From assembly GCA_019459525.1 (NCBI GenBank), contig JAIBEY010000038.1:1-64000 (forward strand): 64,000 nucleotides of DNA. The letters run 5' to 3'. The position numbers and the translations under genes are program-made. The notes under the pieces are model-generated. The model did not search any database, was not told where the DNA came from, and worked only from the letters and a program-made list of their open reading frames with translations. Below, piece after piece: positions 1 to 64,000 of the stretch. The stretch comes from Prolixibacteraceae bacterium (lineage in GTDB: Bacteria; Bacteroidota; Bacteroidia; Bacteroidales; Prolixibacteraceae). Numbering within the stretch: the stretch's first letter is position 1; every line of letters starts with the position of its first letter.

Positions 1-1144
1 ACCAGTGCCAGGCTTCTTCGTTGATGGGTTCGCCAACGGTTCCGAGTACTTTGAGCGATGATAGATTTTTATCAGAAATATGCTCCATCCCGAGTGCCAG
101 CAACGACCGGATAGCTGTTGGTGCAGTGTAAAACTGATTGACCTGATATTTATCTACAATTTCCCAAAAACGACCGGCATCGGGCCAGGTGGGCACACCT
201 TCGAACATCAGTGTTTTTGCACCGTTCAGGAGCGGGCCGTAAACGATGTAAGAATGGCCGGTGATCCAGCCAATATCAGCCGTACAAAAATAGATATCAC
301 CCGCATTGTACTGAAATACATTTTTAAACGTGTATGCGGTGTAAACCATATACCCGGCAGTGGTGTGTACAATTCCTTTGGGTTTTCCGGTTGAGCCGGA
401 AGTGTAAAGAATGAACAGGTTGTCTTCCGCATCCATCTCTTCGGCTACACATTCTTCGGATTGACCAGCGATGGCATCGTGCCACCAGATGTCGCGTCCG
501 GCAATCATCTGGATGGCTGATTTGGTGCGCTGATAAACAACAACCGTTTCCACGCAGGTGCAGCTTTCCAACGCCTCGTCAACAATTTTTTTAAGCGGAG
601 TGATTTTTTCACCTCTGAACCCTCCATCGGCAGTCAGTACCACTTTGGCTTCCGCATCGTTGATCCGATCGGCTAATGAAGCGGCTGAGAATCCTGCAAA
701 AACGACAGAATGCACCGCACCAATCCGTGCGCAGGCCAACATGGCAATGGTTAATTCCGGAATCATGGGCATGTAAATGGCAATTCGGTCACCTTTTTTT
801 ACGCCAAGTTTTTTGAGTGTGTTTGAAAATCGGTTGACCTCCGCGAAAAGTTCATTGTAGCTCAGTGTTCGGTTCGATTCTTCGGGGTTGTTAGGTTCCC
901 ATATTATAGCAGGCTGATCGCCAATGGTATATAAGTTTCGTTCAAAAATATTTTCAGTAATGTTGAGTTTCCCTCCGGAAAACCATTTTATTGAAGGACC
1001 TACGAAATCCCATTCTAAAACTTTGTCGCAGCGTTTGTGCCAGTAGAAACTTTCGGCAACTTCAGTCCAAAAGGCTTCAGGACCCACCACGCTTTTCTGA
1101 TACTCGTGAATATAACCACCTAAACTGTGAATTTTTGGTACCAT
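1..1144 (-). CDS. acs: Acetyl-CoA synthetase, N-terminal part (cut by window edge)
   Basis: Makes acetyl-CoA from acetate, ATP and CoA in the cytoplasm through an acetyl-AMP intermediate. Reading inward from an ATG at 1144, about 381 codons remain open to the window edge. The N-terminus (MVPKIHSLGGYIHEY) and the adenylate-forming signature YTSGSTGKPKGIVHTTAGY are visible, followed by a TADIGWITGHSYIVYGPL segment typical of acetyl-CoA synthetases rather than general acyl-CoA ligases. Full-length members are about 640 residues, so the C-terminal 40 per cent, including the acetylatable lysine, lies outside. The next gene upstream is on the same strand with 211 bp between, so it is probably a separate transcript. 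The family assignment is secure. Confidence 0.93.
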   Translation of the reverse strand, partial: MVPKIHSLGGYIHEYQKSVVGPEAFWTEVAESFYWHKRCDKVLEWDFVGPSIKWFSGGKLNITENIFERNLYTIGDQPAIIWEPNNPEESNRTLSYNELFAEVNRFSNTLKKLGVKKGDRIAIYMPMIPELTIAMLACARIGAVHSVVFAGFSAASLADRINDAEAKVVLTADGGFRGEKITPLKKIVDEALESCTCVETVVVYQRTKSAIQMIAGRDIWWHDAIAGQSEECVAEEMDAEDNLFILYTSGSTGKPKGIVHTTAGYMVYTAYTFKNVFQYNAGDIYFCTADIGWITGHSYIVYGPLLNGAKTLMFEGVPTWPDAGRFWEIVDKYQVNQFYTAPTAIRSLLALGMEHISDKNLSSLKVLGTVGEPINEEAWHW

Positions 1145-1355
1145 TGATGTGTTAGTTAGATTTAAAAAAGATGTTTCTGTCTGAAATGTTGGAATAGGAA
1201 CAAGTAAAATGAAATTTGGTTGACAAGCAGTCGCTTAGATTTTACATAGCTTGTAAACGATATGCGGCAAGTTCAAGGAAATTCAAGACGACCTGAAGAC
1301 TGTGGTTTCAGGTAGAATATGGAGGAAAGCGCAAGCGATTTTAAGTCATTCGTGA

Positions 1356-2750
1356 TTATTTCCCGGGAACATCAAATTGGGCGTCCTTGTTGTCGAAGAC
1401 CAAAATCCAGTCGTTCCCGCGCCCTCCGGTAGATGGTTTAAATTCCTGAGTGCCTTTATTGGTGATTTCTTTCAGTTTGATGGCTTCTCCGGTTCTCGGG
1501 TTGTACCACCAAACGACAGATACTGCCCAGCCCAGTTTTTCCAGATTTACATGTGTTCCCCATCCGGTTGGGAGGTAAACAAACGCATAGTCTTTGCCTT
1601 TGGTGGCCACAATGTAGTCGGTTTCGGGCATGTACCCGTTGGTTAATAATTCCTGAAATGGGAATCGCTCAGTCATCGGTCGGCTTTCCATCAGGCGGCG
1701 CATGTTGAGCATGTCGGAGGCTCCTGGCAGATCGAGGTCGTCGTACCAGGTGTGACGGCCGAAACCGATGGGGGAGCGTTCCGGTGTAAGCATTTGCCAG
1801 ATAGCATGACAACCATATGTGTGCCCAAACCCTCCTGAAAACAGATTCCAGTACGCTGCCTGACGAACATCAGCATCGTCGAACCAACCGAGAATTTCCG
1901 GTTTCCAGTCGTGGGGATGGTCTTCGTAGCGTGGTTCCCCATCGAAGGTTGGTTTTACAGGTTCGAGTTCGTAATCCGGAATCAGTAATTTTTTATAGGC
2001 AGCGTACGAACGTTCTCCGTGCCCGGTTTGCATCATGTTAAAGTCGAGCCAGTCCTGATCGTGAAACCATTTGGAAGAGCTGTTCCCTCCCATGGGGTGA
2101 AATGTCATCAAATGGTTCTGGTCAACCGATTTAATGCCTCGTGCCAGCACGTTCCATACTTCGAAATTGGCGCCACCGCCCGACCGGTCGCCGCCGTTAA
2201 TCCAAATAATGTTTGGAAAATCTTTATAGCGGCTGCCGATCCATTTTCCGTAGTTATAAGCATTTTCGGTAGTAAAAATAACCGGACCAACGCCCCATTG
2301 TTTATCGACTTTGTCGCCCCAGGTTGGTAGCAACCCGATGAACATTCCTTTTTCTTGTGCCTTTTTGATAACCCAATCAACGTGGGCAAAATATTTTTCG
2401 TTCGGCTTGGCTGGGTTGTTATCTATTAATGGTTTTTCTCCTTCCATGTTTGGTACATTCAGTCCGTCCAGTTCGGCCAAAGCTACAGCCTGAATAACGG
2501 TGAATCCTTTTTCCCTTCTGTTTTCGAGGTATCTTTCGGCATCTGCTTTACTTAATCGGTGAAACAATTCCCAGGCGGTGTCGCCCAGGTAAAAGAATTT
2601 AGTCCCGTTTTCGAATTCGAGGAACCGTTTGTTGGAAGAAACCTTCAGTTTGCCATTTTTAAAATCGGTGGATGCTCCCTGCCACTTGGCTTCCTGTGCC
2701 TGAAGGCTGAAAATGATGAAGGTCAGGAATAGAAATATACGAGTTCTCAT
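1356..2750 (-). CDS. Secreted GH140-like glycoside hydrolase (DUF4038 + collagen-binding-like C-terminal domain)
   Basis: A 464-residue protein with an N-terminal signal peptide (MRTRIFLFLTFIIFSLQAQ). It continues with a TIM-barrel of the DUF4038 type (FLGDTAWELFHRLSKADAERYL, GLLPTWGDKV, IIWINGGDRSGG) and a C-terminal beta-sandwich usually labelled a putative collagen-binding domain. This arrangement matches family GH140, whose characterised Bacteroides member is an apiosidase acting on rhamnogalacturonan II. The likely acids are the Asp of NGGD and the Glu of TFDGEPRYED, inferred from family resemblance. It is probably periplasmic or surface-exposed and attacks plant or algal polysaccharide. 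No SusC/SusD pair or other polysaccharide-utilisation genes flank it, so the substrate cannot be read from context. A minus-strand -7 element (TATTTTTG) lies at 2794-2801. Confidence 0.8.
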   Translation of the reverse strand: MRTRIFLFLTFIIFSLQAQEAKWQGASTDFKNGKLKVSSNKRFLEFENGTKFFYLGDTAWELFHRLSKADAERYLENRREKGFTVIQAVALAELDGLNVPNMEGEKPLIDNNPAKPNEKYFAHVDWVIKKAQEKGMFIGLLPTWGDKVDKQWGVGPVIFTTENAYNYGKWIGSRYKDFPNIIWINGGDRSGGGANFEVWNVLARGIKSVDQNHLMTFHPMGGNSSSKWFHDQDWLDFNMMQTGHGERSYAAYKKLLIPDYELEPVKPTFDGEPRYEDHPHDWKPEILGWFDDADVRQAAYWNLFSGGFGHTYGCHAIWQMLTPERSPIGFGRHTWYDDLDLPGASDMLNMRRLMESRPMTERFPFQELLTNGYMPETDYIVATKGKDYAFVYLPTGWGTHVNLEKLGWAVSVVWWYNPRTGEAIKLKEITNKGTQEFKPSTGGRGNDWILVFDNKDAQFDVPGK

Positions 2751-2788
2751 CCGGATATATTTAAGATAGGTTTTGTGTTTACTTTGTG

Positions 2789-2820
2789 TTGTTCAAAAAT
2801 AGAGTTTCTGATTATCTTTG
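2789..2820 (+). promoter_or_regulatory. Bacteroidota-type promoter for the 2903 gene
   Basis: TTG at 2789-2791, 21 bp, then TATCTTTG at 2813-2820, matching the Bacteroidota consensus TTG/TAnnTTTG. Transcription would start near 2827 and leave a leader of about 75 nt. A minus-strand -7 box for the divergent glycosidase (2794-2801) lies inside the spacer, so the two promoters probably compete. Confidence 0.6.
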
Positions 2821-2902
2821 AGCGTATGCACGGAATATGTTATTGAATAGCTTTTCTTTATGAGTACGACATGTTCCGATACATACACGTAAAACATACA
2901 TC

Positions 2903-3553
2903 ATGGGAAAAATAGCTTTGGTTATTGGCGCGAGCGGCCTGGTTGGGCAACAACTGGTATTGCAACTACTGGCTCATCCTGAATTTGAAAAAGTGCGTTC
3001 CTTTGCCCGCCGTGCTTCAGGAATCCATCATCCAAAACTGGAAGAAATTCTGATCAGTTTTGACGATCCTGAAAGGTGGAGACAACTGGTAAAAGGCGAT
3101 GTATTGTTTTCGACTCTGGGAACAACCATTAAAACAGCAAAAACAAAAGCCAACCAGTATCAGGTTGATTATACCTATCAATACGAATTTGCCGTAGCGG
3201 CTTCTACAAATGGGGTTCCAGCGTATATATTGGTTTCATCGATGGGTGCAGACCCAAAATCGTCGGTTTTTTATTCGCGGATGAAAGGCGAACTGGAAGC
3301 TGTAGTTGCTAAATTGGCATTCCTGAAAACAATTATAGTCCGACCTTCCATCCTGGATGGCGATCGTCAGGAAAAAAGGACTGGGGAGACGATTGGATTG
3401 GTTGCCAGCCGGTTTTTAACCCGGTTTGTCCTGAAGAAATATCGTCCAACCCCGGTTGATGTGCTGGCAGCAAAAATGATCAGCTCGTCTGTCGATCAAA
3501 TTGCAGGCCTCCGGATAATAGAGGGGCTGGAAATATTTTCTCAACCAAAATAG
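2903..3553 (+). CDS. NAD(P)-binding Rossmann-fold oxidoreductase (TIP30/HTATIP2-like)
   Basis: 216 residues with the dinucleotide-binding glycine motif at the extreme N-terminus (ALVIGASGLVGQQL, residues 5-18). A short-chain dehydrogenase/epimerase core follows: LFSTLGTTIKTAK, a YILVSSMGAD segment, and a Tyr-x-x-x-Lys-like YSRMKGELE at about residues 125-133. The small size and the TLGTT and SSMGAD segments resemble the TIP30/HTATIP2 subgroup of atypical SDRs, whose bacterial members have no settled substrate. It lacks a signal peptide and is presumably cytosolic. The ATG follows a good promoter at 2789-2820. A small membrane protein follows 42 bp downstream and may be cotranscribed. Confidence 0.75.
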   Translation: MGKIALVIGASGLVGQQLVLQLLAHPEFEKVRSFARRASGIHHPKLEEILISFDDPERWRQLVKGDVLFSTLGTTIKTAKTKANQYQVDYTYQYEFAVAASTNGVPAYILVSSMGADPKSSVFYSRMKGELEAVVAKLAFLKTIIVRPSILDGDRQEKRTGETIGLVASRFLTRFVLKKYRPTPVDVLAAKMISSSVDQIAGLRIIEGLEIFSQPK

Positions 3554-3595
3554 CTTTCATTCGTTTAGTATCGAAACATCTAAATTTCAGAAAAC

Positions 3596-4030
3596 ATGTA
3601 CACTGGTTTTTTACATTTACACGATACCCTGCGTTGGCTGCTTTTGCTCAGCCTGGTTGTTACCCTGGCTAAATACCTGGCCGGGTGGTTTGGAAATCAA
3701 CCCTGGAAAAAGGTTGACAATATTTTGGGAATAGTATTTACTTCGTTGATGGACCTGCAACTTTTAACGGGCCTGGTCCTTTATTTTTTCCTGAGTCCAA
3801 TTACCAAACTGGCTCTGGCTGATTTTGGCGCTGCCATGAAAAATGCAGATTTGCGTTTTTATGCCGTGGAGCATTTGTCGATGATGCTGATTGCGGTCGT
3901 TCTGGTGCACATTGGCCGGGCCAAATCGAAGAAAGCAAAAACGGATATCTCGAAGTTTAAAATTGCAACTATTTTTTACCTGATTGCTTTGGTGGTAATG
4001 ATTGCCGCTATTCCGTGGAGTAGATTGTAA
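3596..4030 (+). CDS. Small four-helix integral membrane protein, function unknown
   Basis: 144 residues with four hydrophobic segments, at roughly residues 11-30, 44-68, 93-110 and 122-140. Histidines lie near the membrane edges (LHLHDTLRW near the N-terminus, VEHLSMML in helix 3, VLVHIGRAKSKK at its end). Paired histidines in a four-helix protein are compatible with a cytochrome-b-like haem binder, and homologues in Bacteroidota are often loosely named that way. I see no motif that proves haem binding. It follows the oxidoreductase at 2903 by 42 bp and precedes a clear rho-independent terminator at 4049-4095, so the two probably form a short operon. Confidence 0.6.
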   Translation: MYTGFLHLHDTLRWLLLLSLVVTLAKYLAGWFGNQPWKKVDNILGIVFTSLMDLQLLTGLVLYFFLSPITKLALADFGAAMKNADLRFYAVEHLSMMLIAVVLVHIGRAKSKKAKTDISKFKIATIFYLIALVVMIAAIPWSRL

Positions 4031-4048
4031 TTGGTTGATTAAGAAATG

Positions 4049-4095
4049 ATCGCCCTTAAGAGAATGGAAGAGTTCTTTTAAGGGCGATTTTTTTT
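4049..4095 (+). terminator. Rho-independent terminator
   Basis: The 11-bp arm ATCGCCCTTAA (4049-4059) pairs with TTAAGGGCGAT (4078-4088) and runs into a T-tract at 4088-4095. It ends the 2903-4030 transcript. Confidence 0.85.
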
Positions 4096-4144
4096 GAATT
4101 AATCTGAACCTTTACGTTTTGGCGTGTACAGAAGTTAAAAAAGC

Positions 4145-4348
4145 ATGATCTTTCAGAAAAATAAATACATCGGATTGGCTCTGATCGTCAGTTTACTAAC
4201 TTTGGGGTTTGTTCTGATGAGCGGGGGAGGTTCCGTTGATCCAAACGTTTTTAACGAAGAAATCTTCAGTTTCAGGCGGATAACGTTGGCTCCTTTAATC
4301 ATTCTTGGTTCGTATGTTGGTTTAATCTGGTTAATTCTAAAAAAATAG
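4145..4348 (+). CDS. DUF3098 small membrane protein
   Basis: 67 residues with two transmembrane segments, about residues 8-26 and 47-65. They are joined by the signature FNEEIFSFRRITLAPL, and the first helix is followed by LMSGGG. This matches the Bacteroidota family DUF3098, a small inner-membrane protein of unknown role often found near cell-division or envelope genes. Here it sits 5 bp upstream of an ECF sigma factor, which suggests translational coupling and possibly a shared envelope-stress role (inference). It comes just after a terminator, so it should be the first gene of its own transcript, although I could not identify a clear promoter. Confidence 0.8.
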   Translation: MIFQKNKYIGLALIVSLLTLGFVLMSGGGSVDPNVFNEEIFSFRRITLAPLIILGSYVGLIWLILKK

Positions 4349-4353
4349 TCGAA

Positions 4354-4932
4354 TTGATATTTCGGAGAAAAAATAAGGCATACAGCGATACTGAACTGAT
4401 GCAGCAGATCGTTTCTGGCGATCAGGTCGCGTTCAGCGAGCTATACCATCGGTATAAAGACCGGATGTATTATTATTTCTACCGAATGTTGGGAAACTCA
4501 TCGGAGCAGACCAGCGATTTTTTGCAGGAGCTTTTCATGAAGCTGATTGAGAAGCCGGAAAATTATAATGCCGTTTATCCGTTCCACACGTGGTTGTATT
4601 CGGTGGCCAATAACATGTGCAAAAACGAATATCGCCGGCGTGGAGTCAGGCAGGAATATCTGGAATACGAATCGTTTGATCCTAGAATTGAATTTATGAA
4701 CGAATCGGGTATCGAACCGGAGCAAATGATTGAAAAGGTATTTCAAACACTCGATCATTTGGGCGAAGAACACCGCTCTGCTTTTTTACTCCGGTACCGC
4801 GAAGGATTTTCTATTAAGGAGGTGGCCGAAATTCTCGAACTTCCTGAAGGCACAGTGAAATCGCGGTTGTTTTATGCGAAAAAAGCACTATCGGAAAAGC
4901 TGGATTATTTAAAAGATCAAATTGAATTTTAA
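4354..4932 (+). CDS. ECF-family RNA polymerase sigma factor
   Basis: 192 residues. Region 2 spans about residues 15-95 (AFSELYHRYKDRMYYYFYRML, then FLQELFMKLIEKPENY and FHTWLYSVANNMCKNEYRRR). Region 4 is the C-terminal helix-turn-helix (GFSIKEVAEILELPEGTVKSRLFYAKKAL, about residues 151-179). It directs RNA polymerase to a small envelope or stress regulon. The start is uncertain: the open frame begins at a TTG 5 bp after the DUF3098 stop, and the first in-frame ATG is at 4399. The 120-residue protein 11 bp downstream has one membrane span and may be its anti-sigma partner, though it has no recognisable zinc-binding anti-sigma motif. Confidence 0.9.
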   Translation: MIFRRKNKAYSDTELMQQIVSGDQVAFSELYHRYKDRMYYYFYRMLGNSSEQTSDFLQELFMKLIEKPENYNAVYPFHTWLYSVANNMCKNEYRRRGVRQEYLEYESFDPRIEFMNESGIEPEQMIEKVFQTLDHLGEEHRSAFLLRYREGFSIKEVAEILELPEGTVKSRLFYAKKALSEKLDYLKDQIEF

Positions 4933-4943
4933 AAATAAACACC

Positions 4944-5306
4944 ATGAATAAAAAGAATTCAGACCAACTGTTCGCACAACTGCTTCAGAACGACCGGGTA
5001 GGCAAACCCGACCAAGCCATTGAAGATCGGCTGATGTATTCTTTTTTGCTGAAATCGCGTGAGGCAAAAACCCGACAGAATTCGTTTGCCAGCTTCATCG
5101 GGTGGTTGTTCTCGGCCCAAAGCCTGGGGCTTAAAACCGGACTGGTTTCAGTTGTCCTTTTCTTCTCGGTTATAAATAATCAATTAAATATCGATTCAGG
5201 AAACGTTTCCGGCACCGACAGCCTGTTTGTTAAACGGGTGCTGGTAGCCGATTCAACAAGCTTTATTCAAACTGTCGATTCAATTCGTAACGATAGCCTG
5301 AATTAA
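4944..5306 (+). CDS. Single-span membrane protein, possible anti-sigma partner
   Basis: 120 residues: a polar N-terminal cytoplasmic part of about 60 residues (MNKKNSDQLFAQLLQNDRVG), one hydrophobic segment near residues 64-80 (LKTGLVSVVLFFSVINN), and a short polar outside part. I do not recognise a family. Position and topology directly downstream of an ECF sigma factor are what a membrane-anchored anti-sigma factor would show, but the usual HxxxCxxC zinc motif is absent. The role is therefore inferred from context only. A bidirectional terminator follows at 5332-5371. Confidence 0.55.
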   Translation: MNKKNSDQLFAQLLQNDRVGKPDQAIEDRLMYSFLLKSREAKTRQNSFASFIGWLFSAQSLGLKTGLVSVVLFFSVINNQLNIDSGNVSGTDSLFVKRVLVADSTSFIQTVDSIRNDSLN

Positions 5307-5331
5307 TTTCTTTCTGTTGTATTTCACTAGT

Positions 5332-5371
5332 CAGAAAGGCTACTTCGGTTATTACCGGAGTAGCCTTTCTG
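5332..5371. terminator. Bidirectional terminator between convergent genes
   Basis: A stem of about 17 bp (CAGAAAGGCTAC at 5332-5343 against GTAGCCTTTCTG at 5360-5371, extended inward by CCGG/TCGG pairing) lies between the stop of the 4944 gene and the stop of the minus-strand gene ending at 5393. The T-tract is short on both sides. Confidence 0.7.
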
Positions 5372-5392
5372 CTTGTTTCAGTACGATAATGC

Positions 5393-8380
5393 TTAGCTAA
5401 ACATGGCTGCATATTGGAGCAGTTTTTCTTTCATTTCTTTCAATTCCAACTCCGGGAGTGTAGTTTCAGCTTGTTTAATAAGTTCATTGTAAAGCGATAA
5501 CTGGTAACCGGCTTCATCGTAAATCGAGTCTTTTTCTTTTGCGTTGAACGACGAAAAATAGCTGAGTTGTTCTTCCAGCGAAGCAGCTAATTTTCTGAAT
5601 CGTTCTTCTCCAATGGCCTTTTGTCCATTGGGTTCGTAAAGGGCTGCCATTAAAATGCTTTGGTAATCAACTGGCCAAAGTTGTAAACTGATGGTCAGTT
5701 CTGCCTTTTTAAGAACTTCAATGGCTTTGGCGGTTTGTTTTTCTTCAGTCAGGCTTTTGGCCAGCCGGTAAAACGAATTGCGGATTTGCATACTGGCCAA
5801 CATTCTTCGGTGATGCCAATCGAAATACACCTTGGGATTGGCCAAATTATCCCAATTGCAGTTTTTCATCAATTTTGTATAGAGATTTTCGGTTTCTATC
5901 TTTCCGATGTCGATCACAGAGTTGTTGTCTGATAATTGATCGGTGAGTCTGAAAACCAATCCATCAAAAATGAGGTTGTTTTTTAATCCATGTTCGTCCG
6001 GATCGACCCAGGATGTAAAGCAAATCGGCCGTTCCCCTTTATTCGATGCAATGATATCCCAAAAAGCCAAATCGCCTTTGTTTATGGCCCGTTGGTTCAA
6101 TTCTAGCCGGATGGGGGCTTTCCCTGTCATTTCCAGCCTCAGTTTGTTTGCCGGAATGTAGCTGATTTGTTCCCGGTTTTCCGTAGCAAGTTTGGTATTG
6201 GAGGAGTCGCTGGCCACGAATTCGAGCACTTCAGTCATCGATTGTTCTGTTTCTAATTTTGGAACAACATATACATAATCGACTTCACCGGATTGATATT
6301 TTTTCAATGGGATGGTCATTTTTAGCGCTTCATTTTGATACACTTTACGCTGCAATTGCTGAATGTACCATTCGGCCTGCAAATAGGGCATAACCACCAC
6401 CCGAACATCGCGCCGGATACCTTCTATTTCCTGGCAATACCAAAGAGGGTAGGTGTCGTTGTCGGCATGAGTAAAAAGGATCGCATCTTTTTCGCACGAT
6501 TCCAGGTAATTCCGGGCTAAATCGCGTGCCGAGTACCTGTCAGACCGGTCATGGTCGTCGTAATTTTGCGCCAGAAGCAAAAGCGGAGAGGCCATTAAGC
6601 TTAGCGCCAGAGTTACAGGCATGGCCATTTTTCCCTTTATCAGTTGTTGGAGCTTGCTAAAAACAGCTAAAACGCCCAATCCAATCCAGATGCAAAAAAC
6701 ATAGAATGAACCCACATAAACATAGTCCCGTTCGCGCGGAGTATTGGGTATTTCGTTGAGGTAAACCACCAGCGCAAAACTCATTAGAAAAAAGAGTAGC
6801 CCGGTGCTTAAAAAGTTTTTCCGGTCGTTCTGGTACTGAAAAAAGATACCTAAAAGCCCTAAAATAAGTGGTAGAAAGAAATATGAATTTCGTGCTTTAT
6901 TTTCTTTCGCAGCTTCAGGAAGGTGAGTTTGTTGTCCTGAAAAATTCCGGTCGATAAACGAAAACCCGGATCGCCAGTTTCCATTCAACACATCGCCACT
7001 GGCCTGAATATCGTTTTGCCTTCCGGCGAAATTCCACATGAAATAGCGCAGGTACATAAAGCCCATTTGATATTTCAGGAAAAAGGAAACATTCTCCTGA
7101 AAAGTTGGCACCGTGGTAGTCGTTAACTTGCCTTCTTCATCTTTAACCGGAATTTTCCGCCCTTTCAAACTGACCCAGTTCTGATAAGACTTTAAGTGTT
7201 CGGGATCGCTGCTGTGCATCCTCGGAAAAAAGCCGACTGTTTTCTGGTCGTATTCAATTTTCGGGTTTAGCTGGCTTTTAATGTAGTGGTCTCCTTGCGC
7301 AATCCAGGTTTCACGCTCCTGATAACCCATTGCTACCGACCCGAAATTCGCCCCGTACAAAATCGGACGTGTGCCGTATTGTTCGCGGTTGAGGTAGTTT
7401 AACAGGCTGAACGTAGTTTCCGGATTTCCCTGGTTGATGGGTACTCCGGCTGATGCCCTGACGATGGTTGCCACATACGAAGTGTATCCAATAAGCAAAA
7501 AGGTGAGGCACAGAACGGAAAGATTGAGTTTTAGCAGTTGCTTGCGCTGGGTATAGTATAATCCTGCAATGAGTGCTCCTGTTAATAAAACGAGGTAAGT
7601 AAATAATCCTGAATGAATAGGAAAATGAAGTTCGTTGACGAAATAAAGTTCCAGGTTTTTTGAGAGGTCGAGAATGCCCGGAATCAGGATTTTGAGTAAG
7701 GCAACAATTCCGATTCCGCTAATGAATATAGCAACCAGTAATCCTTTGATGGAGTATTTATATTTTCTGAAGTAAATAATCAGACCGACCGAAGGAATAA
7801 CTAATAAATTCAATAAATGAGCTCCAATAGATAGCCCGATCAGTAAAAAAATCAGGAGTATCCAGCGGGATGAGCGGGGTTCATCGGCTTCGCGCTCCCA
7901 GCGGGTTGCTGCCCATAAAATTACTGCGCTAAACAAGGAGGATAAAGCGTAAACTTCGGCTTCTACCGCCGAGAACCAGAACGAATCGGTAAAGGCAAAC
8001 GACAAGGATCCGATAGCTGCTGCCCCAAATTTCAAAACCAGCGGGAATGTTTTTCCTTGTTTTTGTTCCAGCTTTGAAACCAGCCAAACAATTGTCCAGA
8101 ATAGAAAAAGGATAGTTGCAGCACTCGAAACTGCTGATACCAGGTTGATTGTATAAGCAACTTTTGTGGGGTCGCCTAAGCTAAAAAGCGAAAAGATTCG
8201 ACCGATAAGCATAAATAATGGAGCCCCTGGCGAATGATTGATCTCCAATTTGTAGGCTGATATGAGAAACTCACCGCAGTCCCACAGGCTTAGGGTTGGT
8301 TCGAGGGTTAAAACATATACGAAAAGGGAGAGGCAGAAAACGGCCCATCCGGCCCAATTGTTTATCCGTTGCTGATTCAT
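5393..8380 (-). CDS. TMEM260-like (DUF2723) multi-pass membrane glycosyltransferase
   Basis: 995 residues. The N-terminal half holds about ten or more transmembrane helices and opens with the family signature, in which LTLEPTLSLWDCGEFL is followed by HSPGAPLFMLIGRIFSLF. The acidic DCGEF loop resembles the catalytic loop of GT-C glycosyltransferases. The rest is a long soluble region ending in alpha-helical, TPR-like sequence. Pfam groups DUF2723 with the eukaryotic protein O-mannosyltransferase TMEM260, and Bacteroidota usually carry one or two such proteins. A role in O-glycosylating exported proteins is plausible but not shown here. The gene stands alone, with inverted repeats in its leader (8384-8478) and a bidirectional terminator after it. 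Confidence 0.82.
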   Translation of the reverse strand: MNQQRINNWAGWAVFCLSLFVYVLTLEPTLSLWDCGEFLISAYKLEINHSPGAPLFMLIGRIFSLFSLGDPTKVAYTINLVSAVSSAATILFLFWTIVWLVSKLEQKQGKTFPLVLKFGAAAIGSLSFAFTDSFWFSAVEAEVYALSSLFSAVILWAATRWEREADEPRSSRWILLIFLLIGLSIGAHLLNLLVIPSVGLIIYFRKYKYSIKGLLVAIFISGIGIVALLKILIPGILDLSKNLELYFVNELHFPIHSGLFTYLVLLTGALIAGLYYTQRKQLLKLNLSVLCLTFLLIGYTSYVATIVRASAGVPINQGNPETTFSLLNYLNREQYGTRPILYGANFGSVAMGYQERETWIAQGDHYIKSQLNPKIEYDQKTVGFFPRMHSSDPEHLKSYQNWVSLKGRKIPVKDEEGKLTTTTVPTFQENVSFFLKYQMGFMYLRYFMWNFAGRQNDIQASGDVLNGNWRSGFSFIDRNFSGQQTHLPEAAKENKARNSYFFLPLILGLLGIFFQYQNDRKNFLSTGLLFFLMSFALVVYLNEIPNTPRERDYVYVGSFYVFCIWIGLGVLAVFSKLQQLIKGKMAMPVTLALSLMASPLLLLAQNYDDHDRSDRYSARDLARNYLESCEKDAILFTHADNDTYPLWYCQEIEGIRRDVRVVVMPYLQAEWYIQQLQRKVYQNEALKMTIPLKKYQSGEVDYVYVVPKLETEQSMTEVLEFVASDSSNTKLATENREQISYIPANKLRLEMTGKAPIRLELNQRAINKGDLAFWDIIASNKGERPICFTSWVDPDEHGLKNNLIFDGLVFRLTDQLSDNNSVIDIGKIETENLYTKLMKNCNWDNLANPKVYFDWHHRRMLASMQIRNSFYRLAKSLTEEKQTAKAIEVLKKAELTISLQLWPVDYQSILMAALYEPNGQKAIGEERFRKLAASLEEQLSYFSSFNAKEKDSIYDEAGYQLSLYNELIKQAETTLPELELKEMKEKLLQYAAMFS

Positions 8381-8383
8381 AGC

Positions 8384-8478
8384 TGAACTTTTTTCTTTTC
8401 AGTACACGCTGAAAGGAAAAAGTTCAGGGGAATTCAAATTATTAGCCCTGATCAGGGCTTAATCTGGTCAGGGCTAAT
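8384..8478. repeat. Nested inverted repeats in the leader of the DUF2723 gene
   Basis: Two structures are visible. A near-perfect hairpin of about 18 bp (8384-8402 with 8409-8426) ends 4 nt from the start codon of the minus-strand DUF2723 gene. Further upstream, the 16-bp palindrome AGCCCTGATCAGGGCT (8444-8459) is followed by a third copy of the arm, TCAGGGCTAAT (8468-8478), so the first arm can pair with either of two partners. No T-tract follows, so this does not look like a simple terminator. Confidence 0.6.
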
Positions 8479-8503
8479 ACAGGTTATACTGGAGTCAGGA
8501 ATT

Positions 8504-9292
8504 CTATTTCAGGTATTCTGACGGAATTCCCTTAATCTTTTCGATCTCAACTTTGCGGATAAAAAATTCTCCGCCTTCCGATTGTAGCTGGATTTTTCCT
8601 TTAGTGAGCGGAATTTTTTGTCCGTTTTCAATTTTACTGCAATTGGTGTTAATCATTACAACCTGGCCGTTAACCACATGAACGGAGGTTTGCCCAAAGC
8701 AGTACAGATCAACGGTATTCCATTCGCCGAGCGGTTTCTCAGCATCTTTCATTTTCTTGATTGAGCGGCCATTGTCTGTTTCGCTAAATGCTGCTACTTG
8801 TCCGTTCGGATTGTAAAAGAAGGTTTTCCCATCGTCGCCTTTCTGTACTTTGGTTTCGCACCAGGTATTAGCCATCAGGTAAGTGTCTCCCAGGTTGTCG
8901 TGCATCAATTGGTGTTCGATATTGGCCATCCAGGTTCCGAAAGCGGCACCAAACGGACCGTAGCTGTGGTATAATAATCCGCTGTTGCGTTTGCCATATA
9001 CCTTTTCGCCCCATTTAAATTCGAGGCGAAGGTGATAATTGGCATATTCGGCTTTGGTAGCCAGTGATGCAAAGATGTCGCCCGAAATGTGAATTACTTT
9101 TTGCCCATCTAAATCAACGACGTTGTAAGTCGATTCGGGAGTAGCTTTTTTTGCCAGATCTTCAAATCCGGTAATCGGACTTCCCAGATGGATGTCCCAG
9201 TTTTTGAGGTTCTTGCCGTTGAAAAGGGATTTCTGGGCAAAGGTTACTGTTGACAGGAAACAAAGGGTTACAAGTAGTAAAAGGTTTTTCAT
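8504..9292 (-). CDS. Secreted DUF1080 (3-keto-disaccharide hydrolase family) protein
   Basis: 262 residues with a signal peptide (MKNLLLLVTLCFLSTVTFAQ) followed by a concanavalin-like beta-sandwich typical of DUF1080: SLFNGKNLKNWDIHLG near the N-terminus, LRLEFKWGEK, RNSGLLYHSYGPFG, and the terminal EGGEFFIRKVEIEKI. Pfam now names the family 3-keto-disaccharide hydrolase. Characterised relatives act on oxidised glucosides, and others may simply bind glycans. I chose the start at 9292 because it gives a clean signal peptide and because the longer frame (to 9394) would run through the terminator at 9318-9350. No oxidoreductase partner is adjacent. Confidence 0.8.
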   Translation of the reverse strand: MKNLLLLVTLCFLSTVTFAQKSLFNGKNLKNWDIHLGSPITGFEDLAKKATPESTYNVVDLDGQKVIHISGDIFASLATKAEYANYHLRLEFKWGEKVYGKRNSGLLYHSYGPFGAAFGTWMANIEHQLMHDNLGDTYLMANTWCETKVQKGDDGKTFFYNPNGQVAAFSETDNGRSIKKMKDAEKPLGEWNTVDLYCFGQTSVHVVNGQVVMINTNCSKIENGQKIPLTKGKIQLQSEGGEFFIRKVEIEKIKGIPSEYLK

Positions 9293-9317
9293 GATGGTTG
9301 GTTTTGGTTGATTGTTA

Positions 9318-9350
9318 CAAAAAAAAACTGCCCTATAAAGATAGGGCAGT
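9318..9350 (-). terminator. Rho-independent terminator of the small HTH gene
   Basis: On the minus strand ACTGCCCTA (9350-9342) pairs with TAGGGCAGT (9335-9327) and is followed by a run of T at 9327-9319. It ends the 9375-9629 transcript and rules out the long start of the DUF1080 gene. Confidence 0.85.
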
Positions 9351-9374
9351 CTATTGAAATAATAAAATACTTTT

Positions 9375-9629
9375 TTAGTTCGAATGAGTTGCAATTAATT
9401 GCTGAGCCCTTTCCAAAATGGCAATGTCATCAAGTAAAACAACTCCACCATCCGGTCCCGGTTCAATGTGTAATCCTACAGATTTACCCCTGTCATAGTT
9501 TGCGCCTCCAAAATAATTCCTGACCGTTTCAACTTCAATACCAAATTCTTGAGCAATTTGATGAATTGAACCGGCAGGTAAACTGTCTTTGATGTGACGT
9601 AATTCATTAAAAGTGATTTTCTTTTCCAT
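9375..9629 (-). CDS. Small helix-turn-helix protein
   Basis: 84 residues. The first half (ITFNELRHIKDSLPAGSIHQIAQEFGIEVETVRNYFGG, residues 5-42) reads as a helix-turn-helix in which HQIAQEFGIEVETVRNYF is the recognition part. The second half has a short beta region (GLHIEPGPDGGVVLLDD) and a terminal helix (IAILERAQQLIA). Similar short proteins are widespread in Bacteroidota as putative DNA-binding proteins without known targets. It is monocistronic, with its own strong terminator, and is preceded by about 240 bp of AT-rich sequence in which I see nothing specific. Confidence 0.75.
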   Translation of the reverse strand: MEKKITFNELRHIKDSLPAGSIHQIAQEFGIEVETVRNYFGGANYDRGKSVGLHIEPGPDGGVVLLDDIAILERAQQLIATHSN

Positions 9630-9871
9630 GACAATTAGTTTTTATGGTTTTACATCTTTTTTCATTTTAAACACCCTTTAAAGTTAGAATTAATATAGAA
9701 ATAACAATAGGGCAAATCCTATGTTTTAATGCAGGTTTCGGAGACAACCGGTTTTCTGGATGTTTAACAGTTTGTATTATAGTCTTTCGTGCTTGTCAGA
9801 TAAGCGATTCGTAAAAGAAACTTGTTACACTGTTATTAAGAAGTTGTGAAATATTTAACAATTTTTAAGAA

Positions 9872-12811
9872 TTATTGGTCCCCTTTGCGGATGGCATCGT
9901 AAATGGCCTGATGCATTTTTGTCCGGATATTGAGGTCGTTAATTGTTGTAATTCTGCGTGTTGGGTGTACCCTGTTTGATAGAAAAATGAAAAGTAACTG
10001 GTTATTCGGATCGGCCCATACCAGTGTTCCAGTAAATCCCGTATGTCCGTAACTCTCAGCGCTTGCATCGGCTGCCGGAAATCTGTTTTTCCCATTGGTG
10101 CCTGCGTTTGGCTTGTCAAACCCGAGCGCCCTGCGATTTTCAGTCAATGGAAACTGAACTTTAGTGAATTCACGAACTGTTTCAGGACTAACATACTGTT
10201 TCCCGCCATACCGACCCATTTGCAAATACATTTGCATCACTTTGGCTAGATCATTGGCCGTGCTGAAAAGTCCGGCATTACCAGAAACCCCGCCAAGCAA
10301 GGCCGCTAATTCATCGTGAACGTAACCTTGCAGGATTTCTTTCCTGAAGGTTTGGTCGTTCTCTGTGGGCGCAATCTGATGAATGGGATAGCGTTCGTAA
10401 GGCTTAAATCCGGTTGTTACAGCACCCAGCGGTTTATAGAATTCGTTGGCTAAGTAGAGCGAAAAATTAGTTTCAGTGAGTCGCTCGGTAACAAACGGAA
10501 TTAAACTAAAGCCCAGATCGGAATAGTGAAATTCTTTTTGAGCCCGTAATGGTGATTTAATAATATCAGCAATAATTTGTTTTTTGAAATCGGTTCGGGC
10601 ATACAATTCAGACGAAACACGTATCTGAAATTTTTCTGATGGCTGGTGCTGAAATACACCGTTTCTTAATTTGGTATAACTGCCAGGCTCGAACCAAAAG
10701 GGCAATCCGCTTTGTAGCCGGGCCTGATGTGTAAGCACATCGCGTACTGTAAATGAGGATTTGTTCGTGTTCTTAAATTCAGCAAAATAGGTACAGAAGG
10801 GGGCATCGAGGTCGATTTTGTTTTTATCGTACAAATTCATTATGGCTGGTAGCGCGGCAGTTACTTTAGTGACTGACGCCAAATCATAAAGGTTATCATT
10901 TTCTACAGGCTGAAGTTTTTCATACGTATGAAATCCGTAACTCTTCTGAAAGATAACTTTCCCGTTTTTGGCAATTAAAACCTGGCAACCCGGAAAGGCT
11001 TTTTTCTGTATCCCATACTCAGCAAGGGAATCGAGCTTGGCTTGCAGGTATTCGGTGCTGATGTTTTCTTCTTCAGGAAGCGTGTATTTTAACCGTTGGA
11101 TAGGTTTAATTTCAATTCCGGATCGAACTGGAAACATCTCTTTTATCGTAACCGGAAGTTTTCCGTTAGCCCCTGTCGCCCCGAAGATTAATTGTGCCGC
11201 CATTTCCTGTGCATCAACATCGTTCTGGTAGGCAACAATTAAACTTTTTGTTGTTATAATGGATGGGAAATAAGGTAGCGCATAAGGGTTTCCAAAGAAG
11301 CAGGTAATCGTATTACAGGTTTCAAGTTTTTTTACCAGGGTAATCTGTTGGCTGGAAATTCCGAATTGTTTGGCAGGATACATTCCCATTCCATTTATCC
11401 CGACAATTACCAGATTGTACGGGCTCAACTGATTGAGCAGTATATTTATTTCTTCCTCAGAAGCTGCTTTTCCAACAGAGAAATGGTCCATTGGTCCGTA
11501 ATTTCCGAGCATTTTCTGGAACGGTGTGATTTGTTCAGACCCAATCATCAGACTCGCAATTTTTAGCGTGTCGAGCTGTTGCAGCGGAATTAAGTCTTGC
11601 CGGTTAAGCAAAACAGTCATCGAGTGTTCGTACAATAACCGTTTAGTAAGCCGGTAGCGGTTTGTGTTTAATTTTGGATAAAGATCCCGGGTGTCAACCA
11701 GTTTGTTTTTGTCGAGTCCCAGCCAGAATTTTGCGGCCAGTATTTTCCGGCATTTCTCCTCAATTTCTTCAATCGTCAGTTCCTTGTTTTTAACAGCCTC
11801 CTTTACCCCTTCAATTGCCCGATCCAGCCGGGGAACAATTTCGACCATGTCGTTGCCTGCTTTTAATGCTTTCACCGACGACTCTGCCGATGAATAAAGG
11901 TTACTCACTCCTTTCATGTTCATAGCATCGGTAATAACCAATCCTTTGAACCCCATTTCTTTTTTAAGTTTGGTTGTTATAATTCTAGTCGAAAGTGTTG
12001 CCGGAATTTTAGTGTTGGGCTCAAGGGCCGGAACTTGCAGGTGCCCGGTCATTATAGCGCTTATTCCCTTGTTGATCAGGTACGCAAAGGGGAAAAGTTC
12101 CAACGAATCTAGTTCTGTTTTTGACTGTTTAATAATAGGCAGATCGAAATGTGAATCTTCCTGCGTATCTCCATGTCCAGGAAAATGTTTGGCTGTTGCT
12201 AAAACGCCTGCATCCTGCATCCCACTGGCATATAACCACGCTTTATGAGCTACCTGTATTCGGTCTTCCCCAAACGAGCGATGGTTGATGATGGGGTTTT
12301 CCGGATTGATATTGATGTCAGAAACAGGTGCCATATTCATGTGAATTCCCAAACGGCGACACTGTTCTCCAATCTCGTAACCCATTCGATATATCAGTGT
12401 ATCACTGGTCATGGCGCCTAAAGCTATTTGCGGCGGATAACTTAGCGTGGAATCTAACCTGAATCCAAGCCCGTTCTCCGCATCAATAGCCACAAGTAAA
12501 GGTACTGTTGATGCTTCTTGAAGTTTGTTGCATATCCGGGCCTGGTTTGCCGGCGAACCTTGCATGAAAATAACTCCGCCTACCTGGTACTTATTAATCA
12601 GGCGGATGAGTTCTTCAGTTTGCTGGTATTTGTTGTTTGAATAGGCCTGAATCATGAATAGCTGACCAATTTTTTGTTCAAGGTTCAACGTTTTCATCAC
12701 CGAATCGACCCACTGATTCTCGGTGCGTCGTAAAAAACCGGGGATTTCTTTGGCAGTTGTTATTCCTGAAAATAGAATCAGGACAGACAGTATGATTGTA
12801 AATCGCTTCAT
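9872..12811 (-). CDS. GH3 beta-N-acetylhexosaminidase fused to a serine beta-lactamase-like domain
   Basis: 979 residues with a signal peptide (MKRFTIILSVLILFSGITTA). Residues about 30-400 are a NagZ-type GH3 domain: the loop KHFPGHGDTQEDSH (208-221) carries the His/Asp pair characteristic of N-acetylglucosaminidases, and VITDAMNMKGV holds the nucleophile Asp295. A GH3 C-terminal domain follows. The last third is a class C beta-lactamase/esterase fold with the SVTK tetrad (Ser646, Lys649), YSD in place of the YxN motif, and an HTG triad near the end. Together they suggest a periplasmic enzyme that trims muropeptides. The start at 12811 is favoured over the longer frame (12934) by the signal peptide and by a promoter at 12832-12859. 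Confidence 0.88.
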   Translation of the reverse strand: MKRFTIILSVLILFSGITTAKEIPGFLRRTENQWVDSVMKTLNLEQKIGQLFMIQAYSNNKYQQTEELIRLINKYQVGGVIFMQGSPANQARICNKLQEASTVPLLVAIDAENGLGFRLDSTLSYPPQIALGAMTSDTLIYRMGYEIGEQCRRLGIHMNMAPVSDININPENPIINHRSFGEDRIQVAHKAWLYASGMQDAGVLATAKHFPGHGDTQEDSHFDLPIIKQSKTELDSLELFPFAYLINKGISAIMTGHLQVPALEPNTKIPATLSTRIITTKLKKEMGFKGLVITDAMNMKGVSNLYSSAESSVKALKAGNDMVEIVPRLDRAIEGVKEAVKNKELTIEEIEEKCRKILAAKFWLGLDKNKLVDTRDLYPKLNTNRYRLTKRLLYEHSMTVLLNRQDLIPLQQLDTLKIASLMIGSEQITPFQKMLGNYGPMDHFSVGKAASEEEINILLNQLSPYNLVIVGINGMGMYPAKQFGISSQQITLVKKLETCNTITCFFGNPYALPYFPSIITTKSLIVAYQNDVDAQEMAAQLIFGATGANGKLPVTIKEMFPVRSGIEIKPIQRLKYTLPEEENISTEYLQAKLDSLAEYGIQKKAFPGCQVLIAKNGKVIFQKSYGFHTYEKLQPVENDNLYDLASVTKVTAALPAIMNLYDKNKIDLDAPFCTYFAEFKNTNKSSFTVRDVLTHQARLQSGLPFWFEPGSYTKLRNGVFQHQPSEKFQIRVSSELYARTDFKKQIIADIIKSPLRAQKEFHYSDLGFSLIPFVTERLTETNFSLYLANEFYKPLGAVTTGFKPYERYPIHQIAPTENDQTFRKEILQGYVHDELAALLGGVSGNAGLFSTANDLAKVMQMYLQMGRYGGKQYVSPETVREFTKVQFPLTENRRALGFDKPNAGTNGKNRFPAADASAESYGHTGFTGTLVWADPNNQLLFIFLSNRVHPTRRITTINDLNIRTKMHQAIYDAIRKGDQ

Positions 12812-12831
12812 TCGGAATATAAATCTGTGGG

Positions 12832-12859
12832 CAAAGTTAAAAAACAATGAGACGACCAA
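12832..12859 (-). promoter_or_regulatory. Promoter of the GH3 fusion gene
   Basis: On the minus strand TTG (12859-12857), 17 bp, then TAACTTTG (12839-12832). The expected transcription start lies just upstream of the ATG at 12811 and excludes the longer reading frame. Confidence 0.6.
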
Positions 12860-13219
12860 GAGAAAATCTTCCTCACACAGGGGGATGATTATGTGGGAGT
12901 TCCATGTGGCAAATAAAAAACAAATTATAAACACATGAAAGTGAAGGTCTGAAAATAATTGTATCTGTTGTCTTTTATTGTTTTTGATTGTGTTGTTGCG
13001 CTGAAATTAAACTTTTCAGTCGTATGTGAGTCTTATGAAAATATCGATTTATTAATGTTGATGTTTTTCTTTTTCGCTATATTTTTAAGTTCTTGTTTAA
13101 TAGTATTTTAGTGTTTATTTGAAGGTCTATTTTTTCATTCTTGTGCCATTTTATTCCTTGCTAAAATGATATTTTATGACAAAAAGGGCAGAGTGTTAAA
13201 AAATGTGAAAATCATTTAT

Positions 13220-13227
13220 TATTTTTG
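13220..13227 (+). promoter_or_regulatory. -7 element upstream of the beta-helix lipoprotein
   Basis: TATTTTTG fits TAnnTTTG and lies 48 nt before the TTG start at 13275. No TTG was found at the right distance upstream, so the -33 half is weak. Confidence 0.4.
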
Positions 13228-13274
13228 GGATACTAAGTGTTTAATTTTACCGTTTAAACATAGCAAAAATTGAT

Positions 13275-14717
13275 TTGAAGAAGCTTATTTACATACTGAT
13301 TATTGTACTTTCGCTAGGCTATTTATTCTCATGTGAGGATGAAAAATACCTTTCTTCTTCGGATGTAAAACTTCACTTTTCGGTTGATACCGTTTTGTTT
13401 GATACTGTATTTACCACGATCGGTTCAACTACCCAGCATTTAAAAATATACAATCCGTTTGATCAGAAGATCCTGATTTCTTCGATAAAACTTGCAAAAG
13501 GTGAAACTTCAAATTTCAGATTAAATATTAACGGAGTTTCGGCAAACGAAGTACAGAACCTGGAAATTGCTCCATTTGACAGCATGTATATTTTTGTTGA
13601 GGTTACTGTTGATCCAAGCGGTCAGGATTTACCTTTGATTGTAAAAGATTCCATTGTTTTTGTTACCAATTCGAACAACCAGGATGTTGATTTGATGGCC
13701 TGGGGGCAGGATTTTAATCTGATAAAGGATAAGAAATTAAAAAACACTACCTGGACGAACGACAAGCCCTATCTGGTTTATAATTACGCCTTTGTAGATA
13801 GTAATGCTACCCTTACCATTGAACCGGGGACTAAGATTTATTTCCATAAGGATGCCGGATTATATGTAAAGGGGAAGGTTATTGCAAACGGAACGGTTGA
13901 GAACCCCATTTATTTTCATAGTGATAGACTCGAAAAATCGTATGAGAATGTTCCTGATCAGTGGAACGGCATTTTGTTGTATTCTGGCAGTAAGAATAAC
14001 GAATTTTCTAATACGGTGATTAAGAATGCCAATGTTGGGCTTCAGGTTGGTAATATTGAGAATGAAGGATTTGCAACGGTAAAACTCCATAATGTAAAGA
14101 TTCAGAACATGGCTTATGCCGGTATTTTTGCGCTGAAATCGGATATTGTTGCTAATAACTGTCTGGTAACGAATTGTGGATTTTATGCGGTTGCACTTTT
14201 GGTTGGAGGAAATTATGAATTTAATCACTCAACCATAGCCAACTATTGGGGAGGGTATGGTTTTAAAGCCCGAAGTACTCCTTCCGTATTAATTTCGAGT
14301 ATTCTTAGTATCTCGAAAGATTCGCCTGATTATGTTGGGGATTTGGCAAAAGCAGATTTTGTGAATTGCATAATTGCCGGAAATGCTATTGATGGTAACG
14401 AATTGTTTTTGAAGAAAGGGGCTGATGGAATTTTTAATTACAAATTCGATCGGTGTATTTTACAGGTTGCAGATACTTTTAAAACGAGCAATGCTGATCA
14501 TTACGTCAATGTAATACGCGGCAGAGGTTCTGATCCTAAATTTGTTGATCCATATAAAAAATACAATTTCGAATTGGATACTTTAAGTCCGGCGAAAGAT
14601 GCGGCAAAAGTTAGCCATAGCAAATTATTCCCGATTGATTTAAAAGGTCGCGATAGGTTTCTGGATAAAGGTCCTGATATTGGGGCATTGGAGCGCCAGG
14701 AAAAGAAAGCTAAATAA
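13275..14717 (+). CDS. Lipoprotein with right-handed parallel beta-helix
   Basis: 480 residues beginning with a lipoprotein signal (MKKLIYILIIVLSLGYLFSC, lipid-accepting Cys20). An N-terminal beta-sandwich-like domain of about 130 residues follows (FDTVFTTIGSTTQHLKIYNP). From about residue 170 the sequence becomes repetitive, with short strands and small turns (LTIEPGTKIYFHKDAGLYVKG, VIKNANVGLQVG, NCLVTNCGFYAVAL), the pattern of a pectate-lyase-type beta-helix. It ends with LSPAKDAA and GPDIGALE, common in such Bacteroidota surface proteins. The start codon is an unusual TTG; no in-frame ATG fits the signal peptide. It is probably outer-membrane anchored. Substrate and catalytic activity are unknown. 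The secreted phosphatase-fold gene follows 104 bp downstream. Confidence 0.78.
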   Translation: MKKLIYILIIVLSLGYLFSCEDEKYLSSSDVKLHFSVDTVLFDTVFTTIGSTTQHLKIYNPFDQKILISSIKLAKGETSNFRLNINGVSANEVQNLEIAPFDSMYIFVEVTVDPSGQDLPLIVKDSIVFVTNSNNQDVDLMAWGQDFNLIKDKKLKNTTWTNDKPYLVYNYAFVDSNATLTIEPGTKIYFHKDAGLYVKGKVIANGTVENPIYFHSDRLEKSYENVPDQWNGILLYSGSKNNEFSNTVIKNANVGLQVGNIENEGFATVKLHNVKIQNMAYAGIFALKSDIVANNCLVTNCGFYAVALLVGGNYEFNHSTIANYWGGYGFKARSTPSVLISSILSISKDSPDYVGDLAKADFVNCIIAGNAIDGNELFLKKGADGIFNYKFDRCILQVADTFKTSNADHYVNVIRGRGSDPKFVDPYKKYNFELDTLSPAKDAAKVSHSKLFPIDLKGRDRFLDKGPDIGALERQEKKAK

Positions 14718-14821
14718 GTATAGCGTAAAATCTCTACTCAAAAAAGTCCTCGGCTTACAGCAAATCTCAATATACTTATTCTTGGTTTCCTAAGGTTTTT
14801 TGAAGGAATTTTTGTCTTGCA

Positions 14822-15853
14822 ATGAAACAAATTTCAGTTACAGGTATCCTTGCATTTTTGCTTTTGGCTGCTTTAGATGGCAAGAGTCAGAATAATTCGT
14901 TGCGGAACGAATATACGTTCATGTTTTACAATGTTGAGAACTTTTTTGACTGTGAAGACGATTCGTTGACTGACGATAATGAATTTACACCGGAAGGAGA
15001 ACGAAGATGGAACAGGAATCGGTTGTATGACAAGGCAGATCGGCTGTCGAAGGTTGTTTTAGCTGCCGGAAAATGGAATCCTCCGATATTTGTTGGCCTT
15101 TGTGAAGTCGAGAATTTAAGCGTGCTCGAGTTATTGACCCGGCAAACCTCCCTGAAAAATTACTCCTATAAAATAGTGCATAAAGATTCGCCAGATGAGC
15201 GAGGGATTGACGTAGCTTTTATTTACCGTTCAGATTTATTTCGCCCGTTTGATTATCAGGCTATCAATCTTACCGACCCAGCAGATAAGACGTTTAAAAC
15301 ACGGGACATGCTCCGTGTTAGCGGAGTTTTAAAGGACTGCGATACGTTGCATCTTTTTATTAATCACTGGCCTTCGAGGTATGGTGGAATTATGGAAACC
15401 ATGAAATATCGTCGGATGGCAGCAGAAACTTTAAAAAAAGAAATTAAAGAATTACTGGCCAAATATCCTGGCGCCAAAGTAATCTGTACCGGTGATTTTA
15501 ACGATACCCCAAAGGATGAAAGTCTGTATGGCGTCTTGGGAGCAAAAAAGACTGACAATCCGGCGGAATCCGGCGAATTGATTAATCTTTCATACAACTG
15601 GATGTCCGAAGAAATTCAAACGCTTAAAAATCAATATTCCTGGCAGGTTTTTGACCAGTGGATTGTTTCAGATTATTTTGTGACCGGTTCTAATGGTGTT
15701 CAGTTCCTGGGGGCAGAAATATTTAAGGCCGCTTTCCTGCTAGAGCCAGACTCCAAATTTAGGGGAGTCAAACCCAAACGAACCTACAATGGTTTTAAGC
15801 ATCAGGAAGGTTTTTCAGATCATTTGCCAATATTACTTCGGGTTAACATGTAA
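14822..15853 (+). CDS. Secreted endonuclease/exonuclease/phosphatase-family enzyme
   Basis: 343 residues with an N-terminal signal (MKQISVTGILAFLLLAALDGKSQ). The metal-dependent EEP fold is shown by FMFYNVENFFDCEDD (Asn of the first motif), VGLCEVEN (metal-binding Glu), DERGIDVAFIYR, LFINHWPSRYGG (the NHW motif), CTGDFNDTPKDES (GDFN motif), and the terminal FSDHLPILL, whose SDH supplies the catalytic Asp-His pair. The family includes nucleases, phosphodiesterases and sphingomyelinases, and the exact substrate cannot be read here. Export suggests extracellular DNA or phosphoester scavenging. The stop is only 2 bp from that of the convergent CCA-adding enzyme gene. Confidence 0.82.
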   Translation: MKQISVTGILAFLLLAALDGKSQNNSLRNEYTFMFYNVENFFDCEDDSLTDDNEFTPEGERRWNRNRLYDKADRLSKVVLAAGKWNPPIFVGLCEVENLSVLELLTRQTSLKNYSYKIVHKDSPDERGIDVAFIYRSDLFRPFDYQAINLTDPADKTFKTRDMLRVSGVLKDCDTLHLFINHWPSRYGGIMETMKYRRMAAETLKKEIKELLAKYPGAKVICTGDFNDTPKDESLYGVLGAKKTDNPAESGELINLSYNWMSEEIQTLKNQYSWQVFDQWIVSDYFVTGSNGVQFLGAEIFKAAFLLEPDSKFRGVKPKRTYNGFKHQEGFSDHLPILLRVNM

Positions 15854-15855
15854 TT

Positions 15856-17271
15856 CTACTGATCCGATAAAGGGGTCAGCCCTAATTCTTTCGCTTTTTC
15901 CAGCATATACTGATAGGCTTGTTCGTGATCGTTCTGAATAATTCCGTCAAGAATGGCATCTTTAATGGCGGTTTTAATCAGTCCAATTTCTTTGCACGGA
16001 CTAAGTCCAAATACTTCCATAATTGTTTCTCCGGTAACTGGTGGCTGGAAATTCCTGACATGGTCCCTTTCCTCAAGATCTTTAAGCTTTTGGCGGACTA
16101 GCTGAAAATTATTATAGTATTTTTTTACTTTTTCCTGATTCTTTGAAGTAATATCGGCTTCACACAAAGTCATTAGGTCATCAATGTCGTCGCCAGCCTC
16201 AAAAAGAAGCCTGCGAACAGCCGAGTCAGTCACTTCTTCTTCCGATAGTACAATGGGGCGCATGTGAAGTTCGACTAGTTTTTGTACATACTTCATTTTT
16301 TCATTCAGCGGAAACTTCATCCGTTTAAATAATGCCGGAACCATTTTGGCACCGATAAAATTGTGAGAATGAAAAGTCCAGCCTAACTGTGGCGAGTATT
16401 TCTTGGTTACAGGTTTGGCAATATCGTGAAGTAAGGCCGACCAACGTAACCACAAATTAGTCGTGTTGGGCGCAATTCGATCCAAAACCTCCAGCGTATG
16501 GTAAAAGTTATCTTTGTGTCCGATGCCATTCACTTCTTCACGTCCTTTCATTCGGTATAATTCCGGAAAAATAAGCTCTAAAAGACCTGTTTTTTCAAGT
16601 AGTTTGAATCCAATTGAAGGCTTGGACGACAGAATGATTTTATTGAGTTCTTCGCCAATTCTCTCTTTCGAGATGATGTGAATTCTATTCTTGTTTAGTG
16701 AGATGGCCTCAAGCGTTTTTTCTTCGATAGTGAATCCCAGTTGGGTGGCAAACCGGATGGCTCTCATCATTCGCAGAGGATCGTCAGAAAACGTAATCCC
16801 AGGTTCGAGAGGGGTGCGGATAATTTTATTCTCAATATCCTGAATCCCGCCAAATGGGTCAATTAATTCGCCAAAACGGTTCTTGTTCAGGCAAATGGCC
16901 AATGCATTGATGGTGAAGTCACGTCGGTTTTGATCTTCTTCCAGGGTGCCGTCTTCAACAACCGGATTTCTGGAATCCTCTGTGTAAGATTCTTTGCGGG
17001 CGCCAACAAATTCAACTTCTAGCGACTGATATTTAAGCATGGCCGTGCCATAAGTTTTAAAGACACTCACTTGAATTTTAGGACCTAATTTTTTAGCAAC
17101 CATTTCAGCCAACTGAATGCCACTTCCAATTGTTACTATATCAATGTCAGGAGAAGGGCGGTTTAGAATCAGATCTCTGACAAATCCTCCGATAACGTAG
17201 GTTTCCTGATTGATTTTGTCAGCTAGTTCTGATACTACTGAAAATATGTGATGATGTAAGTGTTGCTTCAT
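15856..17271 (-). CDS. cca: CCA-adding tRNA nucleotidyltransferase with HD domain
   Basis: 471 residues. The class II nucleotidyltransferase head has GGFVRD at about 28-33 and the metal-binding pair DID at 42-44, followed by the neck signature NRRDFTINALA near residue 115. The family's RNA-binding part comes next (DPLRMMRAIRFATQLGF). An HD phosphohydrolase domain carries HDIAKP near residue 268 and a second His pair, SHNFIGAK. It repairs or completes the CCA end of tRNAs, and the HD domain could add 2',3'-cyclic phosphodiesterase activity. Whether it is a full CCA enzyme or a split A- or CC-adding form cannot be told from the sequence alone. No second family member is seen in the window. Confidence 0.9.
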   Translation of the reverse strand: MKQHLHHHIFSVVSELADKINQETYVIGGFVRDLILNRPSPDIDIVTIGSGIQLAEMVAKKLGPKIQVSVFKTYGTAMLKYQSLEVEFVGARKESYTEDSRNPVVEDGTLEEDQNRRDFTINALAICLNKNRFGELIDPFGGIQDIENKIIRTPLEPGITFSDDPLRMMRAIRFATQLGFTIEEKTLEAISLNKNRIHIISKERIGEELNKIILSSKPSIGFKLLEKTGLLELIFPELYRMKGREEVNGIGHKDNFYHTLEVLDRIAPNTTNLWLRWSALLHDIAKPVTKKYSPQLGWTFHSHNFIGAKMVPALFKRMKFPLNEKMKYVQKLVELHMRPIVLSEEEVTDSAVRRLLFEAGDDIDDLMTLCEADITSKNQEKVKKYYNNFQLVRQKLKDLEERDHVRNFQPPVTGETIMEVFGLSPCKEIGLIKTAIKDAILDGIIQNDHEQAYQYMLEKAKELGLTPLSDQ

Positions 17272-17408
17272 GGATGTTACCTGTAAATACTTCCGGAATC
17301 ACCGTATTTAAATACTTATATATGACAATTTGTTTTTATTTGTGACAAAATTACAATTTATTGCAGTTTTAGAACAAAATCTTGAAGTTTAAATTAATGG
17401 CACATGAA

Positions 17409-17442
17409 TTGATATCTACATATTAAAAAATCTATATATTTG
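17409..17442 (+). promoter_or_regulatory. Promoter of thioredoxin
   Basis: TTG (17409-17411), 23 bp, TATATTTG (17435-17442). The box ends 20 nt before the ATG at 17463. Confidence 0.55.
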
Positions 17443-17462
17443 TATAATTAAAAAACTTTATC

Positions 17463-17834
17463 ATGTTAGAACATTTGACTAAAGAGACATTCAAAGAAAA
17501 AGTATTCAACTTTGACCTCAATAAAGAATGGAAATTTGAAGGGACAGTTCCCTGTATGATTGATTTTTACGCTGATTGGTGCGGCCCTTGCAAAATGGTT
17601 GCCCCGGTTTTGGAAGAACTTCAGAAAGAATACGGAGATAACCTTGTGATTTATAAGGTTAATACCGAGAATGAACGTGAACTTTCTGCAATGTTTGGTA
17701 TTCAGAGTATTCCATCCTTGTTGTTTGTTCCGGTTAATGGTCAGCCGCAGATGGCGATGGGGGCGTTACCCAAATCAACTTTCGAAAAAGCTATTGCTGA
17801 TGTATTGAACGTGCAAAAGCCTTTGATCAACTAG
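17463..17834 (+). CDS. trxA: Thioredoxin
   Basis: 123 residues with the classic active site DFYADWCGPCK (Cys40 and Cys43). The cis-proline segment QSIPSLLFVP and a C-terminal helix complete a single thioredoxin fold. There is no signal peptide, so it is cytosolic. An N-terminal extension of about 20 residues precedes the fold (MLEHLTKETFKEKVFNFDLN), as is common in Bacteroidota thioredoxins. It reduces protein disulfides using electrons from thioredoxin reductase, which is not in this window. A good promoter lies immediately upstream. It is convergent with murF with only 3 bp between stops and no terminator hairpin, so transcripts may overlap. Confidence 0.93.
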   Translation: MLEHLTKETFKEKVFNFDLNKEWKFEGTVPCMIDFYADWCGPCKMVAPVLEELQKEYGDNLVIYKVNTENERELSAMFGIQSIPSLLFVPVNGQPQMAMGALPKSTFEKAIADVLNVQKPLIN

Positions 17835-17837
17835 AAG

Positions 17838-19133
17838 TTATTCAGTTAGTAAATCAAGAATTTTCTCCAAATGGATACCTCTGGATCCTTTGATCAGAAT
17901 AAGTTTGTTTTTAATAGGTTGTGTTTTTAGGTAGTTTGAAAGAAGTTCGACATGTTCGAACTTCTTTTTCATTTTCGTGCCCTTAGTATTTCCGAATTGG
18001 GGTCCTACCAGAAATACTTCGGAGAAATCCTGACTTTCAATGTAATCAATGATTTTTTGATGCTCAGTTGCAGAGGCTTCGCCCAGTTCAAGCATATCAC
18101 CCAGGATAATACATTTCTGATCATTTTTAATACCTGCAAAATTAGCCAATGCTGCCATCATACTGGTTGGGTTGGCATTGTAAGCATCCATAATAATGGT
18201 GTTCTTTTCAGATGTAATTAATTGCGACCTGTTGTTTGATGGCGTATATTCTGCTATTGCCTCCTGGATTTTCAACGGGTCAACATCAAAATATTTACCC
18301 ACACAGGCGGCTGCCATCAGATTTTCGAAATTATAATCGCCTACTAATTTGGATTTCAGGTAGAGCCACCCCTTGGGGAAAAGTGCTTTAACTACCAGGA
18401 AGTTGGTTGTACTTGCCAGTTCTCCGGACATAAAATATTCGGTTGATGCTCCGTAGCTGACTTGGGTGAGTCCCTCTGCCTGGCGAATTAATAAATCGTT
18501 ATCGGCATTTAAAAAGCAAGGCGCTTGTTTGGTCTTAAGAAATTGGTATAACTCAGACTTTGTTTTTATAACCCCTTCAAATGATCCAAATCCTTCAAGG
18601 TGTGCCTTCCCAATATTGGTGATAATACCATAATCAGGGTTAGCGATTTCGCATAAGGCTTTGATTTCTCCCGGATGATTGGCTCCCATTTCAACCACTC
18701 CAAATTCGGTTTCTTTGGTCATCGACAAAATGGTAAGAGGAACGCCGATATGATTGTTTAAGTTTCCCTGAGTGTAATTCGTTTTGTATCGCCTGGACAA
18801 CACGGCAGCCACCAATTCTTTTGTTGTTGTTTTTCCGTTTGTACCGGTAATGGCAAGTATGGGTAGTTTCAACTGATCACGATGATAACGGGCTAATTGC
18901 TGCAAGCAATGTAAAACATCTTCAACCAGAATAAACCGATTGTCAAGTGCATATTCTGCATCGTCGATTACCAAATATGAAGCTCCTTTTTCCAAAGCAT
19001 CTTTTGCATATACATTTCCATTAAATTTATCGCCTTTAAGTGCAAAGAAGATGCTGTTGGCTGGAATGTTTCTTGAGTCTGTTGTAATTACAGGATGTTC
19101 ACTGAAAATCGCATACAAGTCTGGTATATTCAT
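17838..19133 (-). CDS. murF: UDP-N-acetylmuramoyl-tripeptide--D-alanyl-D-alanine ligase
   Basis: 431 residues of the Mur ligase family. It adds D-Ala-D-Ala to the peptidoglycan nucleotide precursor in the cytosol. The ATP-binding loop AITGTNGKTTTKEL lies near residues 98-111, followed by NLNNHIGVPLT, the VVEMGANHPGEI segment typical of MurF, MDAYNANPTSM, and GDMLELG. The start at 19133 (MNIPDLYAIF) is chosen because a longer frame (19157) would begin inside the terminator of gldJ. It lies 64 bp downstream of gldJ on the same strand, an adjacency I recall from other Bacteroidota, and is separated from it by that terminator. Confidence 0.93.
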   Translation of the reverse strand: MNIPDLYAIFSEHPVITTDSRNIPANSIFFALKGDKFNGNVYAKDALEKGASYLVIDDAEYALDNRFILVEDVLHCLQQLARYHRDQLKLPILAITGTNGKTTTKELVAAVLSRRYKTNYTQGNLNNHIGVPLTILSMTKETEFGVVEMGANHPGEIKALCEIANPDYGIITNIGKAHLEGFGSFEGVIKTKSELYQFLKTKQAPCFLNADNDLLIRQAEGLTQVSYGASTEYFMSGELASTTNFLVVKALFPKGWLYLKSKLVGDYNFENLMAAACVGKYFDVDPLKIQEAIAEYTPSNNRSQLITSEKNTIIMDAYNANPTSMMAALANFAGIKNDQKCIILGDMLELGEASATEHQKIIDYIESQDFSEVFLVGPQFGNTKGTKMKKKFEHVELLSNYLKTQPIKNKLILIKGSRGIHLEKILDLLTE

Positions 19134-19139
19134 GAGCGT

Positions 19140-19175
19140 AAAAAAAGAAAACCTCACTTTTTCAAATGAGGTTTT
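19140..19175 (-). terminator. Rho-independent terminator of gldJ
   Basis: On the minus strand AAAACCTCA (19175-19167) pairs with TGAGGTTTT (19156-19148), followed by CTTTTTT. It lies between gldJ and murF. Confidence 0.75.
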
Positions 19176-19197
19176 ATAAATAGTTGTGTTTTTCTAA

Positions 19198-20649
19198 TTA
19201 AAATCCATCCGGGCTTCCAACACGGGTCATTGCACAACGGAATCCCAAATCACTGGCAGATTCAGTTTCTGTCTTATATCTGCGGGTTCCGGGCACTAAC
19301 CAGTAAGGACGGTCTTTCCAACTTCCACCTTTATAAATACGGGCGTTGTCTGAAATAAGTGAAGAGAACTGGCCTTCTTTGGTCGATTGTACATACATCG
19401 AATTGGTCTTTGTTTTGGCTTTATTTGCGTTCCAGTCTTCACCTTCAATAACTTGCGTACTATAATCACCGTCAGTGAAGTTTCTGTAATCGGCAATAGT
19501 ATCTTTAATTAATTCTCCGAATTCGTTTCTGGCAAGTTTACCATCAGCATCCGTTCTGTATTTGGTAAATGTATTACCACGGAAAGGTTGAAATTCAGCA
19601 ACATCATTTGACGATAAAGGACGATAAACATCGCTTACCCATTCGTTAACGTTACCAGCCATACAATACAATCCGTAATCGTTTGGTTCGTATGACATAA
19701 CCGGTGCAGTAATGTCAGCATTATCGTTTAAGGCACCAGCCATACCCATCAAGTCACCTCGTCCACGGGTGAAGTTGGCCAGCATACGTCCTTTTGTTTT
19801 TTTGTCGCTGTCACGCAAATGGGCGCCGTTCCAGGGATATAATCTACGATCAGAAAGGAGCTCGTCTTCGGTGTTTCCAACAAGTCCGAGTGCTGCATAT
19901 TCCCATTCAGCTTCAGTGGGAAGACGATAATTTGGAAGAAGGATTCCATCTTCCCATCTTACTCTTCTTATTGTTCCTGAAGCATCTTTAAGCGTCTTTT
20001 TCCCTTCAGAACCCTGATACAGACCAGCCAGGAATGTTTCAGTTGTAAATACATTTTGTCCACTCTGGGCATTGTCAGGAACTATAATGCCTTTATCCAT
20101 CAGGATTTTTTCGTTAACCCTGTCAGTTCTCCATTTTGCATAGGCATCGGCCTGCTTCCACGAAACTCCAACAACAGGATATTCACCATAAGCAGGGTGA
20201 CGAAGATAATTGGAAATATAAGGTTCATTATAGGCTAATTCTTCACGCCAAACAAGAGTATCAGGCATAGCCGATTTATATTTATCCGGAAATTCAGGAT
20301 AAACCCGATTTATCCAATATAAATATTCGCGATAATCAAGGTTTGAGACCTCGGATTCATCCATGTAAAAGGAAGCAACAGTAACTCTACGTGGAACATT
20401 ATTCCAGTCATACATCACATCTTGCTCAACACGACCCATGGTAAATGTACCACCTTGTATAAAAACTAATCCGGGACCAGTTTCTTGTGTGTAACCGTTA
20501 TCAGCCTGAAAGCCACCTACATCTGGATCTCCGAACTGCCATCCTGTGGAATGGGAAGAACCTGATTTGCCTCCGTTGCCTTTCCCAAACAATCCGCATC
20601 CTGCCATTAATGCAGCAAGACCAAATAACATTATAGATCTAAATTTCAT
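19198..20649 (-). CDS. gldJ: Gliding motility/T9SS lipoprotein GldJ
   Basis: 483 residues with a lipoprotein signal (MKFRSIMLFGLAALMAGC, Cys18). A formylglycine-generating-enzyme/sulfatase-modifying-factor fold follows: GGTFTMGRVEQDVMYDWNN, FYMDESEVSNLDYREYLYW, the LPTEAEWEYAA signature, GNVNEWVSDVYR, and the terminal GGSWKDRPYW and LGFRCAM. The phrase combination and the lipobox identify GldJ rather than GldK or an enzymatic FGE. GldJ stabilises the gliding and Type IX secretion machinery in the periplasm or outer membrane. It is divergent from porU by 225 bp, each gene having a -7 element in the gap. Catalytic cysteines are not expected in GldJ. The presence of porU and porV alongside supports the call. 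Confidence 0.88.
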   Translation of the reverse strand: MKFRSIMLFGLAALMAGCGLFGKGNGGKSGSSHSTGWQFGDPDVGGFQADNGYTQETGPGLVFIQGGTFTMGRVEQDVMYDWNNVPRRVTVASFYMDESEVSNLDYREYLYWINRVYPEFPDKYKSAMPDTLVWREELAYNEPYISNYLRHPAYGEYPVVGVSWKQADAYAKWRTDRVNEKILMDKGIIVPDNAQSGQNVFTTETFLAGLYQGSEGKKTLKDASGTIRRVRWEDGILLPNYRLPTEAEWEYAALGLVGNTEDELLSDRRLYPWNGAHLRDSDKKTKGRMLANFTRGRGDLMGMAGALNDNADITAPVMSYEPNDYGLYCMAGNVNEWVSDVYRPLSSNDVAEFQPFRGNTFTKYRTDADGKLARNEFGELIKDTIADYRNFTDGDYSTQVIEGEDWNANKAKTKTNSMYVQSTKEGQFSSLISDNARIYKGGSWKDRPYWLVPGTRRYKTETESASDLGFRCAMTRVGSPDGF

Positions 20650-20684
20650 TGTTTTTCTTCTTTTCTGTTATTTTAAAAGACTCA

Positions 20685-20692
20685 CAAATATA
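20685..20692 (-). promoter_or_regulatory. -7 element of gldJ
   Basis: TATATTTG on the minus strand, 35 nt before the gldJ ATG. No convincing -33 TTG was found. Confidence 0.45.
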
Positions 20693-20759
20693 ACTAAATT
20701 GTTGAATTGATATTGTTCATACATTCAATCTTTTTTTACTGTTGTATGTTCCAACATCA

Positions 20760-20767
20760 TATCTTTG
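20760..20767 (+). promoter_or_regulatory. -7 element of porU
   Basis: TATCTTTG fits TAnnTTTG. A TTG at 20742-20744 is closer than usual (15 bp). It would give porU a leader of about 100 nt. Confidence 0.45.
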
Positions 20768-20874
20768 CTTCGGTAAGGAGCGGCGGTGTTAATTTTGTCG
20801 GTTTCAAACATTAAGTTATACTATTTATCCTTGCTTAGCGTTTATCTTTATATATTGATATAAATAATTCCGGA

Positions 20875-23800
20875 ATGTCAAAAATACTACTTTTCACCAT
20901 TTTATTTTTCCTTGGAGTCAATTGTTTGGCTGACGATTTTCAGCGTAAAATTGCATGGCAAGAGCAGAATGTTAAAAACACGGCAGGACAACATAACCAA
21001 GATCCATTTGATGGTTGTATCTCTGTTAACCAAAGCAAAATTCCTTTTTGGTTTGAAAGCTTTGCCCTTAGTTCGAAGAGCGCTGAGGTGAAAATTAGTC
21101 ATACCGTTTTTGAACCTGCAAACAATTCTTCGATACTTGATGAGGTTGTTGACAGTGATTTGCAATATTATTTCGAGGTCGGTAATTCTGCCGGGGAATC
21201 TGTCCTTCGTTTAACAATTAATCCGTTTGTCAGAAGAAATAACCGTGTTGAAAGGCTGGTGGATTTTACAATTTCAATTTTGGAGAATCCGGCAGGTTTA
21301 AAATCGGCTGAAGTTGCCTACGAATGGAAAACAACTTCTGTTCTTGGTGCAGGGAAATGGGTTAAAATTAAGACTAAATCAAAGGGGATTTATAAAATCA
21401 CATATGATCAGCTTAGAACCTGGGGATATAGCAATCCGGAACAGGTAGCAGTGTATGGGAATGGTGGATATTTGCTTCCAACGCTGAATAGTGAACTCCG
21501 GTATGATGATTTATTGTCTTATCCGGTGTGGAAAGGGAAGGATAATGCCGGGAAAGATTGTCTCTTTTTCTTCTCAACCGGAAATATCCAAACCACGCTA
21601 AACGAAGTGTCGGGGATACTGAAACACCAACAGAACTATTATGCCACGGAGACCTATTTTTACTTATCCGATCAGGGAAGTCAAAACGTGATTGGTAAAG
21701 CTGTTGGAATTACTGATCCAACCAGCAGAAAAGTTCTTTCATTCCCTAATTATTTTGTTTACGAAAAAGATGCTCTTAACTTAATATCCTCAGGAAGTCA
21801 GTGGTTTGGCGAGAAATTCGCAGCAGGGGCATCTCAAACGTTTAGCTTGTCGCTTGATAATCCCGATTTAACCAAACCGGCTCAGTTTGTGGTCTCTGCT
21901 GCCAGCAGATCTTCAGCAACCAGCCGTATTAATGTGGCATTGAATGGAAAATCGGTGAACGACATTTCTTTTCAGGCAGCCAATGTAAGCGATGCAACTG
22001 CCGATTATGCCAATTATAAAATGGCCGGATTTACAGAAAGCCTTTCCTCTGCAACCCTCCAGGTTAGGTTAAATTATATCGCAGGAAATAGTAATTCCGA
22101 AGCTTGGCTCGATTACATTTCGGTGAATTACCAGAGCTTGCTAAATATAAATTCGGATGCTTACTTTTTTAGGGGCAAGGGCGTGGATGGAACAATTCCT
22201 GTTTCAGAATTTATAATCGGCAATGCAACAGCCGCAACAAAAATTCTGGATATTACCAATATACATAGTACAACCGAAGTTCCAACGGTGTTATCTGGAG
22301 GACAATTAAGTTTTAAGTCAAATTCGTCAGCATTTCGTGAGTATGTTGCATTTAATCCGGGAGGTTCAATTCCGGTTCCTGAGTTGGTGGGCACGGGCAC
22401 GGTTGCCAATCAAAATTTACATGCCTCAGAATCATCAGAAATGATTATTGTGTCAAATTCTACGCTACTTAGTGAGGCGAATGATCTGGCCGATTTTCAT
22501 CGTACTTCCGATCAGATGTCCGTTCAGGTTGTTACTCCTGAGGTGATTTATAATGAATTTTCGGGAGGTTTACCAGACCCTGCGGCTTTTCGTAATTATT
22601 TCAGAATGGTTTACGACAGAGATAAGCAAAGCGGGACCACTGTTTTTAAGTATGTTTTACTTTTGGGTGATGGCTCATTCGATAATCGCAACATCCAGGG
22701 GAATGGTCATAATCTGCTTCCCACTTACCAATCAGACAATTCCCTTTCGCCAACGGAATCTTTTGTTACGGACGATTTTTTTGCTTTTCTGGATGAGAAT
22801 GAAGGTGGATACTTGGGGACAGTCGATTTGGGCGTAGGAAGAATACCTGCACGAACCAGTAAAGAAGCAGAAATCGCTATCGCTAAAATTAAAAATTACC
22901 ATAAAAAAGAAACTTTCGGAAACTGGCGCAACGTGGTTACGTTTATTGGTGACGACGAGGATACCAGTGTTCATATGGGGCAGGCAGAAAGTATGGCCAA
23001 TGTGCTGAATAATTCTTATCCGGCATTCTTTACCGATAAAATTTACTTCGATGCCTTTAAGCAAATTTCATCTTCGGGCGGTGAAAGTTACCCCGAGGTG
23101 ACTGCCGCGATTAATAACCGGGTAAAACAAGGGACTTTGGTGATGAATTATACTGGTCATGCCAACGAAAAATTCCTTGCTGATGAAGAAGTCCTGGATG
23201 TTTCCACGATAAACTCGTGGTCGAATTATAACCGGCTCCCTATTTTTGTGACGGCTACCTGCGAATTTAGCCGGTTTGACTCTAACGAAACCTCGGCAGG
23301 AGAACAAATCCTTTTTAGTCCTAGTGGTGGCGGTGTTGGGCTTTTTTCTACCACTCGTTTAGTGTATTCAGGGGCAAATTTTGTTTTGAATAGTAAGTTT
23401 TTTAAATACATTTTTGAAAAGGACCAACAGGGAAATAATCTTCGGTTGGGCGATGTGATGCGTTTGGCAAAAGCTGCTTCCAATACCGGAATTAATCAAT
23501 TGAACTTTTCGTTGCTTGCCGATCCGGCCTTGCGGTTGGCTAATCCTGTAAATCAGATAAAAACAACCAGCATAAACGGTAAAAATGCTGAAATTGAAAT
23601 TGATACGCTTCAGACACTTACTGTTGTAACTGTTAAGGGTTATGTGGCCAATAACAAGGGAGCTAAACTTTCTACTTTTAATGGCGAAATCATTCCGACC
23701 GTTTACGATAAGGCTATGCAAGTTGAAACATTGGGAAATGCAGGTGAGGAACCCATGGGATATAAAGTTCAGAATAGTATAATCTACCGGGGACTGGCAA

Positions 23801-24624
23801 GTGTTAAAAACGGGGAATTTGAGTTTTCATTCTTTGTTCCGAAGGATATTTCGTACAAACTAGATAAAGGTAAGATTCTGTATTACGCGTATAATGATGC
23901 TGTTGATGCGCATGGTTTTTTTGATAGTTTTTATATTGGGGGATCATCAAATGCAGTTATTTCAGATTCTGAAGGCCCTGAAATTGATTTGTTTATGAAT
24001 GCAGAGTCGTTCACGGATGGCGGAACGGTGAGCGCCAGTTCAGTACTTTTGGTTAACCTGTCGGATGATACCGGTATCAACACGGCAGGAACCGGAATCG
24101 GGCACGACATTACTGCAGTTTTGGATAACGATGACTCAAATGTGATGGTGCTGAACGACTTTTTTCAGGCGGACCTGGATAGTTATACCAGCGGAAAAAT
24201 TATTTTTCCGCTGACTGAATTGTCGGAAGGTGAGCACGTTTTGAGAGTGAAAGTTTGGGATGTTTTGAATAATTCGTCAGAAAAAGAAATCCGGTTTGTG
24301 GTAAAAGATGATTTCAGAATAGAAACCGTATGGTGTTACCCGAATCCGACACCAGGTGAAACTCATTTTTTGTTTACACATAACCAACCCGACAAGACAT
24401 TTGACGTAGAACTGGAAGTTTTTGAATCTTCAGGTTCGCGAATAGATATTATGCAGACCGCGGTCGGTTCGCAGGGGACAAAAAGTTTGCCTTTGGAGTG
24501 GATTCCTACAGAACGACAGGTGAGAATGAGGAATGGTGTTTACATTTACCGGATAACAGCAACCACTAAAGATGGAAAAAAGACAACCAGTGGCTCCGGC
24601 CGATTGGTGTTTTTACGCCAATAA
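20875..24624 (+). CDS. porU: Type IX secretion system sortase PorU
   Basis: 1249 residues, a C25 (gingipain-family) cysteine peptidase that removes the C-terminal sorting domain of T9SS cargo at the cell surface and attaches it to lipopolysaccharide. An N-terminal signal (MSKILLFTILFFLGVNCLA) leads into a long beta-rich pro-region. The peptidase domain shows LLLGDGSFDNRN, NYTGHANEKF with catalytic His762, and FVTATCEFSRFD with catalytic Cys796. A C-terminal immunoglobulin/FlgD-like domain follows (CYPNPTPGETHFLFTH, then NGVYIYRI). The length and the coupling with porV 108 bp downstream fit the family. The ATG at 20875 gives an intact signal peptide. Confidence 0.93.
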   Translation: MSKILLFTILFFLGVNCLADDFQRKIAWQEQNVKNTAGQHNQDPFDGCISVNQSKIPFWFESFALSSKSAEVKISHTVFEPANNSSILDEVVDSDLQYYFEVGNSAGESVLRLTINPFVRRNNRVERLVDFTISILENPAGLKSAEVAYEWKTTSVLGAGKWVKIKTKSKGIYKITYDQLRTWGYSNPEQVAVYGNGGYLLPTLNSELRYDDLLSYPVWKGKDNAGKDCLFFFSTGNIQTTLNEVSGILKHQQNYYATETYFYLSDQGSQNVIGKAVGITDPTSRKVLSFPNYFVYEKDALNLISSGSQWFGEKFAAGASQTFSLSLDNPDLTKPAQFVVSAASRSSATSRINVALNGKSVNDISFQAANVSDATADYANYKMAGFTESLSSATLQVRLNYIAGNSNSEAWLDYISVNYQSLLNINSDAYFFRGKGVDGTIPVSEFIIGNATAATKILDITNIHSTTEVPTVLSGGQLSFKSNSSAFREYVAFNPGGSIPVPELVGTGTVANQNLHASESSEMIIVSNSTLLSEANDLADFHRTSDQMSVQVVTPEVIYNEFSGGLPDPAAFRNYFRMVYDRDKQSGTTVFKYVLLLGDGSFDNRNIQGNGHNLLPTYQSDNSLSPTESFVTDDFFAFLDENEGGYLGTVDLGVGRIPARTSKEAEIAIAKIKNYHKKETFGNWRNVVTFIGDDEDTSVHMGQAESMANVLNNSYPAFFTDKIYFDAFKQISSSGGESYPEVTAAINNRVKQGTLVMNYTGHANEKFLADEEVLDVSTINSWSNYNRLPIFVTATCEFSRFDSNETSAGEQILFSPSGGGVGLFSTTRLVYSGANFVLNSKFFKYIFEKDQQGNNLRLGDVMRLAKAASNTGINQLNFSLLADPALRLANPVNQIKTTSINGKNAEIEIDTLQTLTVVTVKGYVANNKGAKLSTFNGEIIPTVYDKAMQVETLGNAGEEPMGYKVQNSIIYRGLASVKNGEFEFSFFVPKDISYKLDKGKILYYAYNDAVDAHGFFDSFYIGGSSNAVISDSEGPEIDLFMNAESFTDGGTVSASSVLLVNLSDDTGINTAGTGIGHDITAVLDNDDSNVMVLNDFFQADLDSYTSGKIIFPLTELSEGEHVLRVKVWDVLNNSSEKEIRFVVKDDFRIETVWCYPNPTPGETHFLFTHNQPDKTFDVELEVFESSGSRIDIMQTAVGSQGTKSLPLEWIPTERQVRMRNGVYIYRITATTKDGKKTTSGSGRLVFLRQ

Positions 24625-24694
24625 AAACAGGTTATTCGGGTACGTTACTATACTATTTTGTAATAAGGTTCGTTAATTCTCTTTGACAAACGTA

Positions 24695-24702
24695 TATATT
24701 TG
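24695..24702 (+). promoter_or_regulatory. -7 element of porV
   Basis: TATATTTG 31 nt before the porV ATG. The -33 half is not at standard spacing, so porV may also be read from porU. Confidence 0.4.
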
Positions 24703-24732
24703 CAAATTCAAAAAAAATTGAAGAATTTAAAG

Positions 24733-25896
24733 ATGAAGAAAATAACATTTATACTTGCCGTTGTTCTTGGGATTGGGAGTTTTGTGCCGGGCGTTTATGC
24801 GCAAAACAAAACTTCAACAACTGGTGCCAATACAATAACTACCGGAGTTCCGTTTTTAAGTATTGCACCCGATTCGCGTGCAGGTGCAATGGGTGATGTT
24901 GGTGTGGCAACCTCTCCTGATGTGAATTCGCAGCACTGGAATCCGGCAAAATATGCTTTTATCGATAGTGAAATGGGAGTTGCATTGTCATACTCACCTT
25001 GGCTCAGCAACCTGGTTAAAGATATCAATCTGGCTTATCTGGTTGGTTACAAACGATTAGACGACAGGCAAACATTGAGCGCTTCTTTGAGGTACTTTGC
25101 GTTGGGCGATATTACTTTTATGAGCGAATACGGTGATCCGACGGGGCAACAAAACCCGAATGAATTTGCGATAGATATGGGATATACCCGACTCCTTTCA
25201 GATAATTTCTCCGGAGCGGTGGCTATGCGATATATTCGTTCTGACCTTACCGGCGGACAGTTGGTCAATGGTGTAGAGACTCATGCCGGAAATACATTTG
25301 CAGCCGATGTGGCATTTTATTATCAAACCGAAATGCGTATTAACCGAAAAAGTTCGGTGTTTGCAGCCGGTATCGACATTTCTAATATTGGGGGCAAAAT
25401 ATCTTATACCGATGGTGAAACCAAAGATTTCCTTCCGACAAATATGAGATTGGGCGTTTCGTACAAAACCGAAATGGACAAGTACAATACCATTACTTTT
25501 GCTTTTGATGCCAATAAGTTAATGGTACCAACACCTGATACGGCAGACGTTGATATTATTACCGGATTGGGTTCTGATCAATCGGTTGTTCAAGGTATGT
25601 TTACTTCCTTTTCTGATGCTCCTGGTGGAATGGCTGAAGAGTTTAAAGAGATAAATTTTTCGATAGGTGCCGAATACTGGTACAACAAACAATTTGCTAT
25701 TCGTGCAGGTTATTATTACGAAGATGTGAATAAAGGAAATCGTAAATTCTTCACCGCTGGAGCCGGTTTGAAAATGAATGTTTTTGCGCTGGATTTTTCT
25801 TACCTGCTTCCTGTTGCACAAAATAATCCACTGGCCAATACCCTGAGGTTTACGCTTTCGTTCGACTTCGATGCGTTTAATAAGCAACGAAGATAA
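24733..25896 (+). CDS. porV: Type IX secretion outer-membrane protein PorV (LptO)
   Basis: 387 residues with a signal peptide (MKKITFILAVVLGIGSFVPGVYAQ) and a FadL-like beta-barrel. The family signature GVPFLSIAPDSRAGAMGDVG is near residue 45, followed by HWNPAKYAF. A repeated aromatic strand pattern runs to the terminal LRFTLSFDFDAF. PorV shuttles cargo from the translocon to PorU in the attachment complex. The start is set at the ATG at 24733 because the upstream TTG at 24700 overlaps the -7 element and would add eleven lysine-rich residues before the signal peptide. It directly follows porU, as in other Bacteroidota. Confidence 0.93.
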   Translation: MKKITFILAVVLGIGSFVPGVYAQNKTSTTGANTITTGVPFLSIAPDSRAGAMGDVGVATSPDVNSQHWNPAKYAFIDSEMGVALSYSPWLSNLVKDINLAYLVGYKRLDDRQTLSASLRYFALGDITFMSEYGDPTGQQNPNEFAIDMGYTRLLSDNFSGAVAMRYIRSDLTGGQLVNGVETHAGNTFAADVAFYYQTEMRINRKSSVFAAGIDISNIGGKISYTDGETKDFLPTNMRLGVSYKTEMDKYNTITFAFDANKLMVPTPDTADVDIITGLGSDQSVVQGMFTSFSDAPGGMAEEFKEINFSIGAEYWYNKQFAIRAGYYYEDVNKGNRKFFTAGAGLKMNVFALDFSYLLPVAQNNPLANTLRFTLSFDFDAFNKQRR

Positions 25897-25969
25897 AAAC
25901 TCGTTACCAGATTCTTTAACAGGATTTAAGCCTTTAATTTGAATACTGAAACCTAAAATAGGAGTAAAA

Positions 25970-26452
25970 ATGAATTTCCGGATTGGATACGGATACGATG
26001 TACACCGTTTAGCTGAGGGTGAAACCCTGTGGCTGGGCGGCGTTCTTGTTCCACACAGTAAAGGTACGGTTGCCCATTCTGACGGCGATGTGCTTATTCA
26101 TGCCCTATGCGATGCCATGTTTGGGGCTGCGAAATTAGGCGATATTGGTCGTCATTTTCCTGATACCTCTTCCGAATATAAAAACATTGACAGCAAAATT
26201 TTGTTAGTTAAAACGAATGAATTGATTGCGGCCAAAAATTACCGGATTGGAAATCTGGATGTGACTGTGGCTGCCCAAAAACCCAAGCTCAAACCATTTA
26301 TTCCGGAAATGGAAGAGACGATTGCCCGTTTGCTGAAAATTGATTTAGACGTAGTTTCTATAAAAGCCACAACAACGGAAGAATTGGGATTTGAAGGTAG
26401 GGAAGAAGGCATTTCAGTTCATGCGGTAGTATTATTGGAAAAAATTAATTGA
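25970..26452 (+). CDS. ispF: 2-C-methyl-D-erythritol 2,4-cyclodiphosphate synthase
   Basis: 160 residues, the usual length. The zinc ligands Asp10 and His12 lie in GYGYDVHRL and His44 in AHSDGDVLIHALCDAMFG, followed by GDIGRHFPD and the C-terminal KATTTEELGFEGREEGI. It forms the cyclic diphosphate in the methylerythritol-phosphate route, so this organism makes C5 isoprenoid units by the MEP pathway. That is relevant to the candidate terpenoid operon at 49.6-56.1 kb. It starts 73 bp after porV and is followed after 3 bp by the CoA-binding protein, with the thioredoxin-like gene overlapping next, so the three read as one operon. Confidence 0.96.
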   Translation: MNFRIGYGYDVHRLAEGETLWLGGVLVPHSKGTVAHSDGDVLIHALCDAMFGAAKLGDIGRHFPDTSSEYKNIDSKILLVKTNELIAAKNYRIGNLDVTVAAQKPKLKPFIPEMEETIARLLKIDLDVVSIKATTTEELGFEGREEGISVHAVVLLEKIN

Positions 26453-26455
26453 ATC

Positions 26456-26818
26456 ATGAAAAAAACTTTGGTAATTGGAGCCAGCGAAAATGCCGATCGT
26501 TATTCGAATAAGGCCATTAAAGCTTTGGTCTCTCACGGTCATGAGGTTGTTGCCATTGGCCTTCGCGCCGGCGAAGTCGCGGGAGTGTCTTTCGATTCTG
26601 AAAAGAAAGCATTTGAAAATATAGATACTGTTACTTTATATGTTGGGCCGCAAAACCAGCCGGAATATTACCAGTATATTGAGGACCTGAACCCGCGCCG
26701 TGTAATCTTCAATCCCGGAACAGAAAACCCGGAATTCATCAGCCAATTGAAAGCTTCCGGAATTTATCCTGAAATTGCCTGTACGCTTGTTTTGTTAGCC
26801 ACCGGACAATACGAATAA
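26456..26818 (+). CDS. CoA-binding domain protein (YccU-like)
   Basis: 120 residues forming a single Rossmann-like CoA-binding domain: TLVIGASENADRYSNKAIKAL at the N-terminus, GHEVVAIGLRAGEVAG, and PRRVIFNPGTENPEF. Small stand-alone proteins of this type are common and bind CoA or an acyl-CoA, but their physiological role is unsettled. It lacks the ligase domains of succinyl-CoA synthetase. It sits 3 bp after ispF and overlaps the next gene by one base at TAATG, which indicates translational coupling. Confidence 0.85.
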   Translation: MKKTLVIGASENADRYSNKAIKALVSHGHEVVAIGLRAGEVAGVSFDSEKKAFENIDTVTLYVGPQNQPEYYQYIEDLNPRRVIFNPGTENPEFISQLKASGIYPEIACTLVLLATGQYE

Positions 26819-27147
26819 TGGAAACGATACACTCCATTCAGGAATTTGATCAGGTGTTACTTGAGAATGATGTTGTGTTGGCTTATTTCTCCACTGAAAT
26901 TTGTTCGGTTTGTAAGGTGTTAAAACCTAAAGTAATTGAATTGATTTCTGAAGCGTTTCCTCAGGTAAAAATGGTTTTTATTGAATCGGATAAACTACCT
27001 GAACTGGCTGCTCAGAATCGGGTTTTTGCAGCTCCAACGGTTATCATTTTCTTTGCCGGTCGCGAAACTATTCGCAAAAGCAGGGCATTCGGTGTAGATG
27101 AACTGAAATCCGAAATTCAACGTCCGTATTCGCTCATGTTTGAATAA
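26818..27147 (+). CDS. Thioredoxin-like protein with CSVC active site
   Basis: 109 residues with a thioredoxin fold. VLAYFSTEICSVCKVLKP carries the redox pair Cys29 and Cys32 as CSVC instead of CGPC, and VFAAPTVIIFFAGRE gives the cis-proline strand. No signal peptide is present, so it is cytosolic. The atypical CxxC dipeptide suggests a different redox potential or client from the canonical thioredoxin at 17463. Its start codon overlaps the stop of the CoA-binding gene (TAATG). It may modulate a protein made from the same operon, but nothing in the sequence says which. Confidence 0.85.
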   Translation: METIHSIQEFDQVLLENDVVLAYFSTEICSVCKVLKPKVIELISEAFPQVKMVFIESDKLPELAAQNRVFAAPTVIIFFAGRETIRKSRAFGVDELKSEIQRPYSLMFE

Positions 27148-27167
27148 TAGGATTCTCATTTGTAGTG

Positions 27168-27194
27168 ATTAGTTGTTAAGTTTTTACAACTAAT
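27168..27194. repeat. Hairpin between convergent genes
   Basis: ATTAGTTGT (27168-27176) pairs with ACAACTAAT (27186-27194) around a T-rich loop. It lies in the 111-bp gap between the thioredoxin-like gene and hutU and may act as a weak terminator. The same gap contains the words ACTGAGACTGAACACT (27231-27246), seen again near 49.1 kb. Confidence 0.5.
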
Positions 27195-27258
27195 GACGCT
27201 TAGCGAATGACCACCAATGGCAAATTCTAAACTGAGACTGAACACTGATCACTCAAGT

Positions 27259-29262
27259 TTATTCAAACAACTCATCAATCAGTTTTTCATCGGTCAGATT
27301 AGGCATGGTGACTGTTAAATCCGGATTTTCCAGCATCGCCCGTTTAATTGCAAACATTGCGGGTTCATTTCTAGCCCAGCTTCTCCTGGCTATTCCGTTG
27401 TTTACATCCCAGTGAAGCATTTGTTTTAATCGCCGGTCTGCATCATCAGAGCCATCCAAAGTCATTCCAAATCCGCCATTAATCACTTCGCCCCAGCCAA
27501 CACCACCTCCGTTGTGTATTGAAACCCAGGTTGCCCCGCGAAACGAATCCCCGATCACATTCTGTATGGCCATGTCGGCAGTAAAAGAAGATCCGTCGTA
27601 AATGTTGGATGTTTCGCGATAGGGTGAATCGGTCCCGGAAACATCATGGTGATCGCGGCCAAGAACAATCGGGGCGCTGATTTCTCCATCGCGAATCGCC
27701 TGATTGAAAGCTGCTGCAATCTTTGTCCGTCCTTCGCAATCGGCATAAAGAATGCGTGCCTGCGATCCCACAACCATATTGTTTTTTCCGGCTTCGGCAA
27801 TCCAGTGGATATTGTCGTTTAGCTGGTTTATTATTTCAGAAGGAGCATCTTCAGCAATTTGAGTCAATACCCAAAGTGCAATTTGGTCGGTTTTACGGAG
27901 GTCTTCCGGATTACACGAACAGCAAACCCAGCGGAACGGGCCGAACCCGTAGTCAAAAAACAACGGTCCCATAATATCCTGAACATACGACGGATAAATA
28001 AAACTTCCATCAGATTTAGTTACAGCGGCGCCGGCACGACTGGCTTCGAGCAAAAATGCATTGCCGTAATCCCAGAAATACATTCCCATTTTTGAAAGTT
28101 GGTTAATTGCATTCACATGCCGGTTTAAACTTTCATGAACCTTTTGCTGAAACAATTCCGGATTTTCAGCCATCAGCTTATTCGATTCTTCGAGTGTTAA
28201 TCCAACCGGATAATAACCTCCGGAAAACGGGTTATGCAACGATGTTTGATCGGATCCCAAATCAATGGAAATGTCTTCTTTGGCCAGCTTCTCCCATAAA
28301 TCGACCACATTCCCCTGGTAGGCCAGCGATACGGCTTCTGTATTCTGTTTGGCTTTGAGCATTCGCGAAATCAGTTTGTCCAGATCGTCAAATACTTCAT
28401 CAACCCAGCCTTGTTGATGGCGTAGCGCTACCACTTTCGGATTTATTTCAGCAACTACGGCTACCATTCCGGCAATGACAGCAGCTTTCGGCTGTGCTCC
28501 AGACATTCCTCCCAATCCGGATGAAACAAATATCTTTCCGGCTATTTGTCCATCGCCGCGCATTCGGGCCGCATTCATCAGCGTAATGGTTGTGCCATGC
28601 ACAATTCCTTGTGGTCCGATGTACATAAATGAACCCGCAGTCATCTGTCCATATTGCGAAACACCCAAAGCATTCATCCGCTCGTAGTCGTCTCTTCCGG
28701 AATAATTCGGAATGATCATGCCATTGGTTACTACCACTCGCGGAGCATCTTTGTGCGATGGGAACAATCCCATCGGATGTCCCGAATACATCACCAGCGT
28801 TTGTTCATCGGTCATTTCCGACAGGTATTTCATGCAAAGTCTGTATTGCGCCCAGTTCTGGAATACAGCCCCGTTTCCACCGTACGTGATTAATTCGTGC
28901 GGATGTTGAGCCACCGCGTAATCCAGGTTATTCTGGATCATCATCATGATCGACGCTGCTTGTCTGGAACGAAAAGGGTATTCGTTGATGTTGCGGGCCT
29001 TCATTTCGTAGTCAGGACGAAACCGGTACATGTAAATCCGTCCGTATTGCAGCAATTCATCCAGAAATTCGGATGCCAATATGGCATGTTGCTCCGGCGA
29101 AAAATAGCGAAGTGCATTTTTTAATGCCAGCTTTTTTTGTTCCTGTGTCAGAATATCTTTTCTTACCGGTGCATGATTGATTGCCTGAATGTAAGGTTTC
29201 TTCTCCGGAAGAATGGATGGAATCCCTTCCTGAATGGCTGATTTGAATGCTGTAGTGTTCAT
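27259..29262 (-). CDS. hutU: Urocanate hydratase
   Basis: 667 residues. It converts urocanate to imidazolone propionate in histidine breakdown using tightly bound NAD+. Family signatures are ITYGGNGAVFQNWAQY, LVMYSGHPMGLFPS, SGLGGMSGAQPKAA for dinucleotide binding, and GFGPFRWVCCSCNPED with the conserved cysteine, followed by DHHDVSGTDSPYRET and SIHNGGGVGWGEVING. The start at 29262 (MNTTAFKSAI) is used because the longer frame adds 34 residues of Cys-rich non-conserved sequence. The long form of about 667 residues is common in Bacteroidota. No other hut gene is in the window, so the rest of the pathway is elsewhere. Confidence 0.93.
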   Translation of the reverse strand: MNTTAFKSAIQEGIPSILPEKKPYIQAINHAPVRKDILTQEQKKLALKNALRYFSPEQHAILASEFLDELLQYGRIYMYRFRPDYEMKARNINEYPFRSRQAASIMMMIQNNLDYAVAQHPHELITYGGNGAVFQNWAQYRLCMKYLSEMTDEQTLVMYSGHPMGLFPSHKDAPRVVVTNGMIIPNYSGRDDYERMNALGVSQYGQMTAGSFMYIGPQGIVHGTTITLMNAARMRGDGQIAGKIFVSSGLGGMSGAQPKAAVIAGMVAVVAEINPKVVALRHQQGWVDEVFDDLDKLISRMLKAKQNTEAVSLAYQGNVVDLWEKLAKEDISIDLGSDQTSLHNPFSGGYYPVGLTLEESNKLMAENPELFQQKVHESLNRHVNAINQLSKMGMYFWDYGNAFLLEASRAGAAVTKSDGSFIYPSYVQDIMGPLFFDYGFGPFRWVCCSCNPEDLRKTDQIALWVLTQIAEDAPSEIINQLNDNIHWIAEAGKNNMVVGSQARILYADCEGRTKIAAAFNQAIRDGEISAPIVLGRDHHDVSGTDSPYRETSNIYDGSSFTADMAIQNVIGDSFRGATWVSIHNGGGVGWGEVINGGFGMTLDGSDDADRRLKQMLHWDVNNGIARRSWARNEPAMFAIKRAMLENPDLTVTMPNLTDEKLIDELFE

Positions 29263-29374
29263 ATGCGCTAAAAATGTGGTTCGCCTTTTGAAGTAGAGGT
29301 TACAACGGCAAAATTGCGACATTCCCCGATAATTTGATGTAGATTGGCAGCAGTTTTGCAACATTTGCCAAACT

Positions 29375-29382
29375 TATATTTG
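29375..29382 (+). promoter_or_regulatory. -7 element upstream of lemA
   Basis: TATATTTG with a TTTG at 29355-29358, spacing 16 bp. The leader to the lemA ATG would be about 50 nt. Confidence 0.45.
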
Positions 29383-29437
29383 TCATAGATTGTTCAGATT
29401 TTGTTTAAATTAGAAATTAAATTAAAAAGTAAATAAG

Positions 29438-30028
29438 ATGAAAAAAACATGGATTGTTCTGGCAGTAATTGCCGTTCTGCTTTTACTTGCGTATTCGTCG
29501 GTAAAAAATTCCTATAACAGCATGGTTACAGGAGAAGAAGGAGTGACCGCACAATGGTCGCAGGTTGAAAACGTTTATCAGCGTCGTACCGACCTGATTC
29601 CAAATTTGGTTAATACGGTAAAAGGTTATGCCGATTTTGAAAAGGAGACTTTAACCCAGGTAATTGAAGCTAGGGCCAAGGCCACACAGGTTACTGTCGA
29701 TCCAACTAAATTGGATGCTCAGTCGATTCAGAAATTTCAGGAAGCACAAACCGGACTGTCATCGGCATTGGGCCGTTTGATGGTGGTGATGGAAAAATAT
29801 CCCGATCTGAAAGCCAATCAGGGATTTCTTGATTTGCAGGCTCAGCTCGAAGGAACAGAAAACCGGATTACTGTAGAGCGCCAAAAATTCAATGAAAGTG
29901 CCCAGGCGTACAATGTATTGATCCGTAAATTCCCGAAAAGTATTTTTGCCGGAATGTTCGGATTCGAAAAGAAAGCCTATTTTGAAGCCGAAAAGGGAGC
30001 CGAAAAAGCGCCTCAGGTACAATTTTAA
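29438..30028 (+). CDS. lemA: LemA family membrane protein
   Basis: 196 residues with one N-terminal membrane span (TWIVLAVIAVLLLLAYSS, about 3-20) and a long helical-bundle domain: YQRRTDLIPNLVNTVKGYADFE, LGRLMVVMEKYPDLKANQGF, then ENRITVERQKFNESAQAYN. The N-out topology leaves the coiled domain outside the cytoplasm. The biochemical role is unknown. LemA is repeatedly found next to TPM-domain proteins in Bacteroidota, as here, which suggests a common envelope complex. The three genes run in the same direction, with 88 bp of structured sequence before the next one. Confidence 0.92.
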   Translation: MKKTWIVLAVIAVLLLLAYSSVKNSYNSMVTGEEGVTAQWSQVENVYQRRTDLIPNLVNTVKGYADFEKETLTQVIEARAKATQVTVDPTKLDAQSIQKFQEAQTGLSSALGRLMVVMEKYPDLKANQGFLDLQAQLEGTENRITVERQKFNESAQAYNVLIRKFPKSIFAGMFGFEKKAYFEAEKGAEKAPQVQF

Positions 30029-30041
30029 TAGCCTTTGGCAA

Positions 30042-30086
30042 CTGGCAGCTGGTTACTGGCTAGCTGCCAGGCGATAAAAGCCAGTA
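30042..30086. repeat. Interleaved inverted repeats between lemA and the TPM gene
   Basis: CTGGCAGCT (30042-30050) pairs with AGCTGCCAG (30062-30070), and TACTGGCT (30054-30061) pairs with AGCCAGTA (30079-30086). The arms are ordered A-B-A'-B', the same topology as the element at 49116-49170. A pseudoknot or two mutually exclusive hairpins could form. Confidence 0.55.
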
Positions 30087-30116
30087 GCTATTTTCTCACC
30101 ATTCATTCCTAATAAC

Positions 30117-30560
30117 ATGTCCGTCGAAAATTTTTTCAGTAAAGAAGAAAAGAAACAAATAACTGATGCTATTGCCGAGGCAGAGAAAAACACTTCAGGA
30201 GAAATACGATTGCATATGGAAGGTCATTGCGCTATTGATGTGCTGGATCGCGCTGCATATGTTTTCGGAAAACTGAAAATGCACGAAACTGCCGAACGAA
30301 ATGGTGTTTTGTTTTATTTAGCTGTGCACGATCATAAATTTGCCATTTTGGGCGATGCCGGAATTAACCAGGTTGTGCCGGTGAATTTCTGGGACGAGAT
30401 TAAGGTAACGATGCTGGCCTTGTTTAAGCAAGGAAAATTTGCGGATGGATTATCTCAGGGAATTCTGATGGCTGGTGAGCAACTGAAAGCCAATTTCCCG
30501 TTCCGGAAAGAAGATGTAAACGAACTGTCGGATGAAATATCCTTCGATAAAAATTTATAA
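30117..30560 (+). CDS. TPM-domain protein without membrane span
   Basis: 147 residues consisting of one TPM (TLP18.3/Psb32/MOLO-1-like) domain: FSKEEKKQITDAIAEAEKNTSGEIRLHME, then ERNGVLFYLAVHDHKFAILGDAGIN and the terminal QGILMAGEQLKANFP. It lacks a signal peptide and membrane helix, unlike its neighbour, so it may sit in the cytosol facing the membrane partners. The domain is implicated in photosystem repair in plants and acetylcholine-receptor function in nematodes; its bacterial function is unknown. The next gene begins 2 bp after its stop, showing a common operon with it and lemA. Confidence 0.88.
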   Translation: MSVENFFSKEEKKQITDAIAEAEKNTSGEIRLHMEGHCAIDVLDRAAYVFGKLKMHETAERNGVLFYLAVHDHKFAILGDAGINQVVPVNFWDEIKVTMLALFKQGKFADGLSQGILMAGEQLKANFPFRKEDVNELSDEISFDKNL

Positions 30561-30561
30561 A

Positions 30562-31365
30562 ATGAAGCAAGTCCTATTTATACTATTTCTTTCGGTATTT
30601 ACTTTTTCGGTTTTTGCTCAGGATATTCCGGAACGGCCAAATCCACCCCGATTGGTGAATGATCTGGCCAACGTACTTTCTGATCCGGAAGAGCAGCAGC
30701 TTGAATCGGAGCTGGTACAGTTTAATGATCAAACCTCCACCCAAATTGCAATTGTAACGGTTCCATCTCTTAACGGGTATGAGATTTCTGATTTTTCGTT
30801 TAAGATCGGCGAAAAATGGGGGGTTGGCCAAAAAGATAAAAACAATGGAATTGTGATTGTTTTTAAACCCAAAACCAGTAACGAAAAAGGTGCCGTTTTT
30901 GTAGCTGTTGGATATGGTTTGGAAGGAATTATTCCTGATGCTGTTGCCAACAGAAATGTGGTGGATTATGAAATGATTCCACGTTTTAGCGAAGGTGACA
31001 TTTATGGCGGACTATCAGCCGGAACTAAAGTTCTGAAGAGTTTAGCCCTTCAGGAATACACAGCCGCCGACTACCAAAAGAAAACCGATAAGGAAGGAAA
31101 ATCAGACGGTCTTGGAACATTAATCCTAATCGGCATTATTCTGATTGTTATCTTTTCGATCTTTAAGGGTGGACGTGGCCGTAATTATAACGGAGGTAGC
31201 AGTATTCCTTTCTGGATTGCAATGAGTTTACTCAGTTCCAATAGGGGCGGCGGTTCTTTTGGCGGTTTCTCCGGAGGAAGTGGTGGTTTCGGTGGAGGCG
31301 GCGGCGGTTTTGGCGGCTTCGGTGGAGGTAGTTTTGGAGGTGGTGGCGCTGGCGGTAGCTGGTAG
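30562..31365 (+). CDS. TPM-domain membrane protein with glycine-rich tail
   Basis: 267 residues. A signal sequence (MKQVLFILFLSVFTFSVFAQ) is followed by an extracytoplasmic TPM domain of about 150 residues (NDLANVLSDPEEQQLESEL, STQIAIVTVPSLNGYEISDF). A membrane span comes next (LGTLILIGIILIVIFSIF) and then a tail of almost pure glycine, serine and phenylalanine. This is the YgcG-type architecture. The start at 30562, not the earlier in-frame codon at 30532, gives the clean signal peptide and avoids overlap with the previous gene. It is the last gene of the lemA group and is followed by a bidirectional terminator. Confidence 0.9.
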   Translation: MKQVLFILFLSVFTFSVFAQDIPERPNPPRLVNDLANVLSDPEEQQLESELVQFNDQTSTQIAIVTVPSLNGYEISDFSFKIGEKWGVGQKDKNNGIVIVFKPKTSNEKGAVFVAVGYGLEGIIPDAVANRNVVDYEMIPRFSEGDIYGGLSAGTKVLKSLALQEYTAADYQKKTDKEGKSDGLGTLILIGIILIVIFSIFKGGRGRNYNGGSSIPFWIAMSLLSSNRGGGSFGGFSGGSGGFGGGGGGFGGFGGGSFGGGGAGGSW

Positions 31366-31394
31366 AACCAAAACAATTCCGAATTTCAAGACAT

Positions 31395-31432
31395 AAAAAA
31401 GACCTTCAGAACAAATTCTGAAGGTCTTTTTT
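31395..31432. terminator. Bidirectional terminator
   Basis: A 16-bp perfect arm (31395-31410) with its complement (31417-31432) around a 6-nt loop. The A- and T-rich flanks serve both the plus-strand TPM gene and the minus-strand zinc-ribbon gene. Confidence 0.9.
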
Positions 31433-31455
31433 GCGATATATCAAACCGAATATGC

Positions 31456-32232
31456 CTATTCTGCTGGTTCAATGGAATCCAGAATATCTTTGTCAACCAA
31501 AATGCGGCCACAATATTCACAAACAATAACTTTCTTGCGCGAGGCGATGTCCATTTGACGCTGTGGCGGAATTTTATTGAAACAACCACCGCAGGCATCA
31601 CGCTGAACAGTTACAACTGCCAATCCGTTGCGGGCATTTTTACGAATACGTTTAAACGCAGTTAGCAAACGGGCTTCGATGTTGCTTTCAATCTTTTCAG
31701 ATTTAGCTTTCAGCCGTTCTTCTTCGATCTGAGTTTCAGCCGTAATTTCTTCCAGCTCACGTTGTTTGCGGTCTAAATCTTCCAGACGTTCTTTTAAAAG
31801 GTTGGATGAAGAACCAATCGCTTCTTTTTTACTTGAAAGATCGGCAGTAAATTCACGGATGCGTTTTTCTGACAATTCAATTTCGAGTTTCTGAAATTCA
31901 ATTTCCTTGCTCAAAGAATCAAATTCGCGGTTGTTGCGAACGTTATTTTGTTGCTCGGTGTATTTGGTGATCAGGGTTTCTGATTCCTTAATCGCAATTT
32001 TTTTGTTGTGGATAGCTGTTTCCAGATCTTTGATATCGTCTTCAAAATTACTGACACGGGTTTTTAAACCGGTAATTTCGTCTTCCAAATCCTGCACTTC
32101 CAAAGGTAATTCGCCACGAAGTGTCTTGAATTTATCAATCTCAGAAACAACATTTTGCAGTTCGAAAAGCGCTTTTAGCTTTGAACTGATTGGCACACTT
32201 TTATTTTCGTCTCTAACGTACTGTGTATTCAT
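31456..32232 (-). CDS. Coiled-coil protein with C4 zinc ribbon
   Basis: 258 residues: about 190 residues of predicted coiled coil (LPLEVQDLEDEITGLKTRVSN, with heptad-like Leu/Ile spacing), then a four-cysteine zinc ribbon, in which CGGCFNKIPPQRQ is followed by VIVCEYCGRILVD. The architecture matches the family of C4-type zinc-ribbon proteins related to chlamydial CT398, thought to bind nucleic acid or act as adaptors. The specific role is unknown. It lies 22 bp downstream of the Nif3-like gene, an adjacency common in many bacteria that implies a functional link. Confidence 0.87.
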   Translation of the reverse strand: MNTQYVRDENKSVPISSKLKALFELQNVVSEIDKFKTLRGELPLEVQDLEDEITGLKTRVSNFEDDIKDLETAIHNKKIAIKESETLITKYTEQQNNVRNNREFDSLSKEIEFQKLEIELSEKRIREFTADLSSKKEAIGSSSNLLKERLEDLDRKQRELEEITAETQIEEERLKAKSEKIESNIEARLLTAFKRIRKNARNGLAVVTVQRDACGGCFNKIPPQRQMDIASRKKVIVCEYCGRILVDKDILDSIEPAE

Positions 32233-32254
32233 ACTTATAGTTGTTTAACTTAAA

Positions 32255-33352
32255 TCAAATGAGGTAACTCACCGGGTTTGTATCCAAAGCCGATAAATGG
32301 ACTGCAAATTTAGGGAATTTTTTTGTAAGTAATTCATAAAAAACTTCTTTAGTGAATTGTTCACTTTCAAAATGCCCGATATCTGCAATTATTAGTTGTT
32401 GTTCGGCATCAAAAAACTGGTGGTACTTAAAATCTCCTGAGATAAAAATATCTGCTTTTTGCGCTATTGCTTTACTGAGGTAGCTACTTCCGGAGCCTCC
32501 GCATACTGCTACTTTTCTGATTGGTTTCCCCAGCAATTGGGTGTGTTTAACCACCGGACAATGAAAAGTTTCTTTTACTTTTTGCAGAAATTCCAGTTCA
32601 TCCGCAGGTGAATGAAGTTCTCCGATCATCCCAATGCCAGCCTGGTTAAATTCATTGTCGAGGGGATAAATGTCGTAGGCTACTTCTTCGTAAGGATGGG
32701 CATTCAGGAGCGATTGAATGACACGGGCTTGGATGTGTTTGGGAAAAACGGTTTCGATGCGTGTTTCTTCTTCAAAATGAAGTTGGTTTTTTTCGCCCAC
32801 ATAAGGATTAGTTTGCTCGTTTCCCCGGAAGCTCCCTAATCCGCTCTGGTTAAAACTACAGGAATCGTAATTGCCAATATTTCCGGCGCCAGCATCAAAT
32901 AAAGCTTTTCTAACTTTTTCAGCATCAGCAGTAGGTACAAAAGTGACCAGTTTTTTCAGGAATCCCGATACCGGAGCCAATACCTGGCAGTTTTGCAGTT
33001 CCAGTTTTTCGCAGATTTTGCTGTTTACACCACCAAAAACACTATCCAGGTTGGTGTGGGCAGCATAAAGAGCGATGTCGTTTTTTATAGCTTTAGCAAC
33101 ACAGCGTTCGATGTAATTTTTCCCGTTTAGCTTTTTTAACCCGCTAAAAATAATTGGGTGGTGGGCAACAATCAGGTTCAGGTTTTTGCTGATGGCTTCA
33201 TCGATGATTGCTTCAGTAATGTCTAACGTAATCAGGATTCCTGAAACTTCGTCGGCAGGGTTGCCAATAAGTAATCCGGAATTGTCATACGATTCCTGAA
33301 GAGCCAAAGGGGCAACGGATTCAATAAACCGGGTGATTTCTTTTAGCTGCAT
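32255..33352 (-). CDS. Nif3-like dinuclear metal-centre protein
   Basis: 365 residues, the long form of the NIF3/YbgI family. Metal-ligand motifs are VAHHPIIFSG, AAHTNLDSVFGGVN and the C-terminal ADIGHFESEQ. A central insertion (KLVTFVPTADAEKVRKALF to the YEEVAYDIYPL segment) is the PII-like domain found in the long form. Members form hexameric rings with a dinuclear metal site and are proposed to be GTP cyclohydrolase type 1-related or nucleic-acid-binding hydrolases; function is not settled. It lies within the M23-MerR-Nif3-zinc ribbon run, all on the minus strand. Confidence 0.9.
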   Translation of the reverse strand: MQLKEITRFIESVAPLALQESYDNSGLLIGNPADEVSGILITLDITEAIIDEAISKNLNLIVAHHPIIFSGLKKLNGKNYIERCVAKAIKNDIALYAAHTNLDSVFGGVNSKICEKLELQNCQVLAPVSGFLKKLVTFVPTADAEKVRKALFDAGAGNIGNYDSCSFNQSGLGSFRGNEQTNPYVGEKNQLHFEEETRIETVFPKHIQARVIQSLLNAHPYEEVAYDIYPLDNEFNQAGIGMIGELHSPADELEFLQKVKETFHCPVVKHTQLLGKPIRKVAVCGGSGSSYLSKAIAQKADIFISGDFKYHQFFDAEQQLIIADIGHFESEQFTKEVFYELLTKKFPKFAVHLSALDTNPVSYLI

Positions 33353-33407
33353 TTAATGGTAATAAACGTTGTTTAAAGAGAAACTTTGAATTTGAAATCT
33401 GGAACTA

Positions 33408-33743
33408 TTAGAGCTCTTCTTTAATGTCAATCAGCATTTGCCTGATTTCCTGAAGGCGGTTGACAACTTCAAAATTCTGAAGGGTATCTTCTTTGTTGTC
33501 TTTCAATTTCATCTGCGCTCCTTTAATCGTCAGTCCCCTTTCTTTCAGTAAATGATGGATGATTTTCAGGTTTTCAATGTCTTCACGGGTAAACATCCGG
33601 TTTCCTTTAGCGTTTTTGTGCGGTTTAAGGATGTCGAATTCGTTTTCCCAGAAACGTATATTCGAAGTATTTACTCCAAACATATCGGCTACTTCGCCAA
33701 TGGAATAAAAGACTTTCTCTATTTTAGGTTTTTTGTAAGGCAC
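33408..33743 (-). CDS. MerR-family transcriptional regulator
   Basis: 111 residues. An N-terminal winged helix-turn-helix of MerR type is shown by YSIGEVADMFGVNTSNIRFW, then ENEFDILKPHKNAKGNRMFT and EDIENLKIIHHLLKERGLT. A short helical C-terminus for dimerisation follows. It has no effector-binding cysteines or domain, so the signal it senses is unknown. It starts 12 bp after the M23 peptidase stop, so the two are co-transcribed. Short MerR proteins with this neighbourhood are widespread in Bacteroidota. Confidence 0.9.
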   Translation of the reverse strand: MPYKKPKIEKVFYSIGEVADMFGVNTSNIRFWENEFDILKPHKNAKGNRMFTREDIENLKIIHHLLKERGLTIKGAQMKLKDNKEDTLQNFEVVNRLQEIRQMLIDIKEEL

Positions 33744-33755
33744 AGGTTGATGTTT

Positions 33756-34727
33756 TTAATCAAAAGTTTGTCCGATATTCGACGATATGCTCACCATTTT
33801 TTCGTATTCCTGAGCATTCAAATCTTTAAAGTAGTAGTATTGCGGGTTTACAGGTTCCCCGTTTTTATGTACTTCGTAGTGTAGGTGTGGGCCAGTGGAT
33901 GTTCCTGAACTTCCTACATAGCCAATAACCTGTCCGCGTTTGACCTGTTCTCCAACTTTGATGTTAAAACCACTCAAATGGGCATACAAAGTTTCATAGT
34001 CAAATCCATGGTCAATCAGTATCCATCTTCCGTAGCCGCCACCAATCGATTGAACATCTTTCACAACACCATCGCCTGTTGCATAAACGTTGGTGCCAAT
34101 TGGAGCAGTAAAGTCCATTCCGTAATGGAACTGTTTGATTTTATAAATGGGATGAAACCGATAACCCCATCCGGAAGCAGTACTCTTCAGTGATTTATTC
34201 GAAATGGGCATAATTGCCGGCATGCTCGATACCAGCTTTTCTTTATTCAGCGCCATATTGAGTACCTCGTCGTACGATTTTGCCTGAATATAAGCCTGCT
34301 TCGACAGAATGTCGAGCTTTTCAGCAGTTCGGATAACCAAGTCTGAATTGTCGAGCGATTCGAGCTTCGAATATTTGTTTACTCCTCCAAACCCGGCTCT
34401 GCGCACAGTAGAAGGGATTGGATCACTTTCAAAAACTACACGGTACAAATTGTTGTCGCGCTGTTCAATTTCGTCGAGTACTTTTTCAACCGTTTGAAGG
34501 TCCTTGTAAAGCAATCCGTATTGGGTTAAAAGCCGTTCATTTTCCTTGTGGAGTATCCGCATTCGCGGCGATTCGTAGAATTGTAAAATACCAAAGGCAA
34601 TAAGTACCGACGATACCAATGTAGTTGAAAATAAGGCTAAAAAACGCTTTAGTTTAGTTTTGAAGCTAATTACGATCTTGTCGTAGCTAAGTGTATGAGC
34701 ATTAAATCTGTACTTGACTCTCGCCAT
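33756..34727 (-). CDS. M23-family peptidoglycan endopeptidase, membrane-anchored
   Basis: 323 residues. A short cytoplasmic N-terminus is followed by one membrane span (LALFSTTLVSSVLIAFGILQF, about 29-49) and a helical stalk (HKENERLLTQYGLLYKDLQTV). The C-terminal LytM/M23 domain has zinc ligands in FHYGMDFTAPIGTNVYA (His and Asp) and THLHYEV-type sequence in TGPHLHYEVHKNGEPV. It cleaves peptide cross-links of peptidoglycan in the periplasm. The gene heads a four-gene minus-strand operon driven by the promoter at 34765-34794. That promoter is interleaved with the alaS promoter. Confidence 0.92.
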   Translation of the reverse strand: MARVKYRFNAHTLSYDKIVISFKTKLKRFLALFSTTLVSSVLIAFGILQFYESPRMRILHKENERLLTQYGLLYKDLQTVEKVLDEIEQRDNNLYRVVFESDPIPSTVRRAGFGGVNKYSKLESLDNSDLVIRTAEKLDILSKQAYIQAKSYDEVLNMALNKEKLVSSMPAIMPISNKSLKSTASGWGYRFHPIYKIKQFHYGMDFTAPIGTNVYATGDGVVKDVQSIGGGYGRWILIDHGFDYETLYAHLSGFNIKVGEQVKRGQVIGYVGSSGTSTGPHLHYEVHKNGEPVNPQYYYFKDLNAQEYEKMVSISSNIGQTFD

Positions 34728-34758
34728 AAATCAGGATTAATGGAATTTATTTTTCGAG

Positions 34759-34791
34759 TTGAAACAAATTTAAGGATTTAATCTACCTTTG
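34759..34791 (+). promoter_or_regulatory. Promoter of alaS
   Basis: TTG (34759-34761), 22 bp, TACCTTTG (34784-34791). It faces the M23-operon promoter and overlaps it completely. Confidence 0.55.
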
Positions 34792-34794
34792 CAA
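34765..34794 (-). promoter_or_regulatory. Promoter of the M23-MerR-Nif3 operon
   Basis: On the minus strand TTG (34794-34792), 19 bp, TAAATTTG (34772-34765): ideal spacing and a perfect TAnnTTTG. It lies 38 nt before the M23 start. Confidence 0.6.
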
Positions 34795-35037
34795 CGTTTC
34801 AAAAATTCCGGTTGACACAGCCTGCAAAGCTAGTGTTTTAGTCGGAAAAAAATGATGAGCTTCAGGTAATTGGGGAATTTTAACAAATTTTAATGGAAGG
34901 AAGAATGCCGCGGAAGTGGTTTCTACGAACATTAGAATGGCTTGACCTGAGCTCTTTTTTAGGTGAAGATTCTCCGGTTTAGTTACTTGTAACGACTGAT
35001 GTAATTGCATAGAATTAATAGAAAAATTTAGATACAC

Positions 35038-37656
35038 ATGAATTCGAAGGAAATCAGGAAAGCGTTTCTCGACTTTTTTGCAAGCAAGGGGCACCAGATT
35101 GTAAGTTCGGCTCCTATGGTTGTAAAAAACGATCCGACATTGATGTTTACCAATGCCGGGATGAACCAGTTTAAGGATATTTTTCTGGGCAATCAGCCTG
35201 CCAAAAGTGTTCGTGTTGCCGATACTCAAAAATGTTTGAGGGTTTCGGGCAAGCACAACGATTTGGAAGAAGTGGGGCACGATACTTATCACCATACCAT
35301 GTTCGAAATGTTGGGCAACTGGTCGTTTGGCGATTATTTCAAGGAAGATGCCATCAATTGGGCCTGGGAATTGCTGCACGATGTGTTGAAAATCCCTGCT
35401 GACCGCATGTATGCTTCTGTTTTTGAAGGAAGTGCTGACGATAAACTGGAACGCGACGACGAAGCTTTTGATCTTTGGCGGAAATTCCTTCCGGCCGAAC
35501 ACATCATCAACGGAAGCAAAAAAGATAATTTCTGGGAAATGGGAGATACCGGACCCTGCGGACCGTGTTCCGAAATACATGTTGATTTGCGCGATGATGA
35601 TGAACGCGCGAAGATTCCCGGACAAAATCTGGTTAATAAAGACAACCCGCTTGTGGTAGAAATCTGGAACCTTGTATTTATTCAGTTTAACCGGAAAGCT
35701 GATGGCAAACTGGAAGAACTTCCGGATAAACACGTGGATACCGGAATGGGTTTTGAACGACTTTGTATGACTTTGCAAGGGAAAAAATCGAATTACGATA
35801 CCGACGTTTTCCAGAATACCATTGCTAAAATTGCCGAACTCAGCAATAAAAAATATGGCGATGATCCGAAGGCTGACATTGCCATGCGCGTAATTGCCGA
35901 CCATTTACGAGCCATTTCATTCTCGATTGCCGATGGGCAGTTGCCTTCGAACAACAAAGCCGGTTATGTCATCCGCCGGATTTTACGTCGTGCCGTTCGC
36001 TACGGATATACATTCCTCGGATTCAAGGAACCGTTTATCTGTAAACTGGTTGAGGTGCTGAAAGACAATATGGGCGATGCTTTCCCTGAGTTGGTTTCGC
36101 AACAGGGATTGATTGAAAAGGTAATTCATGAGGAAGAGGAATCATTCCTTCGCACGCTGGAAACAGGTATCCGACTACTCGATGAATTGGTTGCCAAAGC
36201 CAAAACTGCTGGTAAAACTGAAATCAGCGGCGAAAATATCTTTACCCTTTACGATACGTTTGGATTTCCATTCGACTTAACCAGCCTGATTTTGCGTGAA
36301 AAAGGCATGTCGGTTGACGAAGCTGGTTTCAATTCGGAAATGGAGAAGCAGAAAGAGCGTTCGCGTAATGCTGCGGCTCAGGAAACCGACGACTGGGTGG
36401 AACTAAAAAAAATTGAGCAGGTTGAATTCGTAGGTTACGACCAACTGGAAGCGGAAGTACATATTTCGCGCTACCGGAAAGTCACCCAGAAAAATAAGGA
36501 ATTTTACCATCTGGTTTTCGACAAAACTCCATTTTATGGGGAGTCCGGAGGTCAGGCCGGAGATTCTGGTTACATTGAATTTGACGGACAGAAAACGCCG
36601 ATTATTGATACCCAAAAAGAAAATAACCTCACGGTTCACATTGCGCTGAAACTTCCGGCCAATTCTGCCGCGGCTTTCAAAGCTGTTGTTGATGTGGAGA
36701 AGCGGAAGCTCACGATGAACAACCATACGGCAACGCACTTGCTCGATCATGCTTTGCGCGAAGTATTGGGAACTCATGTGGAACAGAAAGGCTCGCTGGT
36801 AAATAGCGAATACCTTCGTTTCGACTTTGCTCATTTCCAGAAAGTAACACGCGAAGAGTTGGATCAGATTCAGGTTCGTGTAAACGAATTGATTCGTGAA
36901 AACCTGGTTAAAGAAGAAAACCGTTCGGTTTCGTTCGACGAAGCTAAAACGATGGGGGCCATTGCACTTTTTGGTGAAAAATATGGTGATTTCGTTCGGG
37001 TAATCAAATTTGGAGAATCGGTTGAATTGTGCGGTGGAACCCACGTTCCGGCAACCGGACAAATCGGCTCATTCATTATTACTTCTGAAAGCGCGATTTC
37101 AGCCGGAGTTCGCCGTATTGAAGCGATTACAGCCGATCGTGCAGAAGAGTTTGTAAAGAAACACATGGACGAACTGGCTGAGGTAAAAGTCATGTTCAAC
37201 AATACCCAAAACCTGAAGAAATCGGTAGAGGATGTGCTGGCCCAAAATAGTCGTCTGCAAAAACAAATCGAAGAATTTGAGCGAAAAGCCGCTTCAGGAA
37301 TCAAGCAGGAATTAAAGAATAAAATTCAGGTTATTAATGGAGTTAACGTAATTGCCGAAGTGATTCAGTTAGATTCTGCACAGGCTGTGAAAGATTTGGC
37401 TTTCCAGTTAAAAGGTGAAGTGGAGAATCTGTTCCTCGCCTTGGGTTCTGCCATTGGCGGAAAACCATCGATAACCGTAATGATTGCTGAAAATCTGGTT
37501 GCCGAAAAAGGGTTGAATGCTGGCGCAGTTGTTCGCGAAGCTGCCAAAGAAATGCAGGGCGGCGGCGGCGGACAAGCGTTTTACGCAACGGCTGGTGGTA
37601 AAGATCTTTCAGGATTAGCTGCTGCTGTTGCAAAAGCAAAATCGTTTGTGAAGTAG
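35038..37656 (+). CDS. alaS: Alanyl-tRNA synthetase
   Basis: 872 residues, full length. The class II catalytic core opens with [20 protein letters not shown] and carries [15 protein letters not shown] (motif 2 region), [13 protein letters not shown], and GMGFERL of motif 3. The editing domain has the zinc ligands His563 and His567 in [11 protein letters not shown] and Cys665 in ELCGGTHV. The C-terminal Ala/Gly-rich domain ends with [14 protein letters not shown]. It charges tRNA-Ala and hydrolyses mis-charged Ser- and Gly-tRNA. It is transcribed from an interleaved divergent promoter with an unusually long leader of about 240 nt, and ends at a terminator at 37721-37765. Confidence 0.97.
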
Positions 37657-37720
37657 TATAAAATAGAGCAGTTGAAGCCTGAAGTCAGAAGTGCATTTTG
37701 GGACTTGATGTAAATGATAG

Positions 37721-37765
37721 AAAGAGGATTTGGACGGGTTACCGTTCGAAATCCTCTTTTTTGTG
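37721..37765 (+). terminator. Rho-independent terminator of alaS
   Basis: AAAGAGGATTT (37721-37731) pairs with AAATCCTCTTT (37749-37759), with CGG/CCG pairing inside, followed by TTTTTTG. Confidence 0.85.
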
Positions 37766-37793
37766 TGATAAAATCTGGCTTGTGCATTTTTTG

Positions 37794-37801
37794 TAATTTT
37801 G
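37794..37801 (+). promoter_or_regulatory. -7 element of mtgA
   Basis: TAATTTTG, 22 nt before the mtgA ATG. The nearest TTG is at non-standard spacing. Confidence 0.4.
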
Positions 37802-37823
37802 CCTGATGTAAGCAATTCCTATT

Positions 37824-38531
37824 ATGAAACGATCAGGAAACAGTTTGGGCAAACGAATTTTTCGGGTTATCTGGAAAACGGCCGTATGGTTCATCGGATT
37901 ATCGGTCTTCTCCGTAGTTCTTTTTCGGTTTGTACCTGTGCCTGTAACTCCGCTGATGCTTATCCGTTGCGGGGAACAATTGTTCGATGGGAAGGAAATA
38001 ACACTGAAACACGACTGGGTTTCGATTGACGAAATTTCCAAAAACCTGCCATTAGCGGTGGTTTGCAGCGAAGATCAGAATTTTATGAACCATTCAGGAT
38101 TTGATATTGCTGCCATTGAACGTTCGGTTGAGGCCGCAAAACGGGGAGCAAAACGGGTGAAAGGAGCCAGTACCATTTCGCAGCAAACAGCCAAAAATAT
38201 ATTTCTGTGGCCGGGCCGAAGCTGGATACGCAAAGGCTTCGAGGTTTATTTTACTGTCCTGATTGAATTTGTTTGGAGTAAGGAACGCATCATGGAAGTT
38301 TATCTGAACAGCATCGAGATGGGAAATGGTATTTATGGCGCAGAAGCAGCAGCCCGGCATTATTGGAATATTACAGCTAAGAATCTTTCGCGCACCCAGG
38401 CAGCAGCCATTGCCGCCGTGTTGCCCAATCCACGAAAATACAGTGCTAATCCACCAGGCCCTTACGTGCAGAGCCGTATTGGTTGGATAGTAGGTCAGAT
38501 GGGGCAATGGGGAACATTGAAGTTCGAATAG
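37824..38531 (+). CDS. mtgA: Monofunctional peptidoglycan glycosyltransferase
   Basis: 235 residues of family GT51 without a transpeptidase domain. A signal anchor (VWFIGLSVFSVVLFRFV, about 21-37) precedes the lipid II polymerase domain. AVVCSEDQNFMNHSGFD carries catalytic Glu83, KGASTISQQTAKNIFLW is motif 2, and KERIMEVYLNSIEMGNGIYG contains the second conserved Glu, followed by EAAARHYWN. It extends glycan chains from lipid II at the outer face of the inner membrane. Length and motifs are typical of MtgA. Confidence 0.94.
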   Translation: MKRSGNSLGKRIFRVIWKTAVWFIGLSVFSVVLFRFVPVPVTPLMLIRCGEQLFDGKEITLKHDWVSIDEISKNLPLAVVCSEDQNFMNHSGFDIAAIERSVEAAKRGAKRVKGASTISQQTAKNIFLWPGRSWIRKGFEVYFTVLIEFVWSKERIMEVYLNSIEMGNGIYGAEAAARHYWNITAKNLSRTQAAAIAAVLPNPRKYSANPPGPYVQSRIGWIVGQMGQWGTLKFE

Positions 38532-38691
38532 TATTTTTATCTTTAAATCTGTTTTTTTTCTTAATAGTTGTAAAGTTTGGGGCAATGAATCAACCCAAAC
38601 CCAAACTATCTGTTATACTTCCATTGCAAAGCATAACAGTTGTTTTATGCCTGAAAATTGTATTTTTTAGTTCCAATTAAACCTGGTGATA

Positions 38692-41600
38692 ATGAAAAAA
38701 CTATTGAATTTCCTTTTCTCCTTCCCTTTTATGGGTTTCCTTTTGCTTATACTGGCTTTCTCAATGGCACTTGCCACTTTTGTCGAGAGTAGTTATGGAA
38801 CCGAAGCCGCCCAGGGATTAATCTATAAAGCCATTTGGTTCGAATTGATTCTGCTCTTGTTGGCGGTCAATTTAATGGTTAATTTTATTCGTCATCGAAT
38901 GTACACCCGGCAACGTATTGCTGTAGGGCTCTTCCATTTGTCGTTTATCATTATTCTGGTTGGAGCTGCCATAACCCGATACATTAGTTTTGAAGGGATT
39001 ATGCACATTCGCGAAGGACAGTCTTCCGATTTTATACTTTCGGCTGAGGATTATTTAACTGTGAAAAGTGAAAATCAAACGGTGAGTTCTACTGTCCTTC
39101 TTTCTGAACTCTCGTACAAAGATTTCAATGAGAAGATTACCATCGATGGCCGATCAGTCCGGATAAAATCGATAGGTTTTATTAAAAATGCGGTCAGGAA
39201 TGTGGTTGAAAACCCTGCCGGGACGGAAATGATAGACTTTGTGATCTCACAGGGGCAGGGACGCGAGAATTTCGTTTTTGCGAAAGGCGATAAAATCAAT
39301 TTAGGAAATGTGTTGGTTGGTTACGAATTGCCGGGCGCCAATTTTCAGTTTTTTAGCCGTGGCAGCGATTTGTTTCTGGTTTCCGATCGCCAAATCGAGA
39401 TTCGTTCGATGACGGGTGGCGAACCTCAGATCGTAGCACCCAACGATACGATTGCTGTGGAAACCATGCAGTTGTATTCCTTCGACGGATTCATGCTTTT
39501 GGTGAAGAATTTTTATGAACATGCTTCGATGAGCGTGGCGCAGGACGCTTCAGGAAATGCTTCGCAGGATGCTGTGGTGCTTGAAGTAACTGATGGTACA
39601 AACCGGCAGATTGTAAATGTGATGGGGCGCCACGGGCAGAAAGGTGAGCCAATTGCCGCCAAAGTTGGAAATGCCGCCTTGGAATTTACCTATGGCGCCG
39701 AACCTATTTATTTGCCTTTTGCGTTGCAATTAACCGATTTCCAGATGGAAAAATATCCGGGATCCGAAAGCCCTTCGTCGTTTGCGAGCGAGTTGATTTT
39801 AAATGACCGGGAGCGGAATGTTTCACGGAACGTTCGGGTTTTTATGAATAACACACTTAATTACCGGGGATATAAATTCTTTCAGTCGTCGTACGACCAG
39901 GACGAAAGGGGCACTGTACTTTCTGTAAATGCCGATCAACTTGGAACCGGTGTCACTTACATCGGGTATTTGCTTTTGGCCGTGGGAATGATTTGGGCGT
40001 TGATCAGCAAAAACTCGTATTTCCAATTGCAGGTTCGTCGTTTAAAGCAGTATTCCAAACCGGTTGCAATGGTTGTTTTTGCTTTGCTGGCCTTAAATAC
40101 GGGTTCTGCCTCGGCAAATAGTTCCGAGATTGCAGGCATCCCAAAGATTGATCAATCCATAATCGACGATTTTTCCAAATTGTGGATTCAGGGGCCCGAT
40201 GGCCGGATTGAACCCGCAGCAACACTTACCTCGGAGCTACTCCGGAAAGTGAGTCGCAAATCGGATTTCTACGGACGTTCAGCCGAAGAGGTGGTGCTTG
40301 GTTTGTATTTGTATCCGGAGCTTTGGCGGAATGTATCACTGGTAAAAGTATCGAACGATCAGATCAAGGGAGAATTGGGCGTAACCGAATCACGCATCCC
40401 GTTGACTGCTTTTTTTGACCAAAACGGAAACTATAAACTGATTGAAAAGGTAAAGGCAGCCTTTAACAAGATGCCTGCCTTCCGGAACGTGTATGAAAAG
40501 GAACTCATCAATATAGACGAGCGTGTGAATATCTGCTTCATGATCATCAATGGCGACATGTTTTCGCTGTTTCCGGGACCATCAAAAGAAAACAAATGGT
40601 TTGCTGTCGGGAGTCAGCCCGTAGGTGTTGACTCAGCGGATTCGCTGTTTATTAACCGCGGGTTTCAGTTGTTTAAAGAATCATTAAGCGGAAAGGGCGA
40701 TGTCAATGGTCGTCAGATTCTGGCCAGCATTGCAGCTTATCAGGCCAAATTTGGGGCCAGTTACCTGCCAACCGAAACCAAAAAGAACGTTGAGATATTT
40801 TACAACTCGGTGAATCCGTTTAAACGGGTATTCCCATTCTATCTGCTTGTTGGATTTGCATTACTTTCGGTGTTATTTGTCAATATTTTCAGGCATAAAA
40901 CGATGGGTAAAAAAGTCCGCATCGTCTTTATAAGCCTTATCACTGTTGGATTTTTATTTCACACGGCCGGATTGGCATTGCGCTGGTACATTTCGGGACA
41001 CGCGCCATGGTCGAATGGGTACGAATCAATGGTTTATGTGGCCTGGGCTTCGATGTTAGCGGGTCTTATTTTTGGCCGGAAATATCCTATGGTGATTGGA
41101 ACTGCTGCCATGCTTGCCGGGATTACGTTATTTGTTGCCCATCTCAACTGGATGAATCCTGAAATCACACACCTGGTTCCGGTACTGAATTCGTACTGGC
41201 TGATGATTCATGTGGCCATTATTACCGCCAGTTATGGTTTTATAGGGATGAGTGCCTTTATAGGCTTACTGGTTTTGGTGCTTTATTGTATCAGCAATGC
41301 GCAGAACAGTAAAAATGTAAAAAATCTGGTGCTTCAGCTCACGGCCATTAGCGAAATGTCGGTGACTGTTGGTTTGTATTTGCTCACGATCGGAACATTC
41401 CTCGGAGGTGTTTGGGCCAACGAAAGCTGGGGCAGATACTGGGGCTGGGATGCCAAAGAAACCTGGGCGCTGATTACCGTTGTGATTTATTCGTTTATTG
41501 CGCACATGCGGCTTATCCCTTCGCTCAGGGGCATTTACAATTACACTATTGCATCGGTGCTTGGTTTTGCCTCGGTGCTGATGACTTATTTTGGCGTTAA

Positions 41601-41742
41601 TTATTACCTCAGCGGATTACATTCATACGGACGTGGTTCTGTGGATTCTGTTCATTGGTCGGTATTTGTTATCATTGCGGTAATTGCCGGGCTGATGTTA
41701 ATTTCAAATTTCAAACAAAAGAATCTGGAATTTGAAAATTGA
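38692..41742 (+). CDS. ccsBA: Cytochrome c biogenesis fusion protein CcsB-CcsA (ResB-ResC)
   Basis: 1016 residues joining the two System II haem-handling proteins. The N-terminal half is ResB/CcsB-like, with membrane helices near residues 10-30, 50-65 and 80-100 and a large periplasmic domain. The C-terminal half is ResC/CcsA-like with many helices and the tryptophan-rich haem motif WGRYWGWDAKETWALI around residues 913-928, followed by a conserved His in SFIAHMRL. It exports haem and ligates it to CxxCH apocytochromes, so it would mature the c-type lipoproteins at 58.0-59.6 kb. ATG at 38692 is preferred to the GTG two codons earlier. Confidence 0.92.
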   Translation: MKKLLNFLFSFPFMGFLLLILAFSMALATFVESSYGTEAAQGLIYKAIWFELILLLLAVNLMVNFIRHRMYTRQRIAVGLFHLSFIIILVGAAITRYISFEGIMHIREGQSSDFILSAEDYLTVKSENQTVSSTVLLSELSYKDFNEKITIDGRSVRIKSIGFIKNAVRNVVENPAGTEMIDFVISQGQGRENFVFAKGDKINLGNVLVGYELPGANFQFFSRGSDLFLVSDRQIEIRSMTGGEPQIVAPNDTIAVETMQLYSFDGFMLLVKNFYEHASMSVAQDASGNASQDAVVLEVTDGTNRQIVNVMGRHGQKGEPIAAKVGNAALEFTYGAEPIYLPFALQLTDFQMEKYPGSESPSSFASELILNDRERNVSRNVRVFMNNTLNYRGYKFFQSSYDQDERGTVLSVNADQLGTGVTYIGYLLLAVGMIWALISKNSYFQLQVRRLKQYSKPVAMVVFALLALNTGSASANSSEIAGIPKIDQSIIDDFSKLWIQGPDGRIEPAATLTSELLRKVSRKSDFYGRSAEEVVLGLYLYPELWRNVSLVKVSNDQIKGELGVTESRIPLTAFFDQNGNYKLIEKVKAAFNKMPAFRNVYEKELINIDERVNICFMIINGDMFSLFPGPSKENKWFAVGSQPVGVDSADSLFINRGFQLFKESLSGKGDVNGRQILASIAAYQAKFGASYLPTETKKNVEIFYNSVNPFKRVFPFYLLVGFALLSVLFVNIFRHKTMGKKVRIVFISLITVGFLFHTAGLALRWYISGHAPWSNGYESMVYVAWASMLAGLIFGRKYPMVIGTAAMLAGITLFVAHLNWMNPEITHLVPVLNSYWLMIHVAIITASYGFIGMSAFIGLLVLVLYCISNAQNSKNVKNLVLQLTAISEMSVTVGLYLLTIGTFLGGVWANESWGRYWGWDAKETWALITVVIYSFIAHMRLIPSLRGIYNYTIASVLGFASVLMTYFGVNYYLSGLHSYGRGSVDSVHWSVFVIIAVIAGLMLISNFKQKNLEFEN

Positions 41743-41933
41743 GCATATGTCAGAAACTCAGTGTCTGGGATAGTTTCGAAAATGTTGTTTTCAATTTGCT
41801 GATATTCAATACTTCGTACGGCCAAAGTCGTTTTAGGTATGGAATATCGGCAAATTTTGATTTTTCGATTTCCTTCCAAAAGTTAAAATAGTTTTATATT
41901 TAGACGCTTGTTAAATAACTAAATGATAAAACT

Positions 41934-43799
41934 ATGGCAATTGAGGTGAGAAGAACCTTCGATATTTTAGCTAAATGTCTTCAGGAATTTCCACGGAAAG
42001 ATGCACTGGGTGGGAAAGACAACAAGGACTGGTACGTTTACAGTACAGCCGAATACGTTGAAAAATCGCATCAGTTTGCGATGGGATTAATGGCTCTGGG
42101 CCTGAAAAAGGGTGATAAAGTAGCCACTGTAACAACCAACCGCCCCGAGTGGAACTTTGCCGATATGGGCCTGGCCATGACCGGAATGGTTCACGTCCCC
42201 ATTTATCCAACAATTAGCGACGAAGAGTATAGTTATATCCTTGAACATGCCGAAATCCATATTTTACTGGTTGGCGACCGTAAATTGTACGAAAAACTAA
42301 GTCCGATTGCCGCACGCCTACCCAAAATTCCACACATTTATACTTTCGAGGAGGTCGATGGAGCTCAGAATTTTGACGAAATCCTCGAATTGGGTAAAGC
42401 CCACGCAGCAGAGCTGAAAGATGAACTGGAACAGATTAAAATGGATGTTGATCCGGAAGACCTGGCCACGATCATATACACTTCAGGAACTACCGGAGTA
42501 CCCAAAGGCGTGATGCTGACACACACCAACCTGGTATCGAACTTTGTGGCCCACTCGAAAATGCACAACCTGGGGATTGACCACCGCGTAATTAGTTTTT
42601 TGCCGCTTTGTCATGTGTACGAACGCAGCGTAAATTACCATTTTCAGTACAAGGGTATGGGTGTTTATTACGTTGGAAACCTGGGACAGATCGTGTCGGC
42701 CATCAAAGAAATTAAACCCCATATGTTTAATTCGGTTCCTCGTTTGCTCGAAAGGGTTTACGATGGATTTGTGTCGAAAGGCAAGGAACTGAAGGGACTG
42801 AAAAAGGTCATTTATTTTTGGGCAATAAGCCTTACCCGTCATTTCGAATACAACAAAAAGTATAACTTTTTTCTGAAAGTCAGGATTAAACTGGCCGACA
42901 AGCTCATTTATTCCAAATGGCGCGAGGCGCTTGGAGGCAATATTGTTTACGTTGTTTCTGGAGGGGCAGCGCTCCAGCCGCGGATTGCCCGCGTTTTGGG
43001 GATGGCCGGAATGCTCAACCTTGAAGGTTACGGACTGACTGAAACATCGCCTGTAATTGCTGTAAATAATCCAAACACGAAAGCCATGAAGGTGGGAACC
43101 GTTGGAGAGGTTCTGCCCAACGTTCAACTTAAATTTGGCGACGATGGCGAAATTTTGGTAAAAGGGCCTAGTGTAATGAAAGGTTATTACAAAGCTCCTG
43201 AATTAACTGCCGAGGTGATTGATGAAGATGGCTGGTTTCATACCGGCGATATCGGTATCCTGGAGGAAGGTAAATACCTGAAAATTACCGACCGAAAAAA
43301 GGAAATGTTCAAGCTGTCGGGAGGTAAATACATTGCTCCGCAAATGATTGAGAATAAGATGAAAGCTTCATTTTTCATCGAACAGGTGATGGTGATTGGC
43401 GCCAGCGAAAAATTTGCCAGTGCACTCATTTCTCCCAATTTTGGCTACTTGCACGACTGGTGCAGCCAACGAAAAATCGTTTTTCAGGACAACGAGGATT
43501 TAATTCAAAAAACTGAAGTATTAGCCCAGTTGCAAAAAGAAGTGGCTGCGATAAACAAAACCCTGGGCGAACACGAAGAAATCAAACGGTTCCGTTTGGT
43601 GAGCGACGAATGGACTCCGCAAAGCGGCGAACTGTCGCCAACCTTAAAGTTGAAACGAAATTATGTGGCAACCAAATACAAATCGATTATCGACGAAATT
43701 TATTCGGTCTCAAAAAATCAACCTGGAGGAAGGTTTCGACTGCCCAAAATCAACCTGAATTTCGATATCAATGAGTTTATTAAAAGGCTGAAGCTGTAA
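41934..43799 (+). CDS. Long-chain fatty acid--CoA ligase
   Basis: 621 residues of the AMP-forming acyl-CoA synthetase family. The ATP-binding P-loop IYTSGTTGVPKGV is at 181-193. LEGYGLTETSPVIAVNNP, GWFHTGDIGILEEGKYLKI and DRKKEMFKLSGGKYIAPQMIE give the remaining A-motifs, and the long insertion and length place it with long-chain (FAA/FadD15-like) rather than acetyl-CoA enzymes. It activates free fatty acids for lipid synthesis or breakdown. The PAP2-type phosphatase gene follows after 14 bp, so the two may be co-transcribed and both concern lipid metabolism. Confidence 0.92.
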   Translation: MAIEVRRTFDILAKCLQEFPRKDALGGKDNKDWYVYSTAEYVEKSHQFAMGLMALGLKKGDKVATVTTNRPEWNFADMGLAMTGMVHVPIYPTISDEEYSYILEHAEIHILLVGDRKLYEKLSPIAARLPKIPHIYTFEEVDGAQNFDEILELGKAHAAELKDELEQIKMDVDPEDLATIIYTSGTTGVPKGVMLTHTNLVSNFVAHSKMHNLGIDHRVISFLPLCHVYERSVNYHFQYKGMGVYYVGNLGQIVSAIKEIKPHMFNSVPRLLERVYDGFVSKGKELKGLKKVIYFWAISLTRHFEYNKKYNFFLKVRIKLADKLIYSKWREALGGNIVYVVSGGAALQPRIARVLGMAGMLNLEGYGLTETSPVIAVNNPNTKAMKVGTVGEVLPNVQLKFGDDGEILVKGPSVMKGYYKAPELTAEVIDEDGWFHTGDIGILEEGKYLKITDRKKEMFKLSGGKYIAPQMIENKMKASFFIEQVMVIGASEKFASALISPNFGYLHDWCSQRKIVFQDNEDLIQKTEVLAQLQKEVAAINKTLGEHEEIKRFRLVSDEWTPQSGELSPTLKLKRNYVATKYKSIIDEIYSVSKNQPGGRFRLPKINLNFDINEFIKRLKL

Positions 43800-43813
43800 G
43801 TCTATCGGATTGT

Positions 43814-44575
43814 ATGATGAATTGTAGATTACCACTTATTTTATTAGTTATTCTGAGTTTTCAAACTGTTGTCCGCGGACAGGAATCTGTAGCCGATACC
43901 ACAAAATCTATTCGTCTTTCGGTGGCCAAACTGAAACCGCTGATTATACCAGGTATATTAATGGGCTATGGTTTTGCCGGCATCGAAAATCATTACCTCC
44001 AGTCATTCGACCGGGAAGTAAAAGAAGAAGTGAATGAGCATATCGACGAAAATGCAACGATTGACGATTTTTTGCAGTACACACCATTTCTTTCAGTTTA
44101 CGCTTTAAATGCTGCCGGAGTTAAAGGGAAGCATAATTTTAGAGACCGAACAGTAATATTAGCATCCTCATATCTTATGATGTCTGTTTCTGTTAGTAGT
44201 ATAAAGTCAATTGCTAAAGTTGAGCGCCCTGATAAAAGTTCAAACAATTCTTTTCCATCCGGGCATACGGCAACGGCATTCATGGGAGCCGAGTTCCTGT
44301 ATCAGGAATATAAAGATGTGTCCATCTGGTATGGAATTGCTGGTTATGCTGTTGCTTCCGGAACCGGATTTTACCGCATTTATAACAACCGACATTGGGT
44401 AACCGATGTTGCTGCCGGTGCCGGAATTGGCATTTTGAGTACAAAAATTGCTTACTGGATTAATCCGTATATCACGAATAAATTATTCAAAAAACGGGAC
44501 AAGACCTCCGGGGCAATTCTTTATCCGTATTACAATGGAGAACAGGTTGGGCTTGGAATTGCACTGAATCTTTGA
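43814..44575 (+). CDS. PAP2-family phosphatase (phosphatidic acid / undecaprenyl diphosphate type)
   Basis: 253 residues with a signal sequence (LPLILLVILSFQTVVRGQ). The three-part acid-phosphatase signature is complete: SIAKVERPDKSSNN (KxxxxxxRP-like), FPSGHTATAFMGAEF (PSGH), and YRIYNNRHWVTDVAAGAG (SRxxxxxHxxxD-like). These residues face the periplasm in membrane-bound members. It could dephosphorylate phosphatidic acid, lipid A or polyprenyl diphosphates, and the family motif does not separate these. Two in-frame ATGs occur at 43814 and 43817, and either could start the protein. Confidence 0.87.
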   Translation: MMNCRLPLILLVILSFQTVVRGQESVADTTKSIRLSVAKLKPLIIPGILMGYGFAGIENHYLQSFDREVKEEVNEHIDENATIDDFLQYTPFLSVYALNAAGVKGKHNFRDRTVILASSYLMMSVSVSSIKSIAKVERPDKSSNNSFPSGHTATAFMGAEFLYQEYKDVSIWYGIAGYAVASGTGFYRIYNNRHWVTDVAAGAGIGILSTKIAYWINPYITNKLFKKRDKTSGAILYPYYNGEQVGLGIALNL

Positions 44576-44652
44576 TTTGTTTTAAATCGATCGATAAAAC
44601 CATCATAAATTTTTTCCGGTGTCTGTATTAAAATCCTTATAATCATTACGAA

Positions 44653-45030
44653 ATGAACCCAATTGCACCAACCAACACCGACGAGTATATCGCAGGTTTT
44701 CCGGGCGATATACAACTGATTTTGAATCAAGTCAGGGCAACCATTCAACAAGCCGCGCCGGATGCCGAAGAATCCATCGCCTACGGAATGCCTGCGTATA
44801 AACTAAAGGGCAAGCCGCTGGTCTATTTCGCCGGATTTAAAAACCACATTGGCTTTTATGCCACTCCCTCCGGACATTCCGAATTCGCGAAGGAACTATC
44901 CAAATACAAGCAGGGAAAAGGCTCGGTCCAGTTTCCGCTCAACCAGCCCATACCGTATGATTTGATTGCCCAAATTGTTGAGTTTCGTGTTGTTGAGAAT
45001 CTGGAGAAGGTAAAAACGAAGAAGAAATAA
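44653..45030 (+). CDS. DUF1801 (YdhG-like) protein
   Basis: 125 residues of the DUF1801 family: YIAGFPGDIQLILNQVRATI, DAEESIAYGMPAYKLKGKPLVYFAGFKNHIGFY, and PIPYDLIAQIVEFRVVENL. The fold resembles CyaY/YdhG. Members are small cytosolic proteins without established function. A Lys-rich end (KVKTKKK) follows. Transcription ends at the inverted repeat at 45041-45083, shared with the convergent helicase gene. It is 77 bp from the PAP2 gene and may be an independent unit. Confidence 0.88.
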   Translation: MNPIAPTNTDEYIAGFPGDIQLILNQVRATIQQAAPDAEESIAYGMPAYKLKGKPLVYFAGFKNHIGFYATPSGHSEFAKELSKYKQGKGSVQFPLNQPIPYDLIAQIVEFRVVENLEKVKTKKK

Positions 45031-45040
45031 GTAAAAACAA

Positions 45041-45083
45041 AAATTCCAGGTTTCAAGCTGAATCAACCTGGAACCTGGAATTT
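45041..45083. terminator. Bidirectional terminator-like inverted repeat
   Basis: AAATTCCAGGTT (45041-45052) pairs perfectly with AACCTGGAATTT (45072-45083). It sits between the convergent DUF1801 and helicase genes. Confidence 0.7.
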
Positions 45084-45107
45084 GTAATCCGGAACTATCT
45101 CGTGTGT

Positions 45108-46889
45108 TTAGTTTCTTCTGCGTCTTGGGCGATCGCCGCGGTCGTTAAATCCGCCTTCACGACGTCCTTCGCGGTTTCCGCCACCTCTGTAGCCACCGCC
45201 ACCACTGCGACCTTCACTCCGGAACGATCCGCCACCTTCATTGCTGGCTTCCTGTCCTGCGGTCGATTCAACGCGGCCAATGTTAATCACATGGCCTTCA
45301 ATCACCACATTATTCAGCGCTTTAATCAAATCGCGCTCGAAGTTGCTGTCGATCTCAAAAAACGAGAATTTACGTTGAATGTCGATCTTGCCAATTTCGA
45401 TGTTGCGACGGCCCGAATATTCGTTAATCATACCAATCAGGCCTGAAGCATTCAGGTTCTGTTTTTTCCCGGCGTTGAGAAACAGCTTGGTGAATTTTAA
45501 ACGGTCGCCTCCACGATCACCACCACGTTCGTTGCGTGACGCAAACTGATCGCGCGGAAGTTCGGCTTTAATATTCAGGTCACGTGCATTTTTATAGTAG
45601 TCGAGCAACTGGTTGAATTCGAGCGAAACGAAATGTTTTACAATGTCGCTTTTCGACATGTCTTCGAATTTTTCCAAAATCTGAGGAAGGTAATTCCCAA
45701 TCTGCGCTTCGTTGATTTCCACATTTTGAACGCGCTCGATCAGATGGAACAACTGCTTTTCACAGATTTCGGTACCACCCGGAACCATTTTGCGTTCAAA
45801 TTTTTTGCGCGAAAGTTTTTCGATCTGTTTTAAGCGACCGGTTTCTTTCATATGTACAATCGTCACCGAGATTCCGCTTTTACCAGCTCTTCCGGTACGT
45901 CCGCTACGGTGAATATACACTTCAGGATCGTCAGGCATCGAATAATTGATCACGTGACTCAATTCGGTTACGTCCAGTCCGCGTGCAGCAACGTCAGTAG
46001 CAATCAGCATTTGCAGTTGTTTGCTGCGGAAGCGGGCCATTACCTGGTCGCGCTGAGCCTGCGAAAGGTCGCCATGCAACGCATCGGCATTGTATCCGTC
46101 GGCCATAAATTGTTCGGCCACCTCACGGGTTTCCATACGGGTTCGGCAAAACACAATGGCATAACAGTCTGGGTAATTGTCGGCAATACGTTTTAGTGTT
46201 GCATATTTATCTTTGGCGTGAACCACATAATAATGGTGTTCTACGTTTTCGGCACCGGCATTTCGTTTTCCAACAGAAAGCTCCAGCGCATTATTCAGGT
46301 ATTTCGATTTAATTTCAGCAATACCCAAAGGCATTGTTGCTGAAAAAAGTAACGTTTGTTTTTCGGCAGGAGTAGTCGATAAAATAGCGTCCAGCTCTTC
46401 TTTAAAGCCCATGGTCAGCATTTCGTCGGCTTCGTCTAAAATCAGCCAGCGAATGGCCGAGATGTTGAGGATTTTACGGCGAATTAAGTCATGAACTCGT
46501 CCGGGAGTACCCACAACGATTTGTCCGCCAGCTTTTAATTCCCTGATTTGTTTGGTAATATCGGCACCACCGTAAACCGAGATGGTCTTAAATCCAGGAA
46601 TAAACTTGGAAAAGTTGTCGAGGTCGCGGGTAATTTGCAGACACAACTCGCGGGTTGGGCAAAGAATTAACGACTGTACCTCTTTGGTTTGCATCGAGAT
46701 GTTGTTAATCACGGGCAGCCCGAATGCTGCAGTTTTACCTGTGCCGGTCTGAGCTAATGCTACTAAATCCTGGGTTGATGTAATCAGGTGTGAAATGGTT
46801 ACTTCCTGAATAGGCGTTGGGTTAACAAACCCCATTTCTGCGATCGCCTTTAAGATTTCCGGCTTCAGGCCGGTTTCTTCAAATGTCAT
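45108..46889 (-). CDS. deaD: DEAD-box RNA helicase (DeaD/CsdA type)
   Basis: 593 residues. The helicase core contains the Q motif (FEETGLKPEILKAIAEMGF, then PTPIQ), ALAQTGTGKTAAFGLP (Walker A), PTRELCLQ, LILDEADEMLTMGF (DEAD), LLFSATMP, TDVAARGLDV and HRSGRTGRAGKSG. A DbpA/CsdA-like RNA-binding domain follows (FLNAGKKQNLNASGLIGMINEYSG), and then an RGG-rich tail. It unwinds RNA during ribosome assembly or cold adaptation. The start at 46889 gives the canonical Q-motif N-terminus; the frame open to 47015 adds 42 unlikely residues and begins just 2 nt after the -7 element at 47013-47020. Confidence 0.93.
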   Translation of the reverse strand: MTFEETGLKPEILKAIAEMGFVNPTPIQEVTISHLITSTQDLVALAQTGTGKTAAFGLPVINNISMQTKEVQSLILCPTRELCLQITRDLDNFSKFIPGFKTISVYGGADITKQIRELKAGGQIVVGTPGRVHDLIRRKILNISAIRWLILDEADEMLTMGFKEELDAILSTTPAEKQTLLFSATMPLGIAEIKSKYLNNALELSVGKRNAGAENVEHHYYVVHAKDKYATLKRIADNYPDCYAIVFCRTRMETREVAEQFMADGYNADALHGDLSQAQRDQVMARFRSKQLQMLIATDVAARGLDVTELSHVINYSMPDDPEVYIHRSGRTGRAGKSGISVTIVHMKETGRLKQIEKLSRKKFERKMVPGGTEICEKQLFHLIERVQNVEINEAQIGNYLPQILEKFEDMSKSDIVKHFVSLEFNQLLDYYKNARDLNIKAELPRDQFASRNERGGDRGGDRLKFTKLFLNAGKKQNLNASGLIGMINEYSGRRNIEIGKIDIQRKFSFFEIDSNFERDLIKALNNVVIEGHVINIGRVESTAGQEASNEGGGSFRSEGRSGGGGYRGGGNREGRREGGFNDRGDRPRRRRN

Positions 46890-47012
46890 AAATGTCCTTT
46901 TAAAATTACGGTTCAGCAAAACACTGAATCGGGTAAATGGAAGGAGATTGGGTAGATGCTCCTGTCCTAAACCAGACAAAAAGGAAATTATCCGACCCCC
47001 TAAAATCTGGCG

Positions 47013-47020
47013 CAAAGGTA
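47013..47020 (-). promoter_or_regulatory. -7 element of deaD
   Basis: TACCTTTG on the minus strand, giving a leader of about 118 nt. No -33 TTG was found at standard spacing. Confidence 0.4.
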
Positions 47021-47178
47021 ATTTAAATTTCTTACTGAAAACTATCGGTCTGTTTTTGCATCGAAAAGTCCATCGGTCTTAACACAAAGAAAATATTGAA
47101 TCGACAGGAAATGAGCGTATTCTCTATGTTTATGTCGATTGACCTAAAATTTAAACTCCGGTTTATCTGTTTTACGGT

Positions 47179-47186
47179 TATCTTTG
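47179..47186 (+). promoter_or_regulatory. -7 element of the 47213 lipoprotein gene
   Basis: TATCTTTG 26 nt before the ATG. A purine-rich AAAGGAGAAA stretch between them is an unusually good ribosome-binding site for this genome. Confidence 0.45.
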
Positions 47187-47212
47187 AACCCCAATTGGAA
47201 AGGAGAAATAAC

Positions 47213-49099
47213 ATGAAACGAATTGGAATTCATTTGTTGCAAAAGGCGTTTTTTATCGCTGCTGTTTTTTTAGGAGTATCCTCCTGTGGGAATCCCTCTG
47301 CTGGTGATAAAAGCAAATCTGTTGCTGATTCTACTGTTGTAGCCATCGCGGAACCGGATGATGCCAGTGATATCCAGTTGATAAACGCAGTAATGATTTC
47401 TCCTGAAAATCCGCAGCCTGGTCAGGTATTTCGTGTAATGGTGGCAGGTGACAAAAATGCCAGGAAAGCAAAAATTGTTGTTAGCAGCCCTTCCGGAGAA
47501 ACCGAAGCCTTGAAAAGCCGGACCGGTGATGGATTGCCTTTCTGGCGGATTGATGAATTTACAGCCGGCCCGGAAGGTAAATACCACCTTGCTTTAACTA
47601 CGAAAACCACCTCTGAAAGCATTGATTTTAACGTAAGCGAAAAACCTGCGCAGTCATCATCCAATTCGGTTTGGAATACACGGCGGGGATGGGATAGCAA
47701 AACGGAAACACTCTACTCTGCATGGGTAAATGCGTTGTTTCAGGATGCTGACGAACGCTCTTCGTGGGGTGCCTTGCACGAAATTACCCAAAATCAGGAT
47801 CGAAATTTTCTGTTTAATCATCTGTCGTTGGGTGAAGATAATGCAGAAGGTAAAATCAAAGTGCTGATGGAGCCCGATTGCGCCGATAATCCGTATTTTC
47901 TTCGGGCTTACTTTGCCTGGAAACTTGGACTACCGTTTGGCTACCACGAGGCTGATCGCGGGGGAGTGGGGCGTGCTCCGCATACCGGACGCTGGATTAC
48001 CAATGAAGTTGTTTTATCGAAATCGCACCCGACACAAAAATTCAATACGTTTATGCGGATGGTGATGAATGGCGTGCATTCTGGAACAGCACGCGCATCG
48101 CTGAGTAACGAAAATACCGATTATTATCCTGTTTCACTTAATCGAGAGGCCATTCGTCCTGGTATCGTATTTGCCGATCCTTACGGGCACACGCTCATTC
48201 TAATTGGTCAGGTTGCGCAGACTGACGACAATCCGGGCGTGCTTCTTTCTGTTGATGCCCAACCCGATGGAACTGTTGGGATTAAACGCTTTTGGAAAGG
48301 GAATTTCTTGTTCAATACCAATGAAACTGAAGTGATAGGAGAGCCCGGGTTTAAAGCTTTTCGTCCGATTGTGTTAACCGGTGGTAAAATCCGTTTGTTA
48401 AAAACCGAGGAGTTAACCGCCGGATCGGGCTTACTCCCATTTTCGCTTCAGCAAAAGGGAATGGCAAGCAATGAATTTTACCACACCATGGAACGGATTA
48501 TTAATCCGGAACCACTCGACCCTGAAATGGCTATGCTGGATTTAATCAAAGCGCTCCATGAGCAACTGGTTGTAAGGGTTACATCGGTTAATAATGGCGA
48601 AAAATATATGAAATCGCACCCCGGAACAGTTATTCCCATGCCCGGACGTGCTGCGGGAGTGTTTCAGACGGGTGGTATCTGGGAAGATTTCTCCACTCCC
48701 AATCGCGACCTGCGCCTGCTGATTGCCATGGATGCTGTAATTGATTTTCCGGATAAAGTGATGCGCTCGCCTGACGATTATAAAATACCCATGCTGCAAT
48801 CTCCTGAAAAGGTCAAAGAAAATCTGCAAAATCTCCTGCAGAAAAAATTGTCGGAGCTTTCAATCACCTATATCCGGTCGAATGGTACCGAACAAACACT
48901 TACAATTGCCGAAATCCTGAAACGGCGTGATGCATTTGAAATGGCTTACAATCCGAATGATGGTGCCGAAATTCGTTGGGGAGCCCCTGAAAATAGTGAA
49001 GAAAGATCTACTTGCCGACGTAAAGTGCCAGCCGGGCAACTGAAAACGATGAATGACGTTCGGGTTTGGTTTCAGAAGAGGTTACATCCGCCAACATAG
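47213..49099 (+). CDS. Large lipoprotein with possible papain-like Cys-His-Asp centre
   Basis: 628 residues. The lipoprotein signal ends in VSSC (Cys25), which fixes the start at 47213, also supported by a purine-rich ribosome-binding site. Residues about 55-145 look like a beta-sandwich (VMISPENPQPGQVFRVMVAG). The middle part has EPDCADNPYFLRAYFAWKL with Cys223, PYGHTLILIGQV with His326, and SVDAQPD with Asp348. Order and spacing resemble a transglutaminase/NlpC-type papain fold, in which a Cys begins a helix and the His lies on a strand. I do not recognise a named family. The C-terminal third is mostly helical. It is a single gene, probably outer-membrane anchored. Confidence 0.65.
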   Translation: MKRIGIHLLQKAFFIAAVFLGVSSCGNPSAGDKSKSVADSTVVAIAEPDDASDIQLINAVMISPENPQPGQVFRVMVAGDKNARKAKIVVSSPSGETEALKSRTGDGLPFWRIDEFTAGPEGKYHLALTTKTTSESIDFNVSEKPAQSSSNSVWNTRRGWDSKTETLYSAWVNALFQDADERSSWGALHEITQNQDRNFLFNHLSLGEDNAEGKIKVLMEPDCADNPYFLRAYFAWKLGLPFGYHEADRGGVGRAPHTGRWITNEVVLSKSHPTQKFNTFMRMVMNGVHSGTARASLSNENTDYYPVSLNREAIRPGIVFADPYGHTLILIGQVAQTDDNPGVLLSVDAQPDGTVGIKRFWKGNFLFNTNETEVIGEPGFKAFRPIVLTGGKIRLLKTEELTAGSGLLPFSLQQKGMASNEFYHTMERIINPEPLDPEMAMLDLIKALHEQLVVRVTSVNNGEKYMKSHPGTVIPMPGRAAGVFQTGGIWEDFSTPNRDLRLLIAMDAVIDFPDKVMRSPDDYKIPMLQSPEKVKENLQNLLQKKLSELSITYIRSNGTEQTLTIAEILKRRDAFEMAYNPNDGAEIRWGAPENSEERSTCRRKVPAGQLKTMNDVRVWFQKRLHPPT

Positions 49100-49115
49100 A
49101 AAAGTATGCAGTTTA

Positions 49116-49170
49116 CAGTCTCAGTGTTCAGTAAGGCAAGCCCTGAGACTGGAACCTGCGACTGAACACT
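49116..49170. repeat. Interleaved inverted repeats between convergent genes
   Basis: CAGTCTCAG (49116-49124) pairs with CTGAGACTG (49143-49151), and AGTGTTCAGT (49123-49132) pairs with ACTGAACACT (49161-49170). The order is A-B-A'-B', a pseudoknot-type layout. Related words occur at 27231-27246. Confidence 0.6.
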
Positions 49171-49172
49171 AT

Positions 49173-49439
49173 TCACATTCTCTTCATGTGAAAAAACTGT
49201 TTCAATTCTTCTTTACGTTCTTTCGGCAGATTGTGCCACCGAATTCCCTGCACAGCTCCTTCCAGTCCCTGCAACATGCAAAAACAAACGGTTTCATCAA
49301 TGGTTTGAAGACGGATAAATGCTTGCTCGCTGCCAATAGCTTTTAATTCGTCGGGAGTGGTAATTCCTACCTGAATGAGTTTTTCTGCAACCACTTTACC
49401 AATGTTTGGCAGTTGGGTTAAGTCGCTTTTTTGTTCCAT
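49173..49439 (-). CDS. TfoX C-terminal-domain protein (helix-hairpin-helix)
   Basis: 88 residues matching the stand-alone TfoX C-terminal domain: LTQLPNIGKVVAEKLIQVGI (helix-hairpin-helix), TPDELKAIGSEQAFIRLQ, GLEGAVQGIRWHNLPKERKEELKQF. In Haemophilus the full TfoX regulates competence. The isolated domain is common in other bacteria with unknown function and may bind DNA or partner proteins. It lacks the N-terminal TfoX domain, so it should not be called a competence regulator. It is convergent with the lipoprotein gene. Confidence 0.87.
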   Translation of the reverse strand: MEQKSDLTQLPNIGKVVAEKLIQVGITTPDELKAIGSEQAFIRLQTIDETVCFCMLQGLEGAVQGIRWHNLPKERKEELKQFFHMKRM

Positions 49440-49643
49440 TAATTCCGAAGTGGTTTAATCGGATTGGTTTTGCTTGCGAAGATAAATAATTCGCCAGAAA
49501 CCCCCGAATAATTTACTTCAGGAATAAATTGGAACCTGAAATTCTAATGTTTGTTAACGAACTTAAAATTCAGTGGATTCTGCTTTTCATTCGGAACTAT
49601 TTTTGGTTTATTTAAACTGGATTCCAAAATCGGCTTAATTTCT

Positions 49644-50417
49644 ATGAGTAAATCGTGTATTCTATTCTGCAATTGTGGGGCTGGTGTAATTACATCAGAT
49701 AAATCGGAACAAATCAAATCGACCTTGAAAAATCTGGATGCAGACGTTTATCAGTTGGATGATTTCTGCGGAATTGTGCTGAACCGGAAAGATTTTATCC
49801 GGGCAATCGATCAGAAATACGATCAGAAGATAATGGTTGCCTGTTATCCTCGGGCAATTAAAAATTTACTGGCGCAGAACGATCTGGAACTTTCAGGTTT
49901 GGAGGTTTTGAATTTCAGGGAACTGTCGGTTGCTGATATCGAATCGAAATTGCTGAATGATTTCTCGTTTGCTGAAGGAAAAGCTTCCGAAACTCGTATG
50001 GAGAGTGGACTTGATGTTCCGGCCTGGTATCCGGTAATCGACCAGCCGTTGTGCATCGATTGCGGAAAATGCTTCAAATTTTGCTTGTTCGGCGTTTATA
50101 CGTTTGGTGGCAAACAGTTAAAAGTGGTGAATCCGCTGGCTTGTAAAAACAATTGCCCGGCTTGCGGGCGAAATTGTCCGACTTCGGCTATTATTTTTCC
50201 ACGACTGAAAGAGAACAGCGTATTGGCAGGTGCTGAGCCAGGGACAGCATCCCAATATAAAGGAATGGCAAATAATCCGGATATGATTTCAACGCTCAAT
50301 CAGCGCTCGGCGTTGCGAAGGAATATTTTCAGAACCGGATTGATAGAACAGGCTGAAGCTGAACGACAGAGAGCATTAGACGAATTGAAGAATACGTCCA
50401 AAGGATTGAAGGAGTAA
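49644..50417 (+). CDS. Two-cluster 4Fe-4S ferredoxin-like protein with cysteine-rich N-terminal domain
   Basis: 257 residues. The N-terminal part (SKSCILFCNCGAGVITSD, then MVACYPRAI) resembles the opening of heterodisulfide-reductase HdrA-like proteins, with Cys9, Cys11 and Cys67. The C-terminal ferredoxin domain has CIDCGKCFKFC (Cys137, 140, 143, 147) and CKNNCPACGRNCP (Cys167, 171, 174, 178), enough for two [4Fe-4S] clusters. It is cytosolic, and electron transfer is the likely role. The start at 49644 (MSKSCILF) is chosen over an upstream codon at 49551 because conserved sequence begins there. A radical SAM gene follows after 45 bp, so this could be its electron donor (inference). Confidence 0.78.
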   Translation: MSKSCILFCNCGAGVITSDKSEQIKSTLKNLDADVYQLDDFCGIVLNRKDFIRAIDQKYDQKIMVACYPRAIKNLLAQNDLELSGLEVLNFRELSVADIESKLLNDFSFAEGKASETRMESGLDVPAWYPVIDQPLCIDCGKCFKFCLFGVYTFGGKQLKVVNPLACKNNCPACGRNCPTSAIIFPRLKENSVLAGAEPGTASQYKGMANNPDMISTLNQRSALRRNIFRTGLIEQAEAERQRALDELKNTSKGLKE

Positions 50418-50438
50418 GGTCAGGACATGTCCTGACCT
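50417..50438. promoter_or_regulatory. 22-bp perfect palindrome
   Basis: Half-site AGGTCAGGACA is followed directly by its reverse complement. It begins on the last base of the ferredoxin-like gene's stop codon and ends 24 nt before the radical SAM start. It could be a protein-binding operator, a short cruciform or a member of a dispersed palindrome family. No T-tract follows, so termination is unlikely. Confidence 0.6.
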
Positions 50439-50462
50439 ACCAAATAACACACACAATTGCAA

Positions 50463-51644
50463 ATGGGATTACTAAAAAATATACTGATCCGTACCGACAA
50501 ACGATGTTTGTACAAATTTGTGGTGAACATGGGCATTAAAGGCTCCATGTCGTTTGCCCGGTTTCAGAAACGGCAGAAGAACGGCGAATTTTTTCCGGCC
50601 TTTAATTTTATTTCAGTTACCGACGACTGTAACCTGAATTGCCAGGGTTGCTGGGTAATGGGAAAGGAAAAAAACAGCCGTTTAAAACCGGAACAGCTCA
50701 ACCGGATCATTGACGAAACCAAAAAAGCCGGTTCCTATTTCTTCGGAATTTTGGGTGGCGAACCGCTGTTGTACAAACCGCTTCCGGAGATATTCAGAAA
50801 ACATTCCGACTGCTATTTTCAGTTGTTTACCAACGGAACGCTCCTTACTCCTGAAGTGGCCGAAACGTTGCGGCAGTGTGCCAATGTAACTCCGTTGATT
50901 AGTTTTGAAGGCGATGAAGATGTGGCCGATGTGCGCCGTGGAGGAAAGAATGTGTTCCAATCGGCCAATCAGGGAATCGACAACTGCATTAAAGCCGGAC
51001 TGGTAACAGGTGTGGCCATCAGTGTTTGCAAATCGAACCTCGAAATGGCTATGTCGCCCGAATTTATTAATTCACTGATCGACAAAGGAGTTGCCTATTT
51101 GTGGTACTACATTTATCGTCCAGTTGGTCATCAGCCGAATTTCCAATTGGCTTTAAGCCCGGATGAAATTCGTCAGCTTCGTCAGCACATGGTTGATGCC
51201 CGAATGAAGTACAGCATTGCCATTATCGACACGTATTGGGATGTGGATGGAATTGCCATGTGCCCGGCTGCTGAAGGCCTGAGTCATCACATCAATGCTT
51301 CAGGATATGTTGAACCATGCCCGATCATTCAGTTTGCTGCCGATCATGTGGATGAAAAACCGCTGGATCGTTTGTATGCCGAATCGACTTTTTTAAGTGA
51401 TTTCAGAAGCAGTATTCAACAAAAAACCAAGGGTTGTGTTGTGATGGAAGATCCGCAATGGCTGGCTGAATTCGTAAAAAAACACGATGCGCAAAATACT
51501 TCAGGAAGAAAAAGCGAATTGGAACGTTTGCAAATGGCTCCCGAAACAGTTAGTCACGGTTCGTGTGAAGTGATTCCGGAAAAAAGCCGGATTTACCGTT
51601 TTGCCAAGAAACGTGCATTTTTCGGGCTTGGAGCCTATGGATAA
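50463..51644 (+). CDS. Radical SAM enzyme with cysteine-rich C-terminal region
   Basis: 393 residues. The radical SAM cluster motif is VTDDCNLNCQGCWVMG (Cys56, Cys60, Cys63). GILGGEPLLYKPLPEIF gives the SAM-binding GGE motif, followed by LFTNGTLL. The C-terminal part has more cysteines (MCPAAEG, then EPCPIIQFA and KGCVVMED), like a SPASM/auxiliary-cluster region. The layout recalls radical SAM enzymes such as HpnH, which adds adenosine to hopanoids, but the sequence alone does not prove that reaction. Given the prenyl synthase and cyclase genes downstream, modification of a terpenoid is the best working hypothesis. ATG at 50463 is preferred to the TTG two codons upstream. Confidence 0.82.
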   Translation: MGLLKNILIRTDKRCLYKFVVNMGIKGSMSFARFQKRQKNGEFFPAFNFISVTDDCNLNCQGCWVMGKEKNSRLKPEQLNRIIDETKKAGSYFFGILGGEPLLYKPLPEIFRKHSDCYFQLFTNGTLLTPEVAETLRQCANVTPLISFEGDEDVADVRRGGKNVFQSANQGIDNCIKAGLVTGVAISVCKSNLEMAMSPEFINSLIDKGVAYLWYYIYRPVGHQPNFQLALSPDEIRQLRQHMVDARMKYSIAIIDTYWDVDGIAMCPAAEGLSHHINASGYVEPCPIIQFAADHVDEKPLDRLYAESTFLSDFRSSIQQKTKGCVVMEDPQWLAEFVKKHDAQNTSGRKSELERLQMAPETVSHGSCEVIPEKSRIYRFAKKRAFFGLGAYG

Positions 51645-51647
51645 AAA

Positions 51648-51729
51648 GTTCCGAGTGAACTAGAGTTCGGAGTGGCTAAAGTTGTCGCTGAAGTACTTTA
51701 GGCACTCCGAATTTTAAGCACTTCGAACT
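51648..51729. repeat. Long nested inverted repeat inside the putative operon
   Basis: An inner 16-bp arm (51666-51681) pairs with 51696-51711 with one mismatch. An outer arm GTTCCGAGTG (51648-51657) pairs imperfectly with CACTTCGAAC (51719-51728). It fills the 96-bp gap before the DUF116 fusion gene and could be a processing or attenuation site. Confidence 0.6.
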
Positions 51730-51740
51730 CAAAATTAGAA

Positions 51741-53312
51741 ATGAAGGTTAAAGAAAATATATTGGTTGTTCCGGAGAAGGCATTGACGCGAAACCGGTTG
51801 AGGAAAGCGGCCCGCGAGCTGGTTGCCGAGCGGGTAATTGTTCCGCCCGGGAACTTCGTGCTTATTCAGCAGATGGCCGATGAGGTAATCGCACAAACTG
51901 AAACTGACGAAAGTTTCCGCGAGTTTGCCATGGTGGTCTGCGGAAACGAAATCTGGCGATCGGTTGTAGCTGCGACTCCGTGCAATCGACGGCTCTTACT
52001 TTTACCGCAATGCCTGAAAAACAACAGTTCGTGTCATGCTGAAGTTGATGAATTGGGATTGATCTGTGCCGGATGCCAAAGTTGCCAGATTGATTCGATT
52101 TTGCAAAAAGCCGAAGGGCTAGGTTATGCCACGCTGGTGGCCGAAGGAACTACCGTTGCCATTAGTCTGGTTCAGGAAGGATCGGTTGATGCTGTGATTG
52201 GCGTGAGTTGTATGTCGGTACTTCAGAAATCGTTCGAACCGGTTTCGAGGGCGGCAGTGCCGGTAATTGGTATTCCGTTGCTGTTCGAAGGTTGTGCAGA
52301 AACCGATGTGGATAACCGCTGGCTCGACGATGAACTGACCAATTTTAAGGAAAATACAGATTTGAAGCCTTTGTCCGTTTCGGCACTGAAAGTAAAAGTG
52401 AACGGATTTTTCACCAAAGACCAGTTGGCTGCGATGATTGGGGCTGACCGAGACGAGACCACTCAACTGTCCATACAGTCGATGCTTACCGGAGGGCAAC
52501 GGATTCGCCCGTTGCTTACGGCTTTGGCTTATTCAGCCTATGCTCCGGAAGTTTCAGCAGATTTACTCGCAGCACTTTCTGTGGTGGTGGAATGCTTCCA
52601 CAAAGCATCGCTTATTCACGACGACATAGAAGATAACGACGATTTTCGCTACGATACCGAAACCATTCACAAACAAAATGGCATTCCGGTGGCCATCAAC
52701 ACCGGCGATTTTCTGCTCGGAAAAGGATACGAATTACTGGGTAAACTGCCACTCGATTCATCGGCAATGGCTGCCTGTTATCAATTGGTTGCGAATGGGC
52801 ACGTGGCTTTGTCGCTCGGTCAGGGTGCCGATTTGCTGGCCAGTGCGAACCATCGTATTCTTTCTCTCGATCAGCAGCTTGAAATTTTCGAACGCAAAAC
52901 CGGTTCAGCTATTCGGGTAGCATTGCTGCTTGGCGCGGTTGCTGCCAGTGCTTCGGAAAGCGATTTGGAAATACTCAAGACTTTTTCGGGTTACTTCGGA
53001 ATGGCTTACCAGATAAAAGACGATCTGGACGAATTCCGTGAATCGAATGAACATACCCAAGTGGCAGATTATCCGTTGATGCTTTCCCTGCTTGCTGAAA
53101 ATGCTCCTGAATTGTCAACTGAAGATATCCGGATTGCCTATGCCAAAAACGATAAGCAGCAAGTTTCGCAATGGATTGAATCGAACCAAATCGTCGGTAA
53201 AGCCGAAGAAATTCTTCAGGAATACACCTCGAAATCTTACCATGAACTCGATCAGTTGAGAAACCTGAAAATGAAATTGAGTTTATATACTGTGCTGGGT
53301 AAGATCTTCTGA
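51741..53312 (+). CDS. DUF116 domain fused to polyprenyl diphosphate synthase
   Basis: 523 residues. Residues about 5-200 match DUF116, with the cysteine set QCLKNNSSCH (Cys91, 98) and CAGCQSC (Cys109, 112, 115), plausible for metal binding. From about 215 an isoprenyl diphosphate synthase follows. GGQRIRP (251-257) binds diphosphate, the first aspartate-rich motif is LIHDDIEDND (294-298), ERKTGS is at 384-389, and the second motif is QIKDDLDE (427-431) with Glu replacing the last Asp. Small residues Ala289 and Ser290 before the first motif suggest a product of C20 or longer. It would make a linear allylic diphosphate. This domain combination is unusual. The next gene begins 8 bp downstream. 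Confidence 0.85.
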   Translation: MKVKENILVVPEKALTRNRLRKAARELVAERVIVPPGNFVLIQQMADEVIAQTETDESFREFAMVVCGNEIWRSVVAATPCNRRLLLLPQCLKNNSSCHAEVDELGLICAGCQSCQIDSILQKAEGLGYATLVAEGTTVAISLVQEGSVDAVIGVSCMSVLQKSFEPVSRAAVPVIGIPLLFEGCAETDVDNRWLDDELTNFKENTDLKPLSVSALKVKVNGFFTKDQLAAMIGADRDETTQLSIQSMLTGGQRIRPLLTALAYSAYAPEVSADLLAALSVVVECFHKASLIHDDIEDNDDFRYDTETIHKQNGIPVAINTGDFLLGKGYELLGKLPLDSSAMAACYQLVANGHVALSLGQGADLLASANHRILSLDQQLEIFERKTGSAIRVALLLGAVAASASESDLEILKTFSGYFGMAYQIKDDLDEFRESNEHTQVADYPLMLSLLAENAPELSTEDIRIAYAKNDKQQVSQWIESNQIVGKAEEILQEYTSKSYHELDQLRNLKMKLSLYTVLGKIF

Positions 53313-53320
53313 TTAAAAAC

Positions 53321-54196
53321 ATGAACCCAACTTCGAAAAATATTCCTTTTTACAGGCAAATGATTGCTCTTCTCGGGAATGCATTGGACTTGCTCGACGA
53401 GCAGGGGCGGGGAGAAGTGCTGCAATTTATACTCAGCCAGCAAAATGCCGATGGTGGATTTCGGGATCGTGGCGGAAGATCGGATTTATATTATTCGCTG
53501 TTTGGTGGGCTGATGATTGGGGCATGGGGCATGGGGCCCGGAGCGACGCTCCCTGAGCTTGTCGAAGGGAAAATCCTGAAACTAAAACAGTTTATCGCCC
53601 GACAGTCGAAATCTGAAGTCCCCGGGTTCATTGAAAAATGTTGTTTGGTATTGCTTCAGAAGGAATTGAAAACCGGACGGATTTTGCAGATCAGATCCAT
53701 CTTTTCGTTGGGTAGATCATTCTGGAGAGAGCGCCAATCGATCAATTTATCGTACCGGAGTTTTGTGTTGTTCCTGACCTTGGACGCCGTTTTCCCTTTC
53801 TCCAGATTGCTGAAATTTGGTGCAGGAAAGATGTTGAAACAAACAGTAGTTGATCAGCATTCGCCTTGTTCTGAAGTTGCCGCCAAGGTCTTCCTGCAAA
53901 GAATGATGAATCAGGATGGATCCAAAGAAACGGAATTGCTGATGTCATTTGCCTGTGAATCGGGCGGATTTAAAGCCTTTGCTCACCTTGATCAGGCCGA
54001 CATGCTTTCAACAGCCGTAGCCTTGTTTGCGCTCGAATTTGCCGGAAGTGATTTGCGATTGCTAAAACCTGCCTGCCTTAATTTTATCGAATCGAATTTT
54101 GCTCACGGCGCTTTTCTATCGGGTGATGGCGATGCAACTACCGACGTGGAATATACTTTTTATGGTTTGCTGGCGCTGGGAGTGTTGGCGAAATGA
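53321..54196 (+). CDS. Prenyltransferase/squalene-oxidase-repeat (alpha-barrel) protein
   Basis: 291 residues. An N-terminal repeat reads ILSQQNADGGFRDRGGRSD and LYYSLFGGLMIG (38-66). A C-terminal repeat (KAFAHLDQADMLSTAVALFAL, then DVEYTFYGLLALG) completes an alpha-alpha barrel similar to terpene-cyclase and protein-prenyltransferase beta subunits. It lacks a DxDD motif, so an independent cyclisation activity is doubtful, and a partner or binding role with the cyclase is possible. At 53541-53569 the DNA carries a REP-like palindrome that encodes residues GATLPELVEG in frame, so part of the protein appears to be an insertion. It starts 8 bp after the prenyl synthase. Confidence 0.72.
   Translation: MNPTSKNIPFYRQMIALLGNALDLLDEQGRGEVLQFILSQQNADGGFRDRGGRSDLYYSLFGGLMIGAWGMGPGATLPELVEGKILKLKQFIARQSKSEVPGFIEKCCLVLLQKELKTGRILQIRSIFSLGRSFWRERQSINLSYRSFVLFLTLDAVFPFSRLLKFGAGKMLKQTVVDQHSPCSEVAAKVFLQRMMNQDGSKETELLMSFACESGGFKAFAHLDQADMLSTAVALFALEFAGSDLRLLKPACLNFIESNFAHGAFLSGDGDATTDVEYTFYGLLALGVLAK
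53541..53569. repeat. REP-like palindromic element inside a coding sequence
   Basis: GAGCGACGCTC (53541-53551) is a small palindrome immediately followed by CCCTGAGCTTGTCGAAGGG (53551-53569), whose CCCT and AGGG ends pair. The word CCTTCGACAAGCTCAGG on the opposite strand is a widely scattered bacterial repeat. In-frame copies typically encode PELVEG, as here. Confidence 0.65.
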
Positions 54197-54281
54197 ACAC
54201 TTCATCTGTTTCTCTTTAATGAACGGACCTATCCGGAATTTCCCATCTTTCGTATCTTGCATCCTCAAACCGTAATCCAAC

Positions 54282-56063
54282 ATGAATATAAGTAATCAAT
54301 CCCAATTCTCAGAACTTACCACTCTCCTCTTCCAAAAACGCAACCCCGCCGGTTATTGGGAAGGGCGGCTTTCGTCGAGCGCATTGGGCGTGGCGGTGGC
54401 TGTAACGGCGTTGCATTTTTACGATGCCAAAGGGAATGTTTCCGAAATTTCATCTGGATTAAATTGGCTGGCGACAAACATTAATTCAGACGGTGGTTTT
54501 GGCGATTCGCCCACAAGTCAAAGCAATGTGAGCACCAGTTTGCTTTGTTATGCAGCGGTAAAAGTATGTGGACAGAAAGATGATTTGCTCCTGAAAATCG
54601 GGGATTATCTTCGGTCGCAAAACATTGATGTCAATTCAGAACAACTCATTCCGGCAATTCTCGATTTTTATAAAACCGACCGCACTTTTTCGGTTCCGAT
54701 TTTGACGATGTGCGCTTTGTGCAATGTTCCCGGAAAAGAAGCGTTTGATTCCATACCTCAATTGCCATTTGAACTTTCGTTGTTGCCGCGTTCATTTTAC
54801 AGCGCGCTGAACCTGAGTGTGGTCAGTTATGCGATCCCGGCGCTCATCGCGGTTGGAATCGCCATCTTCAGGCATAAACAACGAAAAAATCCGCTGATGC
54901 GGATGGTGCGGGAAGCTTCGTTGAAAAAATCGCTTGCGTTGCTCCGGAAAATTCAGCCCGAAAGTGGCGGTTATCTGGAAGCCATTCCACTCACCGCTTT
55001 TGTGTGTTTGTGTCTGATTGAATCGGGCTATCGCAATTTGGATGTGGTGCGCGATGGAATAAATTTTCTGAAACGTACCCAACGTGAAGATGGAAGCTGG
55101 CCGATTGACATTGACCTTTCGACCTGGGTGACCACGCTCGCGGTGAAATCGATAAAGGACCATCCGGAAGTTTTGACTTCGGAAGATAAACTAAAGCTTA
55201 CCAAGCATTTATTAACGATTCAGAACAAGCAAATTCATCCTTTTAATGGAACTGAACCGGGTGGTTGGGGCTGGACATCGCATGCCGGTTCGGTTCCCGA
55301 TGGCGACGACACGCCAGGAACGATTCTGGCCTTGCTGTCCTTGAACCAGGGAAATCCGGAAACCATACGAATGGCAGTTTTAGCAGGTTGTAACTGGCTT
55401 AGTCAGCTTCAAAATAACGATGGAGGATTCCCTACGTTTTCGCGTGGCTGGGGCAAGTTGCCCTTTGATCAGAGTTGTTCGGATTTAACCGGACATGCAA
55501 TTTTGGCTTTGGCTAAAACAGCTCACATATTTGGCGATTCGCTGGGCCGAAAGCAGTATTCAGCAATCAAAAAATCGTTTGTAAAAGCAATCAGTTATCT
55601 GGGAAGGCATCAGGACAAAACCGGATTTTGGCTGCCGCTTTGGTTTGGAAATCAGCATACGGCCGATCATACGAATCCGGTTTACGGAACGGCCCGGGTA
55701 ACGGCATATCTTAATGAGACTTTAAAGACACGACTGGGGGCAGAATACGAAGTAATCCTGAAACTGATGATCGAACGAGGTTGTCGTTATTTGCTCGCTG
55801 TTCAGAATCCTGATGGAAGCTGGGGCGGTGCAAAGGATATACCCGGAAGCATCGAGGAAACGGCGCTGGCTGTAACGGCTTTGTCTTCTAACGGTTTCCT
55901 GGAGGAATGTACCTTGGGGTTAAAATGGCTTGCCGAAAAAACAAAATCCGACGGGCTGGTTGCTGAGCCCATCGGATTGTATTTTGCATCGCTATGGTAC
56001 GACGAAGAATTGTACCCGCTAACGGCTTATCTGGAATGCCTTTCTTCGATTAACGATTGCTGA
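54282..56063 (+). CDS. Class II terpene cyclase of the squalene-hopene cyclase family
   Basis: 593 residues of alternating alpha-barrel repeats. QW-type motifs are QREDGSW (267-273), QNNDGGF (377-383), HQDKTGFW (443-450) and QNPDGSW (508-514). The catalytic acid motif GSVPDGDDTPGTILAL gives DxDD at 340-343 with Asp342 as the expected proton donor, preceded by GGWGW as in squalene-hopene cyclases. SYAIPALIAVGIAIF (182-196) matches the membrane-dipping segment, and the C-terminus (GLYFASLWYDEELYPLTAYL) is the family ending. It protonates an isoprenoid double bond to form polycyclic products. No squalene synthase is near, so the substrate may come from the DUF116-fused synthase. It is the last gene of the cluster, with 85 bp before it. 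Confidence 0.87.
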   Translation: MNISNQSQFSELTTLLFQKRNPAGYWEGRLSSSALGVAVAVTALHFYDAKGNVSEISSGLNWLATNINSDGGFGDSPTSQSNVSTSLLCYAAVKVCGQKDDLLLKIGDYLRSQNIDVNSEQLIPAILDFYKTDRTFSVPILTMCALCNVPGKEAFDSIPQLPFELSLLPRSFYSALNLSVVSYAIPALIAVGIAIFRHKQRKNPLMRMVREASLKKSLALLRKIQPESGGYLEAIPLTAFVCLCLIESGYRNLDVVRDGINFLKRTQREDGSWPIDIDLSTWVTTLAVKSIKDHPEVLTSEDKLKLTKHLLTIQNKQIHPFNGTEPGGWGWTSHAGSVPDGDDTPGTILALLSLNQGNPETIRMAVLAGCNWLSQLQNNDGGFPTFSRGWGKLPFDQSCSDLTGHAILALAKTAHIFGDSLGRKQYSAIKKSFVKAISYLGRHQDKTGFWLPLWFGNQHTADHTNPVYGTARVTAYLNETLKTRLGAEYEVILKLMIERGCRYLLAVQNPDGSWGGAKDIPGSIEETALAVTALSSNGFLEECTLGLKWLAEKTKSDGLVAEPIGLYFASLWYDEELYPLTAYLECLSSINDC

Positions 56064-56074
56064 TTGGCGAAGCA

Positions 56075-56500
56075 CTATTTTAACACAACAGCCGGACTCA
56101 CTTTTATTTCCATCAGATAACCTTTGCAAATGCCTTTAACCGTAACTGAACTTCCGGTTTCCAGGGCCTCAATAGTTTCCTGATTGGTTGCCGCCCAGTT
56201 GCTGTCGAGTTGGCAGCTAATTCCCTGCATCTCGTCTTCCAGAATCAAAAGGTCGGTTCCGTTTGAAAGCTTATTTTTAACCACCAGTTTGCCACTGATT
56301 TCGAGAATTTTTTCGCTGTATTTGGTCGTTGCAGCATTCTCGTCCAGTTCAAACTCACCGATTAAGCCAGTTGCTTCAACCTGAAATGCAGCTTTTGATT
56401 TACTGATGTCGGCATGTGGTTTGAAAAACATCTTCAGGCCAATGCCAGCCCCGATCAATATTACCACCAAAACCAGTACGATTGCATATTTGATTTTCAT
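56075..56500 (-). CDS. OB-fold (tRNA_anti-like) membrane-anchored protein
   Basis: 141 residues with one N-terminal membrane span (IKYAIVLVLVVILIGAGIGL, 3-22). A small beta-barrel domain follows: YSEKILEISGKLVVKNKLSNG, LILEDEMQGISCQLDSNW, SSVTVKGICKGYLMEIKV. This is the OB-fold seen in the tRNA_anti-like family (PF12869), which has no known nucleic-acid role in the periplasm. It is the last gene of the minus-strand YceI/DUF5777/cytochrome operon, 36 bp after the YceI gene. Its stop is 11 bp from that of the convergent terpene cyclase. Confidence 0.78.
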   Translation of the reverse strand: MKIKYAIVLVLVVILIGAGIGLKMFFKPHADISKSKAAFQVEATGLIGEFELDENAATTKYSEKILEISGKLVVKNKLSNGTDLLILEDEMQGISCQLDSNWAATNQETIEALETGSSVTVKGICKGYLMEIKVSPAVVLK

Positions 56501-56536
56501 GTTACCGATTTTTAAAACCTGAAACCTGGAACTTAT

Positions 56537-57088
56537 TTATTGTCCGAATGGCAGATAATTGGCTTTAACAGTCACTTCCATTTCTTTACCGATTTTGTCG
56601 CGTACCAAGGATGGAATGGCTATTCCGTAGTCTTCAGGAACGACCTTGAATTTGGTTGTTCCGGCGAGTTTGCCATTTTCCAAGCCCAGTTTGGCAGGGA
56701 TGGTTATGGTTTTATCCACTCCATGAATGGATAATGTTCCGGTCACTTTAATGTCTGCAAGTGGTGCTGAAAGCATGGTTTTGCTATATGCTTCAATCTT
56801 TCCGGTGAATTTGGCTTTCGGAAATTTGGTGCTTTCCATATAGTTTTCGTTGAAATGCTCTTCCATCAATGCACGTTTAAAGTGAAAGGTGGTCATCAAT
56901 GCCTGAAAAGCAATTTCGCCGGTTTCGGCATTCAGGATAGTTACCGCCTCATTGCTCTCGCCGAGAATATCTTCCATTGGTGTGGAAGAAAAAAACGATA
57001 TGTAGGCATTTTTAGCTATAAATTTTCCTTGTCCGAATACACCGATCGAAGCAGTAATAAAAATCAGGATAAATAATTTTTTAAGCAT
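56537..57088 (-). CDS. YceI-family periplasmic protein
   Basis: 183 residues with a signal peptide (MLKKLFILIFITASIGVFGQ) and the lipocalin-like YceI fold: FIAKNAYISFFSSTPMEDI, TTFHFKRALMEEHFNENYME, FPKAKFTGKI, VTGTLSIHGVDKTITIPA, FKVVPEDYGIAIPSL. Structures of relatives bind polyisoprenoid lipids such as octaprenylphenol, and some YceI proteins act in redox or quinone-related stress. This member is co-operonic with haem lipoproteins, which favours a role in envelope electron transfer. It is 6 bp downstream of the DUF5777 gene. Confidence 0.92.
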   Translation of the reverse strand: MLKKLFILIFITASIGVFGQGKFIAKNAYISFFSSTPMEDILGESNEAVTILNAETGEIAFQALMTTFHFKRALMEEHFNENYMESTKFPKAKFTGKIEAYSKTMLSAPLADIKVTGTLSIHGVDKTITIPAKLGLENGKLAGTTKFKVVPEDYGIAIPSLVRDKIGKEMEVTVKANYLPFGQ

Positions 57089-57094
57089 GGGATA

Positions 57095-57991
57095 CTATTT
57101 TTTATTGAATGCAAAAACCCGCGAAATGTTGAATCCCAAATGAATGTCGCCATCCATCCAGCTTCCGGTGGTTTGGGGTATGAATGAGCCTTCGCGCATT
57201 CCCTGAGAGTTGGTAACCATGATTTGGAAAACATGTCCTCCGGTTTCGATATCGACACCAAAGGATAAAGCATTGTAGGTCTTTGGGTCCAAAGATTCAG
57301 AATTTGGGTTGTACGTGTAATAGTATTCGGCATTGAGCGACAGCCGTTTGCTTAATTTATACCTTGCACCCATTCCCAGCGCATAAATATCGTTTTGGTC
57401 AATCTCTGTTTTTACCAGGTTGCGGTGGATGTACGTGGGTGTTAACTGAATGGAAAGATTTTCGTTAAACTTTCGGGCAATCAGGAGCTGATTGACATAG
57501 GCCAGGCGCGATGAAAAATAGTTGGATGTTCCGGCAGGCCGATCCGGAAATTTTAATGTATTCATCTCAATAGAAGTAAAATACGATAGATGTACCGGCA
57601 TAAATTTTTCGCCTGAAGACTGTCGCAATAAACGTACTTTGGCAAATCCATCATAGGTCTTATTTAAACTTCCACGACCGACGCCAACCATTAACCAATC
57701 TTTCAAACCGTATTCAAGGCTAAAATGTATGACCGACTGATCAAGTCCCCACAAACCATAAGCGCCGCTGTTGAGTGTCCCAAAACGGTGCGAAATCCGG
57801 AAGTCGAGCTGTTTTTCTTTCATTTGCTCGATGGAATGCCCGTTGATAATGCGGCTGGCCTTAAATGTAGCATTGGCATAATTTACCGATGGTTTTGTTT
57901 CAGCATTGAGCAACGCATCTAAATCCTGGCTAAACACATTTCCGGCGATAAGTAATAATAATCCGATAAACAAGGAATGTTTGTTTTTCAT
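57095..57991 (-). CDS. DUF5777 outer-membrane beta-barrel protein
   Basis: 298 residues with a signal peptide (MKNKHSLFIGLLLLIAGNVFSQ). Aromatic beta strands alternate with short turns through the whole length (DFRISHRFGTLNSGAYGLWG, YGLKDWLMVGVGRG, SLNAEYYYTYNP, FGVDIETGGHVFQIMVTNS), the look of a small outer-membrane porin. The FRISHRFG and GHVFQ words match DUF5777, a Bacteroidota family commonly beside YceI and c-type cytochromes. It may serve as the barrel through which electrons or substrate pass to the haem lipoproteins (inference). Confidence 0.83.
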   Translation of the reverse strand: MKNKHSLFIGLLLLIAGNVFSQDLDALLNAETKPSVNYANATFKASRIINGHSIEQMKEKQLDFRISHRFGTLNSGAYGLWGLDQSVIHFSLEYGLKDWLMVGVGRGSLNKTYDGFAKVRLLRQSSGEKFMPVHLSYFTSIEMNTLKFPDRPAGTSNYFSSRLAYVNQLLIARKFNENLSIQLTPTYIHRNLVKTEIDQNDIYALGMGARYKLSKRLSLNAEYYYTYNPNSESLDPKTYNALSFGVDIETGGHVFQIMVTNSQGMREGSFIPQTTGSWMDGDIHLGFNISRVFAFNKK

Positions 57992-58002
57992 TTAGCTGAA
58001 AT

Positions 58003-58383
58003 TTAATTGTTTAAAGTTCCGTTGTCAATCCACTTTTGCAATTGATTGATTTCGCAGTCGGTGAGTTTTCCGCCTCCCTTAGGCATTGCCTGATAGCCGT
58101 TGGAATGATTCACAGATCCCATTAATTTCCCGTTTTTAGCTTGTGTTTGAACATCGGCGTAATTCTCCAGTTTAATTCCTGCTCCTGAACTGTTGGCGCT
58201 AGAATTGGAATGGCATGAAAAACAAGAAGCTTGTAAAATGGGTTTTACGGATGCTGCAAAGGTCACATTCGTAAGGTCGCAGGTTGTTGAAACTTCAGCA
58301 TAGAGTTTCTCCTCATTATCGTAGTAACATCCGGAAAAGGAAAGTAACAAAAGGAATGTTGCCGTTTTCAGAATATGTTTCAT
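58003..58383 (-). CDS. Monohaem c-type cytochrome lipoprotein
   Basis: 126 residues. The lipobox SFSGC gives lipid-modified Cys19, fixing the start at 58383 (MKHILKTATF). The haem site is CFSCH (Cys54, Cys57, His58), in the sequence VKPILQASCFSCHSN. A Met at GYQAMPKGGGKLTDCEI is a candidate distal ligand. It is a small periplasmic or outer-membrane electron carrier, matured by the CcsB-CcsA protein. The next gene downstream (DUF5777) begins 11 bp after its stop. Confidence 0.85.
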   Translation of the reverse strand: MKHILKTATFLLLLSFSGCYYDNEEKLYAEVSTTCDLTNVTFAASVKPILQASCFSCHSNSSANSSGAGIKLENYADVQTQAKNGKLMGSVNHSNGYQAMPKGGGKLTDCEINQLQKWIDNGTLNN

Positions 58384-58488
58384 CTGTTTATAATTTGTTT
58401 TTTTAATGCCAGATGGAACTCCCAAGAATCATCCTCCTGTGTGAGAAAGGATTTCTTCTGGTCGTTTCATAAAGCCTGATTTTAAATT

Positions 58489-58887
58489 TTAGTTGCTGGC
58501 ACAATTGGTTTGTTTGGCTCCTTGTTCAATCCATAACCGAATTATTGTTCGTTTATCCAGAGGAAGGGGATTGTCGGGTGGCATAATTTCATCGGTACTG
58601 GTTATCGCTTCGTAAGCTTTGCTCTTCGACGCGTTCCCCGGAGTGATGGCTTTCATGATACTGGCATAGTCAGTAAAAACATAATCCCCCTCTGCTGTTT
58701 TGGCATCATGGCACCCGCTGGTTCCGCAACTGTTCATGAAGATGGGTAAGACTTGCTCTGTGAAGCAGATTTGTGTCATATCTTCGGCTGGGATACCTTC
58801 GTGCTGACAGGAGTTAGTCAGAAATACAACGGAGCCAAGAGACAGAATGATTGCGGCAGAAAATAACCCGAATCTTGTTTTTTTCAT
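58489..58887 (-). CDS. c-type cytochrome-like lipoprotein with CX4CH motif
   Basis: 132 residues with a lipoprotein signal ending NSC (Cys27). The haem-like site reads MNSCGTSGCHDAKTAEG (Cys54, Cys59, His60). That is CX4CH rather than CXXCH, a spacing known from some multihaem cytochromes c but uncommon for a single-haem protein. A Met in STDEIMPPDNPLPLDKR could be the sixth ligand. If haem is bound, the CcsB-CcsA system must accept the longer loop. It lies 105 bp upstream of the monohaem gene in the same operon. Confidence 0.8.
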   Translation of the reverse strand: MKKTRFGLFSAAIILSLGSVVFLTNSCQHEGIPAEDMTQICFTEQVLPIFMNSCGTSGCHDAKTAEGDYVFTDYASIMKAITPGNASKSKAYEAITSTDEIMPPDNPLPLDKRTIIRLWIEQGAKQTNCASN

Positions 58888-58939
58888 GGTTACTGAAGTT
58901 GATTTTTATATAAATGTAAGCATTTAATGCGTTGATTGT

Positions 58940-59557
58940 TTATTTTTCAAGCAATCCGTCATCAACCCATTTTTTCAGGAGTGCAATATTTTCTGCCGAT
59001 AATTTCGATCCGCCTGCGGGCATAAATCCAGTTGCCGTAGTTTCGCGTTGTACCCTGTCGAGTATCCCACTAATCTTACTTTTAGTCGTTTGATAATCGT
59101 CCCATTTGCTTGGATGTGTGCCACCCGTCAGATGGCACGGGGTGCACGAGCTGGCAAGAAGGGTTTTAATATTTGCGGTGTAGGTAACCTTTGCCGAGGA
59201 AGCAGCCGGATTTACTGTAACTGTAACCGATACAGGACTTCCTGAAGTTCCATTGGCCGTTGGGGTTATGGAATAGGTGGCTGTGCCTGAAGTCGTTCCG
59301 GTGATAGTTAAGGTTTGGGCAATACTTGATCCGCTACCTGAAGTTGCCCCCGTAACTCCGGCTTGAACTACAGTCCATGAAAAAGTGGTGGCAGCCACTG
59401 AACTGGTTAATGAAATAGAGGTGGCAGCGCCCGAGGTGATCGTTTGGGAGGTTGGTGTTGCGGTTGCTACTGGTTTAGTAGCTTCTTCATCTTTGGTACA
59501 TGAATTCAGAACTAAAAACGAAGAAAAAAGCATGAGGATTAAAATTCGTGTTTTCAT
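58940..59557 (-). CDS. Lipoprotein with Ig/PKD-like domain and C-terminal haem c domain
   Basis: 205 residues. The lipobox LNSC gives Cys20. Residues about 28-120 form a Ser/Thr-rich PKD-like or immunoglobulin-like domain (SLTSSVAATTFSWTVVQAGVTG, TLTITGTTSGTATYSITP, VSVTVTVNP). The C-terminal 80 residues hold the haem site SSCTPCHLTGG (Cys138, Cys141, His142) and a distal Met candidate at GFMPAGGSKLSAENI. It is first in the six-gene minus-strand operon and probably sits at the cell surface with the Ig-like domain as a spacer. The low-complexity Thr/Ser stretch suggests rapid evolution. Confidence 0.85.
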   Translation of the reverse strand: MKTRILILMLFSSFLVLNSCTKDEEATKPVATATPTSQTITSGAATSISLTSSVAATTFSWTVVQAGVTGATSGSGSSIAQTLTITGTTSGTATYSITPTANGTSGSPVSVTVTVNPAASSAKVTYTANIKTLLASSCTPCHLTGGTHPSKWDDYQTTKSKISGILDRVQRETTATGFMPAGGSKLSAENIALLKKWVDDGLLEK

Positions 59558-59911
59558 GTGGATTAATGTTTATGGGTTTATAATTTATTTGTTTGCAATA
59601 CAGATGTTTGTGCATTAAAAGATAAAAATGTCTGAAATTAAAATAGCTAAAAAAATTTTGGACTTATTGCATTCCAAAATTTACAAATAATCCATAATGT
59701 GTTGATCTGTTCTATTTCTGCTTTTTACTGAACGAGGTTGAAATGCCTAAAATGGAATATGGCAGTCAAACAACCGCTTTAATTGTTAACGAAGCGCAAC
59801 GGATAATATTTTATTTGCAATGCAACTAACCATTTCGTTCTGTCAATATCGTTCAATGATATGCAAGAATATAATTCTTCGATAAGCTTTGCAGTGACTA
59901 TGGTCACTTGA
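59558..59911. other. Intergenic control region of the cytochrome operon
   Basis: 354 bp between the Crp/Fnr-type gene and the haem lipoprotein operon. It contains the 11-bp palindrome TTGCAATGCAA (59815-59825) and a CGCTT/AAGCG pairing near 59776-59797. No TAnnTTTG box at good spacing was found. No gene is visible. Confidence 0.45.
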
Positions 59912-60586
59912 TCAAAATAATTCGATGCTGTCGTGGTGCTGTTTCAACAAGTGTTGTCTTTCCATCTTTTTTACCAACCTGCTTACCACTTCCCTGGCGG
60001 TTCCCAATTCGGCAGCTATCTCCTTATGCGAAATTTTGATCGGATTTTTCCCGGTAACATTTATTTTTTCTGAAAGATAATCCAACAATCGTTTGTCAAG
60101 TTTGTGAAAAATCAATTGGTTAATTGTATCAATGAGCTCCGAGTACCTGATGTCGTATTGCTGGTAAAAGAGTTTGTTGATTGTAGGGAATTCGGTTATC
60201 CAATTGGCAACTTTATTGGCAGGTATAAGTAAAATAGTGCTTTCTTCTTCAGTAATTGCATAAATTTTACTTGTCTCGTTTTTGAGACAGGCGGAGAATG
60301 ACATAATACAGCTCTGCTCCGGTTTGACGTAGTAGAGTAAAAGCTCCTTGTCCTCAAATTGGGTGAATACTTTTACAAGTCCGTTTAAAACAATCGGGAT
60401 CACTTTAATATACTGTCCAGCCCTAATCAATTCGGTATGAGTAGGAAACGTTTTTGTGTCAGAGATATCAAGGATTTCCTGAATCAGCTCTTTACCCAGA
60501 TAGTTGAACTTCGTTTCAATAGAATAGTTGTCTGTCATTTGGGTTTGCTTAAAAATTGGTATTTCGATTTTTAAGTTTTTAAACAT
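59912..60586 (-). CDS. Crp/Fnr-family transcriptional regulator
   Basis: 224 residues, or 208 if the second ATG at 60538 is used. The cyclic-nucleotide-binding fold (LIRAGQYIKVIPIVLNGLVKVF, YVKPEQSCIMSFSACL) is followed by a dimer helix and a winged helix-turn-helix (KISHKEIAAELGTAREVVSRLVKKMERQHLL). There are no N-terminal FNR-type cysteines, so a [4Fe-4S] sensor is not indicated. Cys87 and Cys93 lie inside the sensor fold. The position upstream of the haem lipoprotein operon on the same strand makes it the obvious candidate regulator (inference). Confidence 0.9.
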   Translation of the reverse strand: MFKNLKIEIPIFKQTQMTDNYSIETKFNYLGKELIQEILDISDTKTFPTHTELIRAGQYIKVIPIVLNGLVKVFTQFEDKELLLYYVKPEQSCIMSFSACLKNETSKIYAITEEESTILLIPANKVANWITEFPTINKLFYQQYDIRYSELIDTINQLIFHKLDKRLLDYLSEKINVTGKNPIKISHKEIAAELGTAREVVSRLVKKMERQHLLKQHHDSIELF

Positions 60587-60734
60587 AGGATTTACACAAA
60601 AGTTTAATTTTTATGCGAATTACGTTGTTCCATTTATGCCGCTAGGTTGTAGCATAGGGATGGGGTAAGTTGTTTTGACAGCTAATTTGCAGGCGTGAGA
60701 TGAACAGGTAAGCAGAAATTTATGTTGCCGGAAA

Positions 60735-61832
60735 TTAATAAAAGGGCATCATTTTTATGATTTCTCCCTCTGTAGTCAGAAATTCCTTCATCAGATTTGC
60801 AGTTAGGCAGGAGTGTACGGGAATGATCTCAACCAGATCGCCAGGTTTGAAATAATTCAGTTCGTGGGGAGTAATTTTAAGAATACCGTGTTCCTGAGAG
60901 AGGGCATGAAGGTAATTTTTTTCATCCAGAAGAACTTTCCGGTCTCCATCGTTTATAATAATTCTTCCGAAAAGCGGCTTCCCATCGATGTTTGTTATGG
61001 AGTCTTTCGCAAAATGAATGGCTCCCCCATAAATAACAACTTCATTGCGCGATGGGTGAGTGGCAACAACCGGACAAACCATACGGATAGCAATATCTGT
61101 CAGTTTGCACGAACCTAATTTGTGTTGCATCAGGTCGTAAAAAACGAAATTACCTGGGCGAATCTCATCTACCCCGTCAAAGTTTTCACAGATACTGCAT
61201 GAAGGGGTGTCTCCAAGTGAAATAATTAATTCGGGCCACTCATTTTGATACCTTGCCTTTAATGTTTTCATTTTCAGAAGAGCATCAAAGTGGCGGCTAA
61301 AAATATCGTGTGTGGAGTTGGCTTGATAAGTGTGCCCGGTATGCGCTAAAAAGCCTCTAAACTGAAGCAATGGAGAACTTTGTATCATTTCAAGCAACTG
61401 GTCGATCAAGGGAGTCCGGTTCGCTTCAATTCCTGTGCGGTTGTAGCCTGTATCAATTTTTATAAATACTCCGGTATGCCAGGTTATCTGTTTCTGAAGA
61501 GCTTCAAGTCCTTCCTTGTTTTCAATTAACAGGTTCAGGTTTATTCTGCCTGCCAGTTCATTCATCTCCGGAATCTCCGGAATATTAACCGAAAATGCAA
61601 TGGTAATGTTGTCCCATCCGAAATCTGCAAAATAATTGGCCATGGTCAACGACGAAACGGTAATGCACTTTACTCCTGCCTCCCGGAACCATTCTCCAAT
61701 CTCGATGGATTGATGTGTTTTGAAATGGGGGCGGAAATTTACATGAAGATCGTTGGCTTTACGAACCATGTTTTCGATGTTTCGTAATGCAGTTTCTTTA
61801 TTAAGCAACAATGTCGGCTTGGTAATTTCCAT
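60735..61832 (-). CDS. PLP-dependent D-threonine aldolase / D-serine dehydratase-like enzyme
   Basis: 365 residues of the fold-type III PLP enzymes. The N-terminal alanine-racemase-like barrel carries the cofactor lysine in NFRPHFKTHQS (Lys38). GVFIKIDTGYNRTG, GFLAHTGHTY and LGDTPSCSICENF follow. The C-terminal D-serine-dehydratase-like domain ends with IPVHSCLTANL, where His340 and Cys342 are the expected metal ligands. Members cleave D-threonine/D-3-hydroxy amino acids or dehydrate D-serine, and the exact reaction is not decided by the motifs. It is a single gene downstream of purA, separated by a terminator. Confidence 0.85.
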   Translation of the reverse strand: MEITKPTLLLNKETALRNIENMVRKANDLHVNFRPHFKTHQSIEIGEWFREAGVKCITVSSLTMANYFADFGWDNITIAFSVNIPEIPEMNELAGRINLNLLIENKEGLEALQKQITWHTGVFIKIDTGYNRTGIEANRTPLIDQLLEMIQSSPLLQFRGFLAHTGHTYQANSTHDIFSRHFDALLKMKTLKARYQNEWPELIISLGDTPSCSICENFDGVDEIRPGNFVFYDLMQHKLGSCKLTDIAIRMVCPVVATHPSRNEVVIYGGAIHFAKDSITNIDGKPLFGRIIINDGDRKVLLDEKNYLHALSQEHGILKITPHELNYFKPGDLVEIIPVHSCLTANLMKEFLTTEGEIIKMMPFY

Positions 61833-61911
61833 TTCAGGCGGATAACTAGACGATTTAATTCATGAAAGAGGTGCCTAAAATAGTCATTCCTTCTGAAAAT
61901 CAAAAGTTTTG

Positions 61912-61943
61912 CGAAAAAGAAAAGGAGCCAGTTACCTGACTCC
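61912..61943 (-). terminator. Rho-independent terminator of purA
   Basis: On the minus strand GGAGTCAG (61943-61936) pairs with CTGGCTCC (61931-61924) across a 4-nt loop, followed by TTTTCTTTTTC. Confidence 0.85.
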
Positions 61944-61951
61944 TCCATATT

Positions 61952-63226
61952 TTAATCTCCCAGTAGGATTGTTTGTGCCCTGTTTGGCCCCACCGAAGCA
62001 ATTGAAACAGGTATTCCAACTTGTTCTTCGATGAAATTAATGTAGTTGTTAAATTCTTCGGGGAATTCGTCCTGACTGGTCAACTGAGTCAGGTCAGCTT
62101 GCCATCCGGGTAATTCAACGTATTCCGGTTTTACCCCGTCATTCAGTTCAAACGGAAATTTTTCGGTGACTTCACCATTAATTTCGTATCCTATACAAAT
62201 TTTGATGGTTTCAAACTGGTCGAGAACGTCGGCTTTCATCATGATCAGCTCTGTTACTCCGTTCAGCATAATAGAATATTTTAGGGCAACAAGGTCGAGC
62301 CAGCCGCAACGACGCGGACGACCAGTTGTTGATCCATATTCGCGACCGACATCACGCATGTTCTGTCCGTCCTGATCAAAAAGTTCGGTAGGAAATGGAC
62401 CACTTCCAACCCGGGTGCAATATGCTTTGAAAATGCCATAAACATTTCCGATTTTATTTGGCGAAATGCCAAGCCCGGTGCATGCTCCGGCGCAAATTGT
62501 GTTCGACGAGGTAACAAATGGGTATGATCCAAAGTCGATATCCAACATGGTTCCTTGGGCACCTTCGGCTAAAACCGGTTTGTTTTCGGCCAGGCAATCG
62601 TTAATCAGATGTTCTGTATCAACGATTTTGAAGGTCTTCAAAACTTCGATGGCTTTCATCCATTGCTTTTCAGTTTCTGCAAGTTGGGCAGCATAATCGA
62701 AATGGTAATAGTTGTCAAGCAGATCTTTGTGTGCCTGAACCCGAACTGAATACTTTTCATTGAAATTCTCGAAGACATCGCCAACACGTAATCCGTCGCG
62801 GCCAATTTTGTCGCGGTAAGTTGGACCAATCCCTTTTAAAGTTGACCCAATTTTGGTGGCGCCTTTGGCTTCTTCCGAAGCGGCATCAAGCAACCGGTGT
62901 GTAGGCAGGATCAGATGAGCTTTTTTTGAAATGTACAGCGTTTTATGGAGGTCGACCCCATGTTTCCCGATTGACTCAATTTCCTTTTCAAAAGTGATAG
63001 GGTCAATCACAACACCATTTCCGATCACATTCATCTTATCTTCATGAAAAATGCCGGAAGGAATGGTGTGCAGAACCTGTTTGAAGTTGTTGATTTCCAA
63101 TGTGTGTCCAGCATTAGGTCCACCCTGAAATCTGGAGATAACATCATATTTGGGAGTTAAAACATCAACTATTTTACCTTTCCCTTCGTCTCCCCACTGG
63201 AGGCCTAGCAATACATCTACTTTCAT
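61952..63226 (-). CDS. purA: Adenylosuccinate synthetase
   Basis: 424 residues, full length. It joins IMP and aspartate with GTP hydrolysis in AMP synthesis. The GTP-binding loop QWGDEGKGK is at residues 10-18, with GGPNAGHT after it, then ILPTHRLLDAASEE, LAEGAQGTMLDIDFGSYPFVT and GRPRRCGWLDLV. The start (MKVDVLLGLQ) matches the family. It follows fur by 168 bp on the same strand, with the RelA/SpoT gene further upstream, an order I recall as conserved in Bacteroidota. Confidence 0.97.
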   Translation of the reverse strand: MKVDVLLGLQWGDEGKGKIVDVLTPKYDVISRFQGGPNAGHTLEINNFKQVLHTIPSGIFHEDKMNVIGNGVVIDPITFEKEIESIGKHGVDLHKTLYISKKAHLILPTHRLLDAASEEAKGATKIGSTLKGIGPTYRDKIGRDGLRVGDVFENFNEKYSVRVQAHKDLLDNYYHFDYAAQLAETEKQWMKAIEVLKTFKIVDTEHLINDCLAENKPVLAEGAQGTMLDIDFGSYPFVTSSNTICAGACTGLGISPNKIGNVYGIFKAYCTRVGSGPFPTELFDQDGQNMRDVGREYGSTTGRPRRCGWLDLVALKYSIMLNGVTELIMMKADVLDQFETIKICIGYEINGEVTEKFPFELNDGVKPEYVELPGWQADLTQLTSQDEFPEEFNNYINFIEEQVGIPVSIASVGPNRAQTILLGD

Positions 63227-63394
63227 TCTTTCAATATTAATAAGAATTGTTCAAACACGATAATCCGCGAAAAATGAACTCTTTTATGGGTCAATTTTCA
63301 CGGAATTGCATTGATTTATCGAGCGATAAAATTATAAATAATTTGCAGATGTAAGTCTAAAAATAGGACTAAAAGTAACCGGATATCAATTTGC

Positions 63395-63835
63395 TTAGTT
63401 GTTGATATAATGACCGTAAATATAAAGCGTGTGGTGAGAAAGTTTGAAGTCGTTTTTCTGGCAAATATCTTCAATGATTTCGCGAAGCCGTGGATCGTAA
63501 AACTCGGTCAACTGCCCGTTCCGGACATCAATCAGGTGGTCGTGTTGAAGAATGGCAAACGCTTTTTCGAACTGAGCCAGATTTTTGCCAAACTGGTGCC
63601 TGATGATCAGCTTGCAATCCAGCAATAAATCCATCGTGTTGTACAAGGTTGCACGGCTAACACGATAGTTCTTGTTTTTCATCGAAATATACAGCGACTC
63701 GATATCAAAATGCCCCTCTCTTGAATAAATTTCATCAAGGATGGCGAATCTTTCAGGGGTCTTCCGATGTTCATTCTTTTCCAGATAGTCAATGAACATT
63801 CGTTTCACTGCATCTTTGGTCTTTTGGTTATTCAT
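63395..63835 (-). CDS. fur: Fur-family transcriptional regulator
   Basis: 146 residues. A winged helix-turn-helix lies at about 25-85 ([42 protein letters not shown]), and the C-terminal dimer/metal domain shows [16 protein letters not shown] with metal-binding His and Asp. The structural zinc CxxC pairs of classical Fur are absent, so this belongs to the shorter-metal-site type common in Bacteroidota, and whether it senses iron, zinc or peroxide cannot be told. A minus-strand -7 element (63861-63868) precedes it by 26 nt. Confidence 0.9.
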
Positions 63836-63860
63836 ATTTAAACCAATTAAAAATAAGGCT

Positions 63861-63868
63861 CAAAAATA
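63861..63868 (-). promoter_or_regulatory. -7 element of fur
   Basis: TATTTTTG on the minus strand. A TTTG upstream lies at only 14 bp, so the -33 half is uncertain. Confidence 0.4.
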
Positions 63869-63901
63869 GCACTTTTTTTGAACAAAGATTTCAGGATGTT
63901 T

Positions 63902-64000
63902 ATTTATTGTTGAATTTTTTCGATACGTTCAACAGTATCTATTCCCTTGATTTTCATTAATCGGGAAATGAGTTCACTTAAATCCTGGACGCTGTGGATG
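63902..64000 (-). CDS. C-terminal end of RelA/SpoT family (p)ppGpp synthetase/hydrolase (cut by window edge)
   Basis: Only the last 32 codons are present, ending in TAA at 63902-63904. The visible sequence (VQDLSELISRLMKIKGIDTV, then ERIEKIQQ) matches the terminal ACT domain of RelA/SpoT proteins. The gene lies just upstream of fur and purA on the same strand, which supports the call. The catalytic domains are outside the window. Confidence 0.75.

Follow-up and report, generated by a model that had tools for sequence, protein, structure and literature searches.

The five genes A to E in the window (the whole stretch of 64,000 nucleotides analysed, from contig JAIBEY010000038.1 of a Prolixibacteraceae bacterium) probably form an operon dedicated to one cyclic isoprenoid lipid, which would be built from a chain that the operon supplies itself, independently of squalene. 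The data bear out the linkage of the genes across phyla, the co-occurrence of C and E, the intact catalytic motifs and the absence of a detected squalene/phytoene-synthase (SQS_PSY) homologue in 12 of the 31 carriers. The order of the steps, the roles of A, B, D and the DUF116 domain, the chain length and the product are what we infer.

Organization and recurrence of the operon

All five genes lie on the forward (+) strand and span positions 49644-56063, with intergenic gaps of 45, 96, 8, and 85 bp. The ORF coordinates thus confirmed the co-directional arrangement and the gap sizes of the original prediction. Among the fetched loci, the five genes were adjacent and on the same strand in 28 further distinct loci, with the order A-B-C-D-E in 26 of them and B-A-C-D-E in the remaining two, and their hosts were Bacteroidota, a Spirochaete, Riflebacteria, and Planctomycetaceae. 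Because the neighbourhood recurs in 28 other loci from several phyla, the linkage of the genes is not due to chance, and the set is a real, widely shared operon; the search for the same gene set in other genomes, suggested together with the prediction, found it linked rather than scattered. Two loci (L070 and L073) contained the other four genes with no recognised A, and in four genomes (L087, L088, L089, and L126) E was separated from the other four genes. A fusion-sized DUF116 gene was present in 15 of 15 E-bearing genomes and in one of 28 E-negative relatives, and the contig of this single relative ended inside D, before E.

The DUF116-polyprenyl synthase fusion

Gene C (51741-53312, +) encodes, in one frame, a DUF116 domain fused to a trans-polyprenyl diphosphate synthase, and both domains were over the Pfam cut-offs. 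The DUF116 domain (PF01976, about 51891-52328, +) scored 109.9 bits against a cut-off of 25 and the synthase domain (polyprenyl_synt, about 52473-53057, +) 138.7 bits against 27, which places the protein in both families. The seven Cys of the DUF116 part and the two Asp-rich motifs (about 52620-52634 and 53019-53033, +) were kept in at least 95% of 25 sequences. As a rule, a small residue before the first Asp motif gives a synthase product longer than C15. Five residues before this motif C has Ala, in place of the Tyr of the two nearest solved enzymes shown, and its sequence points by this rule to a product longer than C15. The NCBIfam synthase models all scored far under their cut-offs on C and did not discriminate the chain length. 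To our knowledge, the DUF116 family has no known function; its model (pLDDT 76) had no Foldseek match at E 0.001 or better, with a TM of 0.30 for the top match, and a search with its profile found no credible solved relative. The operon provides a genomic setting for this domain.

In a search of the phylum with protein C, matches with an E value of 1e-20 or better came from 178 of 395 genomes, and among the matches listed, own genome aside, only the generic synthase part was covered. One longer match (L007) was rejected, as it spanned two separate genes and contained no DUF116 fusion; the upstream gene resembles one for an isopentenyl diphosphate isomerase and the other encodes a synthase.

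The class II cyclase

Gene E (54282-56063, +) was assigned to the class II terpene cyclases of the squalene-hopene cyclase (SHC) superfamily by Pfam (SQHop_cyclase_C 105.8 bits, cut-off 26.1; SQHop_cyclase_N 75.3 bits, cut-off 26.2), by its motif and by its structural model. The DGDD motif (55299-55310, +) lies in PDGDDTPG, of which Asp340, Asp342, and Asp343 were invariant in 15 of 15 aligned sequences and kept in at least 95% of 25 sequences, so the intact DxDD originally reported is indeed there. The model (pLDDT 89) matched SHC, SsDMS, and human OSC over both domains and is therefore predicted to place DxDD in the two-domain α-barrel fold of a class II terpene cyclase.

On TIGR01507, the squalene-hopene cyclase model, E scored 82.7 bits against a cut-off of 431.1 and four other E proteins scored 46.7-94.8 bits, while the true SHCs of three E-bearing genomes, used as the control, reached 619.5-696.4 bits. 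Judged by these scores, E falls outside that family and is very unlikely to be the hopanoid enzyme. Compared with true SHCs, E lacked roughly 45-50 aligned residues, and the 15 aligned sequences had no invariant Lys and one invariant Arg.

Squalene supply in the carriers

SQS_PSY homologues were found in 19 of the 31 E-bearing genomes, so squalene may feed E in those carriers; among the 12 in which none was found, nine hold an intact operon and six are listed as 96-100% complete. Sunxiuqinia indica (L077), a named isolate that carries the complete five-gene set, has one SQS_PSY homologue, which adjoins a CrtI-like gene. The own genome has two SQS_PSY homologues, both under the HpnC and HpnD cut-offs and both adjoining genes over the CrtI-family cut-off. 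The better of them had HpnD as its best model, with 100.4 bits against a cut-off of 278.6. The proposed check of this genome for hpnCDE or squalene synthase thus returned nothing over the HpnC or HpnD cut-off, and one of the two homologues might conceivably make squalene. That E is an ordinary hopanoid cyclase using squalene from a synthase elsewhere in the genome is nevertheless very unlikely: the two homologues, and the HpnD preference of the better one, are what speak for it, but their CrtI-family neighbours, the 12 of 31 carriers without any homologue and the score of E far under a cut-off that true SHCs pass all argue against it.

These carriers would also suit a second reading, which we regard as unlikely, in which C, through its DUF116 iron-sulfur domain, and ferredoxin A reductively couple two prenyl diphosphates to squalene or a longer symmetrical polyene, with no need of a squalene synthase, and E converts this to a hopanoid-like product. 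Besides the 12 of 31 genomes free of SQS_PSY, the SHC-like fold of E, the Cys that both A and the DUF116 half conserve, and the lack of an invariant Lys with one invariant Arg in E, suited to a hydrocarbon substrate, are consistent with such coupling. It is weakened by the distance of E from the hopene-cyclase cut-off and its missing SHC residues, and by three genomes (G459, G460, and G463) that hold E, a true SHC and SQS_PSY homologues together, because E would be redundant there.

The iron-sulfur proteins and the α-toroid protein

Gene A (49644-50417, +) encodes a ferredoxin-like protein of the two-cluster 4Fe-4S kind, recognised by Pfam and its conserved Cys; its N-terminal domain also bears Cys. 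Nine Fer4 models of Pfam matched it, every one under its cut-off, and its best NCBIfam matches were of the HdrA and HgcB types, far under cut-off. In the two-cluster part (Cys codons at about 50052-50177), eight Cys were kept in at least 95% of 22 sequences.

Gene B (50463-51644, +) belongs to the radical SAM superfamily (Radical_SAM 63.8 bits, cut-off 29.5, Pfam). Its CxxxCxxC motif is located at about 50628-50651, with Cys56, Cys60, and Cys63 invariant in 11 of 11 sequences, and four further conserved Cys are present. The protein had originally been likened to HpnH-type enzymes, which the scores did not support: on TIGR03470, the model of the adenosyl-hopene transferase HpnH, it scored 41.2 bits against a cut-off of 225.05, and other radical SAM models scored higher. 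Among other B proteins, that of L081 scored 45.7 bits on TIGR03470, and two others were under the listing limit of 1e-10.

Gene D (53321-54196, +) encodes a small α/α-toroid protein, as judged by Pfam, where the match was marginal (Prenyltrans 27.0 bits, cut-off 26.5), and by structural likeness. It distantly resembles the β subunit of Rab geranylgeranyltransferase (RabGGTase). The invariant Tyr58 of D faces one aligned His of RabGGTase β, a zinc ligand, and the other zinc-ligand positions fall outside the alignment.

Association with an electron-transfer module

In six other genomes, the operon stands near an electron-transfer module with a NapH-like protein and β-propellers; the own genome carries this module away from the operon. 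A full-length NapH-like protein was found in 19 of 21 carriers, with a single in-frame stop in two of the 19, and it was associated with E (Fisher p 4e-5, kinship ignored). Since the module was also present in nine of 28 E-negative relatives, the NapH-like protein was dropped as an operon part and is treated as an association only.

The proximity of the module in six genomes, together with the finding of the NapH-like protein in 19 of 21 carriers, would fit an operon in which the substrate of E is a prenylated aromatic or a quinone-like compound, cyclised to a redox-active lipid for the NapH/β-propeller electron chain. MstE, which cyclises prenylated benzoates, was among the structural matches of E, over about half of E. 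We consider this substrate improbable, as the module occurs in nine of 28 relatives without E and none of the genes common to four or more loci was recognised as an aromatic-prenyltransferase or quinone gene.

Proposed pathway

In the squalene-independent pathway that we favor, the synthase half of C would build an all-trans prenyl diphosphate longer than C15, and E would protonate the chain end via DxDD and fold the chain into rings. Iron-sulfur redox chemistry may come from ferredoxin A together with the DUF116 half of C, and its simplest job would be reducing or removing the allylic diphosphate end. D may hold or present the lipid, and B may modify the chain or the product radically. The core of the original prediction, a cyclising operon fed by its own synthase and independent of squalene, is supported by the linkage, the score of E and the lack of HpnC and HpnD over cut-off, but an HpnH-type assignment of B is not supported.

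The lipid may be one so far undescribed. As a broader speculation, to which we give little chance, a bacterial class II pathway independent of squalene could convert regular polyprenyl chains of C20 to C35 to ring lipids of anaerobic membranes, working with the NapH/β-propeller chain in some lineages. From a C30 chain it could give a product resembling tricyclohexaprenol, a proposed prokaryotic source of petroleum tricyclic terpanes. The available text of PMC10319793 gives this C30 isoprenoid of prokaryote membranes as the suggested origin of the tricyclic terpanes that occur in sediments and oils, and that of PMC10464518 argues for algal sources as well. Once tied to defined genes of a named isolate, the tricyclohexaprenol idea would become testable.

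Comparison with known systems

No description of the five-gene set was found among the listed titles and abstracts of the open-licence literature, which is weak evidence of absence. Compared with squalene-hopene cyclase and the hpn operon, E shares the two-domain fold of SHC and an intact DxDD, and a radical SAM gene (B) is nearby, as HpnH is in hopanoid loci. In contrast, E scores far under the SHC cut-off and B far under that of HpnH, the own genome lacks HpnC and HpnD over cut-off, and the prenyl synthase is inside this operon, fused to DUF116.

SsDMS (drimenyl diphosphate synthase) and the bacterial class II diterpene cyclases, which act on prenyl diphosphates, share DxDD with E and match it well in structure, but E exceeds the SsDMS chains in length by about 100 residues, and we know of no counterpart of A-D in these systems. 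In the Bacillus sesquarterpene (C35) pathway, an SHC-like cyclase likewise takes a chain that does not come from squalene. However, the DUF2600 enzyme, the tetraprenyl-β-curcumene synthase of that pathway, was found in none of 21 carriers, with B. subtilis positive as the control.

According to the available text of PMC9177416, all known triterpenes came from squalene or oxidosqualene until fungal class I exceptions were reported in 2022, chimeras in which a prenyl synthase and a cyclase work on hexaprenyl diphosphate without squalene. The operon resembles these fungal enzymes, as that text describes them, in pairing a prenyl synthase with a cyclase without squalene, but its cyclase is bacterial, of class II and a protein of its own, and the fusion partner of its synthase is DUF116. 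If true, a class II route in bacteria that draws on its own prenyl synthase would be a different solution from the fungal class I one.

Architecture and conserved residues of the operon

Five co-directional genes at 49644-56063, separated by gaps of 45, 96, 8, and 85 bp, encode a two-cluster 4Fe-4S ferredoxin-like protein (A), a radical SAM protein (B), a DUF116-polyprenyl synthase fusion (C), a small α/α-toroid protein (D), and a class II (DxDD) cyclase (E). The arrangement and gap sizes are those of the original observation, which is thereby confirmed. In Pfam, B matched the radical SAM domain, C matched DUF116 and polyprenyl synthetase within one frame, and E matched both squalene-hopene cyclase (SHC) domains; the prenyltransferase toroid match of D was marginal, and every Fer4 match of A lay below its own cut-off. 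On the minus strand at 56075-59557, convergent neighbors conserved in 12 loci of the examined set encoded tRNA_anti-like, YceI-like, DUF5777 β-barrel, and three small cytochrome-like proteins, the YceI family taking its name from polyisoprenoid binding.

Alignments of 21-25 sequences per protein, window copy included, showed the following residues to be conserved in 95% or more of the sequences: in A, the eight Cys of the two-cluster part and one further Cys; in B, the CxxxCxxC triad and four more Cys; in C, seven Cys in the DUF116 part and the two Asp-rich motifs in the synthase part; and in E, the DxDD Asp residues and His405. Aligned by eye, His405 stood opposite the His of DVTAH in A. acidocaldarius SHC, and Arg was found at this position in two true SHCs compared. 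D was less conserved, with 21-86% identity between 13 other copies and the window copy.

Distribution and gene order

E occurred in 29 of the 61 related genomes screened, a number that includes the window's own genome, and at 26 loci among named records. With profiles built from the fetched loci, 43 distinct loci matched at least one of the five genes, and all five were consecutive on one strand at 28 of them, ordered A-B-C-D-E in 26 and B-A-C-D-E in two (Planctomycetaceae). By record title, which may err for metagenome bins, the complete named loci belonged to Prolixibacteraceae and other Bacteroidota, a Spirochaete, two Riflebacteria, and two Planctomycetaceae. Of the other 15 loci, four were truncated where their contig stops (L065, L068, L084, L090), A was not recognized in two (L070, L073), and E was the only gene of the set in four (L087, L088, L089, L126). 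L186 had A-B-C, C stood alone at L184, L185, and L187, and the DUF116 gene of L188 was a stand-alone one with no more than a resemblance to C. The four genomes with E alone had a fusion-sized DUF116 gene at another site, and in genome G463 this gene adjoined A and B. At loci L066, L071, L072, and L074, D and E were not adjacent but spaced by about 0.9-3.2 kb. In two Kiritimatiellae bins, a PQQ-type β-propeller gene lay directly behind C (L185, 10629-12071; L187, 6460-7908), with A, B, D, and E absent there.

C co-occurs with E. All 15 E-bearing genomes examined had a DUF116 match within a frame of 507-580 aa. Of 28 relatives without detected E, five had a DUF116 match; one of these frames was fusion-sized (in G396, a genome 76% complete, where the contig stops inside D), and the others measured 387, 272, 167, and 112 aa. 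L188, whose genome carries the operon as well, has at 8255-9370 a lone DUF116 gene of 371 aa without the synthase domain; the DUF116 family has other functions too.

The cyclase and its squalene supply

Judged from its sequence, E is an enzyme other than the hopanoid cyclase. Its score on the hopene-cyclase model was 82.7 bits, against a cut-off of 431.1; four more E proteins scored 46.7-94.8 bits, and three true SHCs of E-bearing genomes, used as the control, 619.5-696.4 bits. Its identity to one such SHC was 24%, and about 45-50 SHC residues, from a stretch near the membrane entrance of SHC, stood opposite a gap in E. No SHC-family match outside E was found in the window's genome.

Among 31 E-bearing genomes, the squalene/phytoene-synthase family was present in 19 and was not found in 12, the completeness being 96-100% for the six of these 12 for which a figure was given. 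Nine of the 12 had the intact five-gene set (G399, G400, G418, G420, G424, and the genomes of L079, L081, L082, and L086), and in the remaining three (G446, G462, G464) E and C were apart. The window's genome had two homologues of the family, both below the cut-offs of the hopanoid-pathway proteins HpnC and HpnD, the better one scoring highest on HpnD. Each adjoined a gene over the CrtI-family desaturase cut-off, one pair on contig C54 (L001) and the other on contig C57 (L002), where the genes were divergent and the synthase scored 41-43 bits on the HpnC/HpnD models. A CrtI-like gene was in the short flank of 23 of 24 synthase loci of Bacteroidota carriers, L096 being the sole one without it, and of one of six in Planctomycetaceae and Verrucomicrobia; these counts cover 33 matches minus three without a locus. 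A search for DUF2600, the enzyme of the C35 route in Bacillus, found it in none of 21 carriers and gave a positive B. subtilis control.

Isoprenoid cyclization fed by the operon's own synthase, without squalene, is the best-supported reading, and this part of the original prediction was retained. An HpnH-type identity of B was not borne out. B fitted none of the named families tested, and its nearest solved relatives were SkfB and cytosylglucuronate decarboxylase, with tetraether lipid synthase more distant.

Proposed roles of the proteins

C would supply an all-trans chain. Ala289 of C, five residues N-terminal to the first motif, replaces the Tyr of two solved bacterial enzymes compared; since a small residue in place of Tyr before the first Asp motif gives a product longer than C15, the product of C would exceed C15. 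E would protonate and cyclize this chain, and its substrate may be a diphosphate or a hydrocarbon, because a single Arg (Arg268) and no Lys are invariant in its 15-row alignment. Given their Cys, A and the DUF116 part may carry out iron-sulfur redox chemistry at the chain end; structure and profile comparison found no confident structural relative of the DUF116 model. D, which weakly resembles RabGGTase β, may hold the lipid.

An electron-transfer module in carrier genomes

Six genomes (G430, G453, and the source genomes of L079, L081, L082, and L086) encode a NapH-like membrane protein at a distance of about 2.6-12 kb from E, accompanied by PQQ-type β-propellers, in most cases by a Tat-type 4Fe-4S protein, and in at least three (G430, G453, L086) by NuoEF- and NuoG-like proteins. 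Of 21 E-bearing genomes, 19 encoded the NapH-like protein at full length, two of these with one in-frame stop; the two without it were those of the Planctomycetaceae. In the window's genome, the propellers, 4Fe-4S protein, NapH, NuoEF, and NuoG formed a run on contig C95 (25000-44000, L223); this run, with an NHL-like protein, was conserved at L086, L082, L079, L081, L127/L234, and L128/L233, and looks like an NADH-linked electron-transfer chain. The NapH-like protein was also present in nine of 28 E-negative relatives, in counts that are uncorrected for kinship. The six of these nine that were inspected had a similar module, with the 4Fe-4S protein unrecognized in one, and the NapH module is thus independent of E.

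Comparison with known systems

A bold reading, of low probability, is that the carriers would be a living source of cyclized polyprenoids of the tricyclohexaprenol kind, which is testable in a named isolate. The predicted model of E (pLDDT 89) matched SHC with a TM-score of 0.76-0.77 (query-normalized) and drimenyl diphosphate synthase with one of 0.80-0.82 (target-normalized). The operon consists of known enzyme families, and a description of their combination was not found in the open-licence literature searched.
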